A stretch of 64,000 bases of DNA from Prochlorococcus marinus str. MIT 9107 (GTDB taxonomy: Bacteria; Cyanobacteriota; Cyanobacteriia; PCC-6307; Cyanobiaceae): positions 186,001 to 250,000 of the forward strand of contig NZ_JNAI01000009.1 of assembly GCF_000759855.1 (NCBI RefSeq), given 5' to 3'. Every line of letters begins with the position of its first letter. Position 1 is the stretch's first letter. The notes beneath the pieces are model-generated. The model ran no database searches and was not told where the DNA came from. It was given only the letters and a program-made list of their open reading frames with translations. Below, in pieces: positions 1-64,000 of this stretch. A program made the position numbers and the translations under genes.

Positions 1-282
1 TTAAAACTAATTAGATCAGCTTCAACATTAACTGTTTCTGGTGATCTTGATGAGCCAATATATGATGAGTTAGAGGAGGACTATCTTGATGATGATGAAG
101 AGGAATATGATCATTTAGTAAGTTTCAATGTAAATGATGATAAATATGAAATACTAATGCCTACTTTTCCTTATTTTATTTTAGGAGAACTCAGAGATGA
201 AGGTGCTTTTCTTTTAGATAAAGAGGATGAAGAAAGGATTGGACCATTAGTTGAAGCAGAGTATGAAAAAAGCTTAGTTTAA
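1..282 (+). CDS. DUF3727 family protein, C-terminal part (gene cut by window start)
   Basis: An open frame enters from the left edge and ends at a TAA just before yqeG. The visible 93 residues are strongly acidic, with a DDDEEE run near residue 31, followed by a short hydrophobic strand-like stretch (MPTFPYFILGEL). In cyanobacteria a DUF3727 protein commonly sits directly upstream of the YqeG phosphatase, and the acidic C-terminus fits that family; this assignment is from context and general resemblance. Function unknown. The N-terminus and start are outside the window. It lies 3 bases from yqeG, so the two are probably co-transcribed. Confidence 0.6.
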   Translation, partial: LKLIRSASTLTVSGDLDEPIYDELEEDYLDDDEEEYDHLVSFNVNDDKYEILMPTFPYFILGELRDEGAFLLDKEDEERIGPLVEAEYEKSLV

Positions 283-285
283 GGC

Positions 286-780
286 ATGAATTCTCTCATA
301 AGAATAACTTGGGAATCAAATTTACCAATATATGAAATTTCTCAATCTGAATTACAAAAAAAAGGAATTCAATGTTTATTAATTGACATCGATGGAACTC
401 TTGTAAGTAGAAAGTCAACTAAGATCGCAAATGCAGTAAAAAAATGGATATCTGAATCTAAAAAATATTTTTCATTATATCTGATAAGTAATAATCCATC
501 AAAAAAAAGGATTGCAAAAATAGCAAAAGAATTAAAATTAAAATATAAATACAATGCTTCAAAACCAAGAAAAAATGTAACTTTATCAGCTATCAAAGAA
601 GTTGGTTTTGAATCAAAAAATATAGCAATAATTGGCGATAGGATTTTTACAGATATTATTGTTGGAAATAGATGTAATATAAAAACAATATTAGTAAAGC
701 GATTAAACAGAGATGGCTTTCCTATTAAATTTAATTTAACTTTAAAAATAGAGAAATTAATTTCTTTTTTTATAAAATGA
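286..780 (+). CDS. YqeG family HAD IIIA-type phosphatase
   Basis: A 164-residue HAD-superfamily hydrolase. Motif I (DIDGT) places the nucleophile and acid/base aspartates at residues 34 and 36, a SNN motif follows near residue 69, and the GDRIFTD motif near residue 116 supplies the magnesium-binding acidic residues. Length and motif spacing match the YqeG family of small soluble phosphatases; the physiological substrate is not known (some relatives act on phosphatidylglycerophosphate). The stop overlaps the proB start by four bases (ATGA), indicating translational coupling. A HAD phosphatase is certain; the substrate is not. Confidence 0.85.
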
Positions 781-1862
781 AAATTTGGGTTATAAAAATT
801 GGTACTAGTATTTTAAGAGGCACAGAGGAAAGATCTACTGAAGAAATTATTGAAACCCTTTGTAGCTCTTTTTCAAGTTTTCTTTTAAAAGGGAACAAAT
901 TGGTTTTAGTGACTAGTGGAGCCGTTGGGTTAGGTTGCCAAAAATTAAATATTAAAACAAGACCAAATGATTTAAGTACTCTTCAAGCTACTGCAGCAGT
1001 AGGTCAAGTTAATTTAATGTCTTTATACGATAAAATATTTAATAAATCAGGTCACAATGTTGCTCAAATTTTAATAACAAAAAACGACTTTAATTCGAGA
1101 GAATCTTTCAATAACGCTTCTAAAACTCTAAAAAAATTAATAGATTTAAATGTTATTCCAATAGTAAATGAAAACGATACAGTAGCTAATGAAGAGCTTA
1201 AATATGGAGATAATGACACCCTATCCGCCTTAGTTGCCTTAGCTATAAATGCTAATAAGCTTATTTTATTAACTGATATTGAAAATCTATATTCAAAAGA
1301 TCCACGAAAAAATAAAGATGCCCATCCAATTAAAGAGGTTCATAATAGTGAATTAAAAGAAATTAAAGATAAAAATATTCAAAACATGAATAATGAATGG
1401 GGAACAGGTGGAATTTCTACAAAACTAATTTCTGCAGAAATAGCAACAAAAGGGGGCGTTCAAGTACAACTTGTTGATGGAAGGAATAAAAAAAATTTAA
1501 TTGAAATTTTTAATAATAATAATAAAATTGGGACTTTATTTTATCCAGTAGAAAAACCTATAGGTAACAAAAAAAGTTGGCTTTCTCATGCAATTCAAAC
1601 AGTTGGGAAAATCACTTTAGATGATGGTGCTTGTTTCGCAATTAAAAAAAAAGGTGCTTCACTCTTGGCGGTTGGTGTAAAGAATATAGATGGAAATTTT
1701 ACAGTTAATCAAGCTGTTAAAATCGTAAATACAGATGATAAAGAAGTAGCAAAAGGTTTAGTATCAATAAGTAGCGACAAATTAAGAACTATCTTAAATA
1801 ATAAAGAAATTAAATGCTCCTCGATAATTGTCGTCCATAGGGATGTTCTAGCACTCTCTTAG
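777..1862 (+). CDS. proB: Glutamate 5-kinase
   Basis: Catalyses ATP-dependent phosphorylation of L-glutamate, the first and normally feedback-inhibited step of proline synthesis. The N-terminal amino-acid-kinase domain (about residues 1-255) shows the KIGTS start, VTSGAVGLG glycine loop, NENDTV substrate loop and a TDIENLY nucleotide region; residues about 275-361 form a PUA domain, as in long-form ProB enzymes. Length of 361 is normal. It starts inside the last codons of yqeG (ATGA overlap) and lies 20 bases from lpxD, suggesting one transcript of functionally unrelated genes, as is common in streamlined cyanobacteria. Confidence 0.95.
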
Positions 1863-1882
1863 AAAAAAAATTAAACTGACAA

Positions 1883-2917
1883 ATGATTTTAAGTGATTTA
1901 ATTGATCTAATTAAAAAAGGAAATTCAGATTTTATTGGTGCAAATATTTTTGAAGATCTAAATATAGAGGATGCTGCCTCTTTAGATAAAGCAGATAATC
2001 ACCAAATATCTTTTTTAGAAGAAAATAATATCCTTAAAGAAAAGTTAGATCAAAGCAAAGCATCAGCAATAATAACTTCCAACAACAATGAAATTGTCAC
2101 TACCTTAAAGAAACTCAAAATTTCAAATATTATCGTTAAGAATCCAAGAATTGCATTTGCAGAAGTATTGAATTGTTTATACAAAACTATAAACTATGAT
2201 CCTGGAATTCATTCTTCAGCTTATGTAGCTAAAACAGCAAAAATTGGAATAGATTCCCATATTGGACATAATGTCTACATAGGAGAAAATACTGTAATTG
2301 GTAACAATAATATTATTCTTCCTGGATCATCAATTTTAGGAAATGTTCAAATAGGAGATAATAATATTATTCATCCAAATTGTGTAATTTACGAAAACAC
2401 TACTTTAAAAAATAATTGTGTAATTAATTCAAATACTGTTATTGGTTCAGAGGGATTTGGTTTTATTCCTAAAGACGGGAAATGGGTCAAGATGCCTCAA
2501 AAAGGTGGTGTAAAAATAATGAGTTATGTAGAAATTGGTACAAATTGTTGTGTCGATCGTCCCTCAGTAGGATTTACTTATATTGATGAGGGAACAAAGT
2601 TAGATAATTTAGTACAAATAGGTCATGGAGTAAAAATTGGCAAGAATTGCGCATTTGCCGCTCAAGTTGGAATAGCTGGAGGAGCAATAATTGGAGATGG
2701 AGTTATTTTAGCAGGCCAAGTAGGTGTAAATAATAGAGTAAAAGTTGGGAATAATGTTATAGCTAGTTCAAAATGTGGAATCCATTGTGACATAGAAGAT
2801 GGAAAGGTGATTAGTGGTTTTCCTGCCATGAATAATAAATCCTGGCTTAGGAGTTCAAGTATTTTTAAAAAATTACCGGAATTAGCTAAAAAACTTAGAC
2901 AATTAGACAATCAATAA
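1883..2917 (+). CDS. lpxD: UDP-3-O-acylglucosamine N-acyltransferase
   Basis: Third step of lipid A synthesis: transfers a hydroxyacyl chain from acyl-ACP to the glucosamine nitrogen of UDP-3-O-acylglucosamine. The N-terminal third is the LpxD-specific uridine-binding domain; from about residue 105 the protein is a run of hexapeptide repeats (IGxN/IGDN pattern) that fold as a left-handed beta helix. The catalytic histidine is expected in QIGHGVKIG, about residues 244-252. Size (344 aa) matches the family. Its presence shows an outer membrane with some lipid A. It follows proB closely and precedes leuB by 29 bases. Confidence 0.93.
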   Translation: MILSDLIDLIKKGNSDFIGANIFEDLNIEDAASLDKADNHQISFLEENNILKEKLDQSKASAIITSNNNEIVTTLKKLKISNIIVKNPRIAFAEVLNCLYKTINYDPGIHSSAYVAKTAKIGIDSHIGHNVYIGENTVIGNNNIILPGSSILGNVQIGDNNIIHPNCVIYENTTLKNNCVINSNTVIGSEGFGFIPKDGKWVKMPQKGGVKIMSYVEIGTNCCVDRPSVGFTYIDEGTKLDNLVQIGHGVKIGKNCAFAAQVGIAGGAIIGDGVILAGQVGVNNRVKVGNNVIASSKCGIHCDIEDGKVISGFPAMNNKSWLRSSSIFKKLPELAKKLRQLDNQ

Positions 2918-2946
2918 TTTATTGTTCTATATAAACAAAAATCTAA

Positions 2947-4020
2947 ATGAATAAATATAAGATTGTTTTATTGGCAGGAGATGGAATTGGACCAGAGATT
3001 TCAGACGTTTCAAAAAAAGTTTTAAAAAAGCTTTCAAAAAAACATAATTTCGATATTGAGATTATTGAAAAACTATTTGGAGGGATAGCTTATGAAAAAT
3101 ATAGGAACCCGGCTCCAGATGAGACACTAGATCAATGCAAGAAAAGTGATGCAGTACTTTTAGCATGTGTTGGAGATATTAAATATGATTCCCTTGCAAG
3201 AGAATTTAGGCCGGAAAGTGGGTTGCTTAAGTTAAGATCTGCTCTAAACCTTTTCGCAAATATCAGGCCTGTCAAAATAAGAAAGTCTCTTATAGATGCA
3301 AGTACACTAAAAAAAGAAATCGTTGAGAATGTTGATCTTATAGTTGTTAGAGAATTAATAGGCGGTATTTATTTTGGAAAACCAAGAGGACACATATCAA
3401 ATACAGAAATCCCAAAAGCCTTCAACACGATGGTTTATGATTCAGCGGAAATAGAGAGAATAACTGAAATAGCAATAAAAATTGCTCACCAAAGAAATAA
3501 AAAAATATGTTCTGTAGATAAATCAAACGTTCTTGAAGTTAGTCAATTATGGAGAGATACAGTTTTAAAATCAACCTCAAAACATAAAAATTTATCTTTA
3601 AGCAACATGTACGTTGACAATGCAGCAATGCAATTAATAAGAGATCCTAGTCAGTTTGATGTGATTTTAACAAGTAATTTATTTGGTGATATCCTAAGCG
3701 ATTTAGCCGCAATGTTAACTGGTTCTATTGGGATGCTTCCATCTGCATCTCTAAATAATAATGGACCAGGTGTTTTCGAACCTGTTCATGGTTCGGCTCC
3801 TGATATAGCTGGTAAAAACATAGCAAATCCCATTGCAATGCTTTTGTCCGCTTCTATGATGTTAAAAATTGGATTAAATGAAGAAGAAGCTGCAGAAAGT
3901 TTAGAAAATGCTGTTGATAAAGTTTTATCTAAAGGATATAGAACGGCAGATTTAGCTAATAGCTTTTCCGAAGTATTATCTTGCAGTGAAATCGGGGAAA
4001 AAATAATAGAAGAAATTTAA
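2947..4020 (+). CDS. leuB: 3-isopropylmalate dehydrogenase
   Basis: NAD-dependent oxidative decarboxylation of 3-isopropylmalate in leucine synthesis. Diagnostic segments are the N-terminal GDGIGPEI, RPVK and RELIGGIYFG substrate-site segments, the NLFGDILSDL magnesium/substrate motif, GSIGMLPSAS, and the C-terminal EPVHGSAPDIAGK that binds NAD. The EPVHGSAPD form with Asp/Ile after it favours NAD over NADP, separating it from isocitrate dehydrogenase. At 357 residues it is full length. It ends an apparent plus-strand run of yqeG-proB-lpxD-leuB. Confidence 0.95.
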   Translation: MNKYKIVLLAGDGIGPEISDVSKKVLKKLSKKHNFDIEIIEKLFGGIAYEKYRNPAPDETLDQCKKSDAVLLACVGDIKYDSLAREFRPESGLLKLRSALNLFANIRPVKIRKSLIDASTLKKEIVENVDLIVVRELIGGIYFGKPRGHISNTEIPKAFNTMVYDSAEIERITEIAIKIAHQRNKKICSVDKSNVLEVSQLWRDTVLKSTSKHKNLSLSNMYVDNAAMQLIRDPSQFDVILTSNLFGDILSDLAAMLTGSIGMLPSASLNNNGPGVFEPVHGSAPDIAGKNIANPIAMLLSASMMLKIGLNEEEAAESLENAVDKVLSKGYRTADLANSFSEVLSCSEIGEKIIEEI

Positions 4021-4109
4021 AAAAAAATTAATAAATAAAAAAATATTTTTAAGTTAAACATAAAGTTGGCATATTACCTGTCAGAATTATCAGATATTGT
4101 TTTTAAAAA

Positions 4110-5009
4110 ATGTCAAAACGTCATCCAGTAGTTGCTGTAACAGGATCTTCAGGAGCAGGAACAAGTACAGTAAAAAGAGCCTTTGAGCATATTTTTGCCA
4201 GAGAAGATATTGTTCCAGCAGTTGTTGAAGGTGATAGTTACCACAGGTTTGAAAGAATGCCTATGAAAAAAGCTATGGCAGAGGCTCTTTCCAAAGGTGA
4301 AAATTTTTCTCACTTTGGTCCTGAGGCTAATCTTTTTGACAAACTAGAGGAACTTTTCAAAATCTATGGTGAAAGTGGAGGGGGTAAGAAAAGATATTAC
4401 CTACATAGTCCAGAGGAAGCAGATGAACATAATGCAAGACTTGGAACAACCCTAGAACCAGGCCAATTTACACCATGGGAAGATATTCCTTTAGGTACAG
4501 ACGTACTTTTCTATGAAGGTTTACATGGCGGGGTAGAAGGGGAAGGTTACGATGTCGCATCTTATGCTGATTTACTTGTTGGAGTTGTCCCAATAACAAA
4601 TTTAGAGTGGATTCAAAAAATCCATAGAGATAATGCTGAGAGAGGTTACTCAGCTGAAACTATTGTGGATACTATTTTAAGAAGAATGCCTGATTACATA
4701 AATCATATTTGCCCACAATTTAGTAAAACTGATATTAATTTCCAAAGAATTCCAACGATTGACACATCAAATCCTTTCATATGTAGAAATATACCAACTC
4801 CTGATGAGAGTTTTGTGATTATACATTTCAGAAAAGGGGCAAGAGAAAAATGGGGAATTGATTTTCAATACTTACTTGGAATGATTCACGATTCATTCAT
4901 GTCTAGCCCAACTAGCATTGTCGTAAATGGAGGGAAAATGGGTTTTGCGATGGAACTTATTCTTACTCCAATAATCCACAAAATGATCGAAGAAAAAAAT
5001 AAAGCATAA
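4110..5009 (+). CDS. prk: Phosphoribulokinase, class I (proteobacterial) type
   Basis: Makes ribulose 1,5-bisphosphate from ribulose 5-phosphate and ATP in the Calvin cycle. The P-loop is GSSGAGTST at residues 12-20; further conserved blocks are EGDSYHRF, FYEGLHGG, EWIQKIHRD and RRMPDY. Length (299 aa) and these blocks match the short class I enzyme of phototrophic proteobacteria rather than the roughly 330-residue class II enzyme of other cyanobacteria and plants. No cysteine lies in or near the P-loop, so the redox-regulated cysteine pair of class II PRK is absent; the only cysteines are in the second half (HICPQF, FICRN). It stands alone with gaps of 89 and 174 bases. Confidence 0.95.
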   Translation: MSKRHPVVAVTGSSGAGTSTVKRAFEHIFAREDIVPAVVEGDSYHRFERMPMKKAMAEALSKGENFSHFGPEANLFDKLEELFKIYGESGGGKKRYYLHSPEEADEHNARLGTTLEPGQFTPWEDIPLGTDVLFYEGLHGGVEGEGYDVASYADLLVGVVPITNLEWIQKIHRDNAERGYSAETIVDTILRRMPDYINHICPQFSKTDINFQRIPTIDTSNPFICRNIPTPDESFVIIHFRKGAREKWGIDFQYLLGMIHDSFMSSPTSIVVNGGKMGFAMELILTPIIHKMIEEKNKA

Positions 5010-5080
5010 TTTCTTTTTCGTTTATCTAACAACCTAAAGAATTTTATTTTCGTCAAAGACCCAAGAAAATCTATTTATTT

Positions 5081-5102
5081 TTAAAACTTCTCAAAGTTTT
5101 AA
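5081..5102. repeat. 9-bp inverted repeat between prk and accD
   Basis: TTAAAACTT (5081-5089) and AAGTTTTAA (5094-5102) are perfect complements around a 4-base loop, just downstream of prk. A second small palindrome follows at about 5103-5115. The stem is almost all A/T and no clean T-run follows, so it is a weak terminator or operator candidate only. Confidence 0.35.
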
Positions 5103-5183
5103 GATTTAAAATCTCAAATTTTTATATAACTTTCTTGATAAAAGGACCATACTTAGATTTAAATAGAAAAAACAGGAATAATT

Positions 5184-6065
5184 GTGTCATTAATCGACTG
5201 GTTTGCCGCAAGGCGAAAAGATCAATTTGTAGGAAAAGTTTCGCAAGATACAGACGAGGGTGATGGTTTGTGGGTTAAATGTTCAGAATGTTCGCAAGTA
5301 GCTTATAGAAAAGACCAAATTTCAAATTTCAATGTTTGTAATAATTGTGGACATCACAACAGGATTAATAGCGATGACAGGATAAACATAATTGCTGATA
5401 AAAATTCATTTAAAGAGTTTGATAGTTCATTAAGTCCTACAGATCCTTTGGGGTTTAAAGATAGAAGATCTTATGCTGATCGAATTAAAGAGAGTCAAGC
5501 AGGTACAGGCTTAAGAGATGGAGTTATCACTGGTTTCTGTTCTGTAAATTCTATGCCTTTAGCATTAGCTGTTATGGATTTTAGATTCATGGGGGGATCC
5601 ATGGGTTCTGTCGTTGGTGAAAAAATCACAAGGATTATTGAGAGGGCAACTATAAAGAATTACCCAATACTTATTGTTTGCGCATCAGGTGGTGCAAGGA
5701 TGCAAGAAGGTATGTTAAGTCTCATGCAGATGGCAAAAATATCAGGAGCACTTAAAAAACATAAAGAAAAAAATCTTTTGTACATGCCATTGTTAACTCA
5801 TCCAACCACTGGAGGGGTAACAGCCAGTTTTGCCATGTTAGGTGATTTAATTTTGGCAGAACCAAAAGCTCTTATTGGATTTGCTGGAAGACGGGTAATT
5901 GAACAAACATTAAGAGAAAAATTGCCAGATAATTTTCAGACAGCTGAATATCTTCTTGATCATGGTTTTGTTGATGTGATAGTAAAAAGGAAAGATCTCA
6001 AAGAAACTTTGACTAAAATTTTAAAAATCCACGGCGTAAAAGAACTTGCAGAAGCAAATACATAA
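5184..6065 (+). CDS. accD: Acetyl-CoA carboxylase carboxyltransferase subunit beta
   Basis: Beta subunit of the carboxyltransferase that moves the carboxyl group from biotin carboxyl carrier to acetyl-CoA, committing carbon to fatty acid synthesis. The N-terminal zinc ribbon is visible as Cx2C-x15-Cx2C (residues about 33-55). The crotonase-like core carries the [19 protein letters not shown] and PTTGGVTAS oxyanion and CoA-binding loops, and GFAGRRVIE near the end. The start is GTG, giving MSLIDWFA, the usual N-terminus in cyanobacteria. 293 residues is normal. Confidence 0.95.
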
Positions 6066-6066
6066 A

Positions 6067-6459
6067 ATGAAAATTATTTCTAACTTATTTTATTTTTCGT
6101 TAACTCTTTTAATTTTTATTTTAAATTTTGCTCCCTATTCGTATGGTATAGGAAATGTTGATTGGGTACTCCTAAAAGAGAATAATGACGGGAAAGAATG
6201 GCTTGACAAAGGGAGTATCAAGCCGCTTCCAAATGGTGAAATAAGTGTCTTAACAAAGTTCTTTAAAAATCCAACTCATTCTGATGATGATGGAGAGTTA
6301 TCACTTTATGTAATGAGAATTAATTGCGATGAGAAAAAGTTCAAAGATACTTCCATAAATGGAATTCCTCAATTTAATTCAAAATGGCAAACCTCCAATA
6401 ATGATGAACTTATAGATTTTGTCATCGAAAATAGTTGTTCAGAGTTTAGTAATGGATAA
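6067..6459 (+). CDS. Small secreted protein, possibly surface-adhesin E-like
   Basis: A 130-residue protein. I place the start at the ATG at 6067, two bases after the accD stop, because it begins directly with a signal peptide (basic MK, then a hydrophobic run to about residue 20, likely cleavage after SYG); an upstream in-frame codon would add residues overlapping accD. The mature part has a repeated W...L pattern, two well-separated cysteines (MRINCDE and ENSCSE) and a WQTSNNDE segment, which resembles the small periplasmic surface-adhesin E-like domain. That resemblance is a guess from layout. Probably co-transcribed with accD. Confidence 0.7.
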   Translation: MKIISNLFYFSLTLLIFILNFAPYSYGIGNVDWVLLKENNDGKEWLDKGSIKPLPNGEISVLTKFFKNPTHSDDDGELSLYVMRINCDEKKFKDTSINGIPQFNSKWQTSNNDELIDFVIENSCSEFSNG

Positions 6460-6461
6460 GA

Positions 6462-7559
6462 ATGAATACAAAAAATAAAAAATTAAAAATAGCAATTGCT
6501 GGACTAGGTTTTGGGAAAAAAGTTCATTTAGAAGCATTAAAAGAGTCGCAATATTTAACGCCTATAGCTATTTATCATTATGAGAAAGCGCAAAAATCTA
6601 TTTTAGAAAAAGAAACGGGTTTAGAGTTTTTTCATGTTTGGGAGGACTTAGTTAAATCACCAGAAATTGATGGAATTATTATTGCTACCCCTCCTGAATC
6701 AAAATTTAAATTAGCAAAACTAGCGCTTGAAAATAATAAAAATTTGCTATTAGAAAAACCTGTTTCAATATCTTCCTCTGAAATTGAAGAGCTACAGAGA
6801 ATATCTTTGATTAAGAACTTAAGCGTATGTGTTGATTTCGAATATAGAGCAGTACCCCTTTTCCTTCAGACAAAAAAACTTATTGATGAAAATATCTTAG
6901 GAGATATATACTTAGTCAAATTAGATTGGTTAATGGGTAGCAGATCCGACCCCAAAAGAGCTTGGAATTGGTATTCTTTAGGAGAAAAAGGTGGAGGAGT
7001 TATTGGCGCCTTGGGTACTCATGCATTCGATATGTTGAATTGGTTTTTTGGAGAATCCATAAAAGTATCTGGCAAATTGGCAACATCAATAAAAAAAAGA
7101 CCTTTACCTAATTCATCTGATTTAAATGATGTTACGAGCGAAGATGTTTGTCTAGCTAATATAGAATTATCAAACCATAGCTCGAATCTTATTCCATGTC
7201 AGGTATCTTTATCATCGATTTCTAGAAACGGTAGAGGATTTAGTTTAGAAATATATGGAAGCGAAGGTTCACTTATTCTTAAAAGCGAGAACCAAAAAGA
7301 TTATGTACATGGTTTTGATTTGAAATATTCAAACAACGAAAATAAGATCCAAAATTTAACTGCAGATTCAAGTTTTAATTTTAAAAAAACATGGACTGAT
7401 GGAAGGATAGCTCCAGTAATGAGAATTCAAAATTTATGGGCTGAGAGTATTTTTAATAAAACACCCATCATTCCAGGATTATGCGAGGGACTGGCAAGTC
7501 ATAAAGTTTGTGAAGCTATAAGAGAATCATCAAAAAATGGATTGAGCATAAAAATTTAG
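6462..7559 (+). CDS. Gfo/Idh/MocA family oxidoreductase
   Basis: A 365-residue NAD(P)-dependent sugar-type dehydrogenase. Residues about 8-30 form the Rossmann fold (IAGLGFGKKVH), the family EKP motif is in LLEKPVS near residue 100, and the GALGTHAFDML segment (about residue 184) carries the conserved histidine of the catalytic domain. The substrate cannot be read from sequence; family members act on inositol, glucose-fructose, biliverdin and other sugar derivatives. It begins 2 bases after the secreted protein, so accD and these two likely form one transcript. Confidence 0.88.
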   Translation: MNTKNKKLKIAIAGLGFGKKVHLEALKESQYLTPIAIYHYEKAQKSILEKETGLEFFHVWEDLVKSPEIDGIIIATPPESKFKLAKLALENNKNLLLEKPVSISSSEIEELQRISLIKNLSVCVDFEYRAVPLFLQTKKLIDENILGDIYLVKLDWLMGSRSDPKRAWNWYSLGEKGGGVIGALGTHAFDMLNWFFGESIKVSGKLATSIKKRPLPNSSDLNDVTSEDVCLANIELSNHSSNLIPCQVSLSSISRNGRGFSLEIYGSEGSLILKSENQKDYVHGFDLKYSNNENKIQNLTADSSFNFKKTWTDGRIAPVMRIQNLWAESIFNKTPIIPGLCEGLASHKVCEAIRESSKNGLSIKI

Positions 7560-7589
7560 CAGAATATTTACCAAAGTATCAATTAATAC

Positions 7590-7618
7590 TTGACAATGTG
7601 CTTAATTTATTTTATTTT
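7590..7618 (+). promoter_or_regulatory. Sigma-70-type promoter for the aldolase gene
   Basis: A perfect TTGACA at 7590-7595 is followed after 17 bases by TATTTT at 7613-7618, about 44 bases before the aldolase ATG at 7662. Perfect -35 hexamers are unusual in this AT-rich sequence, so a strong constitutive promoter for a central carbon gene is plausible. Confidence 0.5.
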
Positions 7619-7661
7619 TTCTTCATATTCTGGAAAAATCAATTATCTAATTTTTTAAATA

Positions 7662-8729
7662 ATGGCATTAAATTACTACAAAAATGAGCTTAAGGAAAAT
7701 GCTCAATTACTAGCTTCTAAAGGTAAAGGAATATTAGCGGTAGATGAATCAACCAAAACAGTAGGGAAAAGATTAGCTGGAATTGGTGTTGAGAATACTG
7801 AAGAAAATAGGAAGGCATATAGAGGGATGCTTTTCACTACAGAAGGCCTTGGAAAATACATAAGTGGAGCAATCCTCTTTGAAGAAACTTTGTTTCAAAA
7901 TCACCAAGATGGTGAGTCAATGGTTAAGAAATTAAACGATTTAGGTATTATTCCAGGTATTAAGGTTGATAAAGGTTTAAATCCACTTCCTGGAGCAGGA
8001 GATGTAGAAACATTTTGCTCTGGTCTAGATGGATTAGTCGAGAGAGCAGCAAAATATTATGAACAAGGTGCAAGATTTGCAAAGTGGAGAGCTGTTTTAC
8101 AGATAACAAATGATGGTTGTCCTTCAAAATTATCCATACAGGAAAATGCTTGGGGATTGGCAAGGTATGCAAGATCAGTTCAAGAATCTGGATTAGTACC
8201 AATTATTGAACCTGAAATTTTAATGGATGGTGATCATACCATTGAAAAGACTGCTGAAGTTCAAGAAGAGGTAATTAAGCAGGTATACATTGCTTGTCAA
8301 GCAAATGGAGTATTTCTAGAGGGAACGCTTTTAAAACCTTCTATGACTGTAAACGGAGCAGATTGTCCAACAAAGGCTGATCCTATGAAAGTTGCTGAGA
8401 TGACTATAAGAACTATGGAAAGATGCGTTCCTGCATCTGTTCCTGGAATAGTATTCTTATCAGGAGGATTAAGCGAAGAAGCTGCTTCTGTTTATTTAAA
8501 TAATATGAATACTCTTTATAGGAAAGCATTATGGAACGTTTCATTCTCCTATGGAAGAGCGCTACAGCACTCATGCTTAAAGGCTTGGAAGGGAAGTGAT
8601 GTAGAAGGAGGCCAAAAAGCCTTAATAGCAAGAGCTCAAGCAAACTCTGAAGCTTCAACAGGATCTTATGTCCCAGGATCTCAGCCTTCATCTGATGAGC
8701 AGCTATTTGTTGCTGGATACACTTATTAA
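7662..8729 (+). CDS. fda: Fructose-bisphosphate aldolase class I
   Basis: Schiff-base aldolase joining dihydroxyacetone phosphate with glyceraldehyde 3-phosphate (and probably erythrose 4-phosphate) in the Calvin cycle and gluconeogenesis. Diagnostic parts: GILAVDES near residue 23, the FAKWRAV block around 143, PIIEPEIL near 185, and GTLLKPSM near 225 holding the Schiff-base lysine; FLSGGLSEEAA follows. The C-terminus ends in tyrosine (AGYTY), as in the animal/plant-type class I enzymes. 355 residues is full length. Many other cyanobacteria rely on a metal-dependent class II enzyme. Confidence 0.93.
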   Translation: MALNYYKNELKENAQLLASKGKGILAVDESTKTVGKRLAGIGVENTEENRKAYRGMLFTTEGLGKYISGAILFEETLFQNHQDGESMVKKLNDLGIIPGIKVDKGLNPLPGAGDVETFCSGLDGLVERAAKYYEQGARFAKWRAVLQITNDGCPSKLSIQENAWGLARYARSVQESGLVPIIEPEILMDGDHTIEKTAEVQEEVIKQVYIACQANGVFLEGTLLKPSMTVNGADCPTKADPMKVAEMTIRTMERCVPASVPGIVFLSGGLSEEAASVYLNNMNTLYRKALWNVSFSYGRALQHSCLKAWKGSDVEGGQKALIARAQANSEASTGSYVPGSQPSSDEQLFVAGYTY

Positions 8730-8755
8730 AAGATAAACTCTTTAAATTAAACTTT

Positions 8756-8787
8756 AAAAGACCTCCAAACAAATGGGGGTTTTTTAT
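8756..8787. terminator. Bidirectional terminator between fda and purQ
   Basis: ACCTCC (8761-8766) pairs with GGGGGT (8775-8780, one G-T pair) across an 8-base loop; flanking AAAAG and TTTTT extend the stem and give the T-run on the plus strand, and a T-rich tail on the minus strand. It sits between convergent fda and purQ and overlaps the purQ stop codon. Confidence 0.7.
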
Positions 8788-9449
8788 TTCGTAATTAGGG
8801 ATTTCAAAGTATGGAGACCATCAGTCCCACCAATTGCCTCGTCACATGCTCTCTCTGGATGAGGCATTAAACCTAAAACATTTCCTTTTTCATTAGTTAT
8901 GCCTGCGATATCGAAGGAGGATCCATTAGGATTATTTCTATATCTCAAAGCGATTAATTCATTATCAACAAGTTTTTTTAAAGTATCAGAATCACAATAA
9001 TATCTTCCTTCCCCATGCGCTATTGGCAACTTAATAGTTTGTTTTTCATCTCCATTATTAAACCAACCCCCTTTTGAAGAAACAATATCAAGTTCAGAAT
9101 CATCACAGATAAAATTAAGATTTTTATTTGCTACGAGGGCACCAGGCAAAAAACCTGATTCTGTCAAAATTTGAAACCCATTACATATTCCTAAAACTCT
9201 TTTTCCACTTTTAACAAAGTCATCCAAAGCATTAATTAATGGAGAGAATCTTGCAATTGCTCCGCATCTTAAATAATCTCCATAACTAAATCCTCCAGGT
9301 AAAACTATTGCTTCGACATCGCTTAAATCTGAAGACTCATGCCACAAGTATTTTGTTTTTATTCCTAAACAACCTTCCAATGCCCATGAAACATCACGAT
9401 CACAATTAGAACCAGGAAAGACTACGACTCCTACGGTAAAATTATCCAT
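8784..9449 (-). CDS. purQ: Phosphoribosylformylglycinamidine synthase subunit PurQ
   Basis: Glutaminase subunit of FGAM synthase (purine synthesis step 4): releases ammonia from glutamine for the PurL subunit. Class I glutamine amidotransferase features are clear: [13 protein letters not shown] oxyanion region, nucleophile Cys89 in GICNGFQ, the HGEGRY segment, and the catalytic His/Glu in MPHPERA near the C-terminus. At 221 residues this is the stand-alone subunit form that needs PurS and small PurL. It begins 1 base after purS ends; purL is not in the window. Confidence 0.95.
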
Positions 9450-9450
9450 T

Positions 9451-9705
9451 TTATAATTTTTTTAGCGAATACTCATAATCTTCAATGACAGTATTTGTGA
9501 ATAACCTATCGCACAATAAATCAATTTTTTCTCTAACTTCATTTTCCTCATTACCTTCTATTTTTAATTCAATCATTTTTCCTATCCTTAGTGATTTTAT
9601 GCCCTCTGCTCCTAGTTTAATAGAAGCAGATTTGGTAGCTTCCCCTGCCGGATCTAAAACTGAGGGTCTTAGTCTTACAAAAACTTTTACAGCAAACTCG
9701 TCCAA
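9451..9705 (-). CDS. purS: Phosphoribosylformylglycinamidine synthase subunit PurS
   Basis: Small 84-residue subunit that bridges PurQ and PurL in three-part FGAM synthase. The sequence shows the family pattern: [20 protein letters not shown] at the N-terminus, then a LRIGKMIEL strand and a helix, ending with NTVIEDY. It directly precedes purQ on the same strand with a single-base gap, the classical purSQ arrangement, which makes the call firm despite the small size. Confidence 0.93.
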
Positions 9706-9802
9706 TTAAAAAATAATTTCTATTAGAAGATTAGTTTAAATTTTAATAAAAAGTACTCTTGATTAATAAACAAATATTTTTACGTTAAGGTTTTCTGAAT
9801 TT

Positions 9803-9967
9803 TTAAATATTTATATAACCTTTACCAAAACATACTAAACAAGTTTTTCTTGAATTTTCAGGTGTTTTAAAATTTCCTGACCCTCCACATTTTGAACATT
9901 TAATTTTATTAATAGAAATTACATCATCAGAGATAATTTCTTTTAAAGCAATTTTAGAATTTTCCAT
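9803..9967 (-). CDS. 54-residue DnaJ-type zinc-finger protein
   Basis: A short reading frame between cobW and purS. It has two CxxCxGxG-like halves: C24-x2-C27-GGSG and C43-x2-C46-FGKG, the arrangement of one zinc site of the DnaJ cysteine-rich domain and of BSD2-like chaperone fragments. Nothing else of DnaJ is present. The first 20 residues are a short amphipathic stretch. It lies 46 bases after the end of the CobW GTPase gene on the same strand, so a link to metal handling or thiol chaperoning is possible but inferred. Zinc binding is likely; function unknown. Confidence 0.75.
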   Translation of the reverse strand: MENSKIALKEIISDDVISINKIKCSKCGGSGNFKTPENSRKTCLVCFGKGYINI

Positions 9968-10013
9968 TTAGGACTGTTAACTCTTCTAAGTATCCTGACA
10001 CGTAACTATAAAA

Positions 10014-11078
10014 TCAAATCTTTATTTTTGGGTCACTTAAAATCTTAAATTTCTCTTTAATTTTTCTATTAAAAGCTTTTATAGATTTTTCATCAAAGGA
10101 AATTATTACTAATTCAAGGCCTGCATTATCATTTGGTCTCCAACAGTCATCTGGAGCCTCTTCAAACCATGTATTAATTTTTTTTCCAACGATTTGTATT
10201 TGTAAAGGCAATGATTTGTTTGGTATCCATATACGTCCTTTTATTCGAAGGATGTTTAATTCATCCAATATTTTTGACATCTCTTTTTCAAAGTCATTTT
10301 TTTCAAGAAAATAATTTAATTTAATTGAATTTGATACAAGCTCAACGTGATTATGGTCATGTTCTTCCTTTAAAAATTTTTTATAAGTCTCTTTTTTAAA
10401 ATTAAAATCAAATAAATAATTTAAATCAATTTTTCCATTTTTGGATTTCAGGACTGGCGTAGATAAGTTTAGACTTCCTTGGATTTTATTTTTTACAAAA
10501 TCAAATTGATCATCATTTAAGATATCTGATCTAGAGACTAAAACGATATCAGAAACTTCTATTTGCTCCTCAAAGAGTTCATTTATAGTAGCGTTGTGAT
10601 CAATTTTATATGTTTCATTATATTGTTTTGTTATTTTGTTTAAATCATTAATTGGTGAACCATTAAGCATTGATTCTCCGTTTACTATCCCAACGACTAC
10701 TTCGAGGTATACAGAAGATCTTATTTCAGGCCAGTTAAGTGCTTGAATTAATGGTATGGGCAATGCCAATCCACTTGTTTCAATAATTATTGAATCGATA
10801 GGAGGATCAAATTCAAGAAGAGCTTTTATTGATGGAACAAAATTATCTTGAACAGTACAACATAAACATCCATTGTTTAATTCGATTACACAGTCGTCTT
10901 CAGATTCATTACATTTATCACAACTTTTAATCAAATCACCGTCAATTCCAATATCACCAAATTCATTAATTATTAAACCAAATTTTTTAGTACTCTTTTT
11001 TAATAAATATTTTAGAAAAGTTGTTTTACCTGAACCAAGAAATCCTGAAACAACTATTACTGGTATTTTTTTTTTCAT
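10014..11078 (-). CDS. CobW/COG0523 family GTP-binding metallochaperone
   Basis: A 354-residue G3E-family P-loop GTPase. Walker A is GFLGSGKTT (about residues 12-20), the metal-binding GCLCC motif of the COG0523 family is near residue 69, ETSGLALP follows, and a histidine-rich EEHDHNHVE stretch lies near residue 240, ahead of the C-terminal CobW domain. Members insert or traffic zinc, cobalt or other metals; CobW proper supports cobalamin synthesis, others serve zinc homeostasis. Which metal is used here cannot be decided. It starts 9 bases after the pentapeptide-repeat gene ends. Confidence 0.88.
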   Translation of the reverse strand: MKKKIPVIVVSGFLGSGKTTFLKYLLKKSTKKFGLIINEFGDIGIDGDLIKSCDKCNESEDDCVIELNNGCLCCTVQDNFVPSIKALLEFDPPIDSIIIETSGLALPIPLIQALNWPEIRSSVYLEVVVGIVNGESMLNGSPINDLNKITKQYNETYKIDHNATINELFEEQIEVSDIVLVSRSDILNDDQFDFVKNKIQGSLNLSTPVLKSKNGKIDLNYLFDFNFKKETYKKFLKEEHDHNHVELVSNSIKLNYFLEKNDFEKEMSKILDELNILRIKGRIWIPNKSLPLQIQIVGKKINTWFEEAPDDCWRPNDNAGLELVIISFDEKSIKAFNRKIKEKFKILSDPKIKI

Positions 11079-11087
11079 CCTTAATGA

Positions 11088-11600
11088 TTAACAACCTAGG
11101 CTATATTCTGTACTCTCTCCTGTAGAACTATTAGTGCCATTAGCAATCGCACATAATTGTTTTTGTTGAGTACGACTAAGAACAGCATCCGTAAAATCCG
11201 CACCATCTATTTTTGCTCCTTCGAAATTACTCTCCATTAATAAAGCATTGGTAAAATTAACATCTGAAAGATCAGCATCTGTAAAGTCTGTTGCATAGGC
11301 AAGTGCGTCTCTTAAATTGGCTCCATTAAAATTTGAGTTTTGCAATTTACTATTATTGAATACCGCACCTTCTAAATTACTTTCACTGAAATTAAATCCA
11401 TTTAGATCAAATTTAATAAATTCGTTTCCACTTAAATCTTGACCATGCATATCAGGCTCTAAATCAAGGTCTTGTTGGTTTCTGATTTCAGGCGGACGCT
11501 TAGCCCAGGCAGAATTTACAGAATTTAAAAATAAAATCCCAACAATTAATAATGTAATTAACGCATTTTTTAGAGTTGGTAAAGTAATTGATTTAATCAT
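11088..11600 (-). CDS. Exported pentapeptide-repeat protein
   Basis: 170 residues. An N-terminal hydrophobic segment (about residues 14-32, ending VNSAWA) is a signal peptide or anchor. From about residue 60 to 140 come A(N/D)Lxx-type pentapeptide repeats (for example NLEGA, NLRDA, DLSDV, NFEGA, DFTDA), which build a right-handed quadrilateral helix. The tail has two cysteines (LCAIANG and final LGC). Such lumenal/periplasmic pentapeptide proteins are common in cyanobacteria with no defined role. It precedes the CobW GTPase on the same strand. Confidence 0.85.
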   Translation of the reverse strand: MIKSITLPTLKNALITLLIVGILFLNSVNSAWAKRPPEIRNQQDLDLEPDMHGQDLSGNEFIKFDLNGFNFSESNLEGAVFNNSKLQNSNFNGANLRDALAYATDFTDADLSDVNFTNALLMESNFEGAKIDGADFTDAVLSRTQQKQLCAIANGTNSSTGESTEYSLGC

Positions 11601-11663
11601 AATAAGACTGTATTTTAGAACTTATGTATTTAAAGATTGTAAGAGTATCTTAAAGGAAAATAT

Positions 11664-12281
11664 ATGGCAATGTCACTAAAGGTTATTATTCCTCCTCATC
11701 CATTAATAAAACATTGGCTTTCAATATTGCGAGAAAAAAATACTCCAAATATTTTGTACACAACTGGATATGAACAATTAGGTAAATGGCTCACATATGA
11801 AGCATTACGAAATTGGTTGCCATATAAAAAAGAAATAATAAATACTTATAATGGAGATACGGATGGATTTTTTATAAATAATAATTATCCAATAAAAGTT
11901 TATGCAATGATGCCCGAAGGCTTATCTCTTTGGTACGGATCTAAAGAAGTAATTCCTAATTCGACCCTTTCATTAGGGGAAATTCCTAAAAGTATTGAAT
12001 CAAATGAAGGCGTTATTTTTTATTCGGAACAAGTTACGTCAAAATCCACAGCAATAGAGACTTTATTAAAATTGAAGGGATTAGGAGTTGAGTCTAATAG
12101 GATTTTATTAATAACTGCTATTTGCACAAATAAAGGATTAAATGAAATTGCCAAATTATTCCCCAATCAGGTAATTTACACATCTTGCATTGATGAGGAA
12201 GACGAAAATACAAAGTTGTTGATCCCTGGGATTGGAAATCCTTTATTGCGTTTGAGTACTATATTTCATGATAAGAACTAA
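11664..12281 (+). CDS. Uracil phosphoribosyltransferase homologue
   Basis: 205 residues resembling the cyanobacterial Upp-like family: PHPLIKHWLS near residue 12 and YTTGYEQLGKWLTYEALR near residue 37 match the N-terminal Upp blocks. However the usual PRPP-binding loop (LDPMLATG-type) is not evident; the segment around residue 180 reads PGIGNPLLRL. So it is related to uracil phosphoribosyltransferase but may have lost or altered the activity. It is divergent from the pentapeptide gene and 29 bases before a small membrane protein. Confidence 0.7.
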   Translation: MAMSLKVIIPPHPLIKHWLSILREKNTPNILYTTGYEQLGKWLTYEALRNWLPYKKEIINTYNGDTDGFFINNNYPIKVYAMMPEGLSLWYGSKEVIPNSTLSLGEIPKSIESNEGVIFYSEQVTSKSTAIETLLKLKGLGVESNRILLITAICTNKGLNEIAKLFPNQVIYTSCIDEEDENTKLLIPGIGNPLLRLSTIFHDKN

Positions 12282-12310
12282 TATATAATGTAGTAGTAGA
12301 TATTTTTCCA

Positions 12311-12601
12311 ATGCCTGAATACAGAGATTCGTCTTCGAATAATCTTTTATCATTAATAAGCGGTGCTTTTATTGGAGCAGCAGGTCTAGCATTGTGGTTA
12401 ATATCAGAAGCAGACAAGAGAAAGGAGGAAAAAAAACAAAAGGCGATGATGTATTCCTCAAGAATTCAAGACGGATCTGAAGCGATTGATTCAAATGAGA
12501 ATATAAATGAAGTTGATGGAGAAAATCTAGAAAAGAAAGTTGAGCAACTAAATTCTGCAATTGCTGATGTTAGGAAGCAACTTGAAGAGTTAGGTCAATA
12601 A
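12311..12601 (+). CDS. Small membrane-anchored coiled-coil protein
   Basis: 96 residues. One transmembrane helix (about residues 11-29, LLSLISGAFIGAAGLALWLI) is followed by a charged segment and a C-terminal heptad-like region (LEKKVEQLNSAIADVRKQLEEL) likely to form a coiled coil. No known domain recognised. It is sandwiched between the Upp-like gene and ilvD on the same strand with gaps of about 25 bases. Probably a conserved picocyanobacterial protein; function unknown. Confidence 0.7.
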   Translation: MPEYRDSSSNNLLSLISGAFIGAAGLALWLISEADKRKEEKKQKAMMYSSRIQDGSEAIDSNENINEVDGENLEKKVEQLNSAIADVRKQLEELGQ

Positions 12602-12624
12602 AATAATAAAGGTTCTCAAATAAT

Positions 12625-14298
12625 ATGAATAAATTCAGATCATCTGCAATAACCCAAGGTGTGCAAAGATCCCCTAACAGATCAATGTTAAGAGCTGTTG
12701 GATTTAATGATGAAGATTTTAATAAACCTATTATTGGAGTTGCCAATGGTTACAGTACAATAACACCATGCAATATAGGGTTAAATAAGTTAGCTCTCAG
12801 AGCTGAAGAGTCAATCAGAAGATCAGGCGGAATGCCTCAAATGTTTGGAACAATCACTGTAAGTGATGGCATTTCTATGGGAACAGAGGGGATGAAATAT
12901 TCACTAGTTTCAAGAGAAGTAATAGCTGACTCAATAGAAACCGCATGTAATGCTCAAAGTATGGACGGAGTACTTGCAATAGGTGGATGTGATAAAAACA
13001 TGCCTGGTGCCATGATAGCAATTGCAAGAATGAATATTCCCTCAATATTTATTTATGGAGGAACAATCAAACCAGGGAAATTAAACGGAGAAGATTTAAC
13101 TGTTGTCAGTGCATTTGAAGCAGTTGGACAGTTAACATCAGGCAAAATTAATGAAAAAAGGTTAATCGAAGTTGAGAAAAATTGTATTCCTGGAGCAGGA
13201 AGCTGTGGAGGAATGTTTACGGCTAATACAATGTCTGCTGTTATAGAAGTATTAGGGTTAAGCCTCCCTCACAGTTCAACAATGGCTGCAGAGGATTATG
13301 AAAAAGAACTAAGTGCAGAAAAAAGTGCCGAGATATTAGTAGATGCGATAAAAAAAGATATAAGACCTCTTGATCTAATGACCAAGAAGTCATTTGAAAA
13401 TGCAATATCTGTAATAATGGCTGTTGGAGGTTCAACAAATGCTGTATTACATATTTTAGCTATAGCGAATACTGCAGGTATTGATATTAGTATTGATGAT
13501 TTTGAGAGAATAAGGCAAAAAGTTCCTGTTATTTGTGACCTTAAGCCAAGTGGAAAATATGTAACTGTGGATCTTCATAAAGCAGGAGGGATTCCACAAG
13601 TTATGAAAATACTCTTAAATGCAGGATTAATTCATGGTGAATGTAAAAATATAGAAGGCAAAACAATTTCCGAAAACTTAAAAGAAATTCCAGATACTCC
13701 TCCAGATAATCAAAATGTCATTAGAGATATAAATAATCCTCTTTACAAAAAAGGACATTTAGCAATATTAAAAGGAAATTTAGCAAAGGAAGGTTCCGTA
13801 GCAAAAATTAGTGGAGTAAAAAACCCTGTACTTACTGGACCAGCTAGAATTTTCGAAAGTGAAGAGGATTGCCTTAAATCTATCCTAAATAATGATATAA
13901 AAGCTGGAGATGTAGTTGTAGTAAGAAATGAAGGTCCTGTTGGAGGGCCAGGCATGAGAGAAATGTTATCTCCTACATCAGCAATTGTTGGACAAGGTCT
14001 TGGAGAAAAAGTGGCCTTAATTACTGATGGAAGATTTAGCGGAGGTTCTTACGGACTGGTTGTTGGACATATCGCTCCAGAAGCTGCTGTTGGAGGCAAT
14101 ATTGCTCTTATAAAAGAAGGAGATTTAATTACTGTTGATGCGGTAAAACTACTAATTCATGTAGATTTATCTGATGAAGAATTAAAAGCTAGAAGAAAAA
14201 ATTGGGAGAAACCAGATCCAAAATATAAAAAAGGTATACTTTCAAAATATTCAAGGATCGTAAGCACATCAAGTTTAGGAGCAGTTACTGATTTATAA
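12625..14298 (+). CDS. ilvD: Dihydroxy-acid dehydratase
   Basis: Third step of valine/isoleucine synthesis: dehydrates 2,3-dihydroxy acids to 2-keto acids using an iron-sulfur cluster. Full length at 557 residues. Cluster and magnesium motifs are present: TPCNIG with one cysteine, GGCDKNMPG with the second, and [12 protein letters not shown] with the third; the C-terminal [11 protein letters not shown] and TDGRFSGG loops complete the active site. Three cysteines in this spacing fit the 2Fe-2S plant/cyanobacterial-type enzyme. Confidence 0.96.
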
Positions 14299-14320
14299 AT
14301 CGGCTCAAAATTTTATTTAC

Positions 14321-14707
14321 TTAATCAATAAAACTTTTTATCCTATTTGCCAGATTTTCCAATCTAGCGCTGTACCTTGGGGAATTACATTTTTTCCCAT
14401 TATTACTATCCATCCATAACGTTTTAACTCCACTCCATAATATTGGTTCATCAGGAAAATTAAGCTTGGAGATAACTAAAACCAACTCATTATTTGATTT
14501 AAAAAGTTCTAATTCAAGATCGTAAATTTCTATTCTTTTACCTTCTTTATCTCGACATAAAATATTAACTGTTAAATCGATATCTTCCTCATCGATTTGG
14601 TATTCACCATTTATTTTTACTACAGAGTGAACAAAAGGTTTATTTGTTAAATCTGCTGACTTAGCGATTAAGCTCTCTATATTTTTAGGTGAATTTTCAA
14701 ATAACAC
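14321..14707 (-). CDS. Conserved hypothetical protein
   Basis: 128 residues, no signal peptide or membrane helix, no family recognised. Composition is alternating strand and helix (VVKINGEY, LTVNILCRDKEGKRIEIYDLELELF, LVLVISKLNFP), suggesting a small alpha/beta fold. Its start overlaps the end of the CIA30-like gene by 11 bases, so the two are translationally linked and probably function together or were conserved as a pair. Confidence 0.7.
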   Translation of the reverse strand: MLFENSPKNIESLIAKSADLTNKPFVHSVVKINGEYQIDEEDIDLTVNILCRDKEGKRIEIYDLELELFKSNNELVLVISKLNFPDEPILWSGVKTLWMDSNNGKKCNSPRYSARLENLANRIKSFID

Positions 14708-15245
14708 TTATTGATTTAATTAAAACTTTTATCGAACCCTGCTTAAACTCATTATTTAGTAGTCCATCATCACCGAACTTAGAGTGAAGTATTTGCAATC
14801 GTTTAATTTTAGATGGCTTGAATTTAAATGGTAAAGGTACCTTATTAGCTCTTACTGAGGGCTTGAGAGAACTAAAAGGAATTAGAACATTGGTTGTTCC
14901 AAATTTTTTTGTTGGGAATGATTTAATCCACCTGAGCCCACCAGGAATAAATTCGGTAATTCCAAGGAGATCATCTTCACAAGCGACCGCAAACTTAAAA
15001 GTTCTTCCTTGTCCATCAATATTTAGCTCAAAGGAACCATATTCAGAAACATTTAAAGATGGTTTATATACAGAGGATCTACAACTAACGAATCCACCTC
15101 CTTTCTCGACAATATTCCCCTTCAATAACAATCCAGAATTTGAAATTTCACAATAAGCTGAGCTTGATCCTCCCATAACAGTGTCATTTAATGTCTTCCA
15201 GTCATTAAACTCTTTTTTCAAGAATAAAAATTTTTTCTTACTCAT
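14697..15245 (-). CDS. CIA30 (NDUFAF1-like) family protein
   Basis: 182 residues matching the complex I intermediate-associated protein 30 domain: WKTLNDTVMGGSSSA at the N-terminus is the signature (W..V.D.VMGG.S), followed by FRGGFVS-like GGGFVSCRSS and the beta-sandwich segments RTFKFAV and NVLIPFSSLKPS. In mitochondria this fold assists NADH dehydrogenase assembly; in cyanobacteria its role is unproven, but relatives occur near chlorophyll and NDH genes. Overlaps the downstream 128-aa gene by 11 bases. Confidence 0.8.
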   Translation of the reverse strand: MSKKKFLFLKKEFNDWKTLNDTVMGGSSSAYCEISNSGLLLKGNIVEKGGGFVSCRSSVYKPSLNVSEYGSFELNIDGQGRTFKFAVACEDDLLGITEFIPGGLRWIKSFPTKKFGTTNVLIPFSSLKPSVRANKVPLPFKFKPSKIKRLQILHSKFGDDGLLNNEFKQGSIKVLIKSISVI

Positions 15246-15275
15246 TAATTTATTTTAATTATTTATAGACTTTAA

Positions 15276-16010
15276 CTAAATTTTTAAATCTTTTGCTGAT
15301 TCTTGATCACAAAATATTGAAATTTGATTAGTAGATTTTATTAATTTTGATGGAGTTCTATCGGGAGACTCCTTTTCATCTAATAACCTTTCGAGAGCAA
15401 GTTTTTTAGAGGCGCCACTAACCAAAAATATTATCTTTGAGGAGGCTGAAAGGACTCTTGGAGTTAATGAGATTCTTTTTAAACCTTTACCTTCACTAAA
15501 AATAACAAAATCATCCACATTATTTTTTTGATAAGGAAATAATGAAGCTGTATGACCATCGTCTCCAAGACCTAATAAAGTCAAATCAAAAGATGGAGGG
15601 TTTGATCCGCATTTTTCAAATAATTTTGAAATAAATAGATTTTTGATAGCTTCTTCATCAGCTTTCAAGTCATTTAAAATTTCGTAAAAAAAAGCTCCAG
15701 ATCCCAAATTAGTTAACAATGAATTTTTCAACATTAATGAGTTACTTAATTCTGAATTTGGATCAACGCATCTCTCATCTCCTAAAAAGACATCAACCAT
15801 ATTCCATCTAAGATCACTTTTTGAAAGAAGTTTATAAACAGATTTAGGAGTTGAACCTCCACTTACACAAAATTTAAATCTATCTTTCTTTTTTAAAGTA
15901 TGAAAAATCTGTCTTTCAATAAACTTAAAAACAGCTGTTGATAGTTTTAACTTGTCTTTATAGATGTTTAAGGTATATCCATTTATTATCTTTTCAATCA
16001 TTACATCCAT
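15276..16010 (-). CDS. pgl: 6-phosphogluconolactonase
   Basis: Hydrolyses 6-phosphogluconolactone in the oxidative pentose phosphate pathway. 244 residues with the NagB/DevB fold: FCVSGGSTPKSVY phosphate loop near residue 47, FLGDERCVDP near residue 75, and LLGLGDDGHTASLFP near residue 145. Two starts are possible: the ATG at 16010, or the ATG at 16001, which overlaps the gnd stop as TAATG. Either way it is translationally coupled to gnd, giving adjacent steps of the same pathway. Confidence 0.92.
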   Translation of the reverse strand: MDVMIEKIINGYTLNIYKDKLKLSTAVFKFIERQIFHTLKKKDRFKFCVSGGSTPKSVYKLLSKSDLRWNMVDVFLGDERCVDPNSELSNSLMLKNSLLTNLGSGAFFYEILNDLKADEEAIKNLFISKLFEKCGSNPPSFDLTLLGLGDDGHTASLFPYQKNNVDDFVIFSEGKGLKRISLTPRVLSASSKIIFLVSGASKKLALERLLDEKESPDRTPSKLIKSTNQISIFCDQESAKDLKI

Positions 16011-17416
16011 TCAGTGTGGAAACTACCTTCTTTGTCAATTCTTTCATAAGTATGAGAGCCAAAACAATCTCTCATTGCCTGAACCAGATTCTGAGGGAGT
16101 CTATTTGTTCTATAACTATTCAAATAATCTAAAGTACTTGATAGGCATGGAACTGGTATACCAGCTTTTGTAGATAAAGAAACCACATTAGCTAAATTAT
16201 CTAATCTTGCTGCAATCTCGTTATTAAACCAATTATCAAAAATTAAATTTTTCAAATTAGGGTCTTTATAATAAGCATCTTGAATTTTACTTAATAATCT
16301 TGATCTAATTATGCATCCTCCTTTCCATATTTGAGCGATTGATGGCATATTCAAATCATAATTATAAACAGAAGACGCTTCTCTTAAAATATCCATTCCT
16401 TGAGCATAGCTAGCCATTGTGGCGAGAACTACAGCATCAAATAAAGGTTTCATTCCATCTGAAATATCTCCTAAATCAAAATCTGCAATCTCCTTTATTG
16501 GAATAGTTTTTTCAATCTCACTACGTTGTTCTTTTAAAGAACTCATTACTCTTGCATTTAAAGAAGCATAAATCGTTGGGACTGAGACCCCAAGTTCTAA
16601 AGCACTTACAACAGTCCATAACCCAGTGCCTTTCTGGCCAGCTTTATCTAATATTTTTTCCACAACATGATCTCCAGTTATTTCATCTTTTGTCTTTAGA
16701 CAAATCTCTGTTATCTCAACAAGATAAGAAGCTAATTCATCAGTATTATTCCAGATTCCAAAAACCTCTGACATCTGATGTCCATTCATTCCTTTTACTC
16801 TCTTCATAAGGTCATAGGCTTCTGCAAGTATTTGCTCAATTCCATATTCGATTCCATTATGAACAGTCTTCACGAAATGACCCGAGCCTCCTGGTCCAAC
16901 GTATGCGACACATGGACCATCTTCAACTTTGGCAGCCATCTTAGTTAATAAGCTTTCTATTGCATAGTAAGAGGCTTTAGTACCTCCAGGCATCATACTT
17001 GGCCCTTCAAGAGCTCCCTTAGCACCACCAGAAACCCCCATTCCTATATATCCAAAACTTTTACTTTCTAGAGTATTTACCCTTCTTTCTGTATCTTTGA
17101 ATTGAGAATTACCGCCATCAATTAATAAATCTCCTTCCTCGAGATATCCAGAAATATTATCTATAACAGCATCCGTTGCAGATCCAGCTTTTACCATCAT
17201 TAAAATTCTTCTAGGTCTCTCAAGCTTATCAACAAATTCCTGGAGAGTTTCAGCTCCCTCTATATTCTTACCAAGGCCTCGACCTTCCAAAAATTCTATA
17301 GTTTTTGAGTAAGTTCTATTGAAAACTACACTAGAAAATCCATTTCTTTCAGCATTAAGAACTAAATTTTCTCCCATAACACCAAGACCTATTAAACCAA
17401 AATGCGCCTTGGACAT
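16001..17416 (-). CDS. gnd: 6-phosphogluconate dehydrogenase (decarboxylating)
   Basis: Oxidises 6-phosphogluconate to ribulose 5-phosphate with NADP. The Rossmann motif GLGVMGENL is at residues about 9-17, GMGVSGGAKGAL and GPGGSGHFVKTVHNGIEYG carry the catalytic lysine region, and KGTGLW is present. I choose the ATG at 17416 (MSKAHFGLIG) over an in-frame TTG six codons earlier, because it starts right at the nucleotide-binding strand. 471 residues is normal. Lies 94 bases downstream of glgC, with pgl overlapping its 3' end: a carbohydrate-breakdown cluster. Confidence 0.95.
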   Translation of the reverse strand: MSKAHFGLIGLGVMGENLVLNAERNGFSSVVFNRTYSKTIEFLEGRGLGKNIEGAETLQEFVDKLERPRRILMMVKAGSATDAVIDNISGYLEEGDLLIDGGNSQFKDTERRVNTLESKSFGYIGMGVSGGAKGALEGPSMMPGGTKASYYAIESLLTKMAAKVEDGPCVAYVGPGGSGHFVKTVHNGIEYGIEQILAEAYDLMKRVKGMNGHQMSEVFGIWNNTDELASYLVEITEICLKTKDEITGDHVVEKILDKAGQKGTGLWTVVSALELGVSVPTIYASLNARVMSSLKEQRSEIEKTIPIKEIADFDLGDISDGMKPLFDAVVLATMASYAQGMDILREASSVYNYDLNMPSIAQIWKGGCIIRSRLLSKIQDAYYKDPNLKNLIFDNWFNNEIAARLDNLANVVSLSTKAGIPVPCLSSTLDYLNSYRTNRLPQNLVQAMRDCFGSHTYERIDKEGSFHTEWM

Positions 17417-17510
17417 AAAAAATAAAAAACTCAATAAATACAGTTTGCCTGCAACTCAGGAAAATTGCTCAAAAAAATTACTTATGTCAGCGAAAAATGA
17501 TCGAAAAGAA

Positions 17511-18806
17511 TTAAATGACTGTTCCATTTGCAATAGTTGCATTTTTAACTACCACAACAATTCCATTTCTTATGTAGAAGCCTAATTCTGGCTTATCTGC
17601 CTCTTCCACTCTATCTTTATTAATAATCACTACATTATCTCCAATCCTAGTATTCTTATCAAGAATCGCTCTTTTTACAGTAGTACCTTCTCCTACTCCA
17701 AGAGGAGTTCCTCCTCCTTTCCTTAATTCAGTCCTCTCCTCAGGTGATTCAAAGAAATCTGCACCCATAACTAAAGTATCTTCAAGAACAGAATCACTTT
17801 CAATTCTGCTTCTTACGCCTAAAACACAATGTAGAATACTACAAGACTTCAATATCGTACCTTCACAGACTATTGAATTAGTGATTTGTGCATCTACAAG
17901 TTTAGAAGGAGGAAGGAATCTAGGTCTTGTATAAATTGGAAATTTCTCATCATAAAAACTAAATGGGGGTTTAGGTTGCTCTGTTAATGCCAAGTTTGAC
18001 TCAAAAAACGCTCCGATAGTTCCAATATCTTCCCAATAATCATTGAAGACATAACTCTTAAGAGTATCGCCCCTATTAAGAGCTTCAGGAATTATATCCT
18101 TCCCAAAATCTGTATAACTAGGAAATTTATTTAAAAGATCAAAAAGAGTATTTCTACTAAAAACGTAAATACCCATAGAGGCAAGATAAGGTTTTTGGGC
18201 AGCTGACTCATTTGTTAATCCAAATTTTGAAGTATCTACTGCCATTGCCTTCAACTTCTCTCCTGTGGGCTTTTCACTGAATTCCTTTATATTCCCTAAA
18301 TCATCAGTTCTCATGAGTCCAAAACCTTCTGCTTGGGCTTCATCTACAGGTAAAGCTGCAACAGTTAAATCAGCACCATTATCTCTATGATGTTGAACAA
18401 ATAAACTGTAATCCATCCTATACAGTTGATCTCCTGACAATATTAAATACTCATCAACATCCCATTCTTGAAATAACCATTGGTATTTTCTTACAGCATC
18501 AGCAGTCCCTTCAAACCACTTTGGACTATCAGGTGTTTGTTGAGCGGCTAAGACTTCCACAAAACCTTGTCCAAAAGGTCCATTTAGATTATATGTTCTT
18601 CCTATATGTCTATTTAGAGATGCACTATTGAACTGAGTCAATACATACATTTTTTCAATTCCTGAATTAATACAATTACTAATTGGAATATCAATTAAAC
18701 GATATTTTCCTGCTAATGGTACAGCAGGTTTAGCCCTCATTTTTGTTAAGGGGTAAAGTCTAGAACCTTTTCCTCCTCCGAGGATGATTGCCAACACACG
18801 CTTCAT
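17511..18806 (-). CDS. glgC: Glucose-1-phosphate adenylyltransferase
   Basis: Makes ADP-glucose, the committed step of glycogen synthesis; allosterically controlled by 3-phosphoglycerate and phosphate in cyanobacteria. 431 residues. The N-terminal [12 protein letters not shown] loop, [16 protein letters not shown], the [11 protein letters not shown] catalytic aspartate region, EKPTG and the [12 protein letters not shown] segment are all present; the C-terminal third is the beta-helix regulatory domain. Same strand as gnd and pgl, so glycogen storage and the oxidative pentose phosphate route sit together. 127 bases separate it from hemA. Confidence 0.96.
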
Positions 18807-18933
18807 TCAATCTAATGGAGGTAGATACAACTATTTAAAGTAACTGATTATGGGCGGATTTAGAAATAGGAATGGCCAGTTTGCAAAGGTATTTCGATAA
18901 ATTACTTGAAAAACTTAATATAAATTCAGAAAT

Positions 18934-20244
18934 TTAGATATTTTTATCCTCATCTACCAAAGAAAACAATTTTTCAACGATTTTTAATGAAGCTTGTCTT
19001 TCTTCTCTTGATTGAGGACTTCTTAACTTAGTAACAGGTGTATGAAGAATTTTATTAATAATTCCTTTAGTAAGAGCTTCCACAACTTTTCTTTCACGAG
19101 CAGAAAAGTCAGGTCCCATTCTACTAAGTGCTTTTTGCAATTCCTCTTTTCTGATTAACTCCAAATCTGATCTTAGTTTATTAATTACTGGAACCGCCTC
19201 TAAACTTGCCCACCATTCTAGGAAAATAATTCTTTCTTCTTCTACTAAAGATTCTGCTTCCTTAGCAATTTTCTGTCTAAATTCTTGATTTCTTGAAACG
19301 ACCTCTTGTAAGTCATCTACATCAAATGATTTTACAAATTTATGTTGTTTAACATCATTAGATATATTTCTCGGAACACCGATATCAATAAATTTAAGTT
19401 TATTACTCAAGCTTAATTTTTCAATTTTAGCGAGATCAATAATTGGCTCTTCAGAGGCTGTACTAGTGAAAACAAGAGACGATATTGATATGTTTTCATC
19501 TAATTCTTTTAACCCTTTACAAACAATCTCTAAGTCAGGGTAGTCTAACGCAAGATTTAAAGCTCTATCAATATTTCTATTAACAAGAATGAGTTTATTG
19601 CATCCTTTTGATTTTAAATGAGTAATTAAAAGCCTACTCATTCGACCAGCACCAACTACAAGAACCTTCTCTGATTCCAGACTTACAAGAGTATCTAACC
19701 CATTTTCTTGTCCAATTTTTAATTGAGCAAGTTCTACCGCTGCTGAACTTATTGATACTGCACCAGTTCCTAAATTTGTTTCAGATCTAACTTTTTTACC
19801 TGTACTTACTGATTGAGTTAATAATCTATTAAGAATAGGACCAGTAGATTGATTCTCTTGACCTAATCTCATCATCTTTTTTACCTGCGAAAGGATTTGT
19901 CCCTCCCCTAAAACCAAGCTATCAAGTCCTGCTGAAACTTTCATTAAATGCAAAACTGCATCTTCTTGTCTAAAGCAAAAAAGATGTGGATTTAAATCTT
20001 CAAAAATAATTCCTGAATAATTTGAGATAAATTCCTTAATAGAGGAAATTCCAGTATTTTTATCTTTTACTAGCGCATAAATTTCTAGCCTATTACAAGT
20101 ACTTAAAATTGACACCTCTAGTAGATCAGAAAAAGCCTTTAATGCATTCAATGAATCTGTTATGGCTTGATCGGGAATACTTAACTTCTCACGCACTTCG
20201 ACAGGTGCCGTGCGATGACTTAGTCCGACGACAACAATATGCAT
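18934..20244 (-). CDS. hemA: Glutamyl-tRNA reductase
   Basis: Reduces glutamyl-tRNA to glutamate 1-semialdehyde, entry point to heme and chlorophyll. 436 residues. GLSHRTAPVEVRE opens the catalytic domain, nucleophile Cys50 lies in STCNRLEIY, LVLGEGQILSQVK follows near residue 113, and the NADPH-binding GAGRMS loop near 196. The C-terminal helical dimerisation domain is complete. It begins 18 bases after glpX ends on the same strand, so the two are likely co-transcribed. Confidence 0.96.
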   Translation of the reverse strand: MHIVVVGLSHRTAPVEVREKLSIPDQAITDSLNALKAFSDLLEVSILSTCNRLEIYALVKDKNTGISSIKEFISNYSGIIFEDLNPHLFCFRQEDAVLHLMKVSAGLDSLVLGEGQILSQVKKMMRLGQENQSTGPILNRLLTQSVSTGKKVRSETNLGTGAVSISSAAVELAQLKIGQENGLDTLVSLESEKVLVVGAGRMSRLLITHLKSKGCNKLILVNRNIDRALNLALDYPDLEIVCKGLKELDENISISSLVFTSTASEEPIIDLAKIEKLSLSNKLKFIDIGVPRNISNDVKQHKFVKSFDVDDLQEVVSRNQEFRQKIAKEAESLVEEERIIFLEWWASLEAVPVINKLRSDLELIRKEELQKALSRMGPDFSARERKVVEALTKGIINKILHTPVTKLRSPQSREERQASLKIVEKLFSLVDEDKNI

Positions 20245-20262
20245 AAAATTAAATGTAAATTT

Positions 20263-21264
20263 TTAAAGACTAATACTCTTTGCACCATCTTTTATGTGGA
20301 TAGTATTTGTGAATCTTGCAGTACTATCTAATGTACTAATTACTAAACTGCTGGTTCTAACACAATCCTTTTCAAATTTAACTCCGTCAAATAATAATCC
20401 ATCAGTTATTCCACTTCCAGCAAACACAACGTTTTCTCCAGATGCCAGTTCGTTAGCTTCATATATTTTATCAATATCAGTTATTCCCATTTCATTTAGA
20501 CGTTTTATATTACCTTCCTTAGTGTAATCAGCCCATTCAGAAGTTTGAGCAATTGCTGGATCATAAACTAATTGTCCTTGAAAGTGTCCACCTAGAGCTC
20601 TCATTGCAGCAGCGGAAATAACACCCTCTGGAGCAGCCCCTATACCCATCAAGCAATGTGTTCCAGTTCCTGCAAAACCGCATGCAATCGCAGCTTGAAC
20701 ATCTCCATCAGAAATCGGCTGTACTTTTGCTCCACAACCTCGAATCTCTCTAATTAAATCCTTATGCCTTGTTCTATCCATTACAACAACAGTAAGTTCA
20801 GAGATAGAAAGATTCAAGCAATCACTAAGTATTTTCAAGTTTTCAGTAGCAGAATTTCTAATATCTACTTTCCCTTTCGCAGCAGGAGGTGCTGCTAATT
20901 TATTCATATAAAAATCAGGAGCATTAAAAAGTCCGCCTGTATCAGAGGCAGCTAAAACTGCCATAGACCCTCGTTGATTATTTGCACAAAGATTAGTTCC
21001 TTCACAAGGATCTACTGCAAAGTCAACCCCTGGTCCACTTCCACTTCCGACCTCTTCACCTATATAAAGCATTGGTGCTTCATCTCTTTCACCTTCTCCT
21101 ATAACAATTTTTCCTTTCATTTCAATTTTGCCCATTCGCAATCTCATTGCTTCGACAGCTGCAGAATCAGCTTCATCTTTTTGACCAAGTCCTGTGAGTT
21201 TTGCAGAAGCAATTGCTGCTTGCTCGACAACTTCGAGAATTTCTTGAATTAAAGTTTGATTCAC
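20263..21264 (-). CDS. glpX: Class II fructose-1,6-bisphosphatase / sedoheptulose-1,7-bisphosphatase
   Basis: Dual-function Calvin-cycle phosphatase of cyanobacteria (GlpX fold). 333 residues. Metal and substrate motifs: [18 protein letters not shown] near residue 56, [12 protein letters not shown] near 82 (the DPxEGT motif in the variant DPCEGT), and VVMDRTRH near 160. The N-terminus begins [20 protein letters not shown], typical. It diverges from rpe across a 186-base gap with a strong hairpin (21305-21333), hinting at shared control of two Calvin-cycle genes. Confidence 0.95.
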
Positions 21265-21304
21265 AATTAAATTTTTGAGGATTTTCTAAAAGGTTTTGAG
21301 TATG

Positions 21305-21333
21305 TTCTCATAAAAATGTCATTTTCATGAGAA
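21305..21333. repeat. Long interrupted palindrome between glpX and rpe
   Basis: TTCTCAT (21305-21311) and ATGAGAA (21327-21333) pair perfectly; after one mismatch, AAAAT and ATTTT continue the stem around a 3-base loop. 12 of 13 arm positions match. It lies 40 bases upstream of the glpX start and 118 bases upstream of rpe, with no T-run, so it is more likely an operator or leader structure than a terminator. Confidence 0.55.
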
Positions 21334-21450
21334 ATATTATGCTAATAAGCTTTTTTTAACTCTTTACAGGTGATACTTTATCAGGCCGTGACTTGAAATT
21401 AGGAATAAACAACTAAATATAGTATCTTTATTAAATATTTTAAAAATTTA

Positions 21451-22209
21451 ATGACTGAGTCAAATCAAACAAATTTAGCTGGTGTTAATAGACCAATTCA
21501 AATAATTCCTTCAGTTTTGCCAGCAGATTGGGCAAATATGGGGTCATGTGTCAAAGAGCTAGAGGAGGCTGGAGTAGATAGAATTCAATTTGATGTAATG
21601 GATGGGAATTTCGTCCCAAATCTTACATTTGGTCCTGAAATGATTGCTGCATGTAGGAAATATTGCAATGTTCCTTTTGAAACTCAATTAATGGTGAGTC
21701 AGTACAATTGTGAAACCATGCTTGAATCTTATATAAATGCTACAAAAGGAGTTAATGGTGAACCAGGAGTAGTAATAGCTCATGCCGAAGCAAATATTCA
21801 TCTGCATAGAGTTCTTGGAAGAATAAGAGACCTTGGAGGATCTCCTTCCGTTGCATTAAACCCTCACACTCCATTTGAAATGATTGAAAACATTATGGAT
21901 ATGGTTGATCATGTTTTAGTAATGACAGTTAATCCTGGCTTTGGTGGACAAGCTTATATACCAACAATGCTTAATAAAATAAGAAAAATAAGAAATTTTA
22001 TTATTGAAAAAAACTTAGATGTTGACATTGAAGTTGATGGAGGCATAAAAGCAAATTGGACTATTTCACAATGTGCCGATGCGGGTGCTAATTGTTTTAT
22101 TGCAGGAAGTGGAATGTTTGCCTACCCAACATTAAAAGAGGGATGTGATGACTTGAGAAAAGTTGCTCACGAAGCACAAAATGGAAAGGTGCTTTCAGAA
22201 CCTCAATAA
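21451..22209 (+). CDS. rpe: Ribulose-phosphate 3-epimerase
   Basis: Interconverts ribulose 5-phosphate and xylulose 5-phosphate in the Calvin and pentose phosphate cycles. 252 residues, TIM barrel. Active-site strands are visible: IIPSVLPADWANMG (Ser), IQFDVMDGNFVPNLTFG (metal Asp), MVSQYN in the position of the usual LMV(S/D) loop, VLVMTVNPGFGGQ (phosphate loop) and VDGGIKA (second metal Asp). About 15 N-terminal residues precede the barrel, as in other cyanobacterial enzymes. Divergent from glpX. Confidence 0.96.
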   Translation: MTESNQTNLAGVNRPIQIIPSVLPADWANMGSCVKELEEAGVDRIQFDVMDGNFVPNLTFGPEMIAACRKYCNVPFETQLMVSQYNCETMLESYINATKGVNGEPGVVIAHAEANIHLHRVLGRIRDLGGSPSVALNPHTPFEMIENIMDMVDHVLVMTVNPGFGGQAYIPTMLNKIRKIRNFIIEKNLDVDIEVDGGIKANWTISQCADAGANCFIAGSGMFAYPTLKEGCDDLRKVAHEAQNGKVLSEPQ

Positions 22210-22230
22210 ATATTGTGGAAGATTAATAGC

Positions 22231-23160
22231 TCACCCAAATATCCAACCATAGCTATGTAAACCTATCCCTAAAAAATTAACCCCTATATAACAAATTAAA
22301 ACCACTAAGAAACCAGTGGTAGCAAGTAAAGCTGGTTTTCTTCCTTGCCAACCTTTACTTATTCTCATATGAAGATAAGCTGCATAAAACAACCATGAGA
22401 TAAATGCCCATGTTTCTTTTGGATCCCAACTCCACCAAGTTCCCCATGCTTCATTAGCCCATACAGCACCAGTAATCAAGCCGAGAGTTAAAAGAACAAA
22501 GCCTACTAAAATAGACCGATAACTCAATGTATCTAATTCTTCTGAATGAGAGAATTCAACAGGTTCAACTAAATCATCTAGAGAATAGTTACTAGACATT
22601 CTGAACCCTCCTATTCCAGTAGAACTACTTCTAATTTGTAGTGGTTGATCTTGATTGATAAATAATACAGAAGCTGAGAGCAAGGAACCTATTATTAGTG
22701 CTGCATAACTAAGCATTACAACGCTCACATGCATTATTAACCAGCTAGACCTTAAGGCTGGAACAAGGTTCGATGATAATTTCAACTCGTCAGGCAAAAC
22801 AAAACAAGCAAAAGCCACAGTCATCAACTCAATAGGTATTGCTATTGAGGGAATTATTGGAGATTGGTATTCCCTTTCAATTAATAGTTGTCCCATTGAG
22901 ATCCCCCAAGTAAGGAAATAAAGGGATTCATACAAATTGCTAATTGGGAAATGACCAGAAATTGACCACCTAAAAATTAATTGTAAAGTTATCAGGAAAT
23001 TGACTAAAATTGTTAGAAATTTCACAATAAAAAAAGATTTTTTCGTGAAAACTGCACCTAAAGATATTGGTAAATTAATTAATAAAATATAAAAAACTAA
23101 AAGACCTAATACTGAAACTGGGTCATATATTAAATTTTTAAAAAGATTATCTAATATCAT
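22231..23160 (-). CDS. ccsA: Cytochrome c biogenesis protein CcsA
   Basis: Membrane component of the system II heme-delivery complex (with CcsB) that attaches heme to lumenal c-type cytochromes such as cytochrome f and c6. 309 residues with about eight hydrophobic segments. The tryptophan-rich heme-handling loop WGTWWSWDPKETWAFISW lies near residue 240, and conserved histidines flank it (for example MHVSVV near 147 and LHSYGW at the end). Convergent with rpe, 21 bases apart. Confidence 0.94.
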   Translation of the reverse strand: MILDNLFKNLIYDPVSVLGLLVFYILLINLPISLGAVFTKKSFFIVKFLTILVNFLITLQLIFRWSISGHFPISNLYESLYFLTWGISMGQLLIEREYQSPIIPSIAIPIELMTVAFACFVLPDELKLSSNLVPALRSSWLIMHVSVVMLSYAALIIGSLLSASVLFINQDQPLQIRSSSTGIGGFRMSSNYSLDDLVEPVEFSHSEELDTLSYRSILVGFVLLTLGLITGAVWANEAWGTWWSWDPKETWAFISWLFYAAYLHMRISKGWQGRKPALLATTGFLVVLICYIGVNFLGIGLHSYGWIFG

Positions 23161-23275
23161 TTATAAAAATTTAAGCCAGTTTTAACATCTAATAACAATC
23201 AAATAATAATTTAAATCATTCTTATATGAGTAAATCTTTAATAAATAATGTTTTAATTTATTTTTCAAAAGGATC

Positions 23276-24004
23276 TCAAAGTTTGAAATCATCTCCTAGA
23301 TAATATTTCTTGACTATTGGATTATGTGCTAATTCACTTGAAGAGCCGTAAGCTAAAATTTTTCCTTCACTCAGCACATATGAATTGTTTGTAATTAAAA
23401 GGGTTTCCCTCACATTATGGTCTGTAATAAGAATACCTACCCCGTCATCACTTAATTTAAGAATTAGCTGCTTTAAATCATTGACCGCTAGAGGATCTAT
23501 ACCAGCGAATGGTTCGTCTAATAATAAATACTTAGGCCCTTTTCTACCTATGGTAAGAGCTCTCGCTATTTCACACCTTCTCCTCTCTCCACCTGAAAGT
23601 TGATAACCATAATTATCTACAAACCTATTCAAATTGAATTCATTAATTAGTTGTTCTCTTCTATTTCTAATTGCCGCAGGACTATAAGAAGAATTTTGCA
23701 AAGCCAAATCTATATTCTCCTTAACGGTTAGATCTCTAAATATACTTGCCTCCTGAGTTAGATAACCCAAACCAAGTCTAGATCTAATTGGTAATGGTAA
23801 ATTAGTTATATTTTTACCATTCATTAGAACTTCACCTTTATCAGGTTTTATATTCCCAACTGTAAGATTAAAAGTAGTAGTTTTACCTGCACCATTAGGT
23901 CCCATCAAGCCTACAACTTCTCCAGGCTTTACAGTTATAGAAACATCATTTACGAGTAATCTTCCTTTAATTGAAAGGGATACATTTTTAATTTTTAAGT
24001 TCAT
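23276..24004 (-). CDS. lptB: LPS export ABC transporter ATP-binding protein LptB-like
   Basis: 242-residue ATPase. Walker A GPNGAGKTTT near residue 36, Q-loop in YLTQEASIF, signature LSGGERRR near residue 138, Walker B YLLLDEPFAGIDP near 160 and the switch histidine in ITDHNVRE. The DEPFAGIDPLAV Walker B and DHNVRE forms are characteristic of LptB, which drives lipopolysaccharide extraction by the LptFG permeases. Permease genes are not adjacent here. Fits with lpxD elsewhere in the window. Confidence 0.88.
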   Translation of the reverse strand: MNLKIKNVSLSIKGRLLVNDVSITVKPGEVVGLMGPNGAGKTTTFNLTVGNIKPDKGEVLMNGKNITNLPLPIRSRLGLGYLTQEASIFRDLTVKENIDLALQNSSYSPAAIRNRREQLINEFNLNRFVDNYGYQLSGGERRRCEIARALTIGRKGPKYLLLDEPFAGIDPLAVNDLKQLILKLSDDGVGILITDHNVRETLLITNNSYVLSEGKILAYGSSSELAHNPIVKKYYLGDDFKL

Positions 24005-24099
24005 CTTTCTTTAATTCCAATATTTATCTTGTTTTCTTGAAAAAAGAATAAGTTAACAAACAAATCTTTAATTAAACAGAAAGAAATATTCATAAGTTA

Positions 24100-24468
24100 T
24101 TAAAGAGGTTTCAAAAAAGGTTTATCGTTCTCCTTCAGATTCTCTTTGTATTGTAATTTTCTCAACAAATCTTCCAAACATAGACAGAAGGAGTCAAGAT
24201 CAATACCTAAATTAATCTTGGTTCTAGTTTTTATTCTCCCTAAACCTTCCCCAAGCAAAATAGTGGCACCATTTAAATTACCCTTACTTAAGTGAAATTG
24301 AGAGACTGATACTTGTAAAATTCCCTGAATAACTTGTCTTTCGTCACCATCAACATAATTCCAAATTTCTTCAAACGCATCATGGGCCTCATACCATTGC
24401 TGATTATTAAAAAGATTTAAAGCAACAAAAAGAGAATCTTGAAATTTTCCTTTATTTTCTTCGTTCAT
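24100..24468 (-). CDS. DUF309 domain protein
   Basis: 122 residues. The central helical region NNQQWYEAHDAFEEIW followed by IQGILQVSVSQFHLSKGNLNGA is the DUF309 pattern, a small all-helical fold with a conserved E/AHxxxExxW motif. Widespread in cyanobacteria and plastids; function unproven. It starts 13 bases from typA's end on the same strand, so is probably translated from the typA transcript. Confidence 0.85.
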   Translation of the reverse strand: MNEENKGKFQDSLFVALNLFNNQQWYEAHDAFEEIWNYVDGDERQVIQGILQVSVSQFHLSKGNLNGATILLGEGLGRIKTRTKINLGIDLDSFCLCLEDLLRKLQYKENLKENDKPFLKPL

Positions 24469-24480
24469 GAAATTAATTTT

Positions 24481-26277
24481 TTAATTTTTTTTCTTTTTAT
24501 TTATTTTTCTCATTCTTATTGAATCAGGTGTAACCTCTAGCATTTCATCAGTACCAATATATTCAAGTGCTCTTTCAAGGGTAATATCAACAGGTGACTG
24601 TAAAGTATCAAGTTCTTCAGCCCCAGCTGACCTCATATTGGTCAACTGCTTGGTTTTACATATATTTAACTCAAGATCTTGGGGTCTGTTATTCTCTCCA
24701 ATTATCATTCCCTTATACACTTTAACTCCAGGTTTAATAAAATAAACTCCCCTATCTTCAGCATTCTTTAAAGCATAAAAGGTAGCCACACCTTCCTCAA
24801 AAGCAATAAGAACTCCATTTCTCCTGGTTTCAAAATCTCCTGTTTTAGGTTTATATTCATAAAAAGAGTGACTCATAATACCTTCACCTCTCGTTACACG
24901 AACAAATTCGCCACGAAATCCAATTAGTCCTCTTGATGGCACAAGAAATTCTAATTGAGTCCTTCCATCTGAACTCGTCTGCATGTTTTTCATCTCTGCC
25001 TTTCTCGATCCAAGTTTCTCAATACATGCACCAACAGAAACTTCAGGGACATCTAAGACCAAAGTCTCTATTGGCTCACATTCAACATTATCAATTTCTC
25101 TAAATATTACTTGAGGTTGCGAGATTTGAAACTCAAAGCCCTCTCTTCTCATAGTTTCAATTAAAATCCCTAAATGTAATTCTCCTCTTCCTGAAACTGA
25201 GAAACGATCAGGAGAATCAGTTTCTTCGACCCTAAGAGCAACATTTGTTAACAGTTCCCTCTCTAATCTATTTTTTAATTGTCTGCTTGTGACAAATTTC
25301 CCTTCTTTACCCGCAAATGGGGAATCATTGACAACAAAAGTCATATTTAATGTAGGTTCATCAACTTTGATTAATGGAAGTGGATGAGGGGAATCGGGGC
25401 ATGCTATGGTCTCGCCAATATTCACATCATCGAAACCAGAAACAGCCACTATATCACCAGCAAATGCTTCATTTATATCAATTCTTTGCAATCCTTCGAA
25501 TCCTAATAGTTTACTAACTTTACCTTTTATAGTTTTTCCATTCTCTTTGATTAAACTGGCTTGTTGACCATTTTTTATAGTTCCATTATGAATTTTACCA
25601 ATAACAATTCTGCCTAAGAAATCAGAATAGTCCAAAGTAGTAATTTGCAACTGAAGAGGCTTGTTTGAATCACCTACTGGAGGTGGAACATGTCTAATAA
25701 TCGATTCAAAAAGAGGTAACATATTATCACTATTAGATTCCATCTCTTCTTTTGCGAAACCTGATAGGCCGCTTCCAAAAAGATAGGGAAAATCACATTG
25801 ATCATCATCTGCTCCTAATTCTAAAAACAAATCAAGAACCTTATCAATTGCTATTTCTGGCACTAATCTTGGTCTATCAATTTTATTTACGAAAACAATA
25901 GGTCTAAGTCCTTTTTCTAATGCTTTTTTTAGAACAAATCTTGTTTGAGGCATAGGACCTTCATTTGCATCAACAATCAGTAAACATCCATCAACCATCC
26001 CTAAAACTCTTTCAACTTCTCCTCCAAAATCTGCATGTCCCGGTGTATCTATAATATTTATTCTGGTATTTTTATAGTTAACTGCAGTATTTTTTGAGAG
26101 TATTGTTATTCCTCTTTCTCTTTCTAGATCATTTGAATCCATTACACATGTAGGAATAACTTCATTATCTCTAAATATTCCTGATTGAGATAATAATGCA
26201 TCCACAAGAGTTGTCTTACCATGATCTACGTGGGCAATAATTGCAACATTCCTAATTTCCTGTATTGATGATGACAT
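24481..26277 (-). CDS. typA: Translational GTPase TypA/BipA
   Basis: 598-residue ribosome-associated GTPase involved in stress- and cold-related translation and ribosome assembly. G1 [10 protein letters not shown]3 [11 protein letters not shown] and G4 NKIDRP are intact; the effector loop is [14 protein letters not shown]-like domains III and V and the BipA-specific C-terminal domain (GLIGFRGEF, then [10 protein letters not shown] and EMLEVTP) are all present. Precedes DUF309 on the same strand. Confidence 0.95.
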
Positions 26278-26390
26278 ATATAAAATTAAAAATTTTTTTG
26301 AATAATCATACTAAGGCTAACTCAAAGGATGCTTATTATGAAAAATATATCCAGAAGACTTTGAATATCATCAAACAAAAATTAAAGATA

Positions 26391-27104
26391 TTAGTTACTT
26401 GCATTTATAAATTCTCTATTTGCAGTTTCAAAAACTTTTAAAGCTTCAATTGAGCCCTCATATCTCCAATGCCAGGGCTCGTAATTAATATGTCTATTAT
26501 TCTTCCTGAAAGATAATTTAAAATGATACTTAGCAGCATTCATTTTTAACCATCTGAAAGCGTCAGTATTCTCAAATTCAACTTCAAAATCTGTTTCTCT
26601 ATAATTAGCATCGCCAATATCAATAGCAAAACCAGTGCTATGCTCAGAATATCCCGGAGGGGCTGAAACTCTAGCTCTTTCTGATGCATTTTGATTTCTA
26701 ATAGATTTTAAAGAATAAAAAATTTCCTCTTGCAATTTTATTGATCTATATCCACTTAAGAAAACCAAATTTACCCCTTCCCTCTTTGCATCTTGTCTCA
26801 TACTTAGAAGCGACCGACTCATGTCTTTGTGGACCCAAATATGAGGTTCAATAAAAACTAAATCTTCTTTTAATACTTCTTCGTATGGTAAGTGACCCAG
26901 AATGCGAGGATCACTATTATTCATCATAAAGTTATTAATTTTAAAATTACTCTTAAGTAATAAGCCTATTAAAAAGAAAAAGAATACTAGAAGTGGAGAA
27001 AGAAATATGATTTTCTTCTTAAATTTTAAATTTTTATCATCTACACATCTTCTTTCAGCTACTGGTATATCAATAGCTTCATTTATTTCATTGGTTTGTT
27101 CCAA
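26391..27104 (-). CDS. Membrane-anchored D-alanyl-D-alanine carboxypeptidase (M15B, VanY-like)
   Basis: 237 residues. A transmembrane anchor lies at about 30-49 (hydrophobic FLSPLLVFFFFLIGLLL region), the rest being periplasmic. The M15 zinc motif is seen as SEHSTGFAIDIGD (HxxGxAxD) and the second metal-binding region as PWHWRYE near the end. These peptidases trim the terminal D-alanine of peptidoglycan stem peptides. Divergent from chlP. A second, VanX-like M15 enzyme is encoded at 32579-33262. Confidence 0.87.
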   Translation of the reverse strand: MEQTNEINEAIDIPVAERRCVDDKNLKFKKKIIFLSPLLVFFFFLIGLLLKSNFKINNFMMNNSDPRILGHLPYEEVLKEDLVFIEPHIWVHKDMSRSLLSMRQDAKREGVNLVFLSGYRSIKLQEEIFYSLKSIRNQNASERARVSAPPGYSEHSTGFAIDIGDANYRETDFEVEFENTDAFRWLKMNAAKYHFKLSFRKNNRHINYEPWHWRYEGSIEALKVFETANREFINASN

Positions 27105-27213
27105 TATAAAAATTTTTATTTAAAAAAGATATTTCGATAATAACGATTTTTTTAAGAAATGCACTTTTATAAGCAAAATGGTTGTATTTTTTATACTAGG
27201 TATATTTTTTTTA

Positions 27214-28554
27214 ATGTTGAGAGTTGCTGTTATCGGTGGAGGTCCAAGTGGTTCATGTGCTGCTGAAATACTTGCTAAATCTGGTATAAAAACATGGCTT
27301 TTTGAGAGGAAATTAGATAATGCTAAGCCATGTGGAGGAGCCATTCCTCTTTGCATGGTTGAAGAATTTGATCTGCCAGAATCAATTATAGACAGAAAAG
27401 TAAGGCATATGAGAATGATATCTCCATCTAATAGAGAAGTAGATATCAGCCTAGATAATGTTTACGGCAAAAGCGATAATGAATACATAGGAATGTGTAG
27501 AAGAGAAGTAATGGATTCATTTATGAGAAATAGAGCTGCTGATCTTGGCGCTAAATTAATAAATGGCTTAGTTACCTCAATTGATACAGGGATTAAAAAC
27601 CAAGGTCCATATAAACTTAAATATTCAGACTTTTCTAGTGGAGATAACAAAGGGGAAATAAAAGAGATTACAGTAGATCTACTAATAGGAGCTGATGGAG
27701 CAAATAGTAGAGTTGCTAAGGCTATGGATGCGGGTGACTATAAAGTGGCTGTTGCATTTCAAGAAAGGATTAAATTACCCAAAGAGGAAATGAGTTACTA
27801 CGAAGATCTTGCAGAGATGTATGTTGGAAGTGATGTTTCTCCCGATTTTTATGGGTGGGTTTTTCCTAAATATGATCATGTAGCCGTAGGAACAGGAACG
27901 ATGCAAGAAAATCAATCATTGATTAAAGGTCTCCAAGAAGGAGTAAGAAATAGGGCTCAAAAAAGACTTGTTAATGGTGAAGTTATAAAAGTTGAAGCTC
28001 ATCCTATTCCTGAACATCCAAGGCCTCGTAGAGTTGTTGGAAGAATGGCCTTAGTTGGAGACGCTGCTGGCTATGTCACAAAAAGTTCTGGAGAAGGAAT
28101 ATATTTTGCTGCCAAAAGTGGAAGAATGTGTGCTGAAGAAATTGTTGAAGCCTCTAAAAATGGACAAGAGATTCCATCAGAAAAGGATCTAAAAAATTAT
28201 CTTAAAAAATGGGATAAAAAATATGGAACGACATACAAAGTTTTAGAAATCCTTCAAAATATATTTTATAGAAATGATTCAGCTAGAGAAGCTTTTGTCG
28301 AAATGTGTGATGATATGGATGTACAGAGACTTACTTTTGATAGCTACTTGTACAAAAGGGTCGTTGCAATGAAACCACTTCAACAACTTAAGATTACGAT
28401 GCTTACACTTGGATCAATTTTAAGGGGGAAAGCTTTAGCGCCTTTAAAATATAAACCTGTTGATAGTGCCGTTAGAGAAGATAAAGAAGTAAAAAAAATG
28501 CTAGATAATTATTCAATAAAAGGCGGAATTAAAGTAAAAACTACAAAAGTGTAA
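27214..28554 (+). CDS. chlP: Geranylgeranyl diphosphate/geranylgeranyl-chlorophyll reductase
   Basis: Reduces the geranylgeranyl chain to phytyl for chlorophyll and tocopherol. The FAD-binding GGGPSGSCAAE loop lies within the first 20 residues when the ATG at 27214 is used; the in-frame ATG at 27178 would add 12 hydrophobic residues before the Rossmann strand and is less likely. Other motifs: DGANSRVAKAM and LVGDAAGYVTKSSGEGIY. About 446 residues, normal for ChlP. Its 3' end overlaps that of glyS by 14 bases (convergent). Confidence 0.94.
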   Translation: MLRVAVIGGGPSGSCAAEILAKSGIKTWLFERKLDNAKPCGGAIPLCMVEEFDLPESIIDRKVRHMRMISPSNREVDISLDNVYGKSDNEYIGMCRREVMDSFMRNRAADLGAKLINGLVTSIDTGIKNQGPYKLKYSDFSSGDNKGEIKEITVDLLIGADGANSRVAKAMDAGDYKVAVAFQERIKLPKEEMSYYEDLAEMYVGSDVSPDFYGWVFPKYDHVAVGTGTMQENQSLIKGLQEGVRNRAQKRLVNGEVIKVEAHPIPEHPRPRRVVGRMALVGDAAGYVTKSSGEGIYFAAKSGRMCAEEIVEASKNGQEIPSEKDLKNYLKKWDKKYGTTYKVLEILQNIFYRNDSAREAFVEMCDDMDVQRLTFDSYLYKRVVAMKPLQQLKITMLTLGSILRGKALAPLKYKPVDSAVREDKEVKKMLDNYSIKGGIKVKTTKV

Positions 28555-30697
28555 AATCAACAATTTTTAGAGAGTAATTTCTAATAATACCTAGTAAGTT
28601 TAGTCGGTTTTCTTTTATTTTATTATCATTAGCCATTATTAAGACTCCTTTTTCATTATCGAACAATTCCTCAAGATTTTTGGTATTAATTTCAAATAAA
28701 TTCAAAAGTTTTAAATAATTCCAATTGTTTGTTGAGAAAAGGTTATCTAATTCCTTAATAAATTCAAAGACTTTTAACTCACACTGCTTTTCAAAAAGAT
28801 CTTGATTTATATATCCTTCTATAAAAAAAACATCTGTTTTTATATTCCCATTATTAGCTAGTTTGCTAACTCTTGTAATTATTTTTTGAATTTCATCAAA
28901 AGAACCTTTTTCTTTGTAAACAGCAATAGATTCTATTCGATTCTTTAAATCAATAATATTTAATATTCTTTTCTGAAAACATTTATCAGAATAACAAATT
29001 GCTTTAATTAGTTCTTTATCTATATTTATCTCTTCAAGATGACTGACAATTCTTTGAAATAAGAATTCAATTAAATCCTCAAAAACTTTGTTTTCTATAA
29101 AAGTTAACTTTGGTAATGAAGTTTTCCAAAACTCAATAAGTTCTACAAACAAGTTTTCCAAAGAAAAATCTAGTTCAAAACTCCAAATTATTTTAATCAC
29201 ACCATTTAAATTTCTTCTCAATGCATAGGGATCAGATGATCCGCTTGGACGCTTACCTGAAATAAATATGCTTATTAAGGTTTCAAGTTTATCTGAAATA
29301 GACACTATTGCACCATATTTAGTAGAAGGCAAATCATCTTTATAAGAAGAAGGTAAATAATGTTCAGCTACAGCTAAGCAGACTTCTTCACTATATCCTT
29401 CATATTTAAGATATTTACCGCCCATTATCCCTTGCAACTCTGGAAATTCATAAACTATTTCGCTACATAAATCATTTTTACAATAATTAGCAGCTTCTTT
29501 AAGTTTCTCATCATCTAAATACTGATCATTTAAATTCTTTATAACTTTTGAAGAAATAAACTTAATTCTCTCTACACTCTGGAAAACATTACCCATTCCT
29601 TTTAGATACGAAACAGATTTCAGTTTTTCATTTCTTTCACTTGAAGAAACCTTTTTATCACTTTCTACAAAAAATTTTGCATCAGAAAATCTTGCTTTTA
29701 AGACTTTCTCATTCCCCTTAGCAATAATGTTATTAGATTCTTGAAAACCATTAGAAATTAATAAAAAATTTGTACTAATATTTTCTTCAGAACTTAAATC
29801 TAATTTAGAAAAGGTATTAACTTTTTGTAAGAGAGGTATATACCTTTGATGGCTTTTCATTACCGTTGAGAGCACCTCGACAGGCAAATCAAGAAATTCT
29901 TCATCAAATTTTCCTATAATTAAATTTGGTAATTCAACTAAATCACTTAGTTCATTTAGTAATCCCTCTGAAACATCAGGATTTAAATTAAGGGACTCAG
30001 AGGATTTATTTATCATATTCGTAATTTTTTCTCTTCTTTCTTCCCGTTTTACTAATACTCCATTTTTAGCCATTATTTCAAAATAATTATCAGGACTATT
30101 AATTTCAATAACTTTATCAATAAGCCTATGACTTTTAGATTTATTACCTATTACAACCTTGGGATCACATTCATCTAAAGTGAAATTAAGAATTTCATTA
30201 TTATAGAGAGAGACAAGCCATCTTATAGGTCTTGAAAATTTAAAGTTTCCATTACCCCATTTCATAAAACGGGGGCCTTGTAAACTCTTTATTACTTTGG
30301 GAATTATTAAAGATAATGAAATTCTTGTAGATTCTCCCTTCCGAACTTTTTTCCCAAAAACGAACCCTCCCTTTTCTGTATTTTTTATTTCCAAATCATC
30401 TATATCTATTCCTAAGCTGTTAGCAAACCCCACAGCAGCTTTTGTCGGATTTCCATTGATAAATGCCGAAGATACTTTTGGACCTTTTCTAATTATCATC
30501 TCATCTTCTCCCTGATCAATTAATCCTTCTACAAGTAGTACTATTCTCCTTGGGGTAGATGTACAAGAAATATTTCCGAATTTGATAAGTTTTTTATCAA
30601 ATTCAAATTCTATTAGAGATTTAAATTGATTAAGAACTGAGTGAGAAAATTTTGCTGGCAACTCTTCGGTTCCTATCTCAAGTAAATATTTAGACAA
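28541..30697 (-). CDS. glyS: Glycyl-tRNA synthetase beta subunit
   Basis: 718-residue beta subunit of the alpha2beta2 bacterial glycyl-tRNA synthetase. It opens with LLEIGTEELPAKF, the family signature; TPRRIVLLVEGL, GPKVSSAF, FMKWGNGNFKFSRPIRWLVSL and the SDPYALRRNLNG region (HD-like domain) are all recognisable. The C-terminal anticodon-binding helices are lysine/asparagine rich, reflecting base composition. glyQ (alpha) is not in the window. Divergent from sir, convergent and overlapping with chlP. Confidence 0.95.
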   Translation of the reverse strand: MSKYLLEIGTEELPAKFSHSVLNQFKSLIEFEFDKKLIKFGNISCTSTPRRIVLLVEGLIDQGEDEMIIRKGPKVSSAFINGNPTKAAVGFANSLGIDIDDLEIKNTEKGGFVFGKKVRKGESTRISLSLIIPKVIKSLQGPRFMKWGNGNFKFSRPIRWLVSLYNNEILNFTLDECDPKVVIGNKSKSHRLIDKVIEINSPDNYFEIMAKNGVLVKREERREKITNMINKSSESLNLNPDVSEGLLNELSDLVELPNLIIGKFDEEFLDLPVEVLSTVMKSHQRYIPLLQKVNTFSKLDLSSEENISTNFLLISNGFQESNNIIAKGNEKVLKARFSDAKFFVESDKKVSSSERNEKLKSVSYLKGMGNVFQSVERIKFISSKVIKNLNDQYLDDEKLKEAANYCKNDLCSEIVYEFPELQGIMGGKYLKYEGYSEEVCLAVAEHYLPSSYKDDLPSTKYGAIVSISDKLETLISIFISGKRPSGSSDPYALRRNLNGVIKIIWSFELDFSLENLFVELIEFWKTSLPKLTFIENKVFEDLIEFLFQRIVSHLEEINIDKELIKAICYSDKCFQKRILNIIDLKNRIESIAVYKEKGSFDEIQKIITRVSKLANNGNIKTDVFFIEGYINQDLFEKQCELKVFEFIKELDNLFSTNNWNYLKLLNLFEINTKNLEELFDNEKGVLIMANDNKIKENRLNLLGIIRNYSLKIVDFTLL

Positions 30698-30784
30698 GAA
30701 AAAATTATGACTATTACAACTATAATTTACTACCGGTTAAATAAGCTTTTCGCTAATGTATAAAAAGAGATATGTTTTGGTCCG

Positions 30785-32575
30785 TTGATCAAGGTCGAGA
30801 AAGTTAAAAAGAAAAAAAAGATTACTAATGAAGAGACTGTTTGTCTAGCAAACGGTCTTGAGGTTTCTAAATTTGAGAAGTTCAAGGAATGTAGCGAATT
30901 CCTCAAGGAACCTCTTGCTAGTGAGTTAAAAAATGAAAGTGATCATTTCACAAATGATGCTGTTCAGTTGTTGAAGTTCCATGGAAGTTATCAACAAGAT
31001 AACAGGGAGAATAGAAAACCTGGTAAAGGTAAAGATTGGCAGATGATGCTGAGACTAAGAAGTCCGGGAGGAGAAATACCTGGGAAACTTTTCTTATCTT
31101 TAGATGAATTATCAGACAAGCTAGGTAATGGCACCCTCAGGGCCACAACTAGACAAGCCTTTCAAATGCATGGGATAAGAAAAGATAACTTAAAAGAAGT
31201 TATTCAAACGATCGTTTCATCAATGGGATCAACTTTAGCCGCTTGTGGTGACATAAATAGAAACGTTATGGCTCCAGCTGCGCCTTTCGAAACATCAGAA
31301 TATAAAACAGCCAGAGCTTTAGCTGTTAAAGTTGCTGATCTGTTGACTCCAGTAGCTGGTCAAGGAACTTTTTTAGAGCTTTGGGCTGATGGAGATTTGG
31401 AATACAAAATCAAACCAGATAAAGAAATCCAAGAAAATAGAAAATTACAATTTAATGAACATGTTTTTAGCGGTATAAAAAAAGAACCCCTATATGGCTC
31501 AACTTATCTACCAAGAAAATTTAAATGTGCTGTCACCGTACCAGGTGATAATTCAGTTGATCTTCTTACTAATGATATTGGTATGGTTGCATTCACTTCA
31601 AAAGAAGGGGAGTTCGAGGGGTGCAATTTCTATATTGGAGGAGGTATGGGAAGAACTCACAATAATGAAGAAACATTTGCAAGGATTGCAGATCCACTTG
31701 GTTATGTAGATAAGGATGATACTTATGAGCTAATACAAAGTATTGTTGCTATTCAGAGAGATTATGGTGACCGGAAATCAAGGAAAAACTCAAGGATGAA
31801 GTATCTATTGCATAGGAAAGGTATTAAATGGTTTAAAAAAATACTTCTAGATAAGTATTTCAGAAAAGAAATTAAGCCAATTAGAAAAGAACCAAAGAAC
31901 AAATTAATAGATTATTTAGGTTGGCACGAACAAAATGAAAAATATTGTTTTGTAGGTTTACCTTTGTTATCAGGAAGACTCTCTGGTGAAAAGAAATCCT
32001 TAATAAGAGATATTGTTAAGAAATATAATCTTGATTTAAGACTTACTCCAAATCAAGATATTTTACTTTGCAATATTTCTAATAATCACAAAATTGGTAT
32101 TAAGAAAGCATTATTAAGAATTGGATATGATAATTTAAATGAAATTAATGAAATTCAAAGACACGCTCTTGCCTGTCCTGCACTCCCTCTTTGTGGTTTA
32201 GCCATGACAGAAGCAGAGAGAATCTTACCCAACGTGCTTACAAGAATAGATGATTTAATAAAAAGTTTAAACATCAAGAAATCAATCCTTTTCAGAATGA
32301 CAGGTTGTCCCAATGGATGTACTAGACCGTATATGGCTGAATTAGCACTTGTGGGTAGTGGACAAAATAAATATCAATTATGGTTGGGTGGAAGTAAAAA
32401 CCTTCAAAGATTAGCTAAGCCCTACTTACAAAGAATGGAACTTGATGATTTAGAAAAGACTCTAAAACCTTTATTAATTCGTTGGAAAGAAAGCAATGTA
32501 GAATCAGATTTTGGAGATTTTATAAATACTCAAGATGAAACCTCTATTATGCATTTACTAAATGAAATTCAATAA
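30785..32575 (+). CDS. sir: Ferredoxin-sulfite reductase
   Basis: Six-electron reduction of sulfite to sulfide for cysteine synthesis. 596 residues. The siroheme/4Fe-4S cysteines are in HALACPALPLC (Cx5C) and TGCPNGCTRPY (Cx3C) near residues 461-510; the substrate-binding arginine/lysine regions GTLRATTRQAFQMHGI and GDINRNVMAPAAP fit sulfite rather than nitrite reductase. The start appears to be TTG at 30785: a stop at 30761 precedes it in frame and the next ATG is over 90 codons in. Divergent from glyS, 87-base gap. Confidence 0.9.
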   Translation: MIKVEKVKKKKKITNEETVCLANGLEVSKFEKFKECSEFLKEPLASELKNESDHFTNDAVQLLKFHGSYQQDNRENRKPGKGKDWQMMLRLRSPGGEIPGKLFLSLDELSDKLGNGTLRATTRQAFQMHGIRKDNLKEVIQTIVSSMGSTLAACGDINRNVMAPAAPFETSEYKTARALAVKVADLLTPVAGQGTFLELWADGDLEYKIKPDKEIQENRKLQFNEHVFSGIKKEPLYGSTYLPRKFKCAVTVPGDNSVDLLTNDIGMVAFTSKEGEFEGCNFYIGGGMGRTHNNEETFARIADPLGYVDKDDTYELIQSIVAIQRDYGDRKSRKNSRMKYLLHRKGIKWFKKILLDKYFRKEIKPIRKEPKNKLIDYLGWHEQNEKYCFVGLPLLSGRLSGEKKSLIRDIVKKYNLDLRLTPNQDILLCNISNNHKIGIKKALLRIGYDNLNEINEIQRHALACPALPLCGLAMTEAERILPNVLTRIDDLIKSLNIKKSILFRMTGCPNGCTRPYMAELALVGSGQNKYQLWLGGSKNLQRLAKPYLQRMELDDLEKTLKPLLIRWKESNVESDFGDFINTQDETSIMHLLNEIQ

Positions 32576-32578
32576 AAT

Positions 32579-33262
32579 TTAGATTTTCCCATAGAGGGCA
32601 TTTTCTTTTTTATTTCTCCAGGCCCATAATTGATCTCCATAACTAAAATGCCACCATTCATTTGGATGTTGAGCAAACCCAAAATTAGACATAACTTCTC
32701 TCAATAAATTTCTTCTACTATTCCAAATAATTGATTCTTCGTTATTAAGGTTTTTATAAAAATCAGGAATTGAAGAATCATCCATTTGATCAACTTCACT
32801 TCCCATTTCAACAAGATTTCCATATTTATCAGATAAACAGACATCTAATGCTCCTCCAGTTGAATGAGGGGGAGGACTCATAGAGTCGAAAGAGGGATAT
32901 GCCCAAAATTTTTCAACTTTTTTTATAATTGAAGGATAAGATTTCATATTTTTTGTAGATCCATCAATATCTAATTTTTCGCATTCTATAAAGAATGCTC
33001 TTTTAAACATGAATTCTTGGACTTCTAAAGGTCTCCAACTGTCATAGATTAAAAGTTGAAAACCATACTTTGATATCAGATGATCATTTGCTTTAACTAA
33101 CCTATTTACTACCTCTTTTCTTAATTTCCAAAGAGAAGTTTTGTCTCCATAAGGTGCTCCTAGACAAGAGTAAGGGTGCGGATCAAAAAAGTTAAAATAG
33201 CTAGGTATAGATATTAATTTATCTCCATTCTCTTTAATTGGTATTTTATTCCAAACTTTCAA
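32579..33262 (-). CDS. D-alanyl-D-alanine dipeptidase (VanX/DdpX-like, M15D)
   Basis: 227 residues. Zinc motif PPHSTGGALDV (HSxGxAxD) near residue 130, YDSWRPLEVQ near residue 74, and the C-terminal EWWHFSYGD with catalytic Glu and metal His. This is the dipeptidase branch of M15; in non-resistant bacteria such enzymes recycle D-Ala-D-Ala from cell-wall turnover. No signal peptide seen, so cytoplasmic. Convergent with sir, 3 bases apart. Confidence 0.87.
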   Translation of the reverse strand: MKVWNKIPIKENGDKLISIPSYFNFFDPHPYSCLGAPYGDKTSLWKLRKEVVNRLVKANDHLISKYGFQLLIYDSWRPLEVQEFMFKRAFFIECEKLDIDGSTKNMKSYPSIIKKVEKFWAYPSFDSMSPPPHSTGGALDVCLSDKYGNLVEMGSEVDQMDDSSIPDFYKNLNNEESIIWNSRRNLLREVMSNFGFAQHPNEWWHFSYGDQLWAWRNKKENALYGKI

Positions 33263-33319
33263 TTAAAATTTGCAATTAATATATATTTGCATATATTAAA
33301 AAAATGACAATAATAATAT

Positions 33320-35776
33320 TCAATTCAAGAAATCATGAATGAATTTATTATCACAATTATCAATTAGTATATTCCTTAAAACTATATTTTCTTTTAAATC
33401 AGGGTCATTCCTAATAACCTTAATAGCCTCTTCTCTTGCCATTTCAATAAGAAATTTATTGTTTGGTAAATTGTCCAATACAAAATCAGGCAATCCTGAT
33501 TGTCTATATCCTAAAATCTGACCTGGCCCTCTTAGCTCCAAGTCTTTTTCAGCAATATAAAAACCATCATTAGATTTTTGCAAAACACCTAGTCTTTTAT
33601 TTTCTAATCCATTTATATCCGAGCTTACTAAATAACAAAAAGATTTAGTTGATCCCCTACCAACTCTTCCCCTTAATTGATGAAGCTGAGACAACCCAAA
33701 TCTTTCTGAATTATAAATAACCATAATAGAGGCATTGGGCACATCAATTCCAACTTCAATTACAGTAGTTGAAACCAATACATTAATTTCGTTTTTCAAA
33801 AAGGAATTTATCACTTCGTTCTTCTCTTGTGAATTTAATTTTCCATGCAATAATCCAACTTTTTTCTTAAAAAAGACCTCTTCTGATAAATATTTAAATA
33901 TTTTCTTTGCAGAATTTAAATTCATTTTTTCTGAATCTTCTATAAGTGGCAAAATCACATAAGCTTGTCTGCCCTTAGTGATCTCACCTTCAATAATTTC
34001 AAACAAGTCAGTCAACTCATCTTCTGAAATTATTTTTGTAGTTATTGGAACTCTTCCTGGAGGAAGTTCTGTAATTTGGCTCACATCTAAATCTCCATAA
34101 ATAGAAAGTGCAAGAGTTCTTGGAATTGGAGTTGCTGTCATCGATAATAAGTTAGTATTATCACCTTTATTAAGTAATCTATTTCTTTGAGTGACACCAA
34201 ACCTATGTTGTTCATCAATTACTACCATCCCTAATGAATTAAAAATTACTTTATCTTCAAATAATGCATGAGTTCCTACAAGAATATCAACTTGTCCATT
34301 GTTCAAATTAGAGAGAATTTCTCTTCTCTTCCTTTGAGGAGTATTACCTGTAAGAAGCTCCACAGAAACTAAAAGTGGGTTCAAATACTTTAATAAATTT
34401 TTATAGTGTTGTTCTGCTAGTACTTCAGTTGGAGCCATAAAAGCACCTTGTGAATTTTTTTCAATAACAATTAAAAGAGATGCTATTGCAATTATTGTTT
34501 TTCCGCTCCCCACATCTCCCTGAAGCAATCTCGACATTGGCACGGGAGTTAATAAATCATTCTTTATTTCTTCTAAAACCTTGACTTGAGATTTGGTTAA
34601 TTCAAAAGGGAAAGAATTTAAAAATTCTTTTAGTAAGGATTTTTTTTGAGGTAATTCTTTAGCTAGTATATTTTGATTTGCCTTTTTCTTTCTAAGTAGA
34701 AACTTTATTTGCAGCAAAAACAATTCATCAAAAACCAAACGTTTTTTTGACTTAATAAGAGCCTCTTGAGTTGGTGGCAAATGAATATTAATTAAAGACT
34801 CTCCTTTAGATAATAAAGATAATGAATCAAGTTGCTTTTGGTTTAAAATTTCTGGATATTGCTTTGCATAAATTAAGACCTTTTTCATGAGTTTTATAAA
34901 ACTCATATTCGATAATTCCTCAGCTAATGAATACAAGGGTAATATTCTTCCTGAGAAATTCAAATTATCATTATTATATTTAAGAATCTCAATCTGCGGA
35001 TCTGCAAAAGTTTTGCCATAGTTTGTCATTTTAACCTTACCAGATATTGCTAATTTAGTTCCGGGCGTATATATAGATTTTTGGGAAGAGAAGAAGGAAT
35101 AAGATCTAAATTTCTTCCCTAAAAAAAATTTTGTAACCTTTATTGAAGAAGTATCATCAGAAACAACAAAATTCATTATCGATAAATTGCTATTCTTTTT
35201 ACTCTTATAAATATAAAATCTTTTAATACTGGCGAGGCAGGTATATAAATTATCAGGTTTTAAATTTATTATCTTAACTCTATTTGTATAGTCTAAATAT
35301 GTTCGAGGAAAATAATTGATTAGATCTTTTATATTAAAAATACCTAATTCATTTAGCTTATTTTTATAAACTTTGCCAACATTTTTTATTAATAAAATAT
35401 CTGAATCAAGAGACAAACCTGAATCAATTTTATTCAAAAAACCTTTATTAGAATAATTATAAGAATTTTTTATTTCTAAATTTTTACCAAGTTTATAGAG
35501 AACTTTTCTAGTATCTATAATTAATTTTTTTCTTTGATTAAAATCTAATTTATTATATTCATTATATTTTTTTGAAAATTCATTAAATTTCCGCAAATAT
35601 TCGTCTGCGAGATTTAAGTTCTCCAATCTTAAAAATGATTCATATAAATAATCATTAAAATATTTTTTTCTACCTAAAGTATTAATAAAATTACTTTCCG
35701 TTTCAATGGTTAAGGACTTCTGAAGAGGCCTTATCCAATCCTTAATTAATTTAATATAGTTCTCATTAATAGTCAC
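33320..35776 (-). CDS. recG: ATP-dependent DNA helicase RecG
   Basis: 818-residue branched-DNA helicase that regresses stalled forks and processes Holliday junctions. The wedge/OB domain covers about residues 150-280; helicase motifs are GDVGSGKT (I), MAPTEVLAEQH (Ia), DEQHRFGV (II), SMTATPIPRTLAL (III), and VSTTVIEVGIDVPNA and QLHQLRGRVGRG (V-VI). About 120 N-terminal residues precede the wedge domain, the extension seen in cyanobacterial and plant RecG. Ends 57 bases before the dipeptidase gene begins. Confidence 0.95.
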   Translation of the reverse strand: MTINENYIKLIKDWIRPLQKSLTIETESNFINTLGRKKYFNDYLYESFLRLENLNLADEYLRKFNEFSKKYNEYNKLDFNQRKKLIIDTRKVLYKLGKNLEIKNSYNYSNKGFLNKIDSGLSLDSDILLIKNVGKVYKNKLNELGIFNIKDLINYFPRTYLDYTNRVKIINLKPDNLYTCLASIKRFYIYKSKKNSNLSIMNFVVSDDTSSIKVTKFFLGKKFRSYSFFSSQKSIYTPGTKLAISGKVKMTNYGKTFADPQIEILKYNNDNLNFSGRILPLYSLAEELSNMSFIKLMKKVLIYAKQYPEILNQKQLDSLSLLSKGESLINIHLPPTQEALIKSKKRLVFDELFLLQIKFLLRKKKANQNILAKELPQKKSLLKEFLNSFPFELTKSQVKVLEEIKNDLLTPVPMSRLLQGDVGSGKTIIAIASLLIVIEKNSQGAFMAPTEVLAEQHYKNLLKYLNPLLVSVELLTGNTPQRKRREILSNLNNGQVDILVGTHALFEDKVIFNSLGMVVIDEQHRFGVTQRNRLLNKGDNTNLLSMTATPIPRTLALSIYGDLDVSQITELPPGRVPITTKIISEDELTDLFEIIEGEITKGRQAYVILPLIEDSEKMNLNSAKKIFKYLSEEVFFKKKVGLLHGKLNSQEKNEVINSFLKNEINVLVSTTVIEVGIDVPNASIMVIYNSERFGLSQLHQLRGRVGRGSTKSFCYLVSSDINGLENKRLGVLQKSNDGFYIAEKDLELRGPGQILGYRQSGLPDFVLDNLPNNKFLIEMAREEAIKVIRNDPDLKENIVLRNILIDNCDNKFIHDFLN

Positions 35777-35797
35777 ATCTGGGGTAAAAATTATTTT

Positions 35798-36874
35798 TCA
35801 ACGTATCTTATTCAAAGAAATTTCTTTTTGCCTCCAGTATCTTTCTTTTTTAATCAAACGCTGAAATTGATTTTTTAGCTCATTTATTTTATTCCTTTGG
35901 ATAGAAAGATTTAAATTTTTGAATTCCAACTCAACAGTAGATATATTAATAAAAATAACACTCGGAAAATTATCTTCATTTGGTAATGAATGATTTATAT
36001 TGAATTCGAAATTAATAACAAAAGGATGTGGATGTTTAATCATCAAATTTTTGCCTACTAAATACTTAAATGAATCTTGAGATATCATCTTTTTTATTAG
36101 ATTCGCCTTAAATAATTCTTGATTAATCTTGTACGAAAGATTCAATAGTAAATTTTCCAATGAATTTTCAATTAAATCAAAGTTTTCTAGACTATCATGA
36201 TAAGGAGAAATATCCATTTGATTAATATTTTTGTTTTCATAATGTCTTGTTTTTTCAAACTTAACTTCTTCTATTAATTCGAGTAAAGAGGAAATAAATT
36301 TTTTTTCTAAACCTATATTTCCAATAATATGATTATTTGATAAATAATTAATATAATGTTTATTATCTAAATCAAGAGATCCAAATTTCTCATAATTTTC
36401 AGCTTGATAATATTCAGAAGTATTGGAAATATCTTCACTAACCTGAAATTCGAGCTGGTCTTCAAATTGAAAAATCTCTTCGAATTGAAATTTTTCTTTT
36501 TGAAGATCTTTTGATTCTGAGTAACTTTCTAAACTATTAAAATTAATCTTCTGATTTATATTTTTTTCAATTTTTTTTATTTTTAATTGTTCTACTGTTA
36601 TTAAAGGCAAAACCGAATAAATGAGTTTATTTATTCTTTTTTCAAAGAAACAAAGAAATTCTTTTTTATTTAAAAAAATATTTTCAGTTGATGTATCAAT
36701 ATGTAGTTGATTTAGCCCTTTTTCTGCTGAGATAGATAGTAGATCTCTTACTAGATCGAGGTAAAATTCATATTCCCTATAAATATCACAAATCAATCTG
36801 CTTTTTTGTATCTCTGCTCTCTCTAATTGAGCGTTTACTCTATCTATTTCTATACAACTATTAATATTATTCAA
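35798..36874 (-). CDS. Unknown 358-residue protein between tsf and recG
   Basis: No domain recognised. Residues 10-55 form a long charged helix (VNAQLERAEIQKSRL...), the middle (about 110-190) is very acidic with repeated QFE/ED segments and low complexity, and the C-terminal 140 residues look like an alpha/beta domain (HPHPFVINFEF, FPSVIFINIS, VELEFKNLN) ending in a basic helix. No signal or membrane segment. It starts 4 bases after tsf ends, so is expressed with rpsB-tsf or at least downstream of it, and precedes recG by 21 bases. Function unknown. Confidence 0.75.
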   Translation of the reverse strand: MNNINSCIEIDRVNAQLERAEIQKSRLICDIYREYEFYLDLVRDLLSISAEKGLNQLHIDTSTENIFLNKKEFLCFFEKRINKLIYSVLPLITVEQLKIKKIEKNINQKINFNSLESYSESKDLQKEKFQFEEIFQFEDQLEFQVSEDISNTSEYYQAENYEKFGSLDLDNKHYINYLSNNHIIGNIGLEKKFISSLLELIEEVKFEKTRHYENKNINQMDISPYHDSLENFDLIENSLENLLLNLSYKINQELFKANLIKKMISQDSFKYLVGKNLMIKHPHPFVINFEFNINHSLPNEDNFPSVIFINISTVELEFKNLNLSIQRNKINELKNQFQRLIKKERYWRQKEISLNKIR

Positions 36875-36878
36875 ATTA

Positions 36879-37535
36879 CTAGTTTGATTTCATTGATGCA
36901 ACTTCCTCAGCAAAGTCCATCTGATTTTTTTCTATACCTTCACCCAGGGTATATCTTGTAAAGCGTCTTACTTTGATATTTTCTCCAATTTTTGCAGCTG
37001 ATTGTTTTACCAGATCCTCTACCGTAAGAGAACTATCTTTGATATAAGGTTGAGAAAGTAAAACCAACTCATTTAGTCTTTTCGCTATCCTCCCTTCAAC
37101 TATTTTTTCTTTAATTTGTTCTGGTTTTCCTGATAAATCATCTCTCCCCATTTCAATCTGCTTTTCTTTTTCCACAACATCTTTTGGTATTTCATCAATT
37201 GACACGTACTCAACATTTGGACAAGCGGCTACCTGCATTGAGACATCTTTCAACAGAGATTGAAATATATCGCCCCTAGCGACAAAATCAGTTTCACAAT
37301 TTAACTCTAAGAGAACTCCAACTCTTGATCCCGTGTGTATGTAACTTCCAATAGAGCCTTCAGCAGCAACTCTTCCAGATTTCTTTTCAGCACTAGCTAT
37401 ACCTTTCTTTCTCAACCACTCCAAAGCTTTTTCGACATTTCCGTCAGTTTCATTTAGTGCTTTTTTGCAATCCATCATTCCGGCACCGGTCTTATCTCTA
37501 AGATCTTTTACGAGTTTTGCTGTAATGTTTCCCAT
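36879..37535 (-). CDS. tsf: Elongation factor Ts
   Basis: Nucleotide-exchange factor for EF-Tu. 218 residues: the N-terminal UBA-like domain with [18 protein letters not shown], then [15 protein letters not shown] of the core subdomain that contacts EF-Tu, and a C-terminal helical region. This is the short single-core form typical of cyanobacteria. It lies 43 bases downstream of rpsB, the conserved rpsB-tsf operon, and so would be subject to any control at the rpsB leader. Confidence 0.95.
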
Positions 37536-37578
37536 TTAAGTAATAAAAAATAGTAATTAGTAAGTTTTAAATTAGAAT

Positions 37579-38283
37579 TTAATTTTTTCTTTCGGCATTA
37601 GATCCCTTTCTGCCCTCATTTATAGCATCTGCAAGTCTTCCTAAAATAAGTTGAACAGATCTAACTGCATCATCGTTACATGGAATTGGAACTTCGCATA
37701 AATCAGGATCACAGTTAGTATCCAACATTGATACTAATGAGATATCTAATTTCCTAGCTTCTAAAACCGCATTAGATTCTCTTCTCTGATCAACCAAAAC
37801 TACTACGTCTGGCAATCTTCTCATACCCTTAAGTCCACCCAAGTATTTTTGTAATCTTTCGAGTTCTCTCCTTAGAACTGCAGCTTCTTTTTTAGGCCTC
37901 ATTGCTATTGAACCACTACTTTCCATCCTTTCTAGTTCTTTCAATCTTTCAATCCTAGCTTTCATTGTTGTCCAGTTTGTCAACATACCTCCAAGCCATC
38001 TTTGATTTACATATGCAGCTCCACAACGAGTAGCTTCCTGGGCAACTACATCTGATGCTTGTTTTTTTGTTCCGACAAATAAGAATCGTTTACCACTTTT
38101 AGCTGCGTTCCTTGTCCATTTATATGCATTATTCATACATAATGCTGTCTTTACAAGATCAATAATATGCACTCCATTTCTCGCGCAATATATATATTTA
38201 GACATTTTGGGATTCCAACGTCTAGTTTGGTGCCCAAAATGAGCACCAGCTTCCATCATTTCAGATAGTGATACAACAGCCAT
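37579..38283 (-). CDS. rpsB: 30S ribosomal protein S2
   Basis: 234-residue S2. The N-terminal [55 protein letters not shown] and the C-terminal [14 protein letters not shown] blocks are standard. S2 is the last protein to assemble on the 30S and is an autoregulator of rpsB-tsf in Escherichia coli. Here the leader contains an interleaved pair of inverted repeats (38295-38358) suggesting the same kind of control. Confidence 0.97.
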
Positions 38284-38294
38284 AATTTAAAAGG

Positions 38295-38358
38295 GTTTCG
38301 GGTTAGCCTCCATCTGACGGGGAAGTAGTATTAATAAATCACCCGAAACTGTCAGATG
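38295..38358 (-). promoter_or_regulatory. Candidate H-type pseudoknot in the rpsB leader
   Basis: Read on the minus strand, 5' to 3': CATCTGAC (38358-38351), GTTTCGGGT (38349-38341), a 22-base loop, GTCAGATG (38318-38311), a 7-base spacer GAGGCTA, then ACCCGAAAC (38303-38295). The first and third elements pair perfectly (8 bp), the second and fourth pair perfectly (9 bp), in the order A-B-A'-B', which is a pseudoknot and not nested hairpins. It ends 11 bases before the rpsB ATG (38283) and the A'/spacer contains GGAGG (38311-38307). Position and form suggest translational feedback by S2. Confidence 0.7.
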
Positions 38359-38377
38359 TGTGGATTTAATTTAAAAT

Positions 38378-38383
38378 ATTGTA
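38378..38383 (-). promoter_or_regulatory. Possible -10 box of the rpsB promoter
   Basis: TACAAT on the minus strand, about 20 bases upstream of the first pseudoknot element. A start site near 38371 would give a leader of roughly 88 bases that contains the whole candidate structure. No convincing -35 is visible 17 bases upstream. Confidence 0.35.
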
Positions 38384-38411
38384 GCAAGTGATGAGTATTT
38401 CTAAAAGCTTT

Positions 38412-39323
38412 TCATATTGATTTGGTTAACTGTTTAATGTAAATCAAATTCAGAGGAATCCTAAGTATTTCAAGCGCAAGTTTATTCCTTCCTAAATTAA
38501 CTAGAAATCTCAATAATGGTAGGATTCTATCAACATTAATTAGTCCTCCTAAACAAAGAAGCTGCCAAAGTAAATTATGAAGAGGGGTTAATTGAATCAT
38601 AAATCTAACCCTTAAATTTGGATGTTTCTTGTAAAACACTAATGCCATCTTTGCCCTCTCTTTTTCTTGAACGATTAAAGACTCTATTTGTTCGCAATTA
38701 AATGGTGGATGCCAATGATAACCTACTGCATTTGGACATTTAATTAATTTTGTCCCTATTTTTTTTAATCTTTCTCCTAGTTCCAAATCCTCCCAACCGT
38801 AAAGACTAAAAGAAGTATCAAATAAGCCTACACTTAAAATCAATTCTTTTGATATCGCAACATTCCCAGTGGCGAAGTAAGCAAAAGAAGTATCCATTAT
38901 TTTATGTTTTTCACTCTGAGGATTTAGAAAATTAGAGGTATTGATCACTGAACCATAAGTAAAACATTTTTTATCATTTTTTCTCCAAGAGGCAAGTAAT
39001 TTATTTACATGGCAAGTTATAAAATTATCTAAAACAATAAGATCACTATCAATAAATATAATGATTTCATATTTTGATTTAGTTACTCCAAGATTTCTTC
39101 CAAGTGCAGGTCCCCCGTGTTCTTGTTGGAATAGGACTACGTGTGGAAGATTAGCTTTATTATTATTTATCCATAAACTTGTTCCATCAGTTGATCCATC
39201 ATCAACTACTATAATTTCATAATTATTGATTTCTTTATTTAATTTCTGTTTCTCAAGCGCGAAGAGACATTTCTCTAATATAGGTTTTCTATTGTAAGTT
39301 GGTATTACAATACTTACATTCAT
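38412..39323 (-). CDS. Glycosyltransferase family 2 protein
   Basis: 303-residue GT-A fold transferase. The start MNVSIVIPTYNRKPILEKCL, the VVDDGSTDGTS nucleotide-binding loop near residue 42 and the metal-binding FIDSDLIVLD near residue 92 are diagnostic; GWEDLELGERL near 180 is the acceptor-site ED motif seen in chondroitin-synthase-like GT2 enzymes. No membrane helix. Probably adds sugar to a cell-surface polysaccharide. It stands alone between rpsB and a small basic protein. Confidence 0.88.
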   Translation of the reverse strand: MNVSIVIPTYNRKPILEKCLFALEKQKLNKEINNYEIIVVDDGSTDGTSLWINNNKANLPHVVLFQQEHGGPALGRNLGVTKSKYEIIIFIDSDLIVLDNFITCHVNKLLASWRKNDKKCFTYGSVINTSNFLNPQSEKHKIMDTSFAYFATGNVAISKELILSVGLFDTSFSLYGWEDLELGERLKKIGTKLIKCPNAVGYHWHPPFNCEQIESLIVQEKERAKMALVFYKKHPNLRVRFMIQLTPLHNLLWQLLCLGGLINVDRILPLLRFLVNLGRNKLALEILRIPLNLIYIKQLTKSI

Positions 39324-39384
39324 AATTACGCCCTAAATATTAATTATAAAAGGATTCCGAGAAGATAAAAATAATAGATATTCC

Positions 39385-39534
39385 TTAATCAGCTGCTCCA
39401 CCATTATTTACTGTACCTGTAACATTCCCGCCATCAGGTCTACCGTCGGTTCTTAATTTCCTTTTTTTGAACTTTCTAGCATATGCTCGATTACGTTCTT
39501 GCTTTTCTTTTTTTAGATTCCTTCTCTTTGACAT
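39385..39534 (-). CDS. Small basic conserved protein (49 aa)
   Basis: The reading frame begins MSKRRNLKKEKQERNR and is strongly basic for the first 30 residues, then switches to a glycine/asparagine-rich tail (DGRPDGGNVTGTVNN). No family recognised; the basic half could bind RNA or ribosomes. It is located 18 bases downstream of the devA-like ATPase gene on the same strand, with good codon usage and an ATG start, so it is likely real. Confidence 0.65.
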   Translation of the reverse strand: MSKRRNLKKEKQERNRAYARKFKKRKLRTDGRPDGGNVTGTVNNGGAAD

Positions 39535-39552
39535 GTAATTTTTAACTTTTAA

Positions 39553-40281
39553 CTATATTAGCTCACTATGAGCACCATATATTTTACCATCTTCCATATT
39601 TAATATCCTATCAGCCATATCAGAAATTCTTGGATCGTGAGTCACCATAAGTACAGAACAATTTTGCTCTTTTGCTAATTTTCTTAAAAGGGTAACTATT
39701 TCCCTTCCTGTGACACTATCTAAAGCAGATGTTGGCTCATCAGCTAGTAAAAGTTTTGGATTAGCAGATAAAGCTCGAGCAATTGCTACTCTCTGTTTCT
39801 GACCACCAGATAAGTTATTTGGCAACTTCTTATGATGATCTTCTAAGCCTACTGCTGACAACCAATTTCGAGCAATTTCACGTCTTTGTAGATATGTTAA
39901 ATCTTTTATTAAATCAGCACCCATTTGAACATTTTGTTCAGCTGTTAAACATCTAAGAAGATTATGACCTTGAAAAATCATGCCAATACTTTTTCGAAGA
40001 ATCTGTCGCGTTTTTCTTGAAGCTCCATTTAATTGATTACTTAATACGGTTAAATCTCCACTTTGACAAGTTCTCAAAGCACCAATTAAGGTTAGAAGAG
40101 TAGTTTTGCCACATCCAGAAGGTCCCTTTAAAAGAACCAACTCTCCTTTATCAATTTTTAAGTTAACGTTATCAAGAACTTGTTTTTTATTTTCATTTTC
40201 CCCATAAAAATGACTCAAATTATTTATTGAAACTGTTTTTTCGTTTTTGATATTATTTTTTGATGTGTTACGTTTAGCCAT
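39553..40281 (-). CDS. devA: DevA-type ABC exporter ATP-binding protein
   Basis: 242-residue ATPase of the MacB/DevA group. Walker A GPSGCGKTT near residue 55, signature LSGGQKQR near 160, Walker B LLADEPTSALD near 182 and switch histidine MVTHDPR. The GASRKTRQ... segment is typical of DevA. With DevB (fusion protein) and DevC (permease) just upstream on the same strand it forms a complete three-gene exporter. In heterocyst formers DevBCA exports glycolipids with TolC; here the cargo is unknown. Confidence 0.88.
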   Translation of the reverse strand: MAKRNTSKNNIKNEKTVSINNLSHFYGENENKKQVLDNVNLKIDKGELVLLKGPSGCGKTTLLTLIGALRTCQSGDLTVLSNQLNGASRKTRQILRKSIGMIFQGHNLLRCLTAEQNVQMGADLIKDLTYLQRREIARNWLSAVGLEDHHKKLPNNLSGGQKQRVAIARALSANPKLLLADEPTSALDSVTGREIVTLLRKLAKEQNCSVLMVTHDPRISDMADRILNMEDGKIYGAHSELI

Positions 40282-40296
40282 TAATATATTTAATTA

Positions 40297-41469
40297 TTAA
40301 AAAATTTCAGCAGGATCAGCATCAACTAGTTTACGCATAGCAATACCTGCAGATCCCATACACATAACTAAAACTAATACGAAAATTAAAATCGTTTTAT
40401 CTGCATCCATTATTATTGGAAGCTTAGTAGAATTTCTAATAACTGAATAAAGGATTTGACCAGAGAAATAAGCAGGTAAATAACCAAACAAAGCCAACAA
40501 AAATCCCTCTCTAGCTACGACAAAGAAAAGCGACTTAAGTCTATAACCCATAGCCAATAATGTCGCATACTCTGGGAGGTGATCTATAACATCACTATAA
40601 AGAATTTGATAAACAACCACACATCCTACAACGAAACCCATTAAAGCTCCTAAGCTAAATATAAATCCTATTGCAGTACTGTTTTTCCAATAATTCTTCT
40701 CAAATTCTATAAATTGATTTTTTGTTAGAACTCGAACATCATTTGGGAGGGAGTTATTTAAAATTCTTGAAATCAATTTAGGATCAGAGCCTTTTCTCAG
40801 CTTTACCAAACCAATTTCTATACTTCCAGGAGGATTTGCCGGGAAAAGTCTTAAAAAGGTTTCTCGGCTAGTTATTAAATTTCCGTCTGCGCCAAAAGAT
40901 GGTCCTAACTCAACAAGACCTTCAACAATTACTCTTTTACCAGCAACCTCAGTTTCAACTTTTTTATCTGATAAAAACCATTCTTCAATTGGTCCAAATT
41001 CAGGTCTAGAAAGTTTATCAAAGAGAACTCTTGAAGGATTTCTTAATTTATAAGCCTTGTTTGAGAATCCATCATCTATTAGTAGTGAATCTGAAGGATT
41101 AAAACCTAAAGCTAGTATAGATCTAGTTTTAAGATTTTCGGGATTTCTCCAAAGTAAATAATTTAAATTGACAGGAGCAGTTTTTTCAACATCTTCAACA
41201 GCAAGAGTTTGAATCAACCTTCTTCTTGGAAAGCCACTCATGCTAATAGAGCTTTTTGATCTGGGACTTATTAAAACTAGATCAGCATCTAAAAGCTTAT
41301 GAATTGTTACGCTTGTATCAAATAAACCATCTCTAAAACCTAATTGCATAAACATCAAAATCCCTGCAAAACTTATTCCTGCAATGGCAACTATCAATCT
41401 TAAAGGTTGCCTAGTTAATAACAACCAAGCTAATGGTATTTTTCTGAATTTTAAGAAAGAAAAATTCAT
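40297..41469 (-). CDS. devC: DevC-type ABC exporter permease
   Basis: 390 residues. A transmembrane helix near residue 25-44, a large periplasmic domain (about 45-265) and three more helices at about 270-295, 320-345 and 355-380: the FtsX/MacB-like topology. PLAWLLLTRQPLRL at the N-terminus and LPEYATLLAMGY in the cytoplasmic loop are DevC-family features. It overlaps devB by one base (shared ATG/stop context at 41469) and is followed 15 bases later by devA. Confidence 0.88.
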   Translation of the reverse strand: MNFSFLKFRKIPLAWLLLTRQPLRLIVAIAGISFAGILMFMQLGFRDGLFDTSVTIHKLLDADLVLISPRSKSSISMSGFPRRRLIQTLAVEDVEKTAPVNLNYLLWRNPENLKTRSILALGFNPSDSLLIDDGFSNKAYKLRNPSRVLFDKLSRPEFGPIEEWFLSDKKVETEVAGKRVIVEGLVELGPSFGADGNLITSRETFLRLFPANPPGSIEIGLVKLRKGSDPKLISRILNNSLPNDVRVLTKNQFIEFEKNYWKNSTAIGFIFSLGALMGFVVGCVVVYQILYSDVIDHLPEYATLLAMGYRLKSLFFVVAREGFLLALFGYLPAYFSGQILYSVIRNSTKLPIIMDADKTILIFVLVLVMCMGSAGIAMRKLVDADPAEIF

Positions 41470-42383
41470 TAAGGTATAAATTTTGCAATCACTTTCATTC
41501 CTGCATAGTTTTGAACGATATCTATAGATTCTTTATCTAATTTTACAAGTACCTCGATAATACGAGAATCAGCATCTCCTGTTGGATCAGTTGATAAAAC
41601 TTTTCTTTGCTTTACCTGAGGACTAATCCTTATTACATTGCCTTTAAGAATTTTTTGGAAACCACCATTTTCGCTGCTCAATTCAACAGCCTGAGAGATA
41701 AAGACTCTATCAATATCAGATTCATAAACCTCTATTAATGCCTCCATCTTTTGACTAGAACCTATATCTAATATCCCTTCATTTTTAGGTCTTTCACCTA
41801 CTCTCGTATTTATCTCAAGAATAAAACCATCAATTGGGCTCCTTAGTTTTGAATTAAAAAGATCTATCTCAATATTTTTTTTATCTCCAATAAGATTAAT
41901 TTTTTGTTTTTGCAACTTTAATAATTCATCTTTTCTCTGCGATAACTGCACAAAAGAATATGCATCCTTACTCAAAGCTAACTCATACCTTTTAATTTGA
42001 TCTTTTTTTAAGGAAATTTCATCATCAATGGAATTGATTAGATTATAATTCCTTTCAAAATCTGCTATTAACTTTTCTCTGTTTTCAAAAATTGCGAGGA
42101 TATCACCTTTTTTCACAAAATCTCCCTCATTTACTAAAATTTCAATTATTCGAGGTGAAGAGCCAAATTGACTTATAGGAGCTGCCAATTGCCTAATCTC
42201 TCCCGAAGGAGAAAGTTGACCTAATGCTGCAACAGCTTTTATGGGCTGTATAAAATCTGCAGTTATTTCCTCTTTTAATTTAGAACTGGATTTATCATTG
42301 CCAGAACAGGAAGTAATTCCTGCAGAAAATGGGGGGAACAACAAGAAATAAATAAATAACTTTTTAAGTGTTTTTAAATTCAT
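41469..42383 (-). CDS. devB: DevB-type membrane fusion protein
   Basis: 304-residue periplasmic adaptor. The N-terminus is hydrophobic and ends in FSAGITSCSG, so it may be a signal/anchor or a lipoprotein signal with the lipobox ITSC at about residues 24-27. Biotinyl-lipoyl-like halves (VNEGDFVKKGDILAIFEN and LRSPIDGFILEINTRVGE) flank a coiled-coil hairpin (about 115-165); a barrel-like domain follows. It is shorter than many DevB proteins. The start coincides with the last base of pcyA. Confidence 0.87.
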   Translation of the reverse strand: MNLKTLKKLFIYFLLFPPFSAGITSCSGNDKSSSKLKEEITADFIQPIKAVAALGQLSPSGEIRQLAAPISQFGSSPRIIEILVNEGDFVKKGDILAIFENREKLIADFERNYNLINSIDDEISLKKDQIKRYELALSKDAYSFVQLSQRKDELLKLQKQKINLIGDKKNIEIDLFNSKLRSPIDGFILEINTRVGERPKNEGILDIGSSQKMEALIEVYESDIDRVFISQAVELSSENGGFQKILKGNVIRISPQVKQRKVLSTDPTGDADSRIIEVLVKLDKESIDIVQNYAGMKVIAKFIP

Positions 42384-43108
42384 TAAAAATCAAATAATAC
42401 AGTTTTAATGTAATTATCGACCCATTTTTCATCAAAATATTTTAAAAGAACCATGCTAGTCTTTTCATTTTTCATTTGCTGCACACAATAATTCTTTTGA
42501 TAATCTATTCTCTCTTGAATAATTTCCTCCTTAAATTCAGGTTTAGCTTTTTTACTTAATTTGATCAAAATAGATAGGTATTCATCAACAACCTTGCAAA
42601 AAGCATTTTTTTCAGATTTACTTTTTAAAGAAGCAAAAAAAACATTTTTAGAAAAAATATCCCCCCAGTTGGGAATCTTCCTCAATGAGGTGAAAGCACT
42701 TTTATCAACATTAGAAAGAAATTTATCGTATTTTAAACCTTGATTTTTAGATGAAGGCGATAAATCAACAATAGCGGCAGAAACAGTATCATTTATTTTT
42801 ACTAAATCCATTCCAAAAATTGGAATATCAAATTTTGGATCCGGGAAAAAAACACAATGCAAAATCTTTAGATTTTTTGAAAATTCTGCCACTTCGATAT
42901 GTAACTTTCTAAATCCTTTAGCTTCATGAAATTCGTTTTCTATATAGAGTTCTTTACCTATTTCATTGGATATTATGTTAGTAAGATTTGGATCAACTTT
43001 TATACTCTTTAGATTCACGAGCATGGATCTATGCTCTCTAATATTTTGTAACAAGTCCAAAATAAGAGGGTCTGTTAATTTAGTTTTAGTTAAAGATTGA
43101 GACAACAA
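42383..43108 (-). CDS. pcyA: Phycocyanobilin:ferredoxin oxidoreductase
   Basis: Reduces biliverdin to phycocyanobilin with four electrons from ferredoxin. 241 residues. The core PcyA segment [17 protein letters not shown] near residue 88-104 includes the catalytic aspartate, and [11 protein letters not shown] just before it contains the conserved histidine; AIVDLSPSS and the C-terminal [15 protein letters not shown] match the family. The organism type suggested here lacks ordinary phycobilisomes, so the bilin probably serves residual phycobiliproteins or signalling. First gene of an overlapping pcyA-devBCA run, divergent from the M16 peptidases. Confidence 0.93.
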
Positions 43109-43149
43109 GGTTAAAAAAGACCAAAATAGAGTTGAAAGAGAAAAATTTA

Positions 43150-44412
43150 ATGAATGTAGGCGAAGTTAACTACTATACCCATTCAAGCAAAACTAGATGT
43201 GTATTTGTGGATAATAAAGAATTGCCACTTATAAGCATTGATATTTGGTGCAAATCAGGTTCTGCATTTGAGGAGGTAGATAAAAATGGCACTGCTCATT
43301 TTCTAGAACATATGATATTTAAAGGCTCTAAGAAAATAATGCCAGGTGAATTTGACCATAAAATTGAATCCCTAGGAGGTTTAAGTAATGCTTCAACGGG
43401 TTATGATGACGTACATTACCACGTCCTCATTCCACCAAATAACTTTAGAGAATCACTTGCTCTTTTGACAAATATTGTTATTTCTCCAGATTTTAATACT
43501 GATGAATTCATAAAAGAAAAAGGTGTAGTCATTGATGAAATAAAACAACAAAATGATCAGCCTGAAGAAAAATTATTTAATTACTTTTTAAAAAGGGTTT
43601 GGCTAAGTTCTTATTATGCCAATCCGATACTAGGAACAGAAAAAAGTATTAAAAAATTGAATATATACGACCTGGAAAAATTTCATAGGGAAAACTACAC
43701 TAAAGAGAAAATTTGCATAGCAATCGCAGGCAATCTCTCAGAAGATATTTATAAAACTTTTGAAAAAAGTGATTTATCTGGGATAGCAAAAAAAACAACT
43801 TGTAATGATCAAAATTTTAATAACTACAAAAACAAACCTTTCTTAAAAATTAGAAATGGTAGAGAATTAATAAAGTTTGATAATTTAGAGTTTTCAAGAA
43901 TACTTATGGCCTGGTTTATTCCAAACCTCAGTGATCAAAAGAATATTATTGGACTAGAAATTGTAGCATCAATACTATCTGTAGGAAGAAACAGCAGGTT
44001 AGTAAAATTTTTAAAAGAAGATAATAATCTTGTTGAATCAGTATATGTAGATGTTAGTGCTGGTGAATTAGGCGGATTATTAATATTGGAAGCAAGCTGT
44101 GAAAACAAAGATATTTATTTAGTAGAAAAGCTAATTAATAAAACAATAGATGAATTTTTAGATTATAAACTTTTAACTTTAGATGAAATAAAAAAAGCTA
44201 TAAATATTGTAAAAAGTAATTATGTTTTTAATTTAGAAACATCTACACAACTTTCCTCATTCTTTGGAAATGAACTCCTTTGGGGAAGGAAATCTTCAAT
44301 CTATAAATTAGAAAGTTATTTGAAATATTGGAATGATTTGGATAATTTTAAAGAGATCTTAAGATTTATCAGTGGAGATAAATTCACTTTGATAGCGTCA
44401 TCTACTAAATGA
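43150..44412 (+). CDS. M16 family zinc peptidase (catalytic subunit)
   Basis: About 420 residues of the insulinase/processing-peptidase family. With the ATG at 43150 as start, the inverted zinc motif HFLEH is at residues 50-54, followed by the MIFKGS continuation and, about 70 residues on, the third ligand glutamate in [10 protein letters not shown]. An in-frame TTG six codons upstream (43132) is possible. Two M16 halves are encoded in tandem; this one has the active site. Its stop overlaps the next gene by ATGA. Confidence 0.9.
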
Positions 44413-45626
44413 TAAAAAGATTTTTTTTAAATAATAAAAAAAGAAATTTTTCAATTGCTTCAATCTGGATAAAAGGTGGTAGTGATATGGATAGTATTAG
44501 CAAAAAAGGGATAAACAATATTCTATGTTCGTTACTTACCCGAGGATGTGAAGGCTTTGAAAATTTTTCCCTTTCTGGATATATTGAGTCCTATGGAGCA
44601 GAATTAAATCAAGAAGTCTTTGAAGATGGTATTTCAATAAGCATTAAATCCCTAAATGAACATTTCAACAAATTACTCCCTTTATTGGATTTAATAATTA
44701 ATAAGCCAATTCTTCCTGAAAGTGAATTTCAAAAAGTAAAAAAATCATCAATTGATTTGATTAAAAAAGATAAAGAGAATCCATTCAATATTTGTTTTGA
44801 AAAATGGAGGAAAATTGTTTACTCAAGCCACCCTTATGCTTTCAATACAATTGGTAATGTCAATGATGTCTTAAAAATTTCCTATAAAGATATTTTGTCT
44901 GAGTTTAAAAATTTCAAAAAAAGAAATAAGTTTTTAATATCAAACAATCCAGAAATAAATGGAGAGCATTTGGGCACATATGATGAAAAGATCTTAAAAG
45001 AAAAATCAAGTCCTCAAAATAATGATTTAGATTCTAATAGCAGGTTTGATTACACTGATAATGATTCAAATCAAACTATAATAATGATTGGGAATCAAAC
45101 TTGTTCTCGTAGAAGTAGTGAATACTTGCCACTTAAAGTTTTAGAGTCTTATTTATCTTATGGAATGACTGCTGCTTTATTTAAACTTTTTAGAGAAAAA
45201 AATGGCATAACTTACGACCTGGGTGTTTTTAATCCTGTTAGATGTAAAAATGCGCCATTTTTAATTTACTTATCAGTATCTAATAAAAATTCCATTTTTG
45301 CTTTTGAACTTTTGTCTTCGCTATGGAAAAATTTACTTTTAAAGCCATTGATTGATTCTGAAATTTTTTTAGCTAAAGAAAAATTAAAAAGTTCTTTTCT
45401 TTTAAATAATCAATCTTTAGATGAAATTTTACAGAGAAATATACAAATAATTAGCTATGGGATATCACCTATTTCGCAAATTGATTTCAATTCTAAAATA
45501 GACGAAATTTCTTCATTAGACATTTTTAAATTAACCAATAAATATTTTTCGAGACCTTTTTTGAGTATCTCTGGCAATAAAAAAATATGTTTAGAAATTA
45601 ATAAAAGGTGGAAGAAAAATTTTTGA
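44409..45626 (+). CDS. M16 family protein lacking the zinc motif (partner subunit)
   Basis: 405 residues with the M16 fold (WIKGGSDMD start, then the GYGMTAALFKLFREKNGITYDLG-type segment in the second half, R/Y substrate pair region). No HxxEH is present where the first copy has it; the segment reads INNILCSLLTRGC. It is therefore the non-catalytic partner, as in alpha/beta mitochondrial processing peptidase. Starts inside the stop of the upstream gene (ATGA), consistent with a heterodimer. Confidence 0.88.
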   Translation: MIKRFFLNNKKRNFSIASIWIKGGSDMDSISKKGINNILCSLLTRGCEGFENFSLSGYIESYGAELNQEVFEDGISISIKSLNEHFNKLLPLLDLIINKPILPESEFQKVKKSSIDLIKKDKENPFNICFEKWRKIVYSSHPYAFNTIGNVNDVLKISYKDILSEFKNFKKRNKFLISNNPEINGEHLGTYDEKILKEKSSPQNNDLDSNSRFDYTDNDSNQTIIMIGNQTCSRRSSEYLPLKVLESYLSYGMTAALFKLFREKNGITYDLGVFNPVRCKNAPFLIYLSVSNKNSIFAFELLSSLWKNLLLKPLIDSEIFLAKEKLKSSFLLNNQSLDEILQRNIQIISYGISPISQIDFNSKIDEISSLDIFKLTNKYFSRPFLSISGNKKICLEINKRWKKNF

Positions 45627-45627
45627 A

Positions 45628-45837
45628 TTAAATTTTTTCAATCTTATCGATATCGATTAAAAAAGAACCTCTTCTAAACTTTACCTCAACAGTATCAAGA
45701 GATTTTATTGATAGGATTTCTCCAATTTCTTCAATAGCCACTAAATCAGGTGGTCTAAGCATTGGCATATTATCTGAAGTCTTCAGATAGGAGACAGGAG
45801 CTATTAACTTAACCTTATCTTTGATCTCAAATTTCAT
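45628..45837 (-). CDS. SipA-like regulatory protein (DUF3148)
   Basis: About 69 residues if the ATG at 45837 is used; an in-frame upstream start adds 12 hydrophobic residues that do not fit the family. The KVKLIAPVSYLKTSDNMPMLRPPDLV segment matches the SipA/Ssl3451 family (DUF3148), small SH3-like proteins that bind the histidine kinase NblS and stimulate it in the high-light response. MPMLRPPD is the hallmark. Divergent from ftsH across about 107 bases and convergent with the M16 pair. Confidence 0.8.
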   Translation of the reverse strand: MKFEIKDKVKLIAPVSYLKTSDNMPMLRPPDLVAIEEIGEILSIKSLDTVEVKFRRGSFLIDIDKIEKI

Positions 45838-45944
45838 CAATAAAAAGAATACATTCAAGAGTAATATAAGCATAAAGTTAGAGAAAACATCAACGAAACG
45901 CCGTGATTCATTCTAGAATATGTTAATTATCGAATTATAAATTA

Positions 45945-47858
45945 ATGAATCAGAAATTTAAAACAATAATTTTGTGGGCTTTACCTATACTTTTAGTAAT
46001 TGCACTTACATACCAACTTTTATCTTCTAGCAATGTTGATTCATTAAAATCAAATGGAACAACCATTGCGCCAAGAAATTCCGCGGTAGCTAGAGTTAGT
46101 TACGGAAGATTCTTAGATTACATTAATTCAGGAAGGGTTACATCCGTCGATATTTTTGAAGGTGGTAGAAATGCAGTTATAGAGACAATAGATTCAGATT
46201 TAGATAATAAAGTTCAAAGATTGCGAGTAGATCTACCTGGCTTAACACCAGAACTTATAAACAATCTAAAGAATGAAGGAATTAGCTTTGATGTACATCC
46301 TGTTAAAACAGCTCCACCTGCATTAGGAATTTTGGGTAATTTACTTTTCCCAGCTATTTTAATCGGTGGTCTAATTTTATTAGCTAGAAGATCTAACGGC
46401 ATGCCTGGAGGTCCAGGCCAAGCAATGCAATTTGGTAAAACAAAGGCTAGATTCGCAATGGAAGCTGAAACAGGGGTTGTATTTGACGATGTAGCAGGAG
46501 TTAACGAAGCGAAACAGGATCTAGAAGAAGTTGTGACTTTTCTAAAAAAACCAGAAAAGTTCACTTCTGTGGGAGCAAGAATTCCTAAAGGAGTTTTATT
46601 AGTTGGCCCTCCTGGAACTGGTAAAACACTTTTAGCAAAAGCAATTGCAGGTGAAGCTGGAGTACCATTCTTTTCATTGTCAGGTTCAGAATTTGTTGAG
46701 ATGTTTGTTGGCGTCGGTGCGAGTAGAGTGAGAGACCTTTTTAAAAGAGCTAAAGAAAATAGTCCTTGTTTAATCTTTATTGATGAAATTGATGCGGTTG
46801 GGAGGCAAAGAGGTGCTGGTATTGGAGGAGGTAATGATGAGAGAGAACAAACTCTCAATCAACTGCTTACTGAAATGGATGGATTCGAAGGTAATAGTGG
46901 CATAATAATAATCGCTGCAACAAATAGACCTGATGTTTTAGATTCAGCCCTAATGAGACCAGGAAGATTTGACAGGCAAGTAACCGTAGATGCGCCAGAT
47001 ATAAAAGGGAGACTATCAATACTTGAAGTACATGCAAGGAATAAAAAACTTCAAAAAGATTTAACTCTTGAAAGTATTGCCAGAAGAACTCCAGGCTTTA
47101 CTGGAGCAGATTTAGCAAATTTATTAAATGAGGCGGCCATCCTAACAGCGAGAAGAAGAAAAGATTCAATCAGCATTTCAGAAATTGATGATTCTGTAGA
47201 TAGGATAGTCGCTGGGATGGAGGGTTCTCCTTTAACAGATGGCAGAAGCAAAAGATTAATTGCTTATCATGAGGTTGGACATGCTCTAATTGGTTCGCTA
47301 GTAAAAGCTCATGATCCTGTTCAAAAACTAACCGTCATTCCAAGAGGTCAAGCGAAGGGACTAACATGGTTCACTCCAGATGATGAACAAACCCTCGTTA
47401 GTAGAGCTCAATTAAAAGCTAGAATAATGGGCGCGTTAGGAGGGAGAGCCGCAGAAGACGTTGTTTTTGGCAAAGGTGAAATTACGACAGGAGCTGGTGG
47501 GGATTTCCAACAAGTTGCTTCTATGGCACGCCAAATGGTAACTAGATTTGGAATGAGTAACTTAGGTCCTATTGCTCTAGAGGGTGGCAATCAAGAGGTT
47601 TTTGTTGGTAGAGATTTGATGACAAGAAGTGAAGTTTCTGATTCAATATCCAAACAAATCGATGAAAGTGTAAGAGTAATGGTCAAGGACTGTTATAAAG
47701 AAACTTACTCTATAGTCAGCCAAAATAGAGAAGCTATGGATAAAATTGTTGACTTACTAATAGAAAAAGAAACACTAGATGGTGAAGAATTTGTAAATAT
47801 TCTCTCAAAATTCACTACTATTCCTGAGAAAGATAGAACACCCCAATTATTAAGCTAA
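45945..47858 (+). CDS. ftsH: ATP-dependent zinc metalloprotease FtsH
   Basis: 637-residue thylakoid/plasma-membrane AAA protease that degrades damaged D1 and other membrane proteins. TM helices are at about 6-24 and 122-142 with a lumenal domain between. AAA motifs: Walker A GPPGTGKT near residue 222, Walker [14 protein letters not shown] region RPGRFDRQ; the zinc site is HEVGH near residue 442 with the third ligand downstream in GGDFQQV. The pattern resembles FtsH2-type photosystem II repair proteases. The 3' end overlaps that of clpP by four bases (convergent). Confidence 0.96.
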
Positions 47859-48442
47859 TCTTGAACAGGTTTTTTATCCAATACTAGATCTATTAATCCA
47901 TACTCAACAGCCTCTGTTGGAGACATATAAAAATCTCTATCAGTATCTTCTTTAACAGTTTCATAGTCTTTACCAGTCCTTTCTGATAATTCAGTATTAA
48001 GACGTTCTTTTAAAAACAAAATTTCATCTGCCTGAATTCTTATGTCGCTGGCTTGACCTCTTGCACCTCCAAGTGGTTGATGAATCATTATTCTTGAATG
48101 TCTAAGACTGCTTCTTTTACCTTTAGTACCTGCAGCCAATAAGAAAGCACCCATGCTAGCTGCCAACCCCACACAAACTGTATGTATATCTGGCTTAACA
48201 TGTTGCATTGTGTCGAAAATGCCTAAACCATCGTAGACAGATCCTCCTGGAGAATTTATATACATGTAGATATCCTTCTCAGGATCCTCTGCTTCAAGGA
48301 ATAATAATTGAGCAACAATTCTATTGGCAGTTTCACTAGTAACTTGTTCTCCTAAAAAGATTATTCTCTCTCTTAATAATCTTGAATAAATATCAAAGAC
48401 TCTTTCACTACCACCAGATTCTTCTAAAACTAAAGGGATCAT
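47855..48442 (-). CDS. clpP: ATP-dependent Clp protease proteolytic subunit
   Basis: 195-residue serine peptidase. The catalytic triad is visible: Ser96 in ASMGAF, His121 in IMIHQPLGG, and Asp near residue 170 in [26 protein letters not shown] forms the substrate/handle region. Intact ClpP; cyanobacteria have several paralogues plus ClpR, and which ClpP this is cannot be told from position alone. Diverges from thf1 (gap 35-92 bases depending on the thf1 start). Confidence 0.95.
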
Positions 48443-48534
48443 AATAATATTTATTTGTTTATTAGATATTAACGATATTGAGTCAACATACGCTAACCTT
48501 ATTAAGGTTTACATATAAAAAATTGAAAGAAAAA

Positions 48535-49125
48535 TTGACTGTTTCAGATAGCAAAAAGTTATTTCATGAACAATTTCCTTATGTCATACCTGGACTCTAT
48601 AAAAGAATAGTTGATGAAATGCTTGTTGAGCTAAATCTTTTAAATCATCAAAATGAATTTGCACAGGATTATCTCTTTTGTATTGGCCTGGCTGAAACAT
48701 TCAAAGTATTAATGAAAGGATACAAACCTGAGAATCATTTAGATTTACTTTTCGAATCATTATGTAGTTCTACGAATTTTAAAGCGAAGGAAATAAAAGA
48801 GATCTCTCAAAAATCTCAAGAGGAATTTAAGGATAAATCATCAAAAGATACATTAAAGTTATTAAAAGAAAAAAATAATTCCAAACTTTATCCTTCAAGG
48901 ATATTAAACTTAGGAGTATATATACTAATTTCAAATTCAAAAGATTTCAAAGATGGAAATGAATCTGAGATGAATAAGATGATGACTGATATTTTTGAGA
49001 ACTTAAAATTATCTAGTAATAAAGCAGAAAAAGATATTGGAATTTACAAAAGCAGCATATCCAAAATGGAACAAGCTAAAGAACTGATAGAAGAACTAAG
49101 AATAAAGGATAAGAAAAAAGATTAA
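48535..49125 (+). CDS. thf1: Photosystem II biogenesis protein Psb29/Thf1
   Basis: Roughly 196 residues. YKRIVDEMLVELNLLNHQ and LAETFKVLMKGYKPE match the Thf1/Psb29 core helices; a C-terminal coiled coil follows (about 150-196, ending EELRIKDKKKD). Thf1 is needed for normal photosystem II turnover and for FtsH accumulation, which sits two genes away. No ATG opens the frame: TTG at 48535 directly precedes TVSDSKK, where most family members begin, and has GAAAG upstream; an in-frame TTG at 48478 is the longer alternative. Confidence 0.85.
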   Translation: MTVSDSKKLFHEQFPYVIPGLYKRIVDEMLVELNLLNHQNEFAQDYLFCIGLAETFKVLMKGYKPENHLDLLFESLCSSTNFKAKEIKEISQKSQEEFKDKSSKDTLKLLKEKNNSKLYPSRILNLGVYILISNSKDFKDGNESEMNKMMTDIFENLKLSSNKAEKDIGIYKSSISKMEQAKELIEELRIKDKKKD

Positions 49126-49136
49126 TAGCAATAAGA

Positions 49137-49277
49137 TTATTTTTTTAACCTTTTTTTATCCTTCCAAGAGATATAAGAAATATAAATTACAGCTAATGTT
49201 ATAGATATGAGTAAAACTAATGACGTAATAATAAGAAATTTACTTAAATAGACTTCAAAAGTTAAAAATGAAATCAT
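49137..49277 (-). CDS. 46-residue membrane protein coupled to petN
   Basis: A single strong transmembrane helix occupies about residues 12-37 ([19 protein letters not shown] region) with a basic tail KDKKRLKK. The ATG overlaps the petN TGA in an ATGA junction, which is the main support that it is translated. No family recognised. As a one-helix basic-tailed protein encoded with a cytochrome b6f subunit, it could be an accessory thylakoid peptide, but this is inference. Confidence 0.6.
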
Positions 49278-49375
49278 ATGTCAATTGAGCCGTCACCATT
49301 TCTTCCCCAAACAACCATTGCGATTGAGAAAGTAAAAATAGCAGCTAAAGAAGCCCATCCTATTTGAAAGATCAT
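49274..49375 (-). CDS. petN: Cytochrome b6-f complex subunit 8 (PetN)
   Basis: 33 residues, one transmembrane helix. It begins [19 protein letters not shown] and continues [13 protein letters not shown], matching PetN closely (the MVVWGRNG end is invariant). PetN is needed for assembly of the b6f complex that carries electrons from plastoquinol to plastocyanin or cytochrome c6. Opposite strand to thf1 and to the DUF2103 gene. Confidence 0.95.
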
Positions 49376-49489
49376 TAGATTTAAATCACTTATATAAATA
49401 TAACAGAACTTCAATTTTTTTTAATCATTTTTCATCTAAAGTTAATTTCTCAGAAATACAATTTAGCAAATAGAATAAAAATAAAAAAT

Positions 49490-49768
49490 TTGGGCAGATT
49501 AGTATTAAATCATAGTTCTAACATCGAAGGTCTAATTCCAATTCTTAAAAAGTTAGTCCTTAACACAAACATTAATACTATAACTCCTGCAGCGATATCA
49601 AGAGTAAGGGGTAGATCTTCTAAATTGATCATTAGATTATCAGTAAAAACTATAAACGGATATAAAGCCATCGCAAGAAAGGGTAAAACAGCCCAAGAAG
49701 TTTTTATTTCAACAGATTTAAGTAAAGATGAATTAAAACAAATTATAGAATCTTACAATATCAAGTAA
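49490..49768 (+). CDS. DUF2103 (predicted metal-binding) protein
   Basis: 92 residues starting with TTG, giving MGRLVLNHSSNIEGLIPIL, the near-constant N-terminus of the cyanobacterial DUF2103 family; AISRVRGRSSKLIIRLSV and YKAIARKGKTAQEVFI follow. The family is annotated as predicted metal-binding; the only candidate ligands seen here are His8 and acidic residues, so metal binding is unproven. 114 bases from the divergent petN; 40 bases before a small secreted protein. Confidence 0.85.
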   Translation: MGRLVLNHSSNIEGLIPILKKLVLNTNINTITPAAISRVRGRSSKLIIRLSVKTINGYKAIARKGKTAQEVFISTDLSKDELKQIIESYNIK

Positions 49769-49808
49769 TTTAATAAATAATAATAAAAATTTGCTAAGTA
49801 GAAAATCA

Positions 49809-50015
49809 ATGAAAATAGTATTTAATTTTTCTTTGTTTTTATTTGTTTTGCTATTGGGGGTGGATAAGTCATTCTCGCTTACTGATTACCAAATAAAAAA
49901 TATTTGCAGAAAAGAAATAAGAGAATCAACTTGCATAAAAAATTTAAAAGATAAAAGGTATCTTCTAAAAAAAGGTAATTTTATTGAAATCCCAGTAATA
50001 CCTTATAAAAGGTAA
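49809..50015 (+). CDS. Small secreted protein (68 aa)
   Basis: Start placed at the ATG 49809 because it begins MKIVFNFSLFLFVLLLGVD, a signal peptide ending about VDKSFS; an in-frame TTG at 49791 is less likely. The mature 45-residue part has a pair of cysteines 11 residues apart (NICRKE, STCIKN), suitable for one disulfide, and is basic (KDKRYLLKKGN). Unknown function. Confidence 0.6.
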   Translation: MKIVFNFSLFLFVLLLGVDKSFSLTDYQIKNICRKEIRESTCIKNLKDKRYLLKKGNFIEIPVIPYKR

Positions 50016-50022
50016 TGAGAAT

Positions 50023-50292
50023 TTAAATTTCAAATTCTGATTCAAAAAGATTAAAAGCATCATTATAATTTTCCAGAAGTCCTTCAGAAATATCATGAAA
50101 TCCATGTTGATCATAATCTTCATTTACTTTGTCATATAAGTAGACAACCTTGTTAAACGCGCTCATATATTCCGTTTGTATATCTTCATCATCAATATCA
50201 TAGATTTTGGCCAAAACCAATTCGACATTTTTTTTTGATGAATATATTTTCTTCTCAAAATCTTTATTTAGCTTCCTTCTTTTTTTTTTCAT
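50023..50292 (-). CDS. Hypothetical charged protein (89 aa)
   Basis: A soluble, mostly helical protein: very basic start (MKKKRRKLNKDFEKK), acidic remainder with many Asp/Glu/Tyr (YDIDDEDIQTEY, YDKVNEDYDQHGF). No family recognised. Convergent with the secreted-protein gene, 7 bases apart. Likely genuine on length and lack of overlap. Confidence 0.6.
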   Translation of the reverse strand: MKKKRRKLNKDFEKKIYSSKKNVELVLAKIYDIDDEDIQTEYMSAFNKVVYLYDKVNEDYDQHGFHDISEGLLENYNDAFNLFESEFEI

Positions 50293-50425
50293 CTATAATT
50301 TTTATTTTGAATTCCAATTTACAATACTCAAATTCATAGATAAATTAAATTAAAACTTATAAAATAAAAATATAGTTTCCAAATCAAAATAAAACTCCTA
50401 CATTCCAAGTATATTATTCGATGAT

Positions 50426-50863
50426 ATGAATAAAAAAGAAACAAGTAATCCTAAAGTTGTTAGAAACCAAAATCATGAATCCAAGAAAATGAATACTTCT
50501 GAGAACCGCAACAAAAAGAGTAATAATGATCTTCCATGGTGGGTAGAGTTTTTATTTGTTCAAATAGGATTGCCAGATAATTTACTAATAAAAATATTAA
50601 GGACAAAAAAGAAATCGAAAGAAATTATAATTAATAATAAAAAATTAATAATATTAATTTTGTTTGGGTTAGCCACATTCTCATATTTTTATCCAGTTAT
50701 TAAACATGCAAAAAATAAATTAGATTGTGAAAAAATTGCTAAAAACTACATTATTAAAAATAAAAATATAATTCGGATTAATAAAAAAGAGTTAAGAATG
50801 TTATCAACAAATTTTTGTTATGGTGGAAACGAAATTAACAAAATTGAAAATTTAAATAATTAA
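50426..50863 (+). CDS. Hypothetical single-span membrane protein (145 aa)
   Basis: The first 60 residues are polar and lysine/asparagine rich; WWVEFLFVQIGLPDNLL near residue 40-55 is an amphipathic re-entrant-like stretch; a clear transmembrane helix lies at about 77-93 (LIILILFGLATFSYFYPVI). The C-terminal domain has two cysteines (LDCEKI, NFCYGG). No family recognised. Stand-alone in the small-gene region. Confidence 0.6.
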   Translation: MNKKETSNPKVVRNQNHESKKMNTSENRNKKSNNDLPWWVEFLFVQIGLPDNLLIKILRTKKKSKEIIINNKKLIILILFGLATFSYFYPVIKHAKNKLDCEKIAKNYIIKNKNIIRINKKELRMLSTNFCYGGNEINKIENLNN

Positions 50864-50945
50864 AATTTTCTCTTTATTTTGAATTAACCAACTATATTAA
50901 AGTACAATTGCTACTTTGAGTTTAATTAAGATTAAATTTAATCCT

Positions 50946-51122
50946 ATGTCTGATATAAGCCAAAAGAAAGAAAACGTAAAAATGCATTTAAAAGAATTAA
51001 GGCAAAATTTAAAAAAAATGCACTTATCTGTAACAGACGAATTGATATTGCCTCAGCCAGATGAAATAAAAATATTGATGAATAAAATGGATCAACTATT
51101 AAAGTTAATAGAATCAAAATAA
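50946..51122 (+). CDS. Small helical protein, paralogue of the protein at 52355-52561
   Basis: 58 residues from the ATG at 50946 (a TTG at 50916 would extend it). The pattern K-x-E-x-V-x2-HL-x3-R-x2-L-x2-MH, then LP-x-P-x-E-x-K and a final D-x-LL-x-L, is shared with the gene at 52355-52561 on the other strand. Two predicted helices joined by the LPxP turn form a helical hairpin. No known family. Close paralogues 1.4 kb apart suggest duplication within the island. Confidence 0.65.
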   Translation: MSDISQKKENVKMHLKELRQNLKKMHLSVTDELILPQPDEIKILMNKMDQLLKLIESK

Positions 51123-51165
51123 ACTATAATTTTAAAAGCTTATTACAATTAAAAGCCAAAATAAA

Positions 51166-51516
51166 ATGAAAAGAATAAAACAACTTTCACAAATATTTTT
51201 AATGTTTTTTGTCTTAACTTCATGTAAAACATCAATAAATAAAGAATCCCCTGAAATTAATTCTGAAGAAAGTACTAAAGAGAATGAAATTTCAGAATCG
51301 ACAAGAATGGAAATAAAATTTTCTTGTGGAGAAGATGGGATTTCTAAATATTTAGATGATGGATGGATTATCTTAAAGGAATATTCTCAAGAAAAAATTT
51401 GCACTTGGAAATCTGTCCCTTCTACAAAAGATTGTGATATGGAAAAAGATAAAGGATGTAAAATAACAAAACCTGATAAAATTGGAGAAGAGAAAATTTA
51501 TTTATTAGAAAAATAA
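51166..51516 (+). CDS. Lipoprotein of unknown function (116 aa)
   Basis: N-terminal lipoprotein signal: basic MKRIKQ, hydrophobic run, lipobox LTSC with Cys20. After an acidic linker (about 24-48) comes a small domain with four cysteines (FSCGEDG, KICTWK, DCDMEK, GCKITK), probably two disulfides, and the phrase DGWIILKEYSQE. Similar small cysteine-containing exported domains are common in picocyanobacteria. Function unknown. Confidence 0.65.
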   Translation: MKRIKQLSQIFLMFFVLTSCKTSINKESPEINSEESTKENEISESTRMEIKFSCGEDGISKYLDDGWIILKEYSQEKICTWKSVPSTKDCDMEKDKGCKITKPDKIGEEKIYLLEK

Positions 51517-51525
51517 TTTTGTTTT

Positions 51526-51648
51526 ATGAATCCAAAATCAGAATATTTAGTAGATTTAATTTTTAAAAAATTAAAAAAATACAAAGCCAAAGAAATTATT
51601 TTAGAAAAAGAATCCTTAAAGAAATTTATCTCATCACTTTTAAAATAA
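51526..51648 (+). CDS. Possible 40-residue basic helical peptide
   Basis: Reads MNPKSEYLVDLIFKKLKKY..., all helix-forming, with 12 lysines and no cysteine. Starts 10 bases after the lipoprotein stop on the same strand. ATG start and no overlap support it weakly; base composition alone could produce it. Confidence 0.4.
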   Translation: MNPKSEYLVDLIFKKLKKYKAKEIILEKESLKKFISSLLK

Positions 51649-51710
51649 AAATAAATTAGAAGAAAATATAATAGAAAATGTTATTATAAATTTAAAATTT
51701 GGATGTGAAT

Positions 51711-51806
51711 ATGTATAATTTTTCGTCTTTAACTATCGTGCTAATGATTACTTTTATTGTTAGCCTCTATTTTTTATATAAGGTTACTTCAAATGCAAAG
51801 AATTGA
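51711..51806 (+). CDS. Possible 31-residue membrane peptide
   Basis: Reads MYNFSSLTIVLMITFIVSLYF with a short polar tail LYKVTSNAKN: one transmembrane helix and little else, similar in size to the tiny thylakoid subunits but not matching any I know. ATG start; TTTGGATGTG upstream. Tentative. Confidence 0.4.
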   Translation: MYNFSSLTIVLMITFIVSLYFLYKVTSNAKN

Positions 51807-51823
51807 AAAATATTTCTTACATT

Positions 51824-52006
51824 TTAGATAATTGGGTCGTCTCTAAGAAATAAAACAGAATTATTGCTTAAACCATCACTGATCCATTCTTTATACTCTT
51901 CTAAAACACACTTTTTATCAGAATCACTTAGTAGTTTTATTCTTTTTCTGGCATTATCCATAGCTAAATTAATAGAGAATTCGCAATTTTTAGAATATTG
52001 TTGCAT
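51824..52006 (-). CDS. Hypothetical protein (60 aa)
   Basis: Soluble, two predicted helices (INLAMDNARKRIKLLSDSDK and KCVLEEYKEWISDGL) and an FLRDDP tail. Two cysteines. No family recognised. An open frame on the opposite strand covers the same bases (51864-52067); this one is preferred because its composition is that of a soluble protein with balanced charges. Confidence 0.5.
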   Translation of the reverse strand: MQQYSKNCEFSINLAMDNARKRIKLLSDSDKKCVLEEYKEWISDGLSNNSVLFLRDDPII

Positions 52007-52144
52007 TTTTTTCTTTTATTTTAGTAAAAGTGATTACCAAATCTGTATTATAAATGACAATAAATAAGTATTAATTTATAAGGGTATAATGCAATACTGA
52101 ACTATTTTTTATATATTTGTGATAATTAGACTTTAAATATTATC

Positions 52145-52339
52145 ATGTCATACGAAGCTGGAAGTAAAGAATGTAGACATTTGATTGAGGCGAAAGACAG
52201 TCTTCTTTCTGCAATGGAAGCTTTAAGCAATATGAATTCAACGGATTTATTACAAATTCAAATTAAAGAAATATACAACAAACTCGAAAATATGCATGAT
52301 AATCGCAAAAAAATTGAATCAGCTAAAAATTATTTATAA
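52145..52339 (+). CDS. Hypothetical helical protein (64 aa)
   Basis: MSYEAGSKECRHLIEAKDSL start, then a long amphipathic helix region with heptad-like leucines (LLSAMEALSNM, LLQIQIKEIYNKLENM) and a basic end. No known family. Probably a helical hairpin or dimer. ATG start at 52145 follows a 138-base gap containing likely promoter sequence. Convergent with the 52355 gene. Confidence 0.6.
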   Translation: MSYEAGSKECRHLIEAKDSLLSAMEALSNMNSTDLLQIQIKEIYNKLENMHDNRKKIESAKNYL

Positions 52340-52354
52340 TTAAATTCTGTTGAT

Positions 52355-52561
52355 TTAGAAATCCCCAAATTGAGTTTTTATCTTTCTTACTTTTTTATCT
52401 GATAATAAATCCAGTAAAGCATCAAGTTGAGCATGAACTTCCTTTGCCTCATTTGGATCTGGCAATAAATCGTCTTTTATAAGCATTTGATGCATTTCTC
52501 TAAGCTCTAACCTAATATATCTAAGGTGAGAACTTACTTCCTCTCTCTTAGTTGCACTCAT
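52355..52561 (-). CDS. Small helical protein, paralogue of the protein at 50946-51122
   Basis: 68 residues. Shares with the 50946 gene the N-terminal MS..K.E.V..HL pattern, the R-x2-L-x2-MH segment, LLPDPNEAKE (versus LPQPDEIK) and a D-x-LL-x-L end, but has 12 more C-terminal residues (KVRKIKTQFGDF). Alpha-helical hairpin predicted. Unknown function; conservation between the copies indicates selection on the protein. Confidence 0.7.
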   Translation of the reverse strand: MSATKREEVSSHLRYIRLELREMHQMLIKDDLLPDPNEAKEVHAQLDALLDLLSDKKVRKIKTQFGDF

Positions 52562-52697
52562 ATTTGCCTTAAATTAAATCCATTATACATTATGAGGTTT
52601 TTGTCATGCCTAATTAAATTAAGCTGTATTGGAAAACATTATTTATTTAGTAAATTTTCAAAAATTTTCAATCTTGCAATGTAGTAGTATATTTTTC

Positions 52698-52871
52698 ATG
52701 AAAAACAAAAAGTCTAGAAAAATTAAACCTAAATTAAATAAAAAAAATCAAGAATTAGGTCAAACAAAAAGTTCTGCAAAATTAGTCCTTTTTATATTTG
52801 GAATAGGTCCAATAATAGGCATAGCAATATTTTTATATAGCAAGGGATTCTTTAATTCACCAATTATGTAA
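52698..52871 (+). CDS. Small membrane protein (57 aa)
   Basis: I use the ATG at 52698; a longer frame from a TTG at 52629 adds a residue run unlike the rest. The first 28 residues are very basic (KKSRKIKPKLNKKN), followed by one transmembrane helix about 30-48 (LVLFIFGIGPIIGIAIFLY). Positive-inside rule puts the basic part in the cytoplasm. No family recognised. Confidence 0.6.
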   Translation: MKNKKSRKIKPKLNKKNQELGQTKSSAKLVLFIFGIGPIIGIAIFLYSKGFFNSPIM

Positions 52872-52917
52872 ATCTCAAATATTAATTAACTAGAATAATT
52901 AAATAAAATAAAAATAG

Positions 52918-53121
52918 TTATTGAAATTTCTTTAATGAAAATATCCTAAATTCGGCCAATTTTCTAGCATTTTCTGGATTAGAAACTAAAAAAGGATGAT
53001 CAGCTAAAAATTCAAATACTTTATCTATTTTTAATTGTGAGTCCTCACAATCAATATTTTCCCATACCTCATCAAATGAAATGGCAAAGCTGTCAGCATT
53101 ATCATAGAGTTTATCATTCAT
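52918..53121 (-). CDS. Hypothetical acidic protein (67 aa)
   Basis: Acidic and helical (FAISFDEVWENIDCEDSQLKI, then VFEFLADHPFLVSN and ARKLAEFRIFSLKK). No family recognised. ATG start, no overlap with other genes. Downstream of it (plus strand) lies a 227-base gap before the ribbon-helix-helix-like gene. Confidence 0.55.
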   Translation of the reverse strand: MNDKLYDNADSFAISFDEVWENIDCEDSQLKIDKVFEFLADHPFLVSNPENARKLAEFRIFSLKKFQ

Positions 53122-53348
53122 AAGATTTTTAATCTGAATTAAATGATTTTAAAATTTTGAACATGTCTAAGAGAGTAATTACAGGAAGGATATAAGACAA
53201 ACTTTAACACTAATTTAATAGATATCTTTAATTGAAAGCTTTTTTAAAATTACAAGTTCTTTGATTACTTAACTTCAAATTAATACTATCAATTAAGATA
53301 TGATCATATTTGACAGAAGTGTTACAATAATGACATATGTAAAAATTT

Positions 53349-53717
53349 ATGGAAAATAAAGTTAAAAGAATCGGATATCTTCCAAGAAAAAGGGTACTTG
53401 AAATTATTGATGAAATATCAAAAAGTGAATCTATAAGTAGATCTAAAGTTGTAGGGTTATTAGTTGAGGAAGCCTTAGGTGCTAGAGGAATTGCAAATTT
53501 TGGATACAGGAATACTAGTAAATCAAACTTATACAAATCTGATAATTACAAAGATTTAAAGAATGAAAAAGTTAATTTAAATGATCCAGAAGATGAATTT
53601 GTTGATGATAGTGGCTACACAGTTTCTTCTCACAAAAAATTAGATCGTTCAATATCATCTGCAGATATCGAATTAGCAAATAAAATTAATATTCTTAAAG
53701 AGTCTGGATTAATATAA
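53349..53717 (+). CDS. Ribbon-helix-helix-like protein (122 aa)
   Basis: Residues 5-45 fit the Arc/CopG ribbon-helix-helix pattern: a strand (VKRIGYLPR), helix A (RVLEIIDEISKSE), then SISRSKVVGLLVEEALGARG as helix B with the usual S-R-S-K turn. The remaining 75 residues are polar and probably disordered, with a final helix (ELANKINILKESGLI). Such proteins bind DNA as dimers, often repressing their own gene; no toxin gene is adjacent. It precedes the DUF2130 gene by 130 bases on the same strand. Confidence 0.65.
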   Translation: MENKVKRIGYLPRKRVLEIIDEISKSESISRSKVVGLLVEEALGARGIANFGYRNTSKSNLYKSDNYKDLKNEKVNLNDPEDEFVDDSGYTVSSHKKLDRSISSADIELANKINILKESGLI

Positions 53718-53847
53718 CCTCCAATAATAATTTTTTTATTTCTTTGTGCACAATATTGAATCATTGTTTATTCTTAGTCAAGAAGAATATTCTTTTTACT
53801 AAATTGGAATATTAAATCCCTCCTAACACTAATTTTGTAATTAAAAA

Positions 53848-55167
53848 ATGAAAGATATTAAATGTCCTTCATGCGGCAAAACCTTTAAAATTGATCCCAG
53901 CAGCTTTGAAGAAATACTTCTTCAAATAAAAGATGAAGAATTTAATAAACAAATAAAAGAAAGACTTCAACTGGCTGAAGAAGATAATAAAAAAGCTTTA
54001 GAAATCTTAAAAAGAGAATTAAAAATAAAGTTAATTGAGCAAAATCAAATTAAAGAAGTTGAGATCCAGGCTCTTGAATCTAAATTAAATATTGCAGAAG
54101 AAAAAAAAATAAATGCCTTAAATGATTTAAGAAATCAAGCAACAAATAAAGTGAATTCACTTAATAATGAATTGAACAAATTAAAGGATGAAATCAAAAA
54201 CCAGTCTTTAATTTCAGAATTATCCTTAAAAAATAAAATAAATGAAGCTGTTTCTAATTTAGAACATAAAAACTCATCTCTAATAAATTCCATTGAAAAA
54301 ATGAAACTTGAACAGTCAATTAATGAAAAATTAATTGAAGAAAAGTTTAAAAGCAAAATTAGTGAAAGGGACCTGACTATTCAGGAGCTAAGAGAAATGA
54401 AATCTAAATTGTCTACAAAGATGATTGGAGAAACCCTAGAAATCCATTGCGAAACTCAATTTAATCTTAATCGCGCTACCGCTTTTAAAAATTCATATTT
54501 TGAAAAGGATAATGATGCTACTTCAGGAAGTAAAGGTGACTATATATTTAGAGAATTTGATAATAATAGAATTGAAATAGTATCCATAATGTTTGAAATG
54601 AAGAATGAGAGTTTGAATGGAACTAATAAAAGAAAAAACGAAGATTTTTTAAAAGAACTAGATAAAGACAGAAGACAAAAATCATGTGAGTATGCAGTAC
54701 TTGTTTCGCTTCTAGAACCTGATAGTGAATTATATAATACCGGAATAGTAGATGTTTCCCATAGATATCCAAAGATGTATGTCATAAGGCCACAATTCTT
54801 TTTGCCAATTATTTCTCTTCTTAGAAACGCATCTATGGAGGCTTTAAAATATAAATCACAAATTGATTTAATGAAACGCGAAAACTATGACATAACAAAT
54901 TTTGAAAGTACTCTTGAGCAATTTAAAGATGCAGTTGGTAAAAATGTATCTCTAGCCCAAGACAGGTTTAATGATGCGATTTCAGAAATAGATAAATCAA
55001 TAACCCATTTGCAAAAAACTAAAGAAGCTTTAAATCTTTCAAAAAAACACCTTTTATCCGCTGACAGCAAATCTCAAGATTTAACTGTAAAGAAATTAAC
55101 TAGAAATAACCCAACCATGAAAAAAAGGTTTAATGATTTAGAAAATTTTGATGAAGAAGTAGCTTAA
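53848..55167 (+). CDS. DUF2130 domain protein (coiled coil plus nuclease-like domain)
   Basis: 439 residues. One CPSCG zinc-knuckle-like pair (Cys6, Cys9) at the N-terminus, then about 190 residues of charged coiled coil, then the DUF2130 domain (about 190-340): MIGETLEIHCE, SGSKGDYIFREF, IMFEMKNES, YAVLVSLLEPDSELYNTGIVDV and YPKMYVIRPQFFLPII are characteristic. Asp231 followed by E250-x-K252 has the layout of a PD-(D/E)xK nuclease core; that reading is inference. The family is scattered across bacteria, often in variable regions, suggesting transfer. Function unknown. Confidence 0.85.
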   Translation: MKDIKCPSCGKTFKIDPSSFEEILLQIKDEEFNKQIKERLQLAEEDNKKALEILKRELKIKLIEQNQIKEVEIQALESKLNIAEEKKINALNDLRNQATNKVNSLNNELNKLKDEIKNQSLISELSLKNKINEAVSNLEHKNSSLINSIEKMKLEQSINEKLIEEKFKSKISERDLTIQELREMKSKLSTKMIGETLEIHCETQFNLNRATAFKNSYFEKDNDATSGSKGDYIFREFDNNRIEIVSIMFEMKNESLNGTNKRKNEDFLKELDKDRRQKSCEYAVLVSLLEPDSELYNTGIVDVSHRYPKMYVIRPQFFLPIISLLRNASMEALKYKSQIDLMKRENYDITNFESTLEQFKDAVGKNVSLAQDRFNDAISEIDKSITHLQKTKEALNLSKKHLLSADSKSQDLTVKKLTRNNPTMKKRFNDLENFDEEVA

Positions 55168-55273
55168 TTAAATCAAGAAAAATTTCAAATTAATAATAGT
55201 TAAAAATACATTTAATTACTAATTTATAAATCTATTATTAATAATAAATTCCATAGTAAAGAAAATAAAGTCT

Positions 55274-55555
55274 ATGAACACGCCAATTTTCACAATTGCT
55301 AAAGATCTTAATCTTGAAAGTAATAGGATATTACTTGCCTGCAAGAAACTTGGAATCAATGCCAAAGCTGCTACAAAGAGATTAAATAAAGAAGAATTCG
55401 AAAAAATTAAAAGTTATTTTGAAACTGGCAAAAATGTATCAGATGAAATAGTCAATCTTAATAATAATGAAAGTAAAGAAAAAAACAGTGCCAGAATAAT
55501 TAAAGAAAAAGTAAAGATAAATTTTTTCGCAAACAGACTTATTCGCAAATCGTAA
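55274..55555 (+). CDS. Stand-alone IF-2 N-terminal-like domain protein (93 aa)
   Basis: Residues 6-52 resemble the IF-2 N-terminal domain repeat: FTIAKDLNLESNRILLACKKLGINAKAATKRLNKEEFEKIKSYF (helix, then a glycine turn, then helix ending in KxYF). The other 40 residues are charged and the tail NFFANRLIRKS is basic. No G-domain follows, so it cannot be IF-2 itself; it may bind RNA, ribosomes or nucleic acid. Its last 50 bases overlap the start of the decayed metallophosphoesterase gene in another frame. Confidence 0.65.
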   Translation: MNTPIFTIAKDLNLESNRILLACKKLGINAKAATKRLNKEEFEKIKSYFETGKNVSDEIVNLNNNESKEKNSARIIKEKVKINFFANRLIRKS

Positions 55556-55991
55556 AAAAATATAGTCATGAAAAGTTAATAATTTTAGGAGATTTATTCC
55601 ATAGTAAATATTCAATAGATAAAACTCTTCAACAAAAAGTTGAAGATCTTACAGAGCTTCTCAAAACTAATGTTGAAGTTTAAGAGGAAATCATGATGTA
55701 GGTTGTAATCTTAAAAATATAAAAATTTTTGATACAAAAAAAAATAAAAACATGACTTTTAGCCCTGAGCCTGTCAATTCAACAGGTAGTAAAACTTTGA
55801 ATATTTGTGGACATTATCATCCAAAACTCTTTTTAAGAAGCAATGGTGATAAATTATCTTTTAGATATTTTGCAATGGATAGAAATACTTTATTTTTGCC
55901 TGCATTTGGAGACTTAACAGGAGATTATCCCTGTAGAAAGTTATTTAAAAAATGGGCAATTGTTTCTGAAGAGGAAATTATCGAAATATAA
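55504..55991 (+). pseudogene. Decayed PdeM-like metallophosphoesterase, frameshifted and truncated
   Basis: In one frame 55504-55680 reads KKYSHEKLIILGDLFHSKYS and onward to TNVEV then stops; one base out of frame, 55683-55991 continues RGNHDVG and later ICGHYHPKLFL and FLPAFGDLTG. GDLFHS, RGNHD and GHYHP are the metallophosphoesterase metal-binding blocks in correct order and spacing for the PdeM family associated with DNA ligase/helicase systems. Restoring one T at 55680/55681 (making GTT TTA AGA) rejoins the frames. The N-terminal DxHxG block is missing, so it is almost surely non-functional. The tail 55752-55991 is an open frame. Confidence 0.8.
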
Positions 55992-56203
55992 TTCTTAAGA
56001 AAAATTTCTAATAAGCTGCATTAATTTTTTAATTAAATATACTAATTTATACTTAAAAGTCTCATTTAACATTTTCTTCATTTATCTTATAATTAGGTAT
56101 TTTCTACTAATGAATAAGTAGATGACCAAAATTAAATACATATAATGACTCTTCCTTCAAAAGCCAATTCACGTTATAAAAAAAATAAACGGATTTTATA
56201 GAA

Positions 56204-56506
56204 ATGAAAAAATTCATATACTTGATTTTATTTCCATTTCTTATAGTTCCTCTTGGGACATACGCAAATGAAAATTTTTCCGTCGAGATAGAGGCCCTTA
56301 CACTCGTAATGGAAAAATATAAAGAAGAAACCCAATCTAATATTGAGTTAAAAACTAACAATAAAAAGCCGACTTATTTGGCTCTTAAACAAGATGAATG
56401 CAATGCAACTGTTAAAGTTACAGAAAAAACAGGGTTAGAGGTTGTTAATATCGAATCATTCGACGTAAATGTCTGCAAGAGAGAAGTCTATAAAGTCATC
56501 AACTAA
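56204..56506 (+). CDS. Small secreted protein (100 aa)
   Basis: Signal peptide MKKFIYLILFPFLIVPLGTYA (cleavage about YA-NE), then an 80-residue mature part with two cysteines (DECNATV, NVCKRE) and many charged residues; EALTLVMEKYKEET is a helix. No family recognised. Alternative minus-strand frames over it look like shadows. Located right before a possible structured RNA. Confidence 0.65.
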   Translation: MKKFIYLILFPFLIVPLGTYANENFSVEIEALTLVMEKYKEETQSNIELKTNNKKPTYLALKQDECNATVKVTEKTGLEVVNIESFDVNVCKREVYKVIN

Positions 56507-56542
56507 ATAGGGAGAAGATAAGAATTTAATAAAAATAATAAT

Positions 56543-56612
56543 AAAAGAGGACTTTTACTTAAAGAAGGCGAGACCTCGAAACCTAACAGAAAACCTTTGG
56601 AACGGGTACTGC
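56543..56612 (+). ncRNA. Candidate small structured RNA
   Basis: About half of the bases in 56565-56612 are G or C, unlike the surrounding AT-rich spacer. AAAAG (56543-56547) can pair with CTTTT (56552-56556); ACC-(T)-CG (56573-56578) can pair with CGGGT (56603-56607) with one bulge, enclosing CC..GG. No open frame of note covers it. Could be a small RNA of the Yfr type or a 3' element of the secreted-protein mRNA; strand is uncertain. Confidence 0.35.
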
Positions 56613-56675
56613 ATATTTAATTAATAACTTCTATTTGATTTTAGAGATGTAATTAAAAGTACAAAATATTTTTAA

Positions 56676-56822
56676 TTATTTCTTCTTTGATAATGTTTGT
56701 GATTCTTCTCTAGACATTAAAGCTTCAATTTGAGCAAGAACTTTCTGAAGTTCATCCGTTTTTGTTAGAGATGCTTCTGCTACATCTCTTAATTTTTCTA
56801 ACTGTTCTTTAGTTTTATCCAT
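56676..56822 (-). CDS. Small coiled-coil protein (48 aa)
   Basis: Almost entirely one amphipathic helix: MDKTKEQLEKLRDVAEASL then KTDELQKVLAQIEALMSRE with heptad leucines, and a basic tail. ATG start, no overlap. The regular charge and leucine pattern is unlike random AT-rich sequence. Function unknown; possibly pairs with another short helical protein of this region. Confidence 0.6.
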   Translation of the reverse strand: MDKTKEQLEKLRDVAEASLTKTDELQKVLAQIEALMSREESQTLSKKK

Positions 56823-57022
56823 GATAAATAAATTAGAAAGAAACTACTTTAAAAAATAATTGGTTTTGAAACAAATTTTTAGTAACACACAGACCAATAT
56901 TCTCTCTTTTTTTCATAAAGTCAAATAAATTTCCGCTTATTATTGTTTTTTTGAGAACTTCCAATAAATACTTTATTTATTATTGAAATCATAAGATTAT
57001 CTAAATTAGAAAAATTTTTGAA

Positions 57023-57115
57023 TCATGAAGTAAATACAGGCAAGCCTATAGTTGCAGTTGTAATTAAGGCACCAGCGAAAATCAAGAATGGTAGAAAAGG
57101 AAAGTTTTTCAACAT
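57023..57115 (-). CDS. Possible 30-residue membrane peptide
   Basis: Reads MLKNFPFLPFLIFAGALITT followed by ATIGLPVFTS: nearly all hydrophobic with two prolines, one transmembrane span. Size is that of thylakoid micro-subunits but it matches none I recognise. It lies 105 bases beyond the pstB stop, on the same strand as the pst operon. Confidence 0.5.
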   Translation of the reverse strand: MLKNFPFLPFLIFAGALITTATIGLPVFTS

Positions 57116-57219
57116 TTAATTTTTAAATTAGAAATAACTATATAGGTATTTATACTGTTTGTCTACCCCTAAAGTGTTTTAGAAGTAAAAATTTTTCTTT
57201 TAAAAGTAAAAATTAAACA

Positions 57220-58029
57220 TTAACCAAATTTACCTGATATGTATTCCTGAGTAGTTTTTTCTTTTGGAGAATTAAAAATTTTCTTTGTTGAATTAAATTC
57301 TGCAAGATAACCAACTTTTCCACCATCACCATCTTCATATGCGATAGCATTGAAAAATGCAGTCATATCACTAACTCTTAATGCCTGCTGCATATTGTGT
57401 GTCACGATTATTATGGTGTAATTCTTCTTAAGTTCGTGCATCGTCTCCTCAATTTTTAACGTAGAGATTGGATCTAATGCAGAGCATGGCTCATCCATGA
57501 GAATTATTTCAGGTTCAATCGCAATGGTTCTGGCAATACATAATCTTTGCTGTTGTCCACCAGATAAAGAGTAACCACTGTCATTTAATTTATCCTTACA
57601 TTCTTCCCATAAAGCAGCTTTTCTAAGTGAACTTTCAACTAATTCATCCATATCTCCCGTAAAACCATTAATTCTTGCTCCAAATGCAATATTTTCGTAG
57701 ATAGATTTAGGAAAAGGATTAGGTTGTTGAAAAACCATTCCAATTCTTCTTCTTACTTCAACTGGATCTACTCTTTTATCATAAATATTAGTTCCATCAA
57801 AAAGGACAGTTCCTTTTAATGAACAATTAGGAATTAGATCGTTCATCCTATTTAAAGATCTAAGAACAGTTGATTTACCACAACCAGAAGGGCCAATAAG
57901 AGATGTTATATTGCCTTTTTTAAAGTTACAAAAGACATTTTTTACAGCCTCAAAAGTTCCATAGCTAATAGATACATTATCAAGAGATAAAATGACATTC
58001 TTTGTTATCTTTTTCTTAGTTTTAATCAT
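57220..58029 (-). CDS. pstB: Phosphate ABC transporter ATP-binding protein
   Basis: 269 residues. Walker [10 protein letters not shown] near residue 43, [19 protein letters not shown] (PstB-specific Q-loop region), signature [16 protein letters not shown], Walker [13 protein letters not shown], switch His in [10 protein letters not shown], and AFFNA typical of PstB. Energises high-affinity phosphate uptake. The start follows the pstA stop with no gap. Third gene of pstCAB; pstS is elsewhere. Confidence 0.96.
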
Positions 58030-58923
58030 TTATACTCTCTTAGTTTTCTCAGTGAAAGCGGCCAATATTCTTGAAAATATATTTACTGATAGTATCGACA
58101 AAACAAGAATAAAGGAAGCTGCCCAAGCTAATTTATTCTGAGCATCGTAGGGTTCTAGAGCAAAATTGTATATTAATACGGCCAAAGAACCCATCTCGTA
58201 AAACAAATCTCCAAAACCAGTTATGTAGTAGTAAGAAAATAAAGCAGTAAATATCAAAGGTGCTGTTTCGCCTGCCGCTCTTGCAATTCCAAGTACAACA
58301 CCAGTAGCAATAGATCTAAAAGCAGAGGGCAGAGTCACTTTCAAAATAGTTGTATACATACTTGCTCCAACGCCAAGAGAAGCATATCTCAATTCATTCG
58401 GAACCAACTTTAAACCTTCATCGGTTGTTTTTATCACAGTGGGCAACATTAATATTGAAAGAGCCATTCCTCCCGCCAAGCCACTGTACATACTTCCAAA
58501 CAAGATCTTTGTAGAAACAATTAAGGCATAAATAAATACACCTGCAATTATTGAGGGAACTCCCGCTAAAACATTTACACCAAATCTGATAAATCTTGAA
58601 AAAGCACCACCTTTAGAATATTCAGCTAGATATATGCCACCGCCAACGCCTACTGGTATGGCAATAGCTGAAGCAATAGTAGTAATTATTAATGTCCCGA
58701 TCAATGCAGGATTTATACCTCCTGCATCTAAATCATCTCCAGGCGGATTTGGTTCTAAAGTAAATAGTTCTGGTGTAATTTGAGCTCCACCTTTGATAAG
58801 AATATAAGTCACCAGAGAAATCAAAGGAAGTATTGCAATCAATGCACAAATTGCGGATAAAGAAGTAAAGAATTTATCTCCTATATTTCTTGATAATCTT
58901 TTCTGATAATAAAGTGAATTCAT
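58030..58923 (-). CDS. pstA: Phosphate ABC transporter permease PstA
   Basis: 297 residues, six hydrophobic segments. PstA landmarks: GGINPALIGTLIIT near residue 68, GVGGGIYLAEY, GVPSIIAGVFIYAL, and the EAA-loop region ELRYASLGVGASMYTTILKVTLPSAFRSI followed by GIARAAGETAPL. Forms the channel with PstC. Starts 6 bases after pstC and ends next to pstB. Confidence 0.95.
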   Translation of the reverse strand: MNSLYYQKRLSRNIGDKFFTSLSAICALIAILPLISLVTYILIKGGAQITPELFTLEPNPPGDDLDAGGINPALIGTLIITTIASAIAIPVGVGGGIYLAEYSKGGAFSRFIRFGVNVLAGVPSIIAGVFIYALIVSTKILFGSMYSGLAGGMALSILMLPTVIKTTDEGLKLVPNELRYASLGVGASMYTTILKVTLPSAFRSIATGVVLGIARAAGETAPLIFTALFSYYYITGFGDLFYEMGSLAVLIYNFALEPYDAQNKLAWAASFILVLSILSVNIFSRILAAFTEKTKRV

Positions 58924-58929
58924 AATTAT

Positions 58930-59877
58930 CTAATATTTGAGACTAAATTTCTTAACTAGCCATTGAGCAAAGATATTTACCACTAACGACAGGATCATCA
59001 ATACAAAAGCCGAATAAAAGAGTGATGAAACCTGACTTCCATCAGCTTCACCAAACTGGTTTGCAAGCATGGATGAGATGGTATATCCAGGGGATAATAG
59101 AGACCAACTAAATGTATTGGAATTACCAATAATCATTGTGACCGCCATTGTTTCGCCCATTGCTCTTCCTAAAGCCAATAGAACACCTGCCATAATTCCT
59201 GATAATGCTGCCGGCAAAATCACTGAAAATATTGTTTTCCATCTACTTGCTCCAATTCCATAAGCTGCATTTCTTAACTTTTTAGGAACCTGATTAAGTG
59301 AATCCCTTGCAATGGAGGTCACTATAGGCAAAAGCATTACAACTAAAATTAATATTGCTAACAAGGAATTCCTACCTGTAGGTTCTGTACTAAATAAAGG
59401 CATCCAACCATAGAAATTATGTAAAAAAACAAAAAACGCTCTAAAAAAAGGTTCCATAACAAATATTGCCCAAAGTCCTAATACAACAGATGGAATAGCT
59501 GCTAATAATTCAACAAATGAACCTATTGTTTCTCTAACAACTTTAGGCACAAAGTCTTCGGTAATAAATATTGCAGTTCCAACTCCCAGAGGAATAGTTA
59601 TTAATAACGAAAGAAATGATGTTACCAATGTCCCATATATAGCAGTAAAAGCTCCGTATTCATCTTTTACTGGATTCCATTCAGAGGTTACTAGAAACTT
59701 CAAGCCATACCTTGAAAAAGATTCAAATGACTGAAAAAAGACTACTAAAATAATTCCTAAAAGTATTATTGCTACGAAACTAGACAAGACTAGGGCAGTA
59801 TTCTTGAAGATAATATCTATATGTTTTTCGATACCGAATCTTTTACGATTCTTGAAAAGAGTTAATTTCTCTTCCAT
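58930..59877 (-). CDS. pstC: Phosphate ABC transporter permease PstC
   Basis: 315 residues with six transmembrane segments. GAFTAIYGTLVTSFLSLLI near 80, ELLAAIPSVVLGLWAIFVM, the EAA-like loop KKLRNAAYGIGASRWKTIFSVILPAALSGI and GRAMGETMAVTMIIGN are standard PstC. First gene of the operon; upstream are repeated TTAAC-like elements (59911-59945), possibly the Pho regulator site. Confidence 0.95.
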   Translation of the reverse strand: MEEKLTLFKNRKRFGIEKHIDIIFKNTALVLSSFVAIILLGIILVVFFQSFESFSRYGLKFLVTSEWNPVKDEYGAFTAIYGTLVTSFLSLLITIPLGVGTAIFITEDFVPKVVRETIGSFVELLAAIPSVVLGLWAIFVMEPFFRAFFVFLHNFYGWMPLFSTEPTGRNSLLAILILVVMLLPIVTSIARDSLNQVPKKLRNAAYGIGASRWKTIFSVILPAALSGIMAGVLLALGRAMGETMAVTMIIGNSNTFSWSLLSPGYTISSMLANQFGEADGSQVSSLFYSAFVLMILSLVVNIFAQWLVKKFSLKY

Positions 59878-59910
59878 TTAAAAAAGAATATCTCTATAAA
59901 TCTACTACTA

Positions 59911-59945
59911 AATGCTGTAAATGACGTTAATAGGGGTTAAAGGTA
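59911..59945 (-). promoter_or_regulatory. Possible Pho-box-like tandem repeats upstream of pstC
   Basis: On the minus strand the sequence contains TTTAACC, ATTAACG and a weaker ATTTACA at 10-base intervals (plus-strand GTTAA at 59936-59940 and 59926-59930, TGTAA at 59916-59920), about 40-60 bases before the pstC start. Cyanobacterial Pho boxes are tandem TTAAC-type direct repeats, usually with an 11-base period, so the 10-base spacing makes this tentative. A TATAGA lies downstream as a possible -10. Confidence 0.35.
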
Positions 59946-59988
59946 TCTGAAAGTCATGATAATTTGTGACATGTATGGAAAATCATAT

Positions 59989-61044
59989 CTACTTTAAGAG
60001 CTCTACTGCTACAACAAGATTTCCCAACAAACCGATCAAAATATTTAGCTGTTCTTTGCTACCAAATGCTATTAATACCTGACCTGGTTGAAGTATGAAA
60101 TTGCCTCCAGGATTGGTTACCAACTTCTCGTTTTCCTTAATGGCTAATATTTTTGCACCACTCTTTTTGCCTATTCCAAGCTCAAAAAGTGATCTTTTCT
60201 CGGCAGTTTCAAAAAGACTAATATCATTACTTAATTCAAATTCTTCAATTTCACATTCACTTCCAGCGAGAAGATCAAGAAAGTCAATTGCTATTGGTCT
60301 TAAAGCCATTGAGGCCATAGCTCTACCTGCAGCTATATAAGGACTTACAACTATACTTGCACCAGCTAATCTCAACTTACTTGCAGCTTCTTCAGTTCCA
60401 GCTCTTGAAATTACTCTAATAGAACTTCTTATACCTTTAGCACTTAAAACCACATATAAATTTGAAGCATCATTAGGTAAGGTAACAACTAAACTTTTAC
60501 ATTTTTCTAATCCTGCCAGTTTTAAGGTCTCATCAAGAGTTGCATCAGCACAAAGCACTTCTAAACCATTTTCTTCGGCAATCTTTTTTCTATCTTCATC
60601 ACTTTCAACAACAATAATAGGAATGTTTTGCGCTTTTATTTGGTTAGATATTTCCTGCCCTACCCTCCCATATCCGCACAAAATTACATGATTTTCCATT
60701 TTTCTAAGAATTCTTTTAAAACGTAATTCGTTTACTCTTTGAAAATAGCCTGACTCGAATAATCTAACAGCTTTTTGAAAGGTAAATTGAATAAAGATCA
60801 ATCCGCCAACAATTACTAAAAGAGTAACTATCCTGCCTTCTGGACTTAAAGGTTGAACTTCTCCAAAACCAATTGTGGTTATTGTGATTAGAACCATCCA
60901 TAAGCAATCACTCCATTCCCATCCCTCTGTAATTCGATAACCAATTGCACCTAACAAGAACAGAAAGAATAAAGAAGAAACAAGACCAAACCAAGGCCTT
61001 AAATAATCTTTAATAAAATAAAACTCAAATAATCTAGGCTTCAT
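59989..61044 (-). CDS. Potassium channel with RCK (TrkA-N) domain
   Basis: About 351 residues. Two membrane helices (about 18-38 and 66-95) flank the pore loop LVTITTIGFGEVQP, where TIGFG is the potassium selectivity filter. Cytoplasmic TrkA-N domain follows: VILCGYGRVGQEI NAD/ligand-binding loop near residue 117, VVESDEDR, and a C-terminal TrkA-C part from about 260. This is the Kch/MthK-like architecture. ATG at 61044 chosen; an ATG two codons upstream (61050) is equally possible. Divergent neighbours: none; 111 bases from the pst promoter region. Confidence 0.9.
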   Translation of the reverse strand: MKPRLFEFYFIKDYLRPWFGLVSSLFFLFLLGAIGYRITEGWEWSDCLWMVLITITTIGFGEVQPLSPEGRIVTLLVIVGGLIFIQFTFQKAVRLFESGYFQRVNELRFKRILRKMENHVILCGYGRVGQEISNQIKAQNIPIIVVESDEDRKKIAEENGLEVLCADATLDETLKLAGLEKCKSLVVTLPNDASNLYVVLSAKGIRSSIRVISRAGTEEAASKLRLAGASIVVSPYIAAGRAMASMALRPIAIDFLDLLAGSECEIEEFELSNDISLFETAEKRSLFELGIGKKSGAKILAIKENEKLVTNPGGNFILQPGQVLIAFGSKEQLNILIGLLGNLVVAVELLK

Positions 61045-61225
61045 AACCATTATTATCTTTAAATATTCAAAAATTTCAAAATATTTTCTATTATGTTTCT
61101 AAAACTATCTATTTTTATAAGTGAAATACATAATAAGCAGGATAATAATATTTATATTTGTAATTCTTTGCATTAAACAAATGATTACTGTGTCAGGTCT
61201 TATTTAATTATTGATTAAAAATTAA

Positions 61226-61357
61226 TTAAGGTTTTACTTGTACTGATTCAATTAGAAAATCAGAAGCTGTCCTTAACCAATCAGCAACTGTAAGACGAAG
61301 TTCAGGCTGAGAATATACAAGTGCAACAATAATTCCAACTAAGATTATCTTTATCAT
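61226..61357 (-). CDS. Small membrane-associated protein (43 aa)
   Basis: N-terminal hydrophobic stretch MIKIILVGIIVALVYSQPEL forms one transmembrane or signal segment, then a helix LTVADWLRTASDFLIESV. ATG start and sensible residue mix favour a real gene. Similar short 'one helix plus amphipathic helix' proteins are common in picocyanobacteria. Unknown function. Confidence 0.6.
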   Translation of the reverse strand: MIKIILVGIIVALVYSQPELRLTVADWLRTASDFLIESVQVKP

Positions 61358-61434
61358 GGTATTTCAAATATCCTTATGAATTAAAGCACAACTATTTAGT
61401 AAAAAGAACCTTAAATTTATAAAAATGAGATTAA

Positions 61435-61788
61435 TTAAAATTTCACTAATTGATTAAACAAGTATTCCACTCTTCTAAGATTAACACCCAAATCAGATTG
61501 ACCTAATCTTGCTGCAGATCTTATTTGAATGATTCCTTTTGATCTATCTAAATAACTTCTTACATCAAGCTTCAAAATTTCGAGATCATCTGGAAATCTA
61601 AAAATCAAGCTTCTACAAACACCTCTCCAATAATTCCTCCCACTTTCAATAACTTCTGTCCTAGGTAACCCTTCTGCGATGGAAACAAGTTGAATAAACT
61701 TTTGATCAACATTTATTAATTTCTTTTCTATCAAGACACTATTTAATGGATTAGTTATTGGTGCAAGAGCTTGAATAGAGGAAACCAT
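61435..61788 (-). CDS. DUF1499 family protein
   Basis: 117 residues. The second half matches the DUF1499 core well: SLIFRFPDDLEI, then KGIIQIRSAARLGQSDLGVNLRRVEYL (family pattern IxxRSxSRxGxSDxGVNRRRV). The usual N-terminal CVSS segment is absent and replaced by a short unrelated stretch. Cyanobacterial DUF1499 proteins are of unknown role. Stands between two tiny membrane-protein genes on the same strand. Confidence 0.8.
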   Translation of the reverse strand: MVSSIQALAPITNPLNSVLIEKKLINVDQKFIQLVSIAEGLPRTEVIESGRNYWRGVCRSLIFRFPDDLEILKLDVRSYLDRSKGIIQIRSAARLGQSDLGVNLRRVEYLFNQLVKF

Positions 61789-61909
61789 ATTTTTAAAAAT
61801 TATATAGATCTTCTAACCGATTTCATACACAAAGTGAGAGGAAAAAAGTAATAAATTTTCCTATAAAAGTATTCTCTTTATAAAGATTCCTTATTTTGAA
61901 ATCAAAATT

Positions 61910-62047
61910 CTAAAATTTGAGATTTTTTATTGTTTTTTTTGATAGAGATGTTTGCCTACTTTGTTTACTATTTAGTTTCTTAACCCATAAGAAAACTCCT
62001 ACAAACAAAAAAATTTCAACAATAATTCCAACCTTTATTAAACTCAT
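61910..62047 (-). CDS. 45-residue membrane protein, translationally coupled
   Basis: Transmembrane helix at about 5-23 (KVGIIVEIFLFVGVFLWV) and a basic tail (KKLNSKQSRQTSLSKKTIK). Its ATG overlaps the TGA of the 30-residue frame upstream (ATGA at 62044-62047). The coupling supports expression. A plus-strand open frame covers the same bases but is all Phe/Cys/Leu rich and looks like a shadow. Confidence 0.55.
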   Translation of the reverse strand: MSLIKVGIIVEIFLFVGVFLWVKKLNSKQSRQTSLSKKTIKNLKF

Positions 62048-62136
62048 TTTTTATCCTCTTTTTTCTTATTGGTGCCCTCTATGGATGGCACAAGAATATT
62101 TAATAACCACTTTTTAAATGAACTTAACGGTTTCAT
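62044..62136 (-). CDS. 30-residue peptide, middle gene of a three-gene run
   Basis: Reads MKPLSSFKKWLLNILVPSIE then a highly charged tail GTNKKKEDKK. Short amphipathic helix. It starts 7 bases after the stop of the 127-residue membrane protein and ends in an ATGA overlap with the 45-residue membrane protein, giving a compact three-gene unit. Confidence 0.5.
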   Translation of the reverse strand: MKPLSSFKKWLLNILVPSIEGTNKKKEDKK

Positions 62137-62143
62137 AATCTAT

Positions 62144-62527
62144 TTACTTGCCTTTTCTCCATAAACTCCTACCTTTGATGAGATCCTCTATATTAGGCCA
62201 AGCTGCTATTAATTCCTTAAGTGCTTTTCTATTAGGAGTATAGAAAACACATGACAATGCACTTATTAGATAAAGTATGAACCACAACTTACTTTCTGAA
62301 TAAGCTAAAAACAAAGAAAAAAGAAAACTTCCAATAAAGAAAAAGAAAAATGACCTATTTACTATCTCTAATGGAGTTCTTTTTAGCCTATAAAATTTAA
62401 TCTTTTTACTATCTTCTTCAGTATCTTTCTGAATTTTACTTTCGTATGAATTAATTATTTCTTCTTCAAGAACCTTTTCATACTCTAAATTATAAATTGG
62501 ATCGCTTTTATCCTTTTTATTTTTCAT
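62144..62527 (-). CDS. Two-span membrane protein (127 aa)
   Basis: Charged N-terminal 60 residues (many Glu/Lys), then two transmembrane helices about 58-75 (SFFFFFIGSFLFSLFLAY) and 82-97 (FILYLISALSCVFY), and a cytoplasmic tail PNRKALKELIAAWPNIEDL..GRSLWRKGK. The tail is well ordered and likely functional. No family recognised. First gene of the 62527-61910 unit. Confidence 0.7.
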   Translation of the reverse strand: MKNKKDKSDPIYNLEYEKVLEEEIINSYESKIQKDTEEDSKKIKFYRLKRTPLEIVNRSFFFFFIGSFLFSLFLAYSESKLWFILYLISALSCVFYTPNRKALKELIAAWPNIEDLIKGRSLWRKGK

Positions 62528-62641
62528 TAGTATCTCTACATTATAAATATAGTAACGAATTTAAAGTGTTTTAAAAAGTATCAAATTTTATCTATCAATA
62601 GAAGCTATACGAATAGATCATGGTTTTGAAAATACTTTAAA

Positions 62642-62692
62642 AATGTCTTATTTATAAAAGATAGATTGCTTAAGACATTCTTTTTTATTTTT
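62642..62692 (+). terminator. Hairpin followed by T-run in a gene-free gap
   Basis: AATGTCTTA (62642-62650) and TAAGACATT (62671-62679) are perfect complements separated by 20 bases and followed by CTTTTTTATTTTT. It has terminator form on the plus strand, but no annotated plus-strand gene ends here; the nearest upstream gene runs the other way. It may end a small RNA beginning in 62530-62640. Confidence 0.4.
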
Positions 62693-62810
62693 CCTAATCT
62701 TTGGCCCATTTTAAATAATTACCTCTATAAACTTCTTAGCATTCATTAATTTGGAAGGCAATATTTAATTACGGAGTTAATATAGTTTAGAGATTTAAAT
62801 ATTTATCTAT

Positions 62811-63122
62811 ATGCAAAGATATTTGATTTCCTACGAATTTACTGATGGAGAGGATCAAGAAGAAGGTGCGGAAATGCTAATTAATTGGTACGAATCAGGC
62901 GGTCCTCAAAATAGACCAGAAAACTATGAGGTTCATTCATGGATTTTTATGGTACAAAATGGGATAGGACATTCTGTAGTTAGTGCAGATTCTCTTGAGA
63001 CAATTTGGAAGCAATGGCATCCTTGGAGAAGGTTAATGGATATAAGTATTCAGCCATGTATGGATCTTGATGAGACAGTCGGGTTATTCAAAAAACAAAA
63101 AATGAATACACGAATTGTCTGA
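62811..63122 (+). CDS. DUF3303 family protein
   Basis: 103 residues. MQRYLISYEF start, then WYESGGPQNRPENYEVHSWIF and GHSVVSADSLETIWKQWHPWRRLMDISIQPCMDLDE match the cyanobacterial DUF3303 pattern (a small dimeric alpha/beta-barrel-like fold). Function unknown. Plus-strand gene with its own leader; 98 bases before the next small gene. Confidence 0.8.
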   Translation: MQRYLISYEFTDGEDQEEGAEMLINWYESGGPQNRPENYEVHSWIFMVQNGIGHSVVSADSLETIWKQWHPWRRLMDISIQPCMDLDETVGLFKKQKMNTRIV

Positions 63123-63220
63123 AAGTATTTATAAGACCTAAATAGAAATTTCTTTTTAGTAACCACTAATACTACATACATATTTCCATTCGGTAAAAAG
63201 GATAAGATTAATTTTCCATA

Positions 63221-63412
63221 ATGAATGATTCCTATCACATTTACTTCAAAGGAGAAATTCTTTTCAAAAATTTAAGTAAAGATGAATTCGAATTTGTTTG
63301 GGGAAAACTTTATACTTCTTATATAAATGCCCTAAGCAAAGAGATTACTTACGAATTAATTAGTGACAATAACACTTTAGAGTCAAACTTTAACCTTGAA
63401 CCTTCTTATTAA
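63221..63412 (+). CDS. Hypothetical protein (63 aa)
   Basis: MNDSYHIYFKGEILFKNLSKDEFEFVWGKLY start, a beta-strand pair then a helix, then acidic/asparagine tail. Reads like a small soluble alpha/beta protein; the strand-turn-KNLSKDEF pattern resembles conserved picocyanobacterial proteins of about this size. ATG start; no overlaps. Confidence 0.6.
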   Translation: MNDSYHIYFKGEILFKNLSKDEFEFVWGKLYTSYINALSKEITYELISDNNTLESNFNLEPSY

Positions 63413-63432
63413 ATTAATAAATAGATATTTAA

Positions 63433-63673
63433 TTATGAATAAAACAAGAAAAGCTGTTTCTCTTTTATTTTGAGGAACTCTTTTTCTTCTTTAGTAATAT
63501 CTAAACCTAGTTTATTTGCCTCAATTTCAACATTTGAACTATAACTTTCATAGTTTTGCTCTTTTAAATAAGCCAACAATACCAATATCTGTCATAAACC
63601 AAATAAAGTGATAGGTTTCTCCAATTGGCTCTTTTTTTAAAGAGTCATTAATCAAACTGCATGTTGAATCCAT
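63433..63673 (-). pseudogene. Small gene apparently split by a frameshift
   Basis: The frame from ATG 63673 reads MDSTCSLINDSLKKEPIGET and on through FIWFMTDIGIV, then ends as GLFKRAKL at 63548. One base out of frame the sequence continues LLAYLKEQNYESYSSNVEIE and later LGLDITKEEKEFLKIKEKQ to 63433. Removing one base in GGTATTGTTGGC (about 63575) joins the two into one smooth protein of roughly 80 residues. Either a recent inactivation, a sequencing error, or a programmed shift. Confidence 0.55.
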
Positions 63674-63690
63674 TTATCAGTGAGAGGCTT

Positions 63691-63927
63691 TTAATTACCC
63701 CCATTGCAATACCTTACTGCCTCAGAATTACTCCTACCATCTTCAATAATTTCAACAACACAATTATTAAAAAGTTTAGACTCTTTTTTAACTGAACAGA
63801 ATCCAAAAGCAATCGCAGCCAAAGCTATTGCAGATACTAAACTAGAACCAAGTTGAATAAAGCCATAGGCAAACATAATGTTTCTCTTGCCAGAACATTT
63901 TTTTGAATCCTTTTTTTCTTCTGTCAT
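63691..63927 (-). CDS. Small membrane protein with paired cysteines (78 aa)
   Basis: Polar basic N-terminus (MTEEKKDSKKCSGKRN), a transmembrane segment about 25-43 (LGSSLVSAIALAAIAFGFCSV), then an extracytoplasmic-looking tail with two cysteines (NNCVVEII, RYCNGGN). No family recognised. ATG start, ends 18 bases from the frameshifted gene on the same strand. Confidence 0.6.
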   Translation of the reverse strand: MTEEKKDSKKCSGKRNIMFAYGFIQLGSSLVSAIALAAIAFGFCSVKKESKLFNNCVVEIIEDGRSNSEAVRYCNGGN

Positions 63928-64000
63928 TTTAAGAATTTAAAGTTCTTTAAATTTATATGATTAATTTAAGGATTGAGAAATAAATACATAGAGAAAACTT

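Follow-up and report, generated by a model that had tools for sequence, protein, structure and literature searches.

A candidate S2 autoregulatory RNA in the pseudoknot-type leader of rpsB in Prochlorococcus and other cyanobacteria

Introduction

How Prochlorococcus controls the supply of its ribosomes has, to our knowledge, otherwise been little described. The leader of rpsB in Prochlorococcus marinus str. MIT 9107, located within the stretch of 64,000 nucleotides analysed here (the window), raises the question of whether two interleaved inverted repeats in front of the gene form an RNA element through which ribosomal protein S2 (uS2) controls its own synthesis. Autoregulation of the rpsB-tsf operon by uS2 in Escherichia coli was reportedly described by Aseev and coworkers in 2008. 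As summarized in a 2024 review, E. coli uS2 represses the translation of rpsB-tsf with the aid of bS1, and the ribosome binding site is located outside the operator (PMC10931766). An rpsB leader motif, consisting of a helix P1, helices P2 and P3 of variable form and a pseudoknot formed by J2-3 and a 3' extension, was described by Meyer et al. (2009) for Alpha-, Gamma- and some other Proteobacteria, Cyanobacteria and some Firmicutes; according to this description, Cyanobacteria have a very short P2 or none, and the pseudoknot comprises five predicted pairs outside the Firmicutes (PMC2704228).

Results

Architecture of the rpsB leader

The minus strand of the window carries rpsB (37579-38283; ribosomal protein uS2, NCBIfam TIGR01011, E 7e-98) and tsf (36879-37535; elongation factor Ts, NCBIfam TIGR00116, E 3.5e-67). 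Directly upstream of rpsB and on the same strand, two perfect inverted repeats were identified. In helix A, the equivalent of P1, CATCTGAC at 38358-38351 pairs with GTCAGATG at 38318-38311 over 8 bp, and in helix B, the pseudoknot, GTTTCGGGT at 38349-38341, which occupies the place of J2-3 in the published motif, pairs with ACCCGAAAC at 38303-38295 over 9 bp. The half-helices follow each other in the order A-B-A'-B' and are separated by a loop L1 of 1 nt (38350), a loop L2 of 22 nt (38340-38319) and a loop L3 of 7 nt (GAGGCUA in the RNA, GAGGCTA in the DNA; 38310-38304). The B' arm ends 11 nt before the ATG of rpsB at 38283, and this spacer (38284-38294) is free of a Shine-Dalgarno sequence. 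A GGAGG, formed by L3 together with position 38311 (38311-38307), is located 23 nt from the ATG. Repeats, order, distance to the ATG and the placement of GGAGG inside A' and the adjoining loop agree with a preliminary description of this locus. As judged by reading the sequence, P2 is lacking in the window, and P3, which has its place within L2 in related leaders, is weak or absent. The nine pairs of helix B next to an L1 of a single nucleotide may put the structure under some strain.

The preliminary description had further held that such helices are unlikely to occur by chance, which applies at the actual G/C content and not to the bare arrangement: when the AT-rich window was shuffled 40 times, a mean of 1.6 perfect interleaved 8+8 pairs spanning no more than 75 nt arose per 64 kb. 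In the rpsB leader, however, 9 or more of the 16 pairs are G/C, and among the 834 interleaved 8+8 cases obtained from 500 window shuffles not one contained at least 9 G/C pairs. The minimum energy of the leader as calculated without pseudoknots was not unusual (z 0.17). Ordinary folding is uninformative here because it is unable to hold a pseudoknot, and the case therefore depends on the interleaving and on comparison with other leaders. Interleaved perfect 8-bp repeats occur at one other place in the window, 55165-55239, where 1 of 16 pairs is G/C, as expected by chance.

Conservation and covariation of the two helices

Leaders of rpsB were collected from 80 contigs, nearly all of Prochlorococcus, and from genus, family and class samples, giving 302 loci, among which the window's own region is counted twice (L001, L082) and many repeats occur between the sets. 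The motif was parsed at 299 of these loci; two of the other three have no leader owing to contig ends (L051, L058), and in the third (L241), which failed the parser, the motif is visible by eye. In L221 and L237 the parser picked a wrong GGGT, by which the affected totals shift by one or two rows (in the comparisons of class cores and tails with shuffled sequences L221 is corrected and L237 is not), and the number of distinct leaders varies with the identity key (101 + 82, 73 + 81, or 86 + 95 + 88).

An alignment (A1) was built from 48 of 72 drawn cyanobacterial leaders, favouring short loops; in two of its rows, L156 and L160, B' appears to be out of register. Two-sided changes were found in this alignment at all eight pairs of helix A, with 97.7% of the cells paired, and at four of eight pairs of helix B, with 94.3% paired. 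The sum of 12 out of 16 pairs was equalled by none of 500 shuffles. For both helices together, 96.0% of the cells are paired compared to 26.7-53.5% in slid controls, and the covariation score is 0.413 compared to 0.183 +/- 0.012 in shuffles. RNAalifold, when run unaided, recovered P1 and a P3 hairpin within L2 (columns 25-29/65-69), the latter with covariation in the relatives.

Helix B is near-invariant within the genus and the family, where it yields no support from covariation. Among 81 cores from other leaders of the class, pairs 4, 5, 6 and 7 are paired in 79, 78, 75 and 59, respectively. Pair 7, the outermost usual pair, lies clearly above shuffled sequences, which reach 54 at most; pairs 4 and 5 lie slightly above them (a level reached by 6 and 2 of 1000 shuffles, respectively), pair 6 is unconvincing (59 of 1000), and pair 8 shows no excess at all. 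Pairing is kept through changes in ATCGGGT/ACCCGAT (L169) and TACGGGT/ACCCGTA (L235, L238), as it is in the E. coli equivalent TTGGGGT/ACCCCAA, where the pair beside GGGT is G-C and not C-G; the two-sided changes near the core hence stem from few lineages and from E. coli. The paired covariation on which the preliminary description had made its proposal depend is accordingly present throughout helix A, while for helix B the genus and the family are neutral and the wider class and E. coli supportive, by way of those few lineages. In length, helix B comprises 9 bp in 83 of 86 genus leaders (10 bp in the other three) and in 91 of 95 other family leaders, and mostly 7-8 bp in other leaders of the class (67 of 88).

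Position of the transcription start

A start of transcription downstream of 38351, which would remove the 5' arm of helix A from the RNA and had been named as a possible refutation, is made unlikely by a conserved sequence upstream of the leader. An extended -10 promoter-like box, TGCTACAAT, is located at 38378-38386 on the minus strand, upstream of a conserved CACA (38360-38357) that overlaps the 5' arm of helix A. In the 48 nt preceding CACA, the corresponding TGNTANNNT is present in all 86 leaders of the genus, in 92 of 93 from elsewhere in the family and in 82 of 87 from the remainder of the class, compared to about 5 per group in shuffled stretches. Its distance to CACA is mostly fixed, at 17 nt in 73 of the 86 genus leaders and mainly at 19-21 nt in the leaders from the remainder of the class. 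Based on this box, transcription is expected to start near 38371 (38370-38372), so that the 5' arm of helix A would be transcribed. We found no mapped start site for cyanobacterial rpsB in the literature searched; PMC6091082 yielded only ribosomal protein S21.

Relation to known RNA families

No match to an Rfam model was obtained in the window at curated cut-offs. In a relaxed scan of the leader, the best match was t44 (RF00127; 28.8 bits, E 2.1e-4, under the cut-off of 44), the E. coli member of which sits directly before rpsB. When the same scan was applied to 19 cyanobacterial leaders and that of E. coli, all seven matches up to E 5 were to t44 or to RF01815 rpsB, which we take from its name to represent the motif of Meyer and colleagues, and these matches cover only 5 of the 19 cyanobacterial leaders and none of nine family members. 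Among class genomes, t44 reached its cut-off in 0 of 116, and RF01815 matched weakly in 9 of 96 and above its cut-off in 0 of 96. The comparison with Rfam leader models suggested in the preliminary description therefore returned t44 as the best match at a relaxed threshold and nothing above a cut-off. The missed cut-offs are a limit of curation and not a feature of the structure, and the leader is not assigned as a hit to either model.

A model built from the cyanobacterial leaders of A1 only (R1), among which close relatives of the window leader are present and the window leader itself is absent, matched the latter with 68.4 bits and the E. coli rpsB leader (L303) with 24.1 bits (E 2.7e-5). 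Elsewhere in the 64.6 kb searched, the highest score was 13.9 bits, and two weaker matches had 10.7 and 8.1 bits. R1 matched 132 of 145 class genomes; adjacency to rpsB was confirmed for the weakest of these (G285, 22.7 bits). Eight of the 13 missed genomes show the motif in the leader located by gene position (L161, L164, L195, L211, L228, L326, L327, L328), the 5' arm being only partly visible in L326; the other misses are L329, in which the 5' arm is not visible, and G183, G207, G276 and G292. In a phylum sample 87 of 194 genomes were matched, and the single hit to a genome not belonging to the class (G401, 21.0 bits) is located inside a reading frame.

Copies of the motif at other genes were also considered and rejected. 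The 13.9-bit match in the window (13249-13317) extends across a long opposite-strand reading frame, and G190 and G436 each have a second weak match (21.3 and 23.6 bits, respectively) that is situated within a long reading frame; together with that in G401, these four weak matches off rpsB look like chance.

Sequences resembling a Shine-Dalgarno

A Shine-Dalgarno-like tetramer follows the ACCC of B' in none of 86 genus leaders, in 1 of 95 other family leaders and in all 88 other leaders of the class, where shuffled tails yield 0.1, 1.4 and 32.6, respectively. The gap measured from B' to the tetramer includes leading A's and has its origin 3 nt within B'; as this overstates the overlap, the position of the first GG after ACCC was used instead. 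This GG lies 0-5 nt past the paired B' in 69 of the 88 other class leaders and inside B' in 19, although five rows with the first GG at -5 and -4 may represent the GG of ACCCGG. These positions and the near-complete absence of a Shine-Dalgarno in the family suggest that in cyanobacteria the knot touches, or replaces, the landing site of the ribosome.

The GGAGG at the junction of A' and L3 is intact in 85 of 86 genus, 86 of 95 other family and 72 of 88 other class leaders. GGTGG takes its place in nine of the 95 family leaders from outside the genus (L260, L270, L286, L287, L293, L294, L296, L297, L298). In the window as a whole, Shine-Dalgarno-like tetramers precede 5 of the 52 ATG frames that are 120 aa long or longer, which is the background level (a fraction of 0.109 of random 16-mers). 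Most translation starts in this genome thus seem to do without a Shine-Dalgarno, and rpsB is not special in that respect.

Discussion

Two perfect helices, conserved in sequence position and pairing, lie close to the start codon of rpsB and share homology with the E. coli rpsB leader. The element resembles the motif of Meyer et al. (2009) in its location directly upstream of rpsB within rpsB-tsf, in P1, in the pseudoknot that J2-3 forms with the 3' extension and in an absent or very short P2; since the published motif allows P2 and P3 to vary or to be absent, a leader with no P2 and a weak or absent P3 fits as well (PMC2704228). It differs in a pseudoknot of 9 bp, compared to the five pairs predicted there, in the weak or absent P3 of the Prochlorococcus window and in that the cut-off of RF01815 is not reached in any of the 96 class genomes. 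The notion of a conserved, pseudoknot-type rpsB leader is thus borne out by the helices, by their recurrence at 299 of 302 loci and by the published pseudoknot (PMC2704228), and the window element is the cyanobacterial form of a leader motif that has already been reported and is not new.

The preliminary description had assumed that E. coli uses a different structure, which has to be corrected. In the E. coli leader, CACAC precedes an 8-bp P1 (CACGTATC/GATACGTG), which is followed by TGGAGGC and then by TAACCC as the arm of a possible pseudoknot (TTGGGGT/ACCCCAA), an architecture shared with the window leader and recognized by R1. The two leaders differ in the distance from the end of B' to the ATG, which is 22 nt in E. 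coli compared to 11 nt in the window, in an AGAGG 9 nt downstream of the E. coli B' that has no counterpart in the window leader, and in the larger number of bases between the P1 arms of E. coli, which include a P2-like GGCAC/GTGCC.

The leader is probably an S2 autoregulatory RNA. More specifically, we propose, with a probability of roughly 0.8, that it serves as an autogenous uS2 operator within the rpsB-tsf 5' untranslated region, in which the knot would block the initiation of translation; homology and geometry point to uS2 as the ligand and to a translational block. P1, together with the pseudoknot that pairs J2-3 to the 3' extension, would build the uS2 binding site. uS2 present in excess over 30S subunits would bind and stabilize the knot, which reaches to within 11 nt of the start codon, the 30S subunit would then be unable to load, and rpsB together with tsf would be turned down. 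When uS2 is not bound, the 30S subunit, perhaps with S1, would open the knot. This occlusion need not be the same step as in E. coli, where, according to the 2024 review, the ribosome site lies outside the operator (PMC10931766).

Several other explanations have to be weighed against this model. That the inverted repeats are a product of chance without any function of the RNA would be compatible with the frequency at which shuffled windows yield interleaved 8+8 pairs, yet none of the 500 shuffles matched the leader in G/C content, and conservation and covariation extend across cyanobacterial leaders; we regard this explanation as negligible. Rather improbable, although by far the most serious competitor, is that the same motif acts independently of uS2, as a constitutive brake on translation, an S1-dependent standby structure or a stabilizer of the mRNA. 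The constraint on the sequence of helix B in the family exceeds what pairing would need, and a genome in which translation seems to start mostly without a Shine-Dalgarno (5/52) would also accommodate such a role. The restriction of the motif to rpsB (299 of 302 loci, with four off-rpsB matches that look like chance) and its homology with the S2 operator of E. coli, however, argue for uS2.

It might also be considered that GGAGG at 38311-38307 is a Shine-Dalgarno looped in by the knot, which would then activate translation. The sequence is conserved, 180 of the 181 leaders from the genus and the family lack a further Shine-Dalgarno-like tetramer past ACCC, and GGAGG is intact somewhat more commonly in the genus than in other leaders of the class. 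However, it is placed in L3 at 23 nt from the ATG, is replaced by GGTGG in 9 of the 95 family leaders from outside the genus, and is common as well where a proper Shine-Dalgarno follows (72 of 88) and in E. coli. A usable Shine-Dalgarno is therefore disfavoured from the sequence, making this explanation very unlikely, and GGAGG would rather be an element of the motif.

Within the preferred model of a uS2 operator, the leaders of the family represent a compact variant, modest and lineage-specific, in which the knot is longer and the Shine-Dalgarno is missing; in the open-licence literature we found no description of this picocyanobacterial form, with its near-invariant 9-bp knot and no Shine-Dalgarno after it. 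It might be hypothesized, with somewhat less than even confidence, that the operator was rebuilt in Prochlorococcus and marine Synechococcus, the Shine-Dalgarno being lost and the knot having grown to a near-invariant 9 bp in its place, by which an operator located upstream became a direct lock on the ribosome site; the sequence of this lock may itself be read by uS2.

Given R1 matches in 132 of the 145 sampled class genomes, the uS2 feedback RNA of E. coli may be very widespread in photosynthetic cyanobacteria, where the available Rfam models do not call it at their cut-offs. A cyanobacterial Rfam family model covering this element (38294-38362 in the window, together with the class-wide leaders) is apparently missing. 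The leaders also offer a clean comparative case, as the same operator occurs next to a Shine-Dalgarno in some leaders and lacks one in others.
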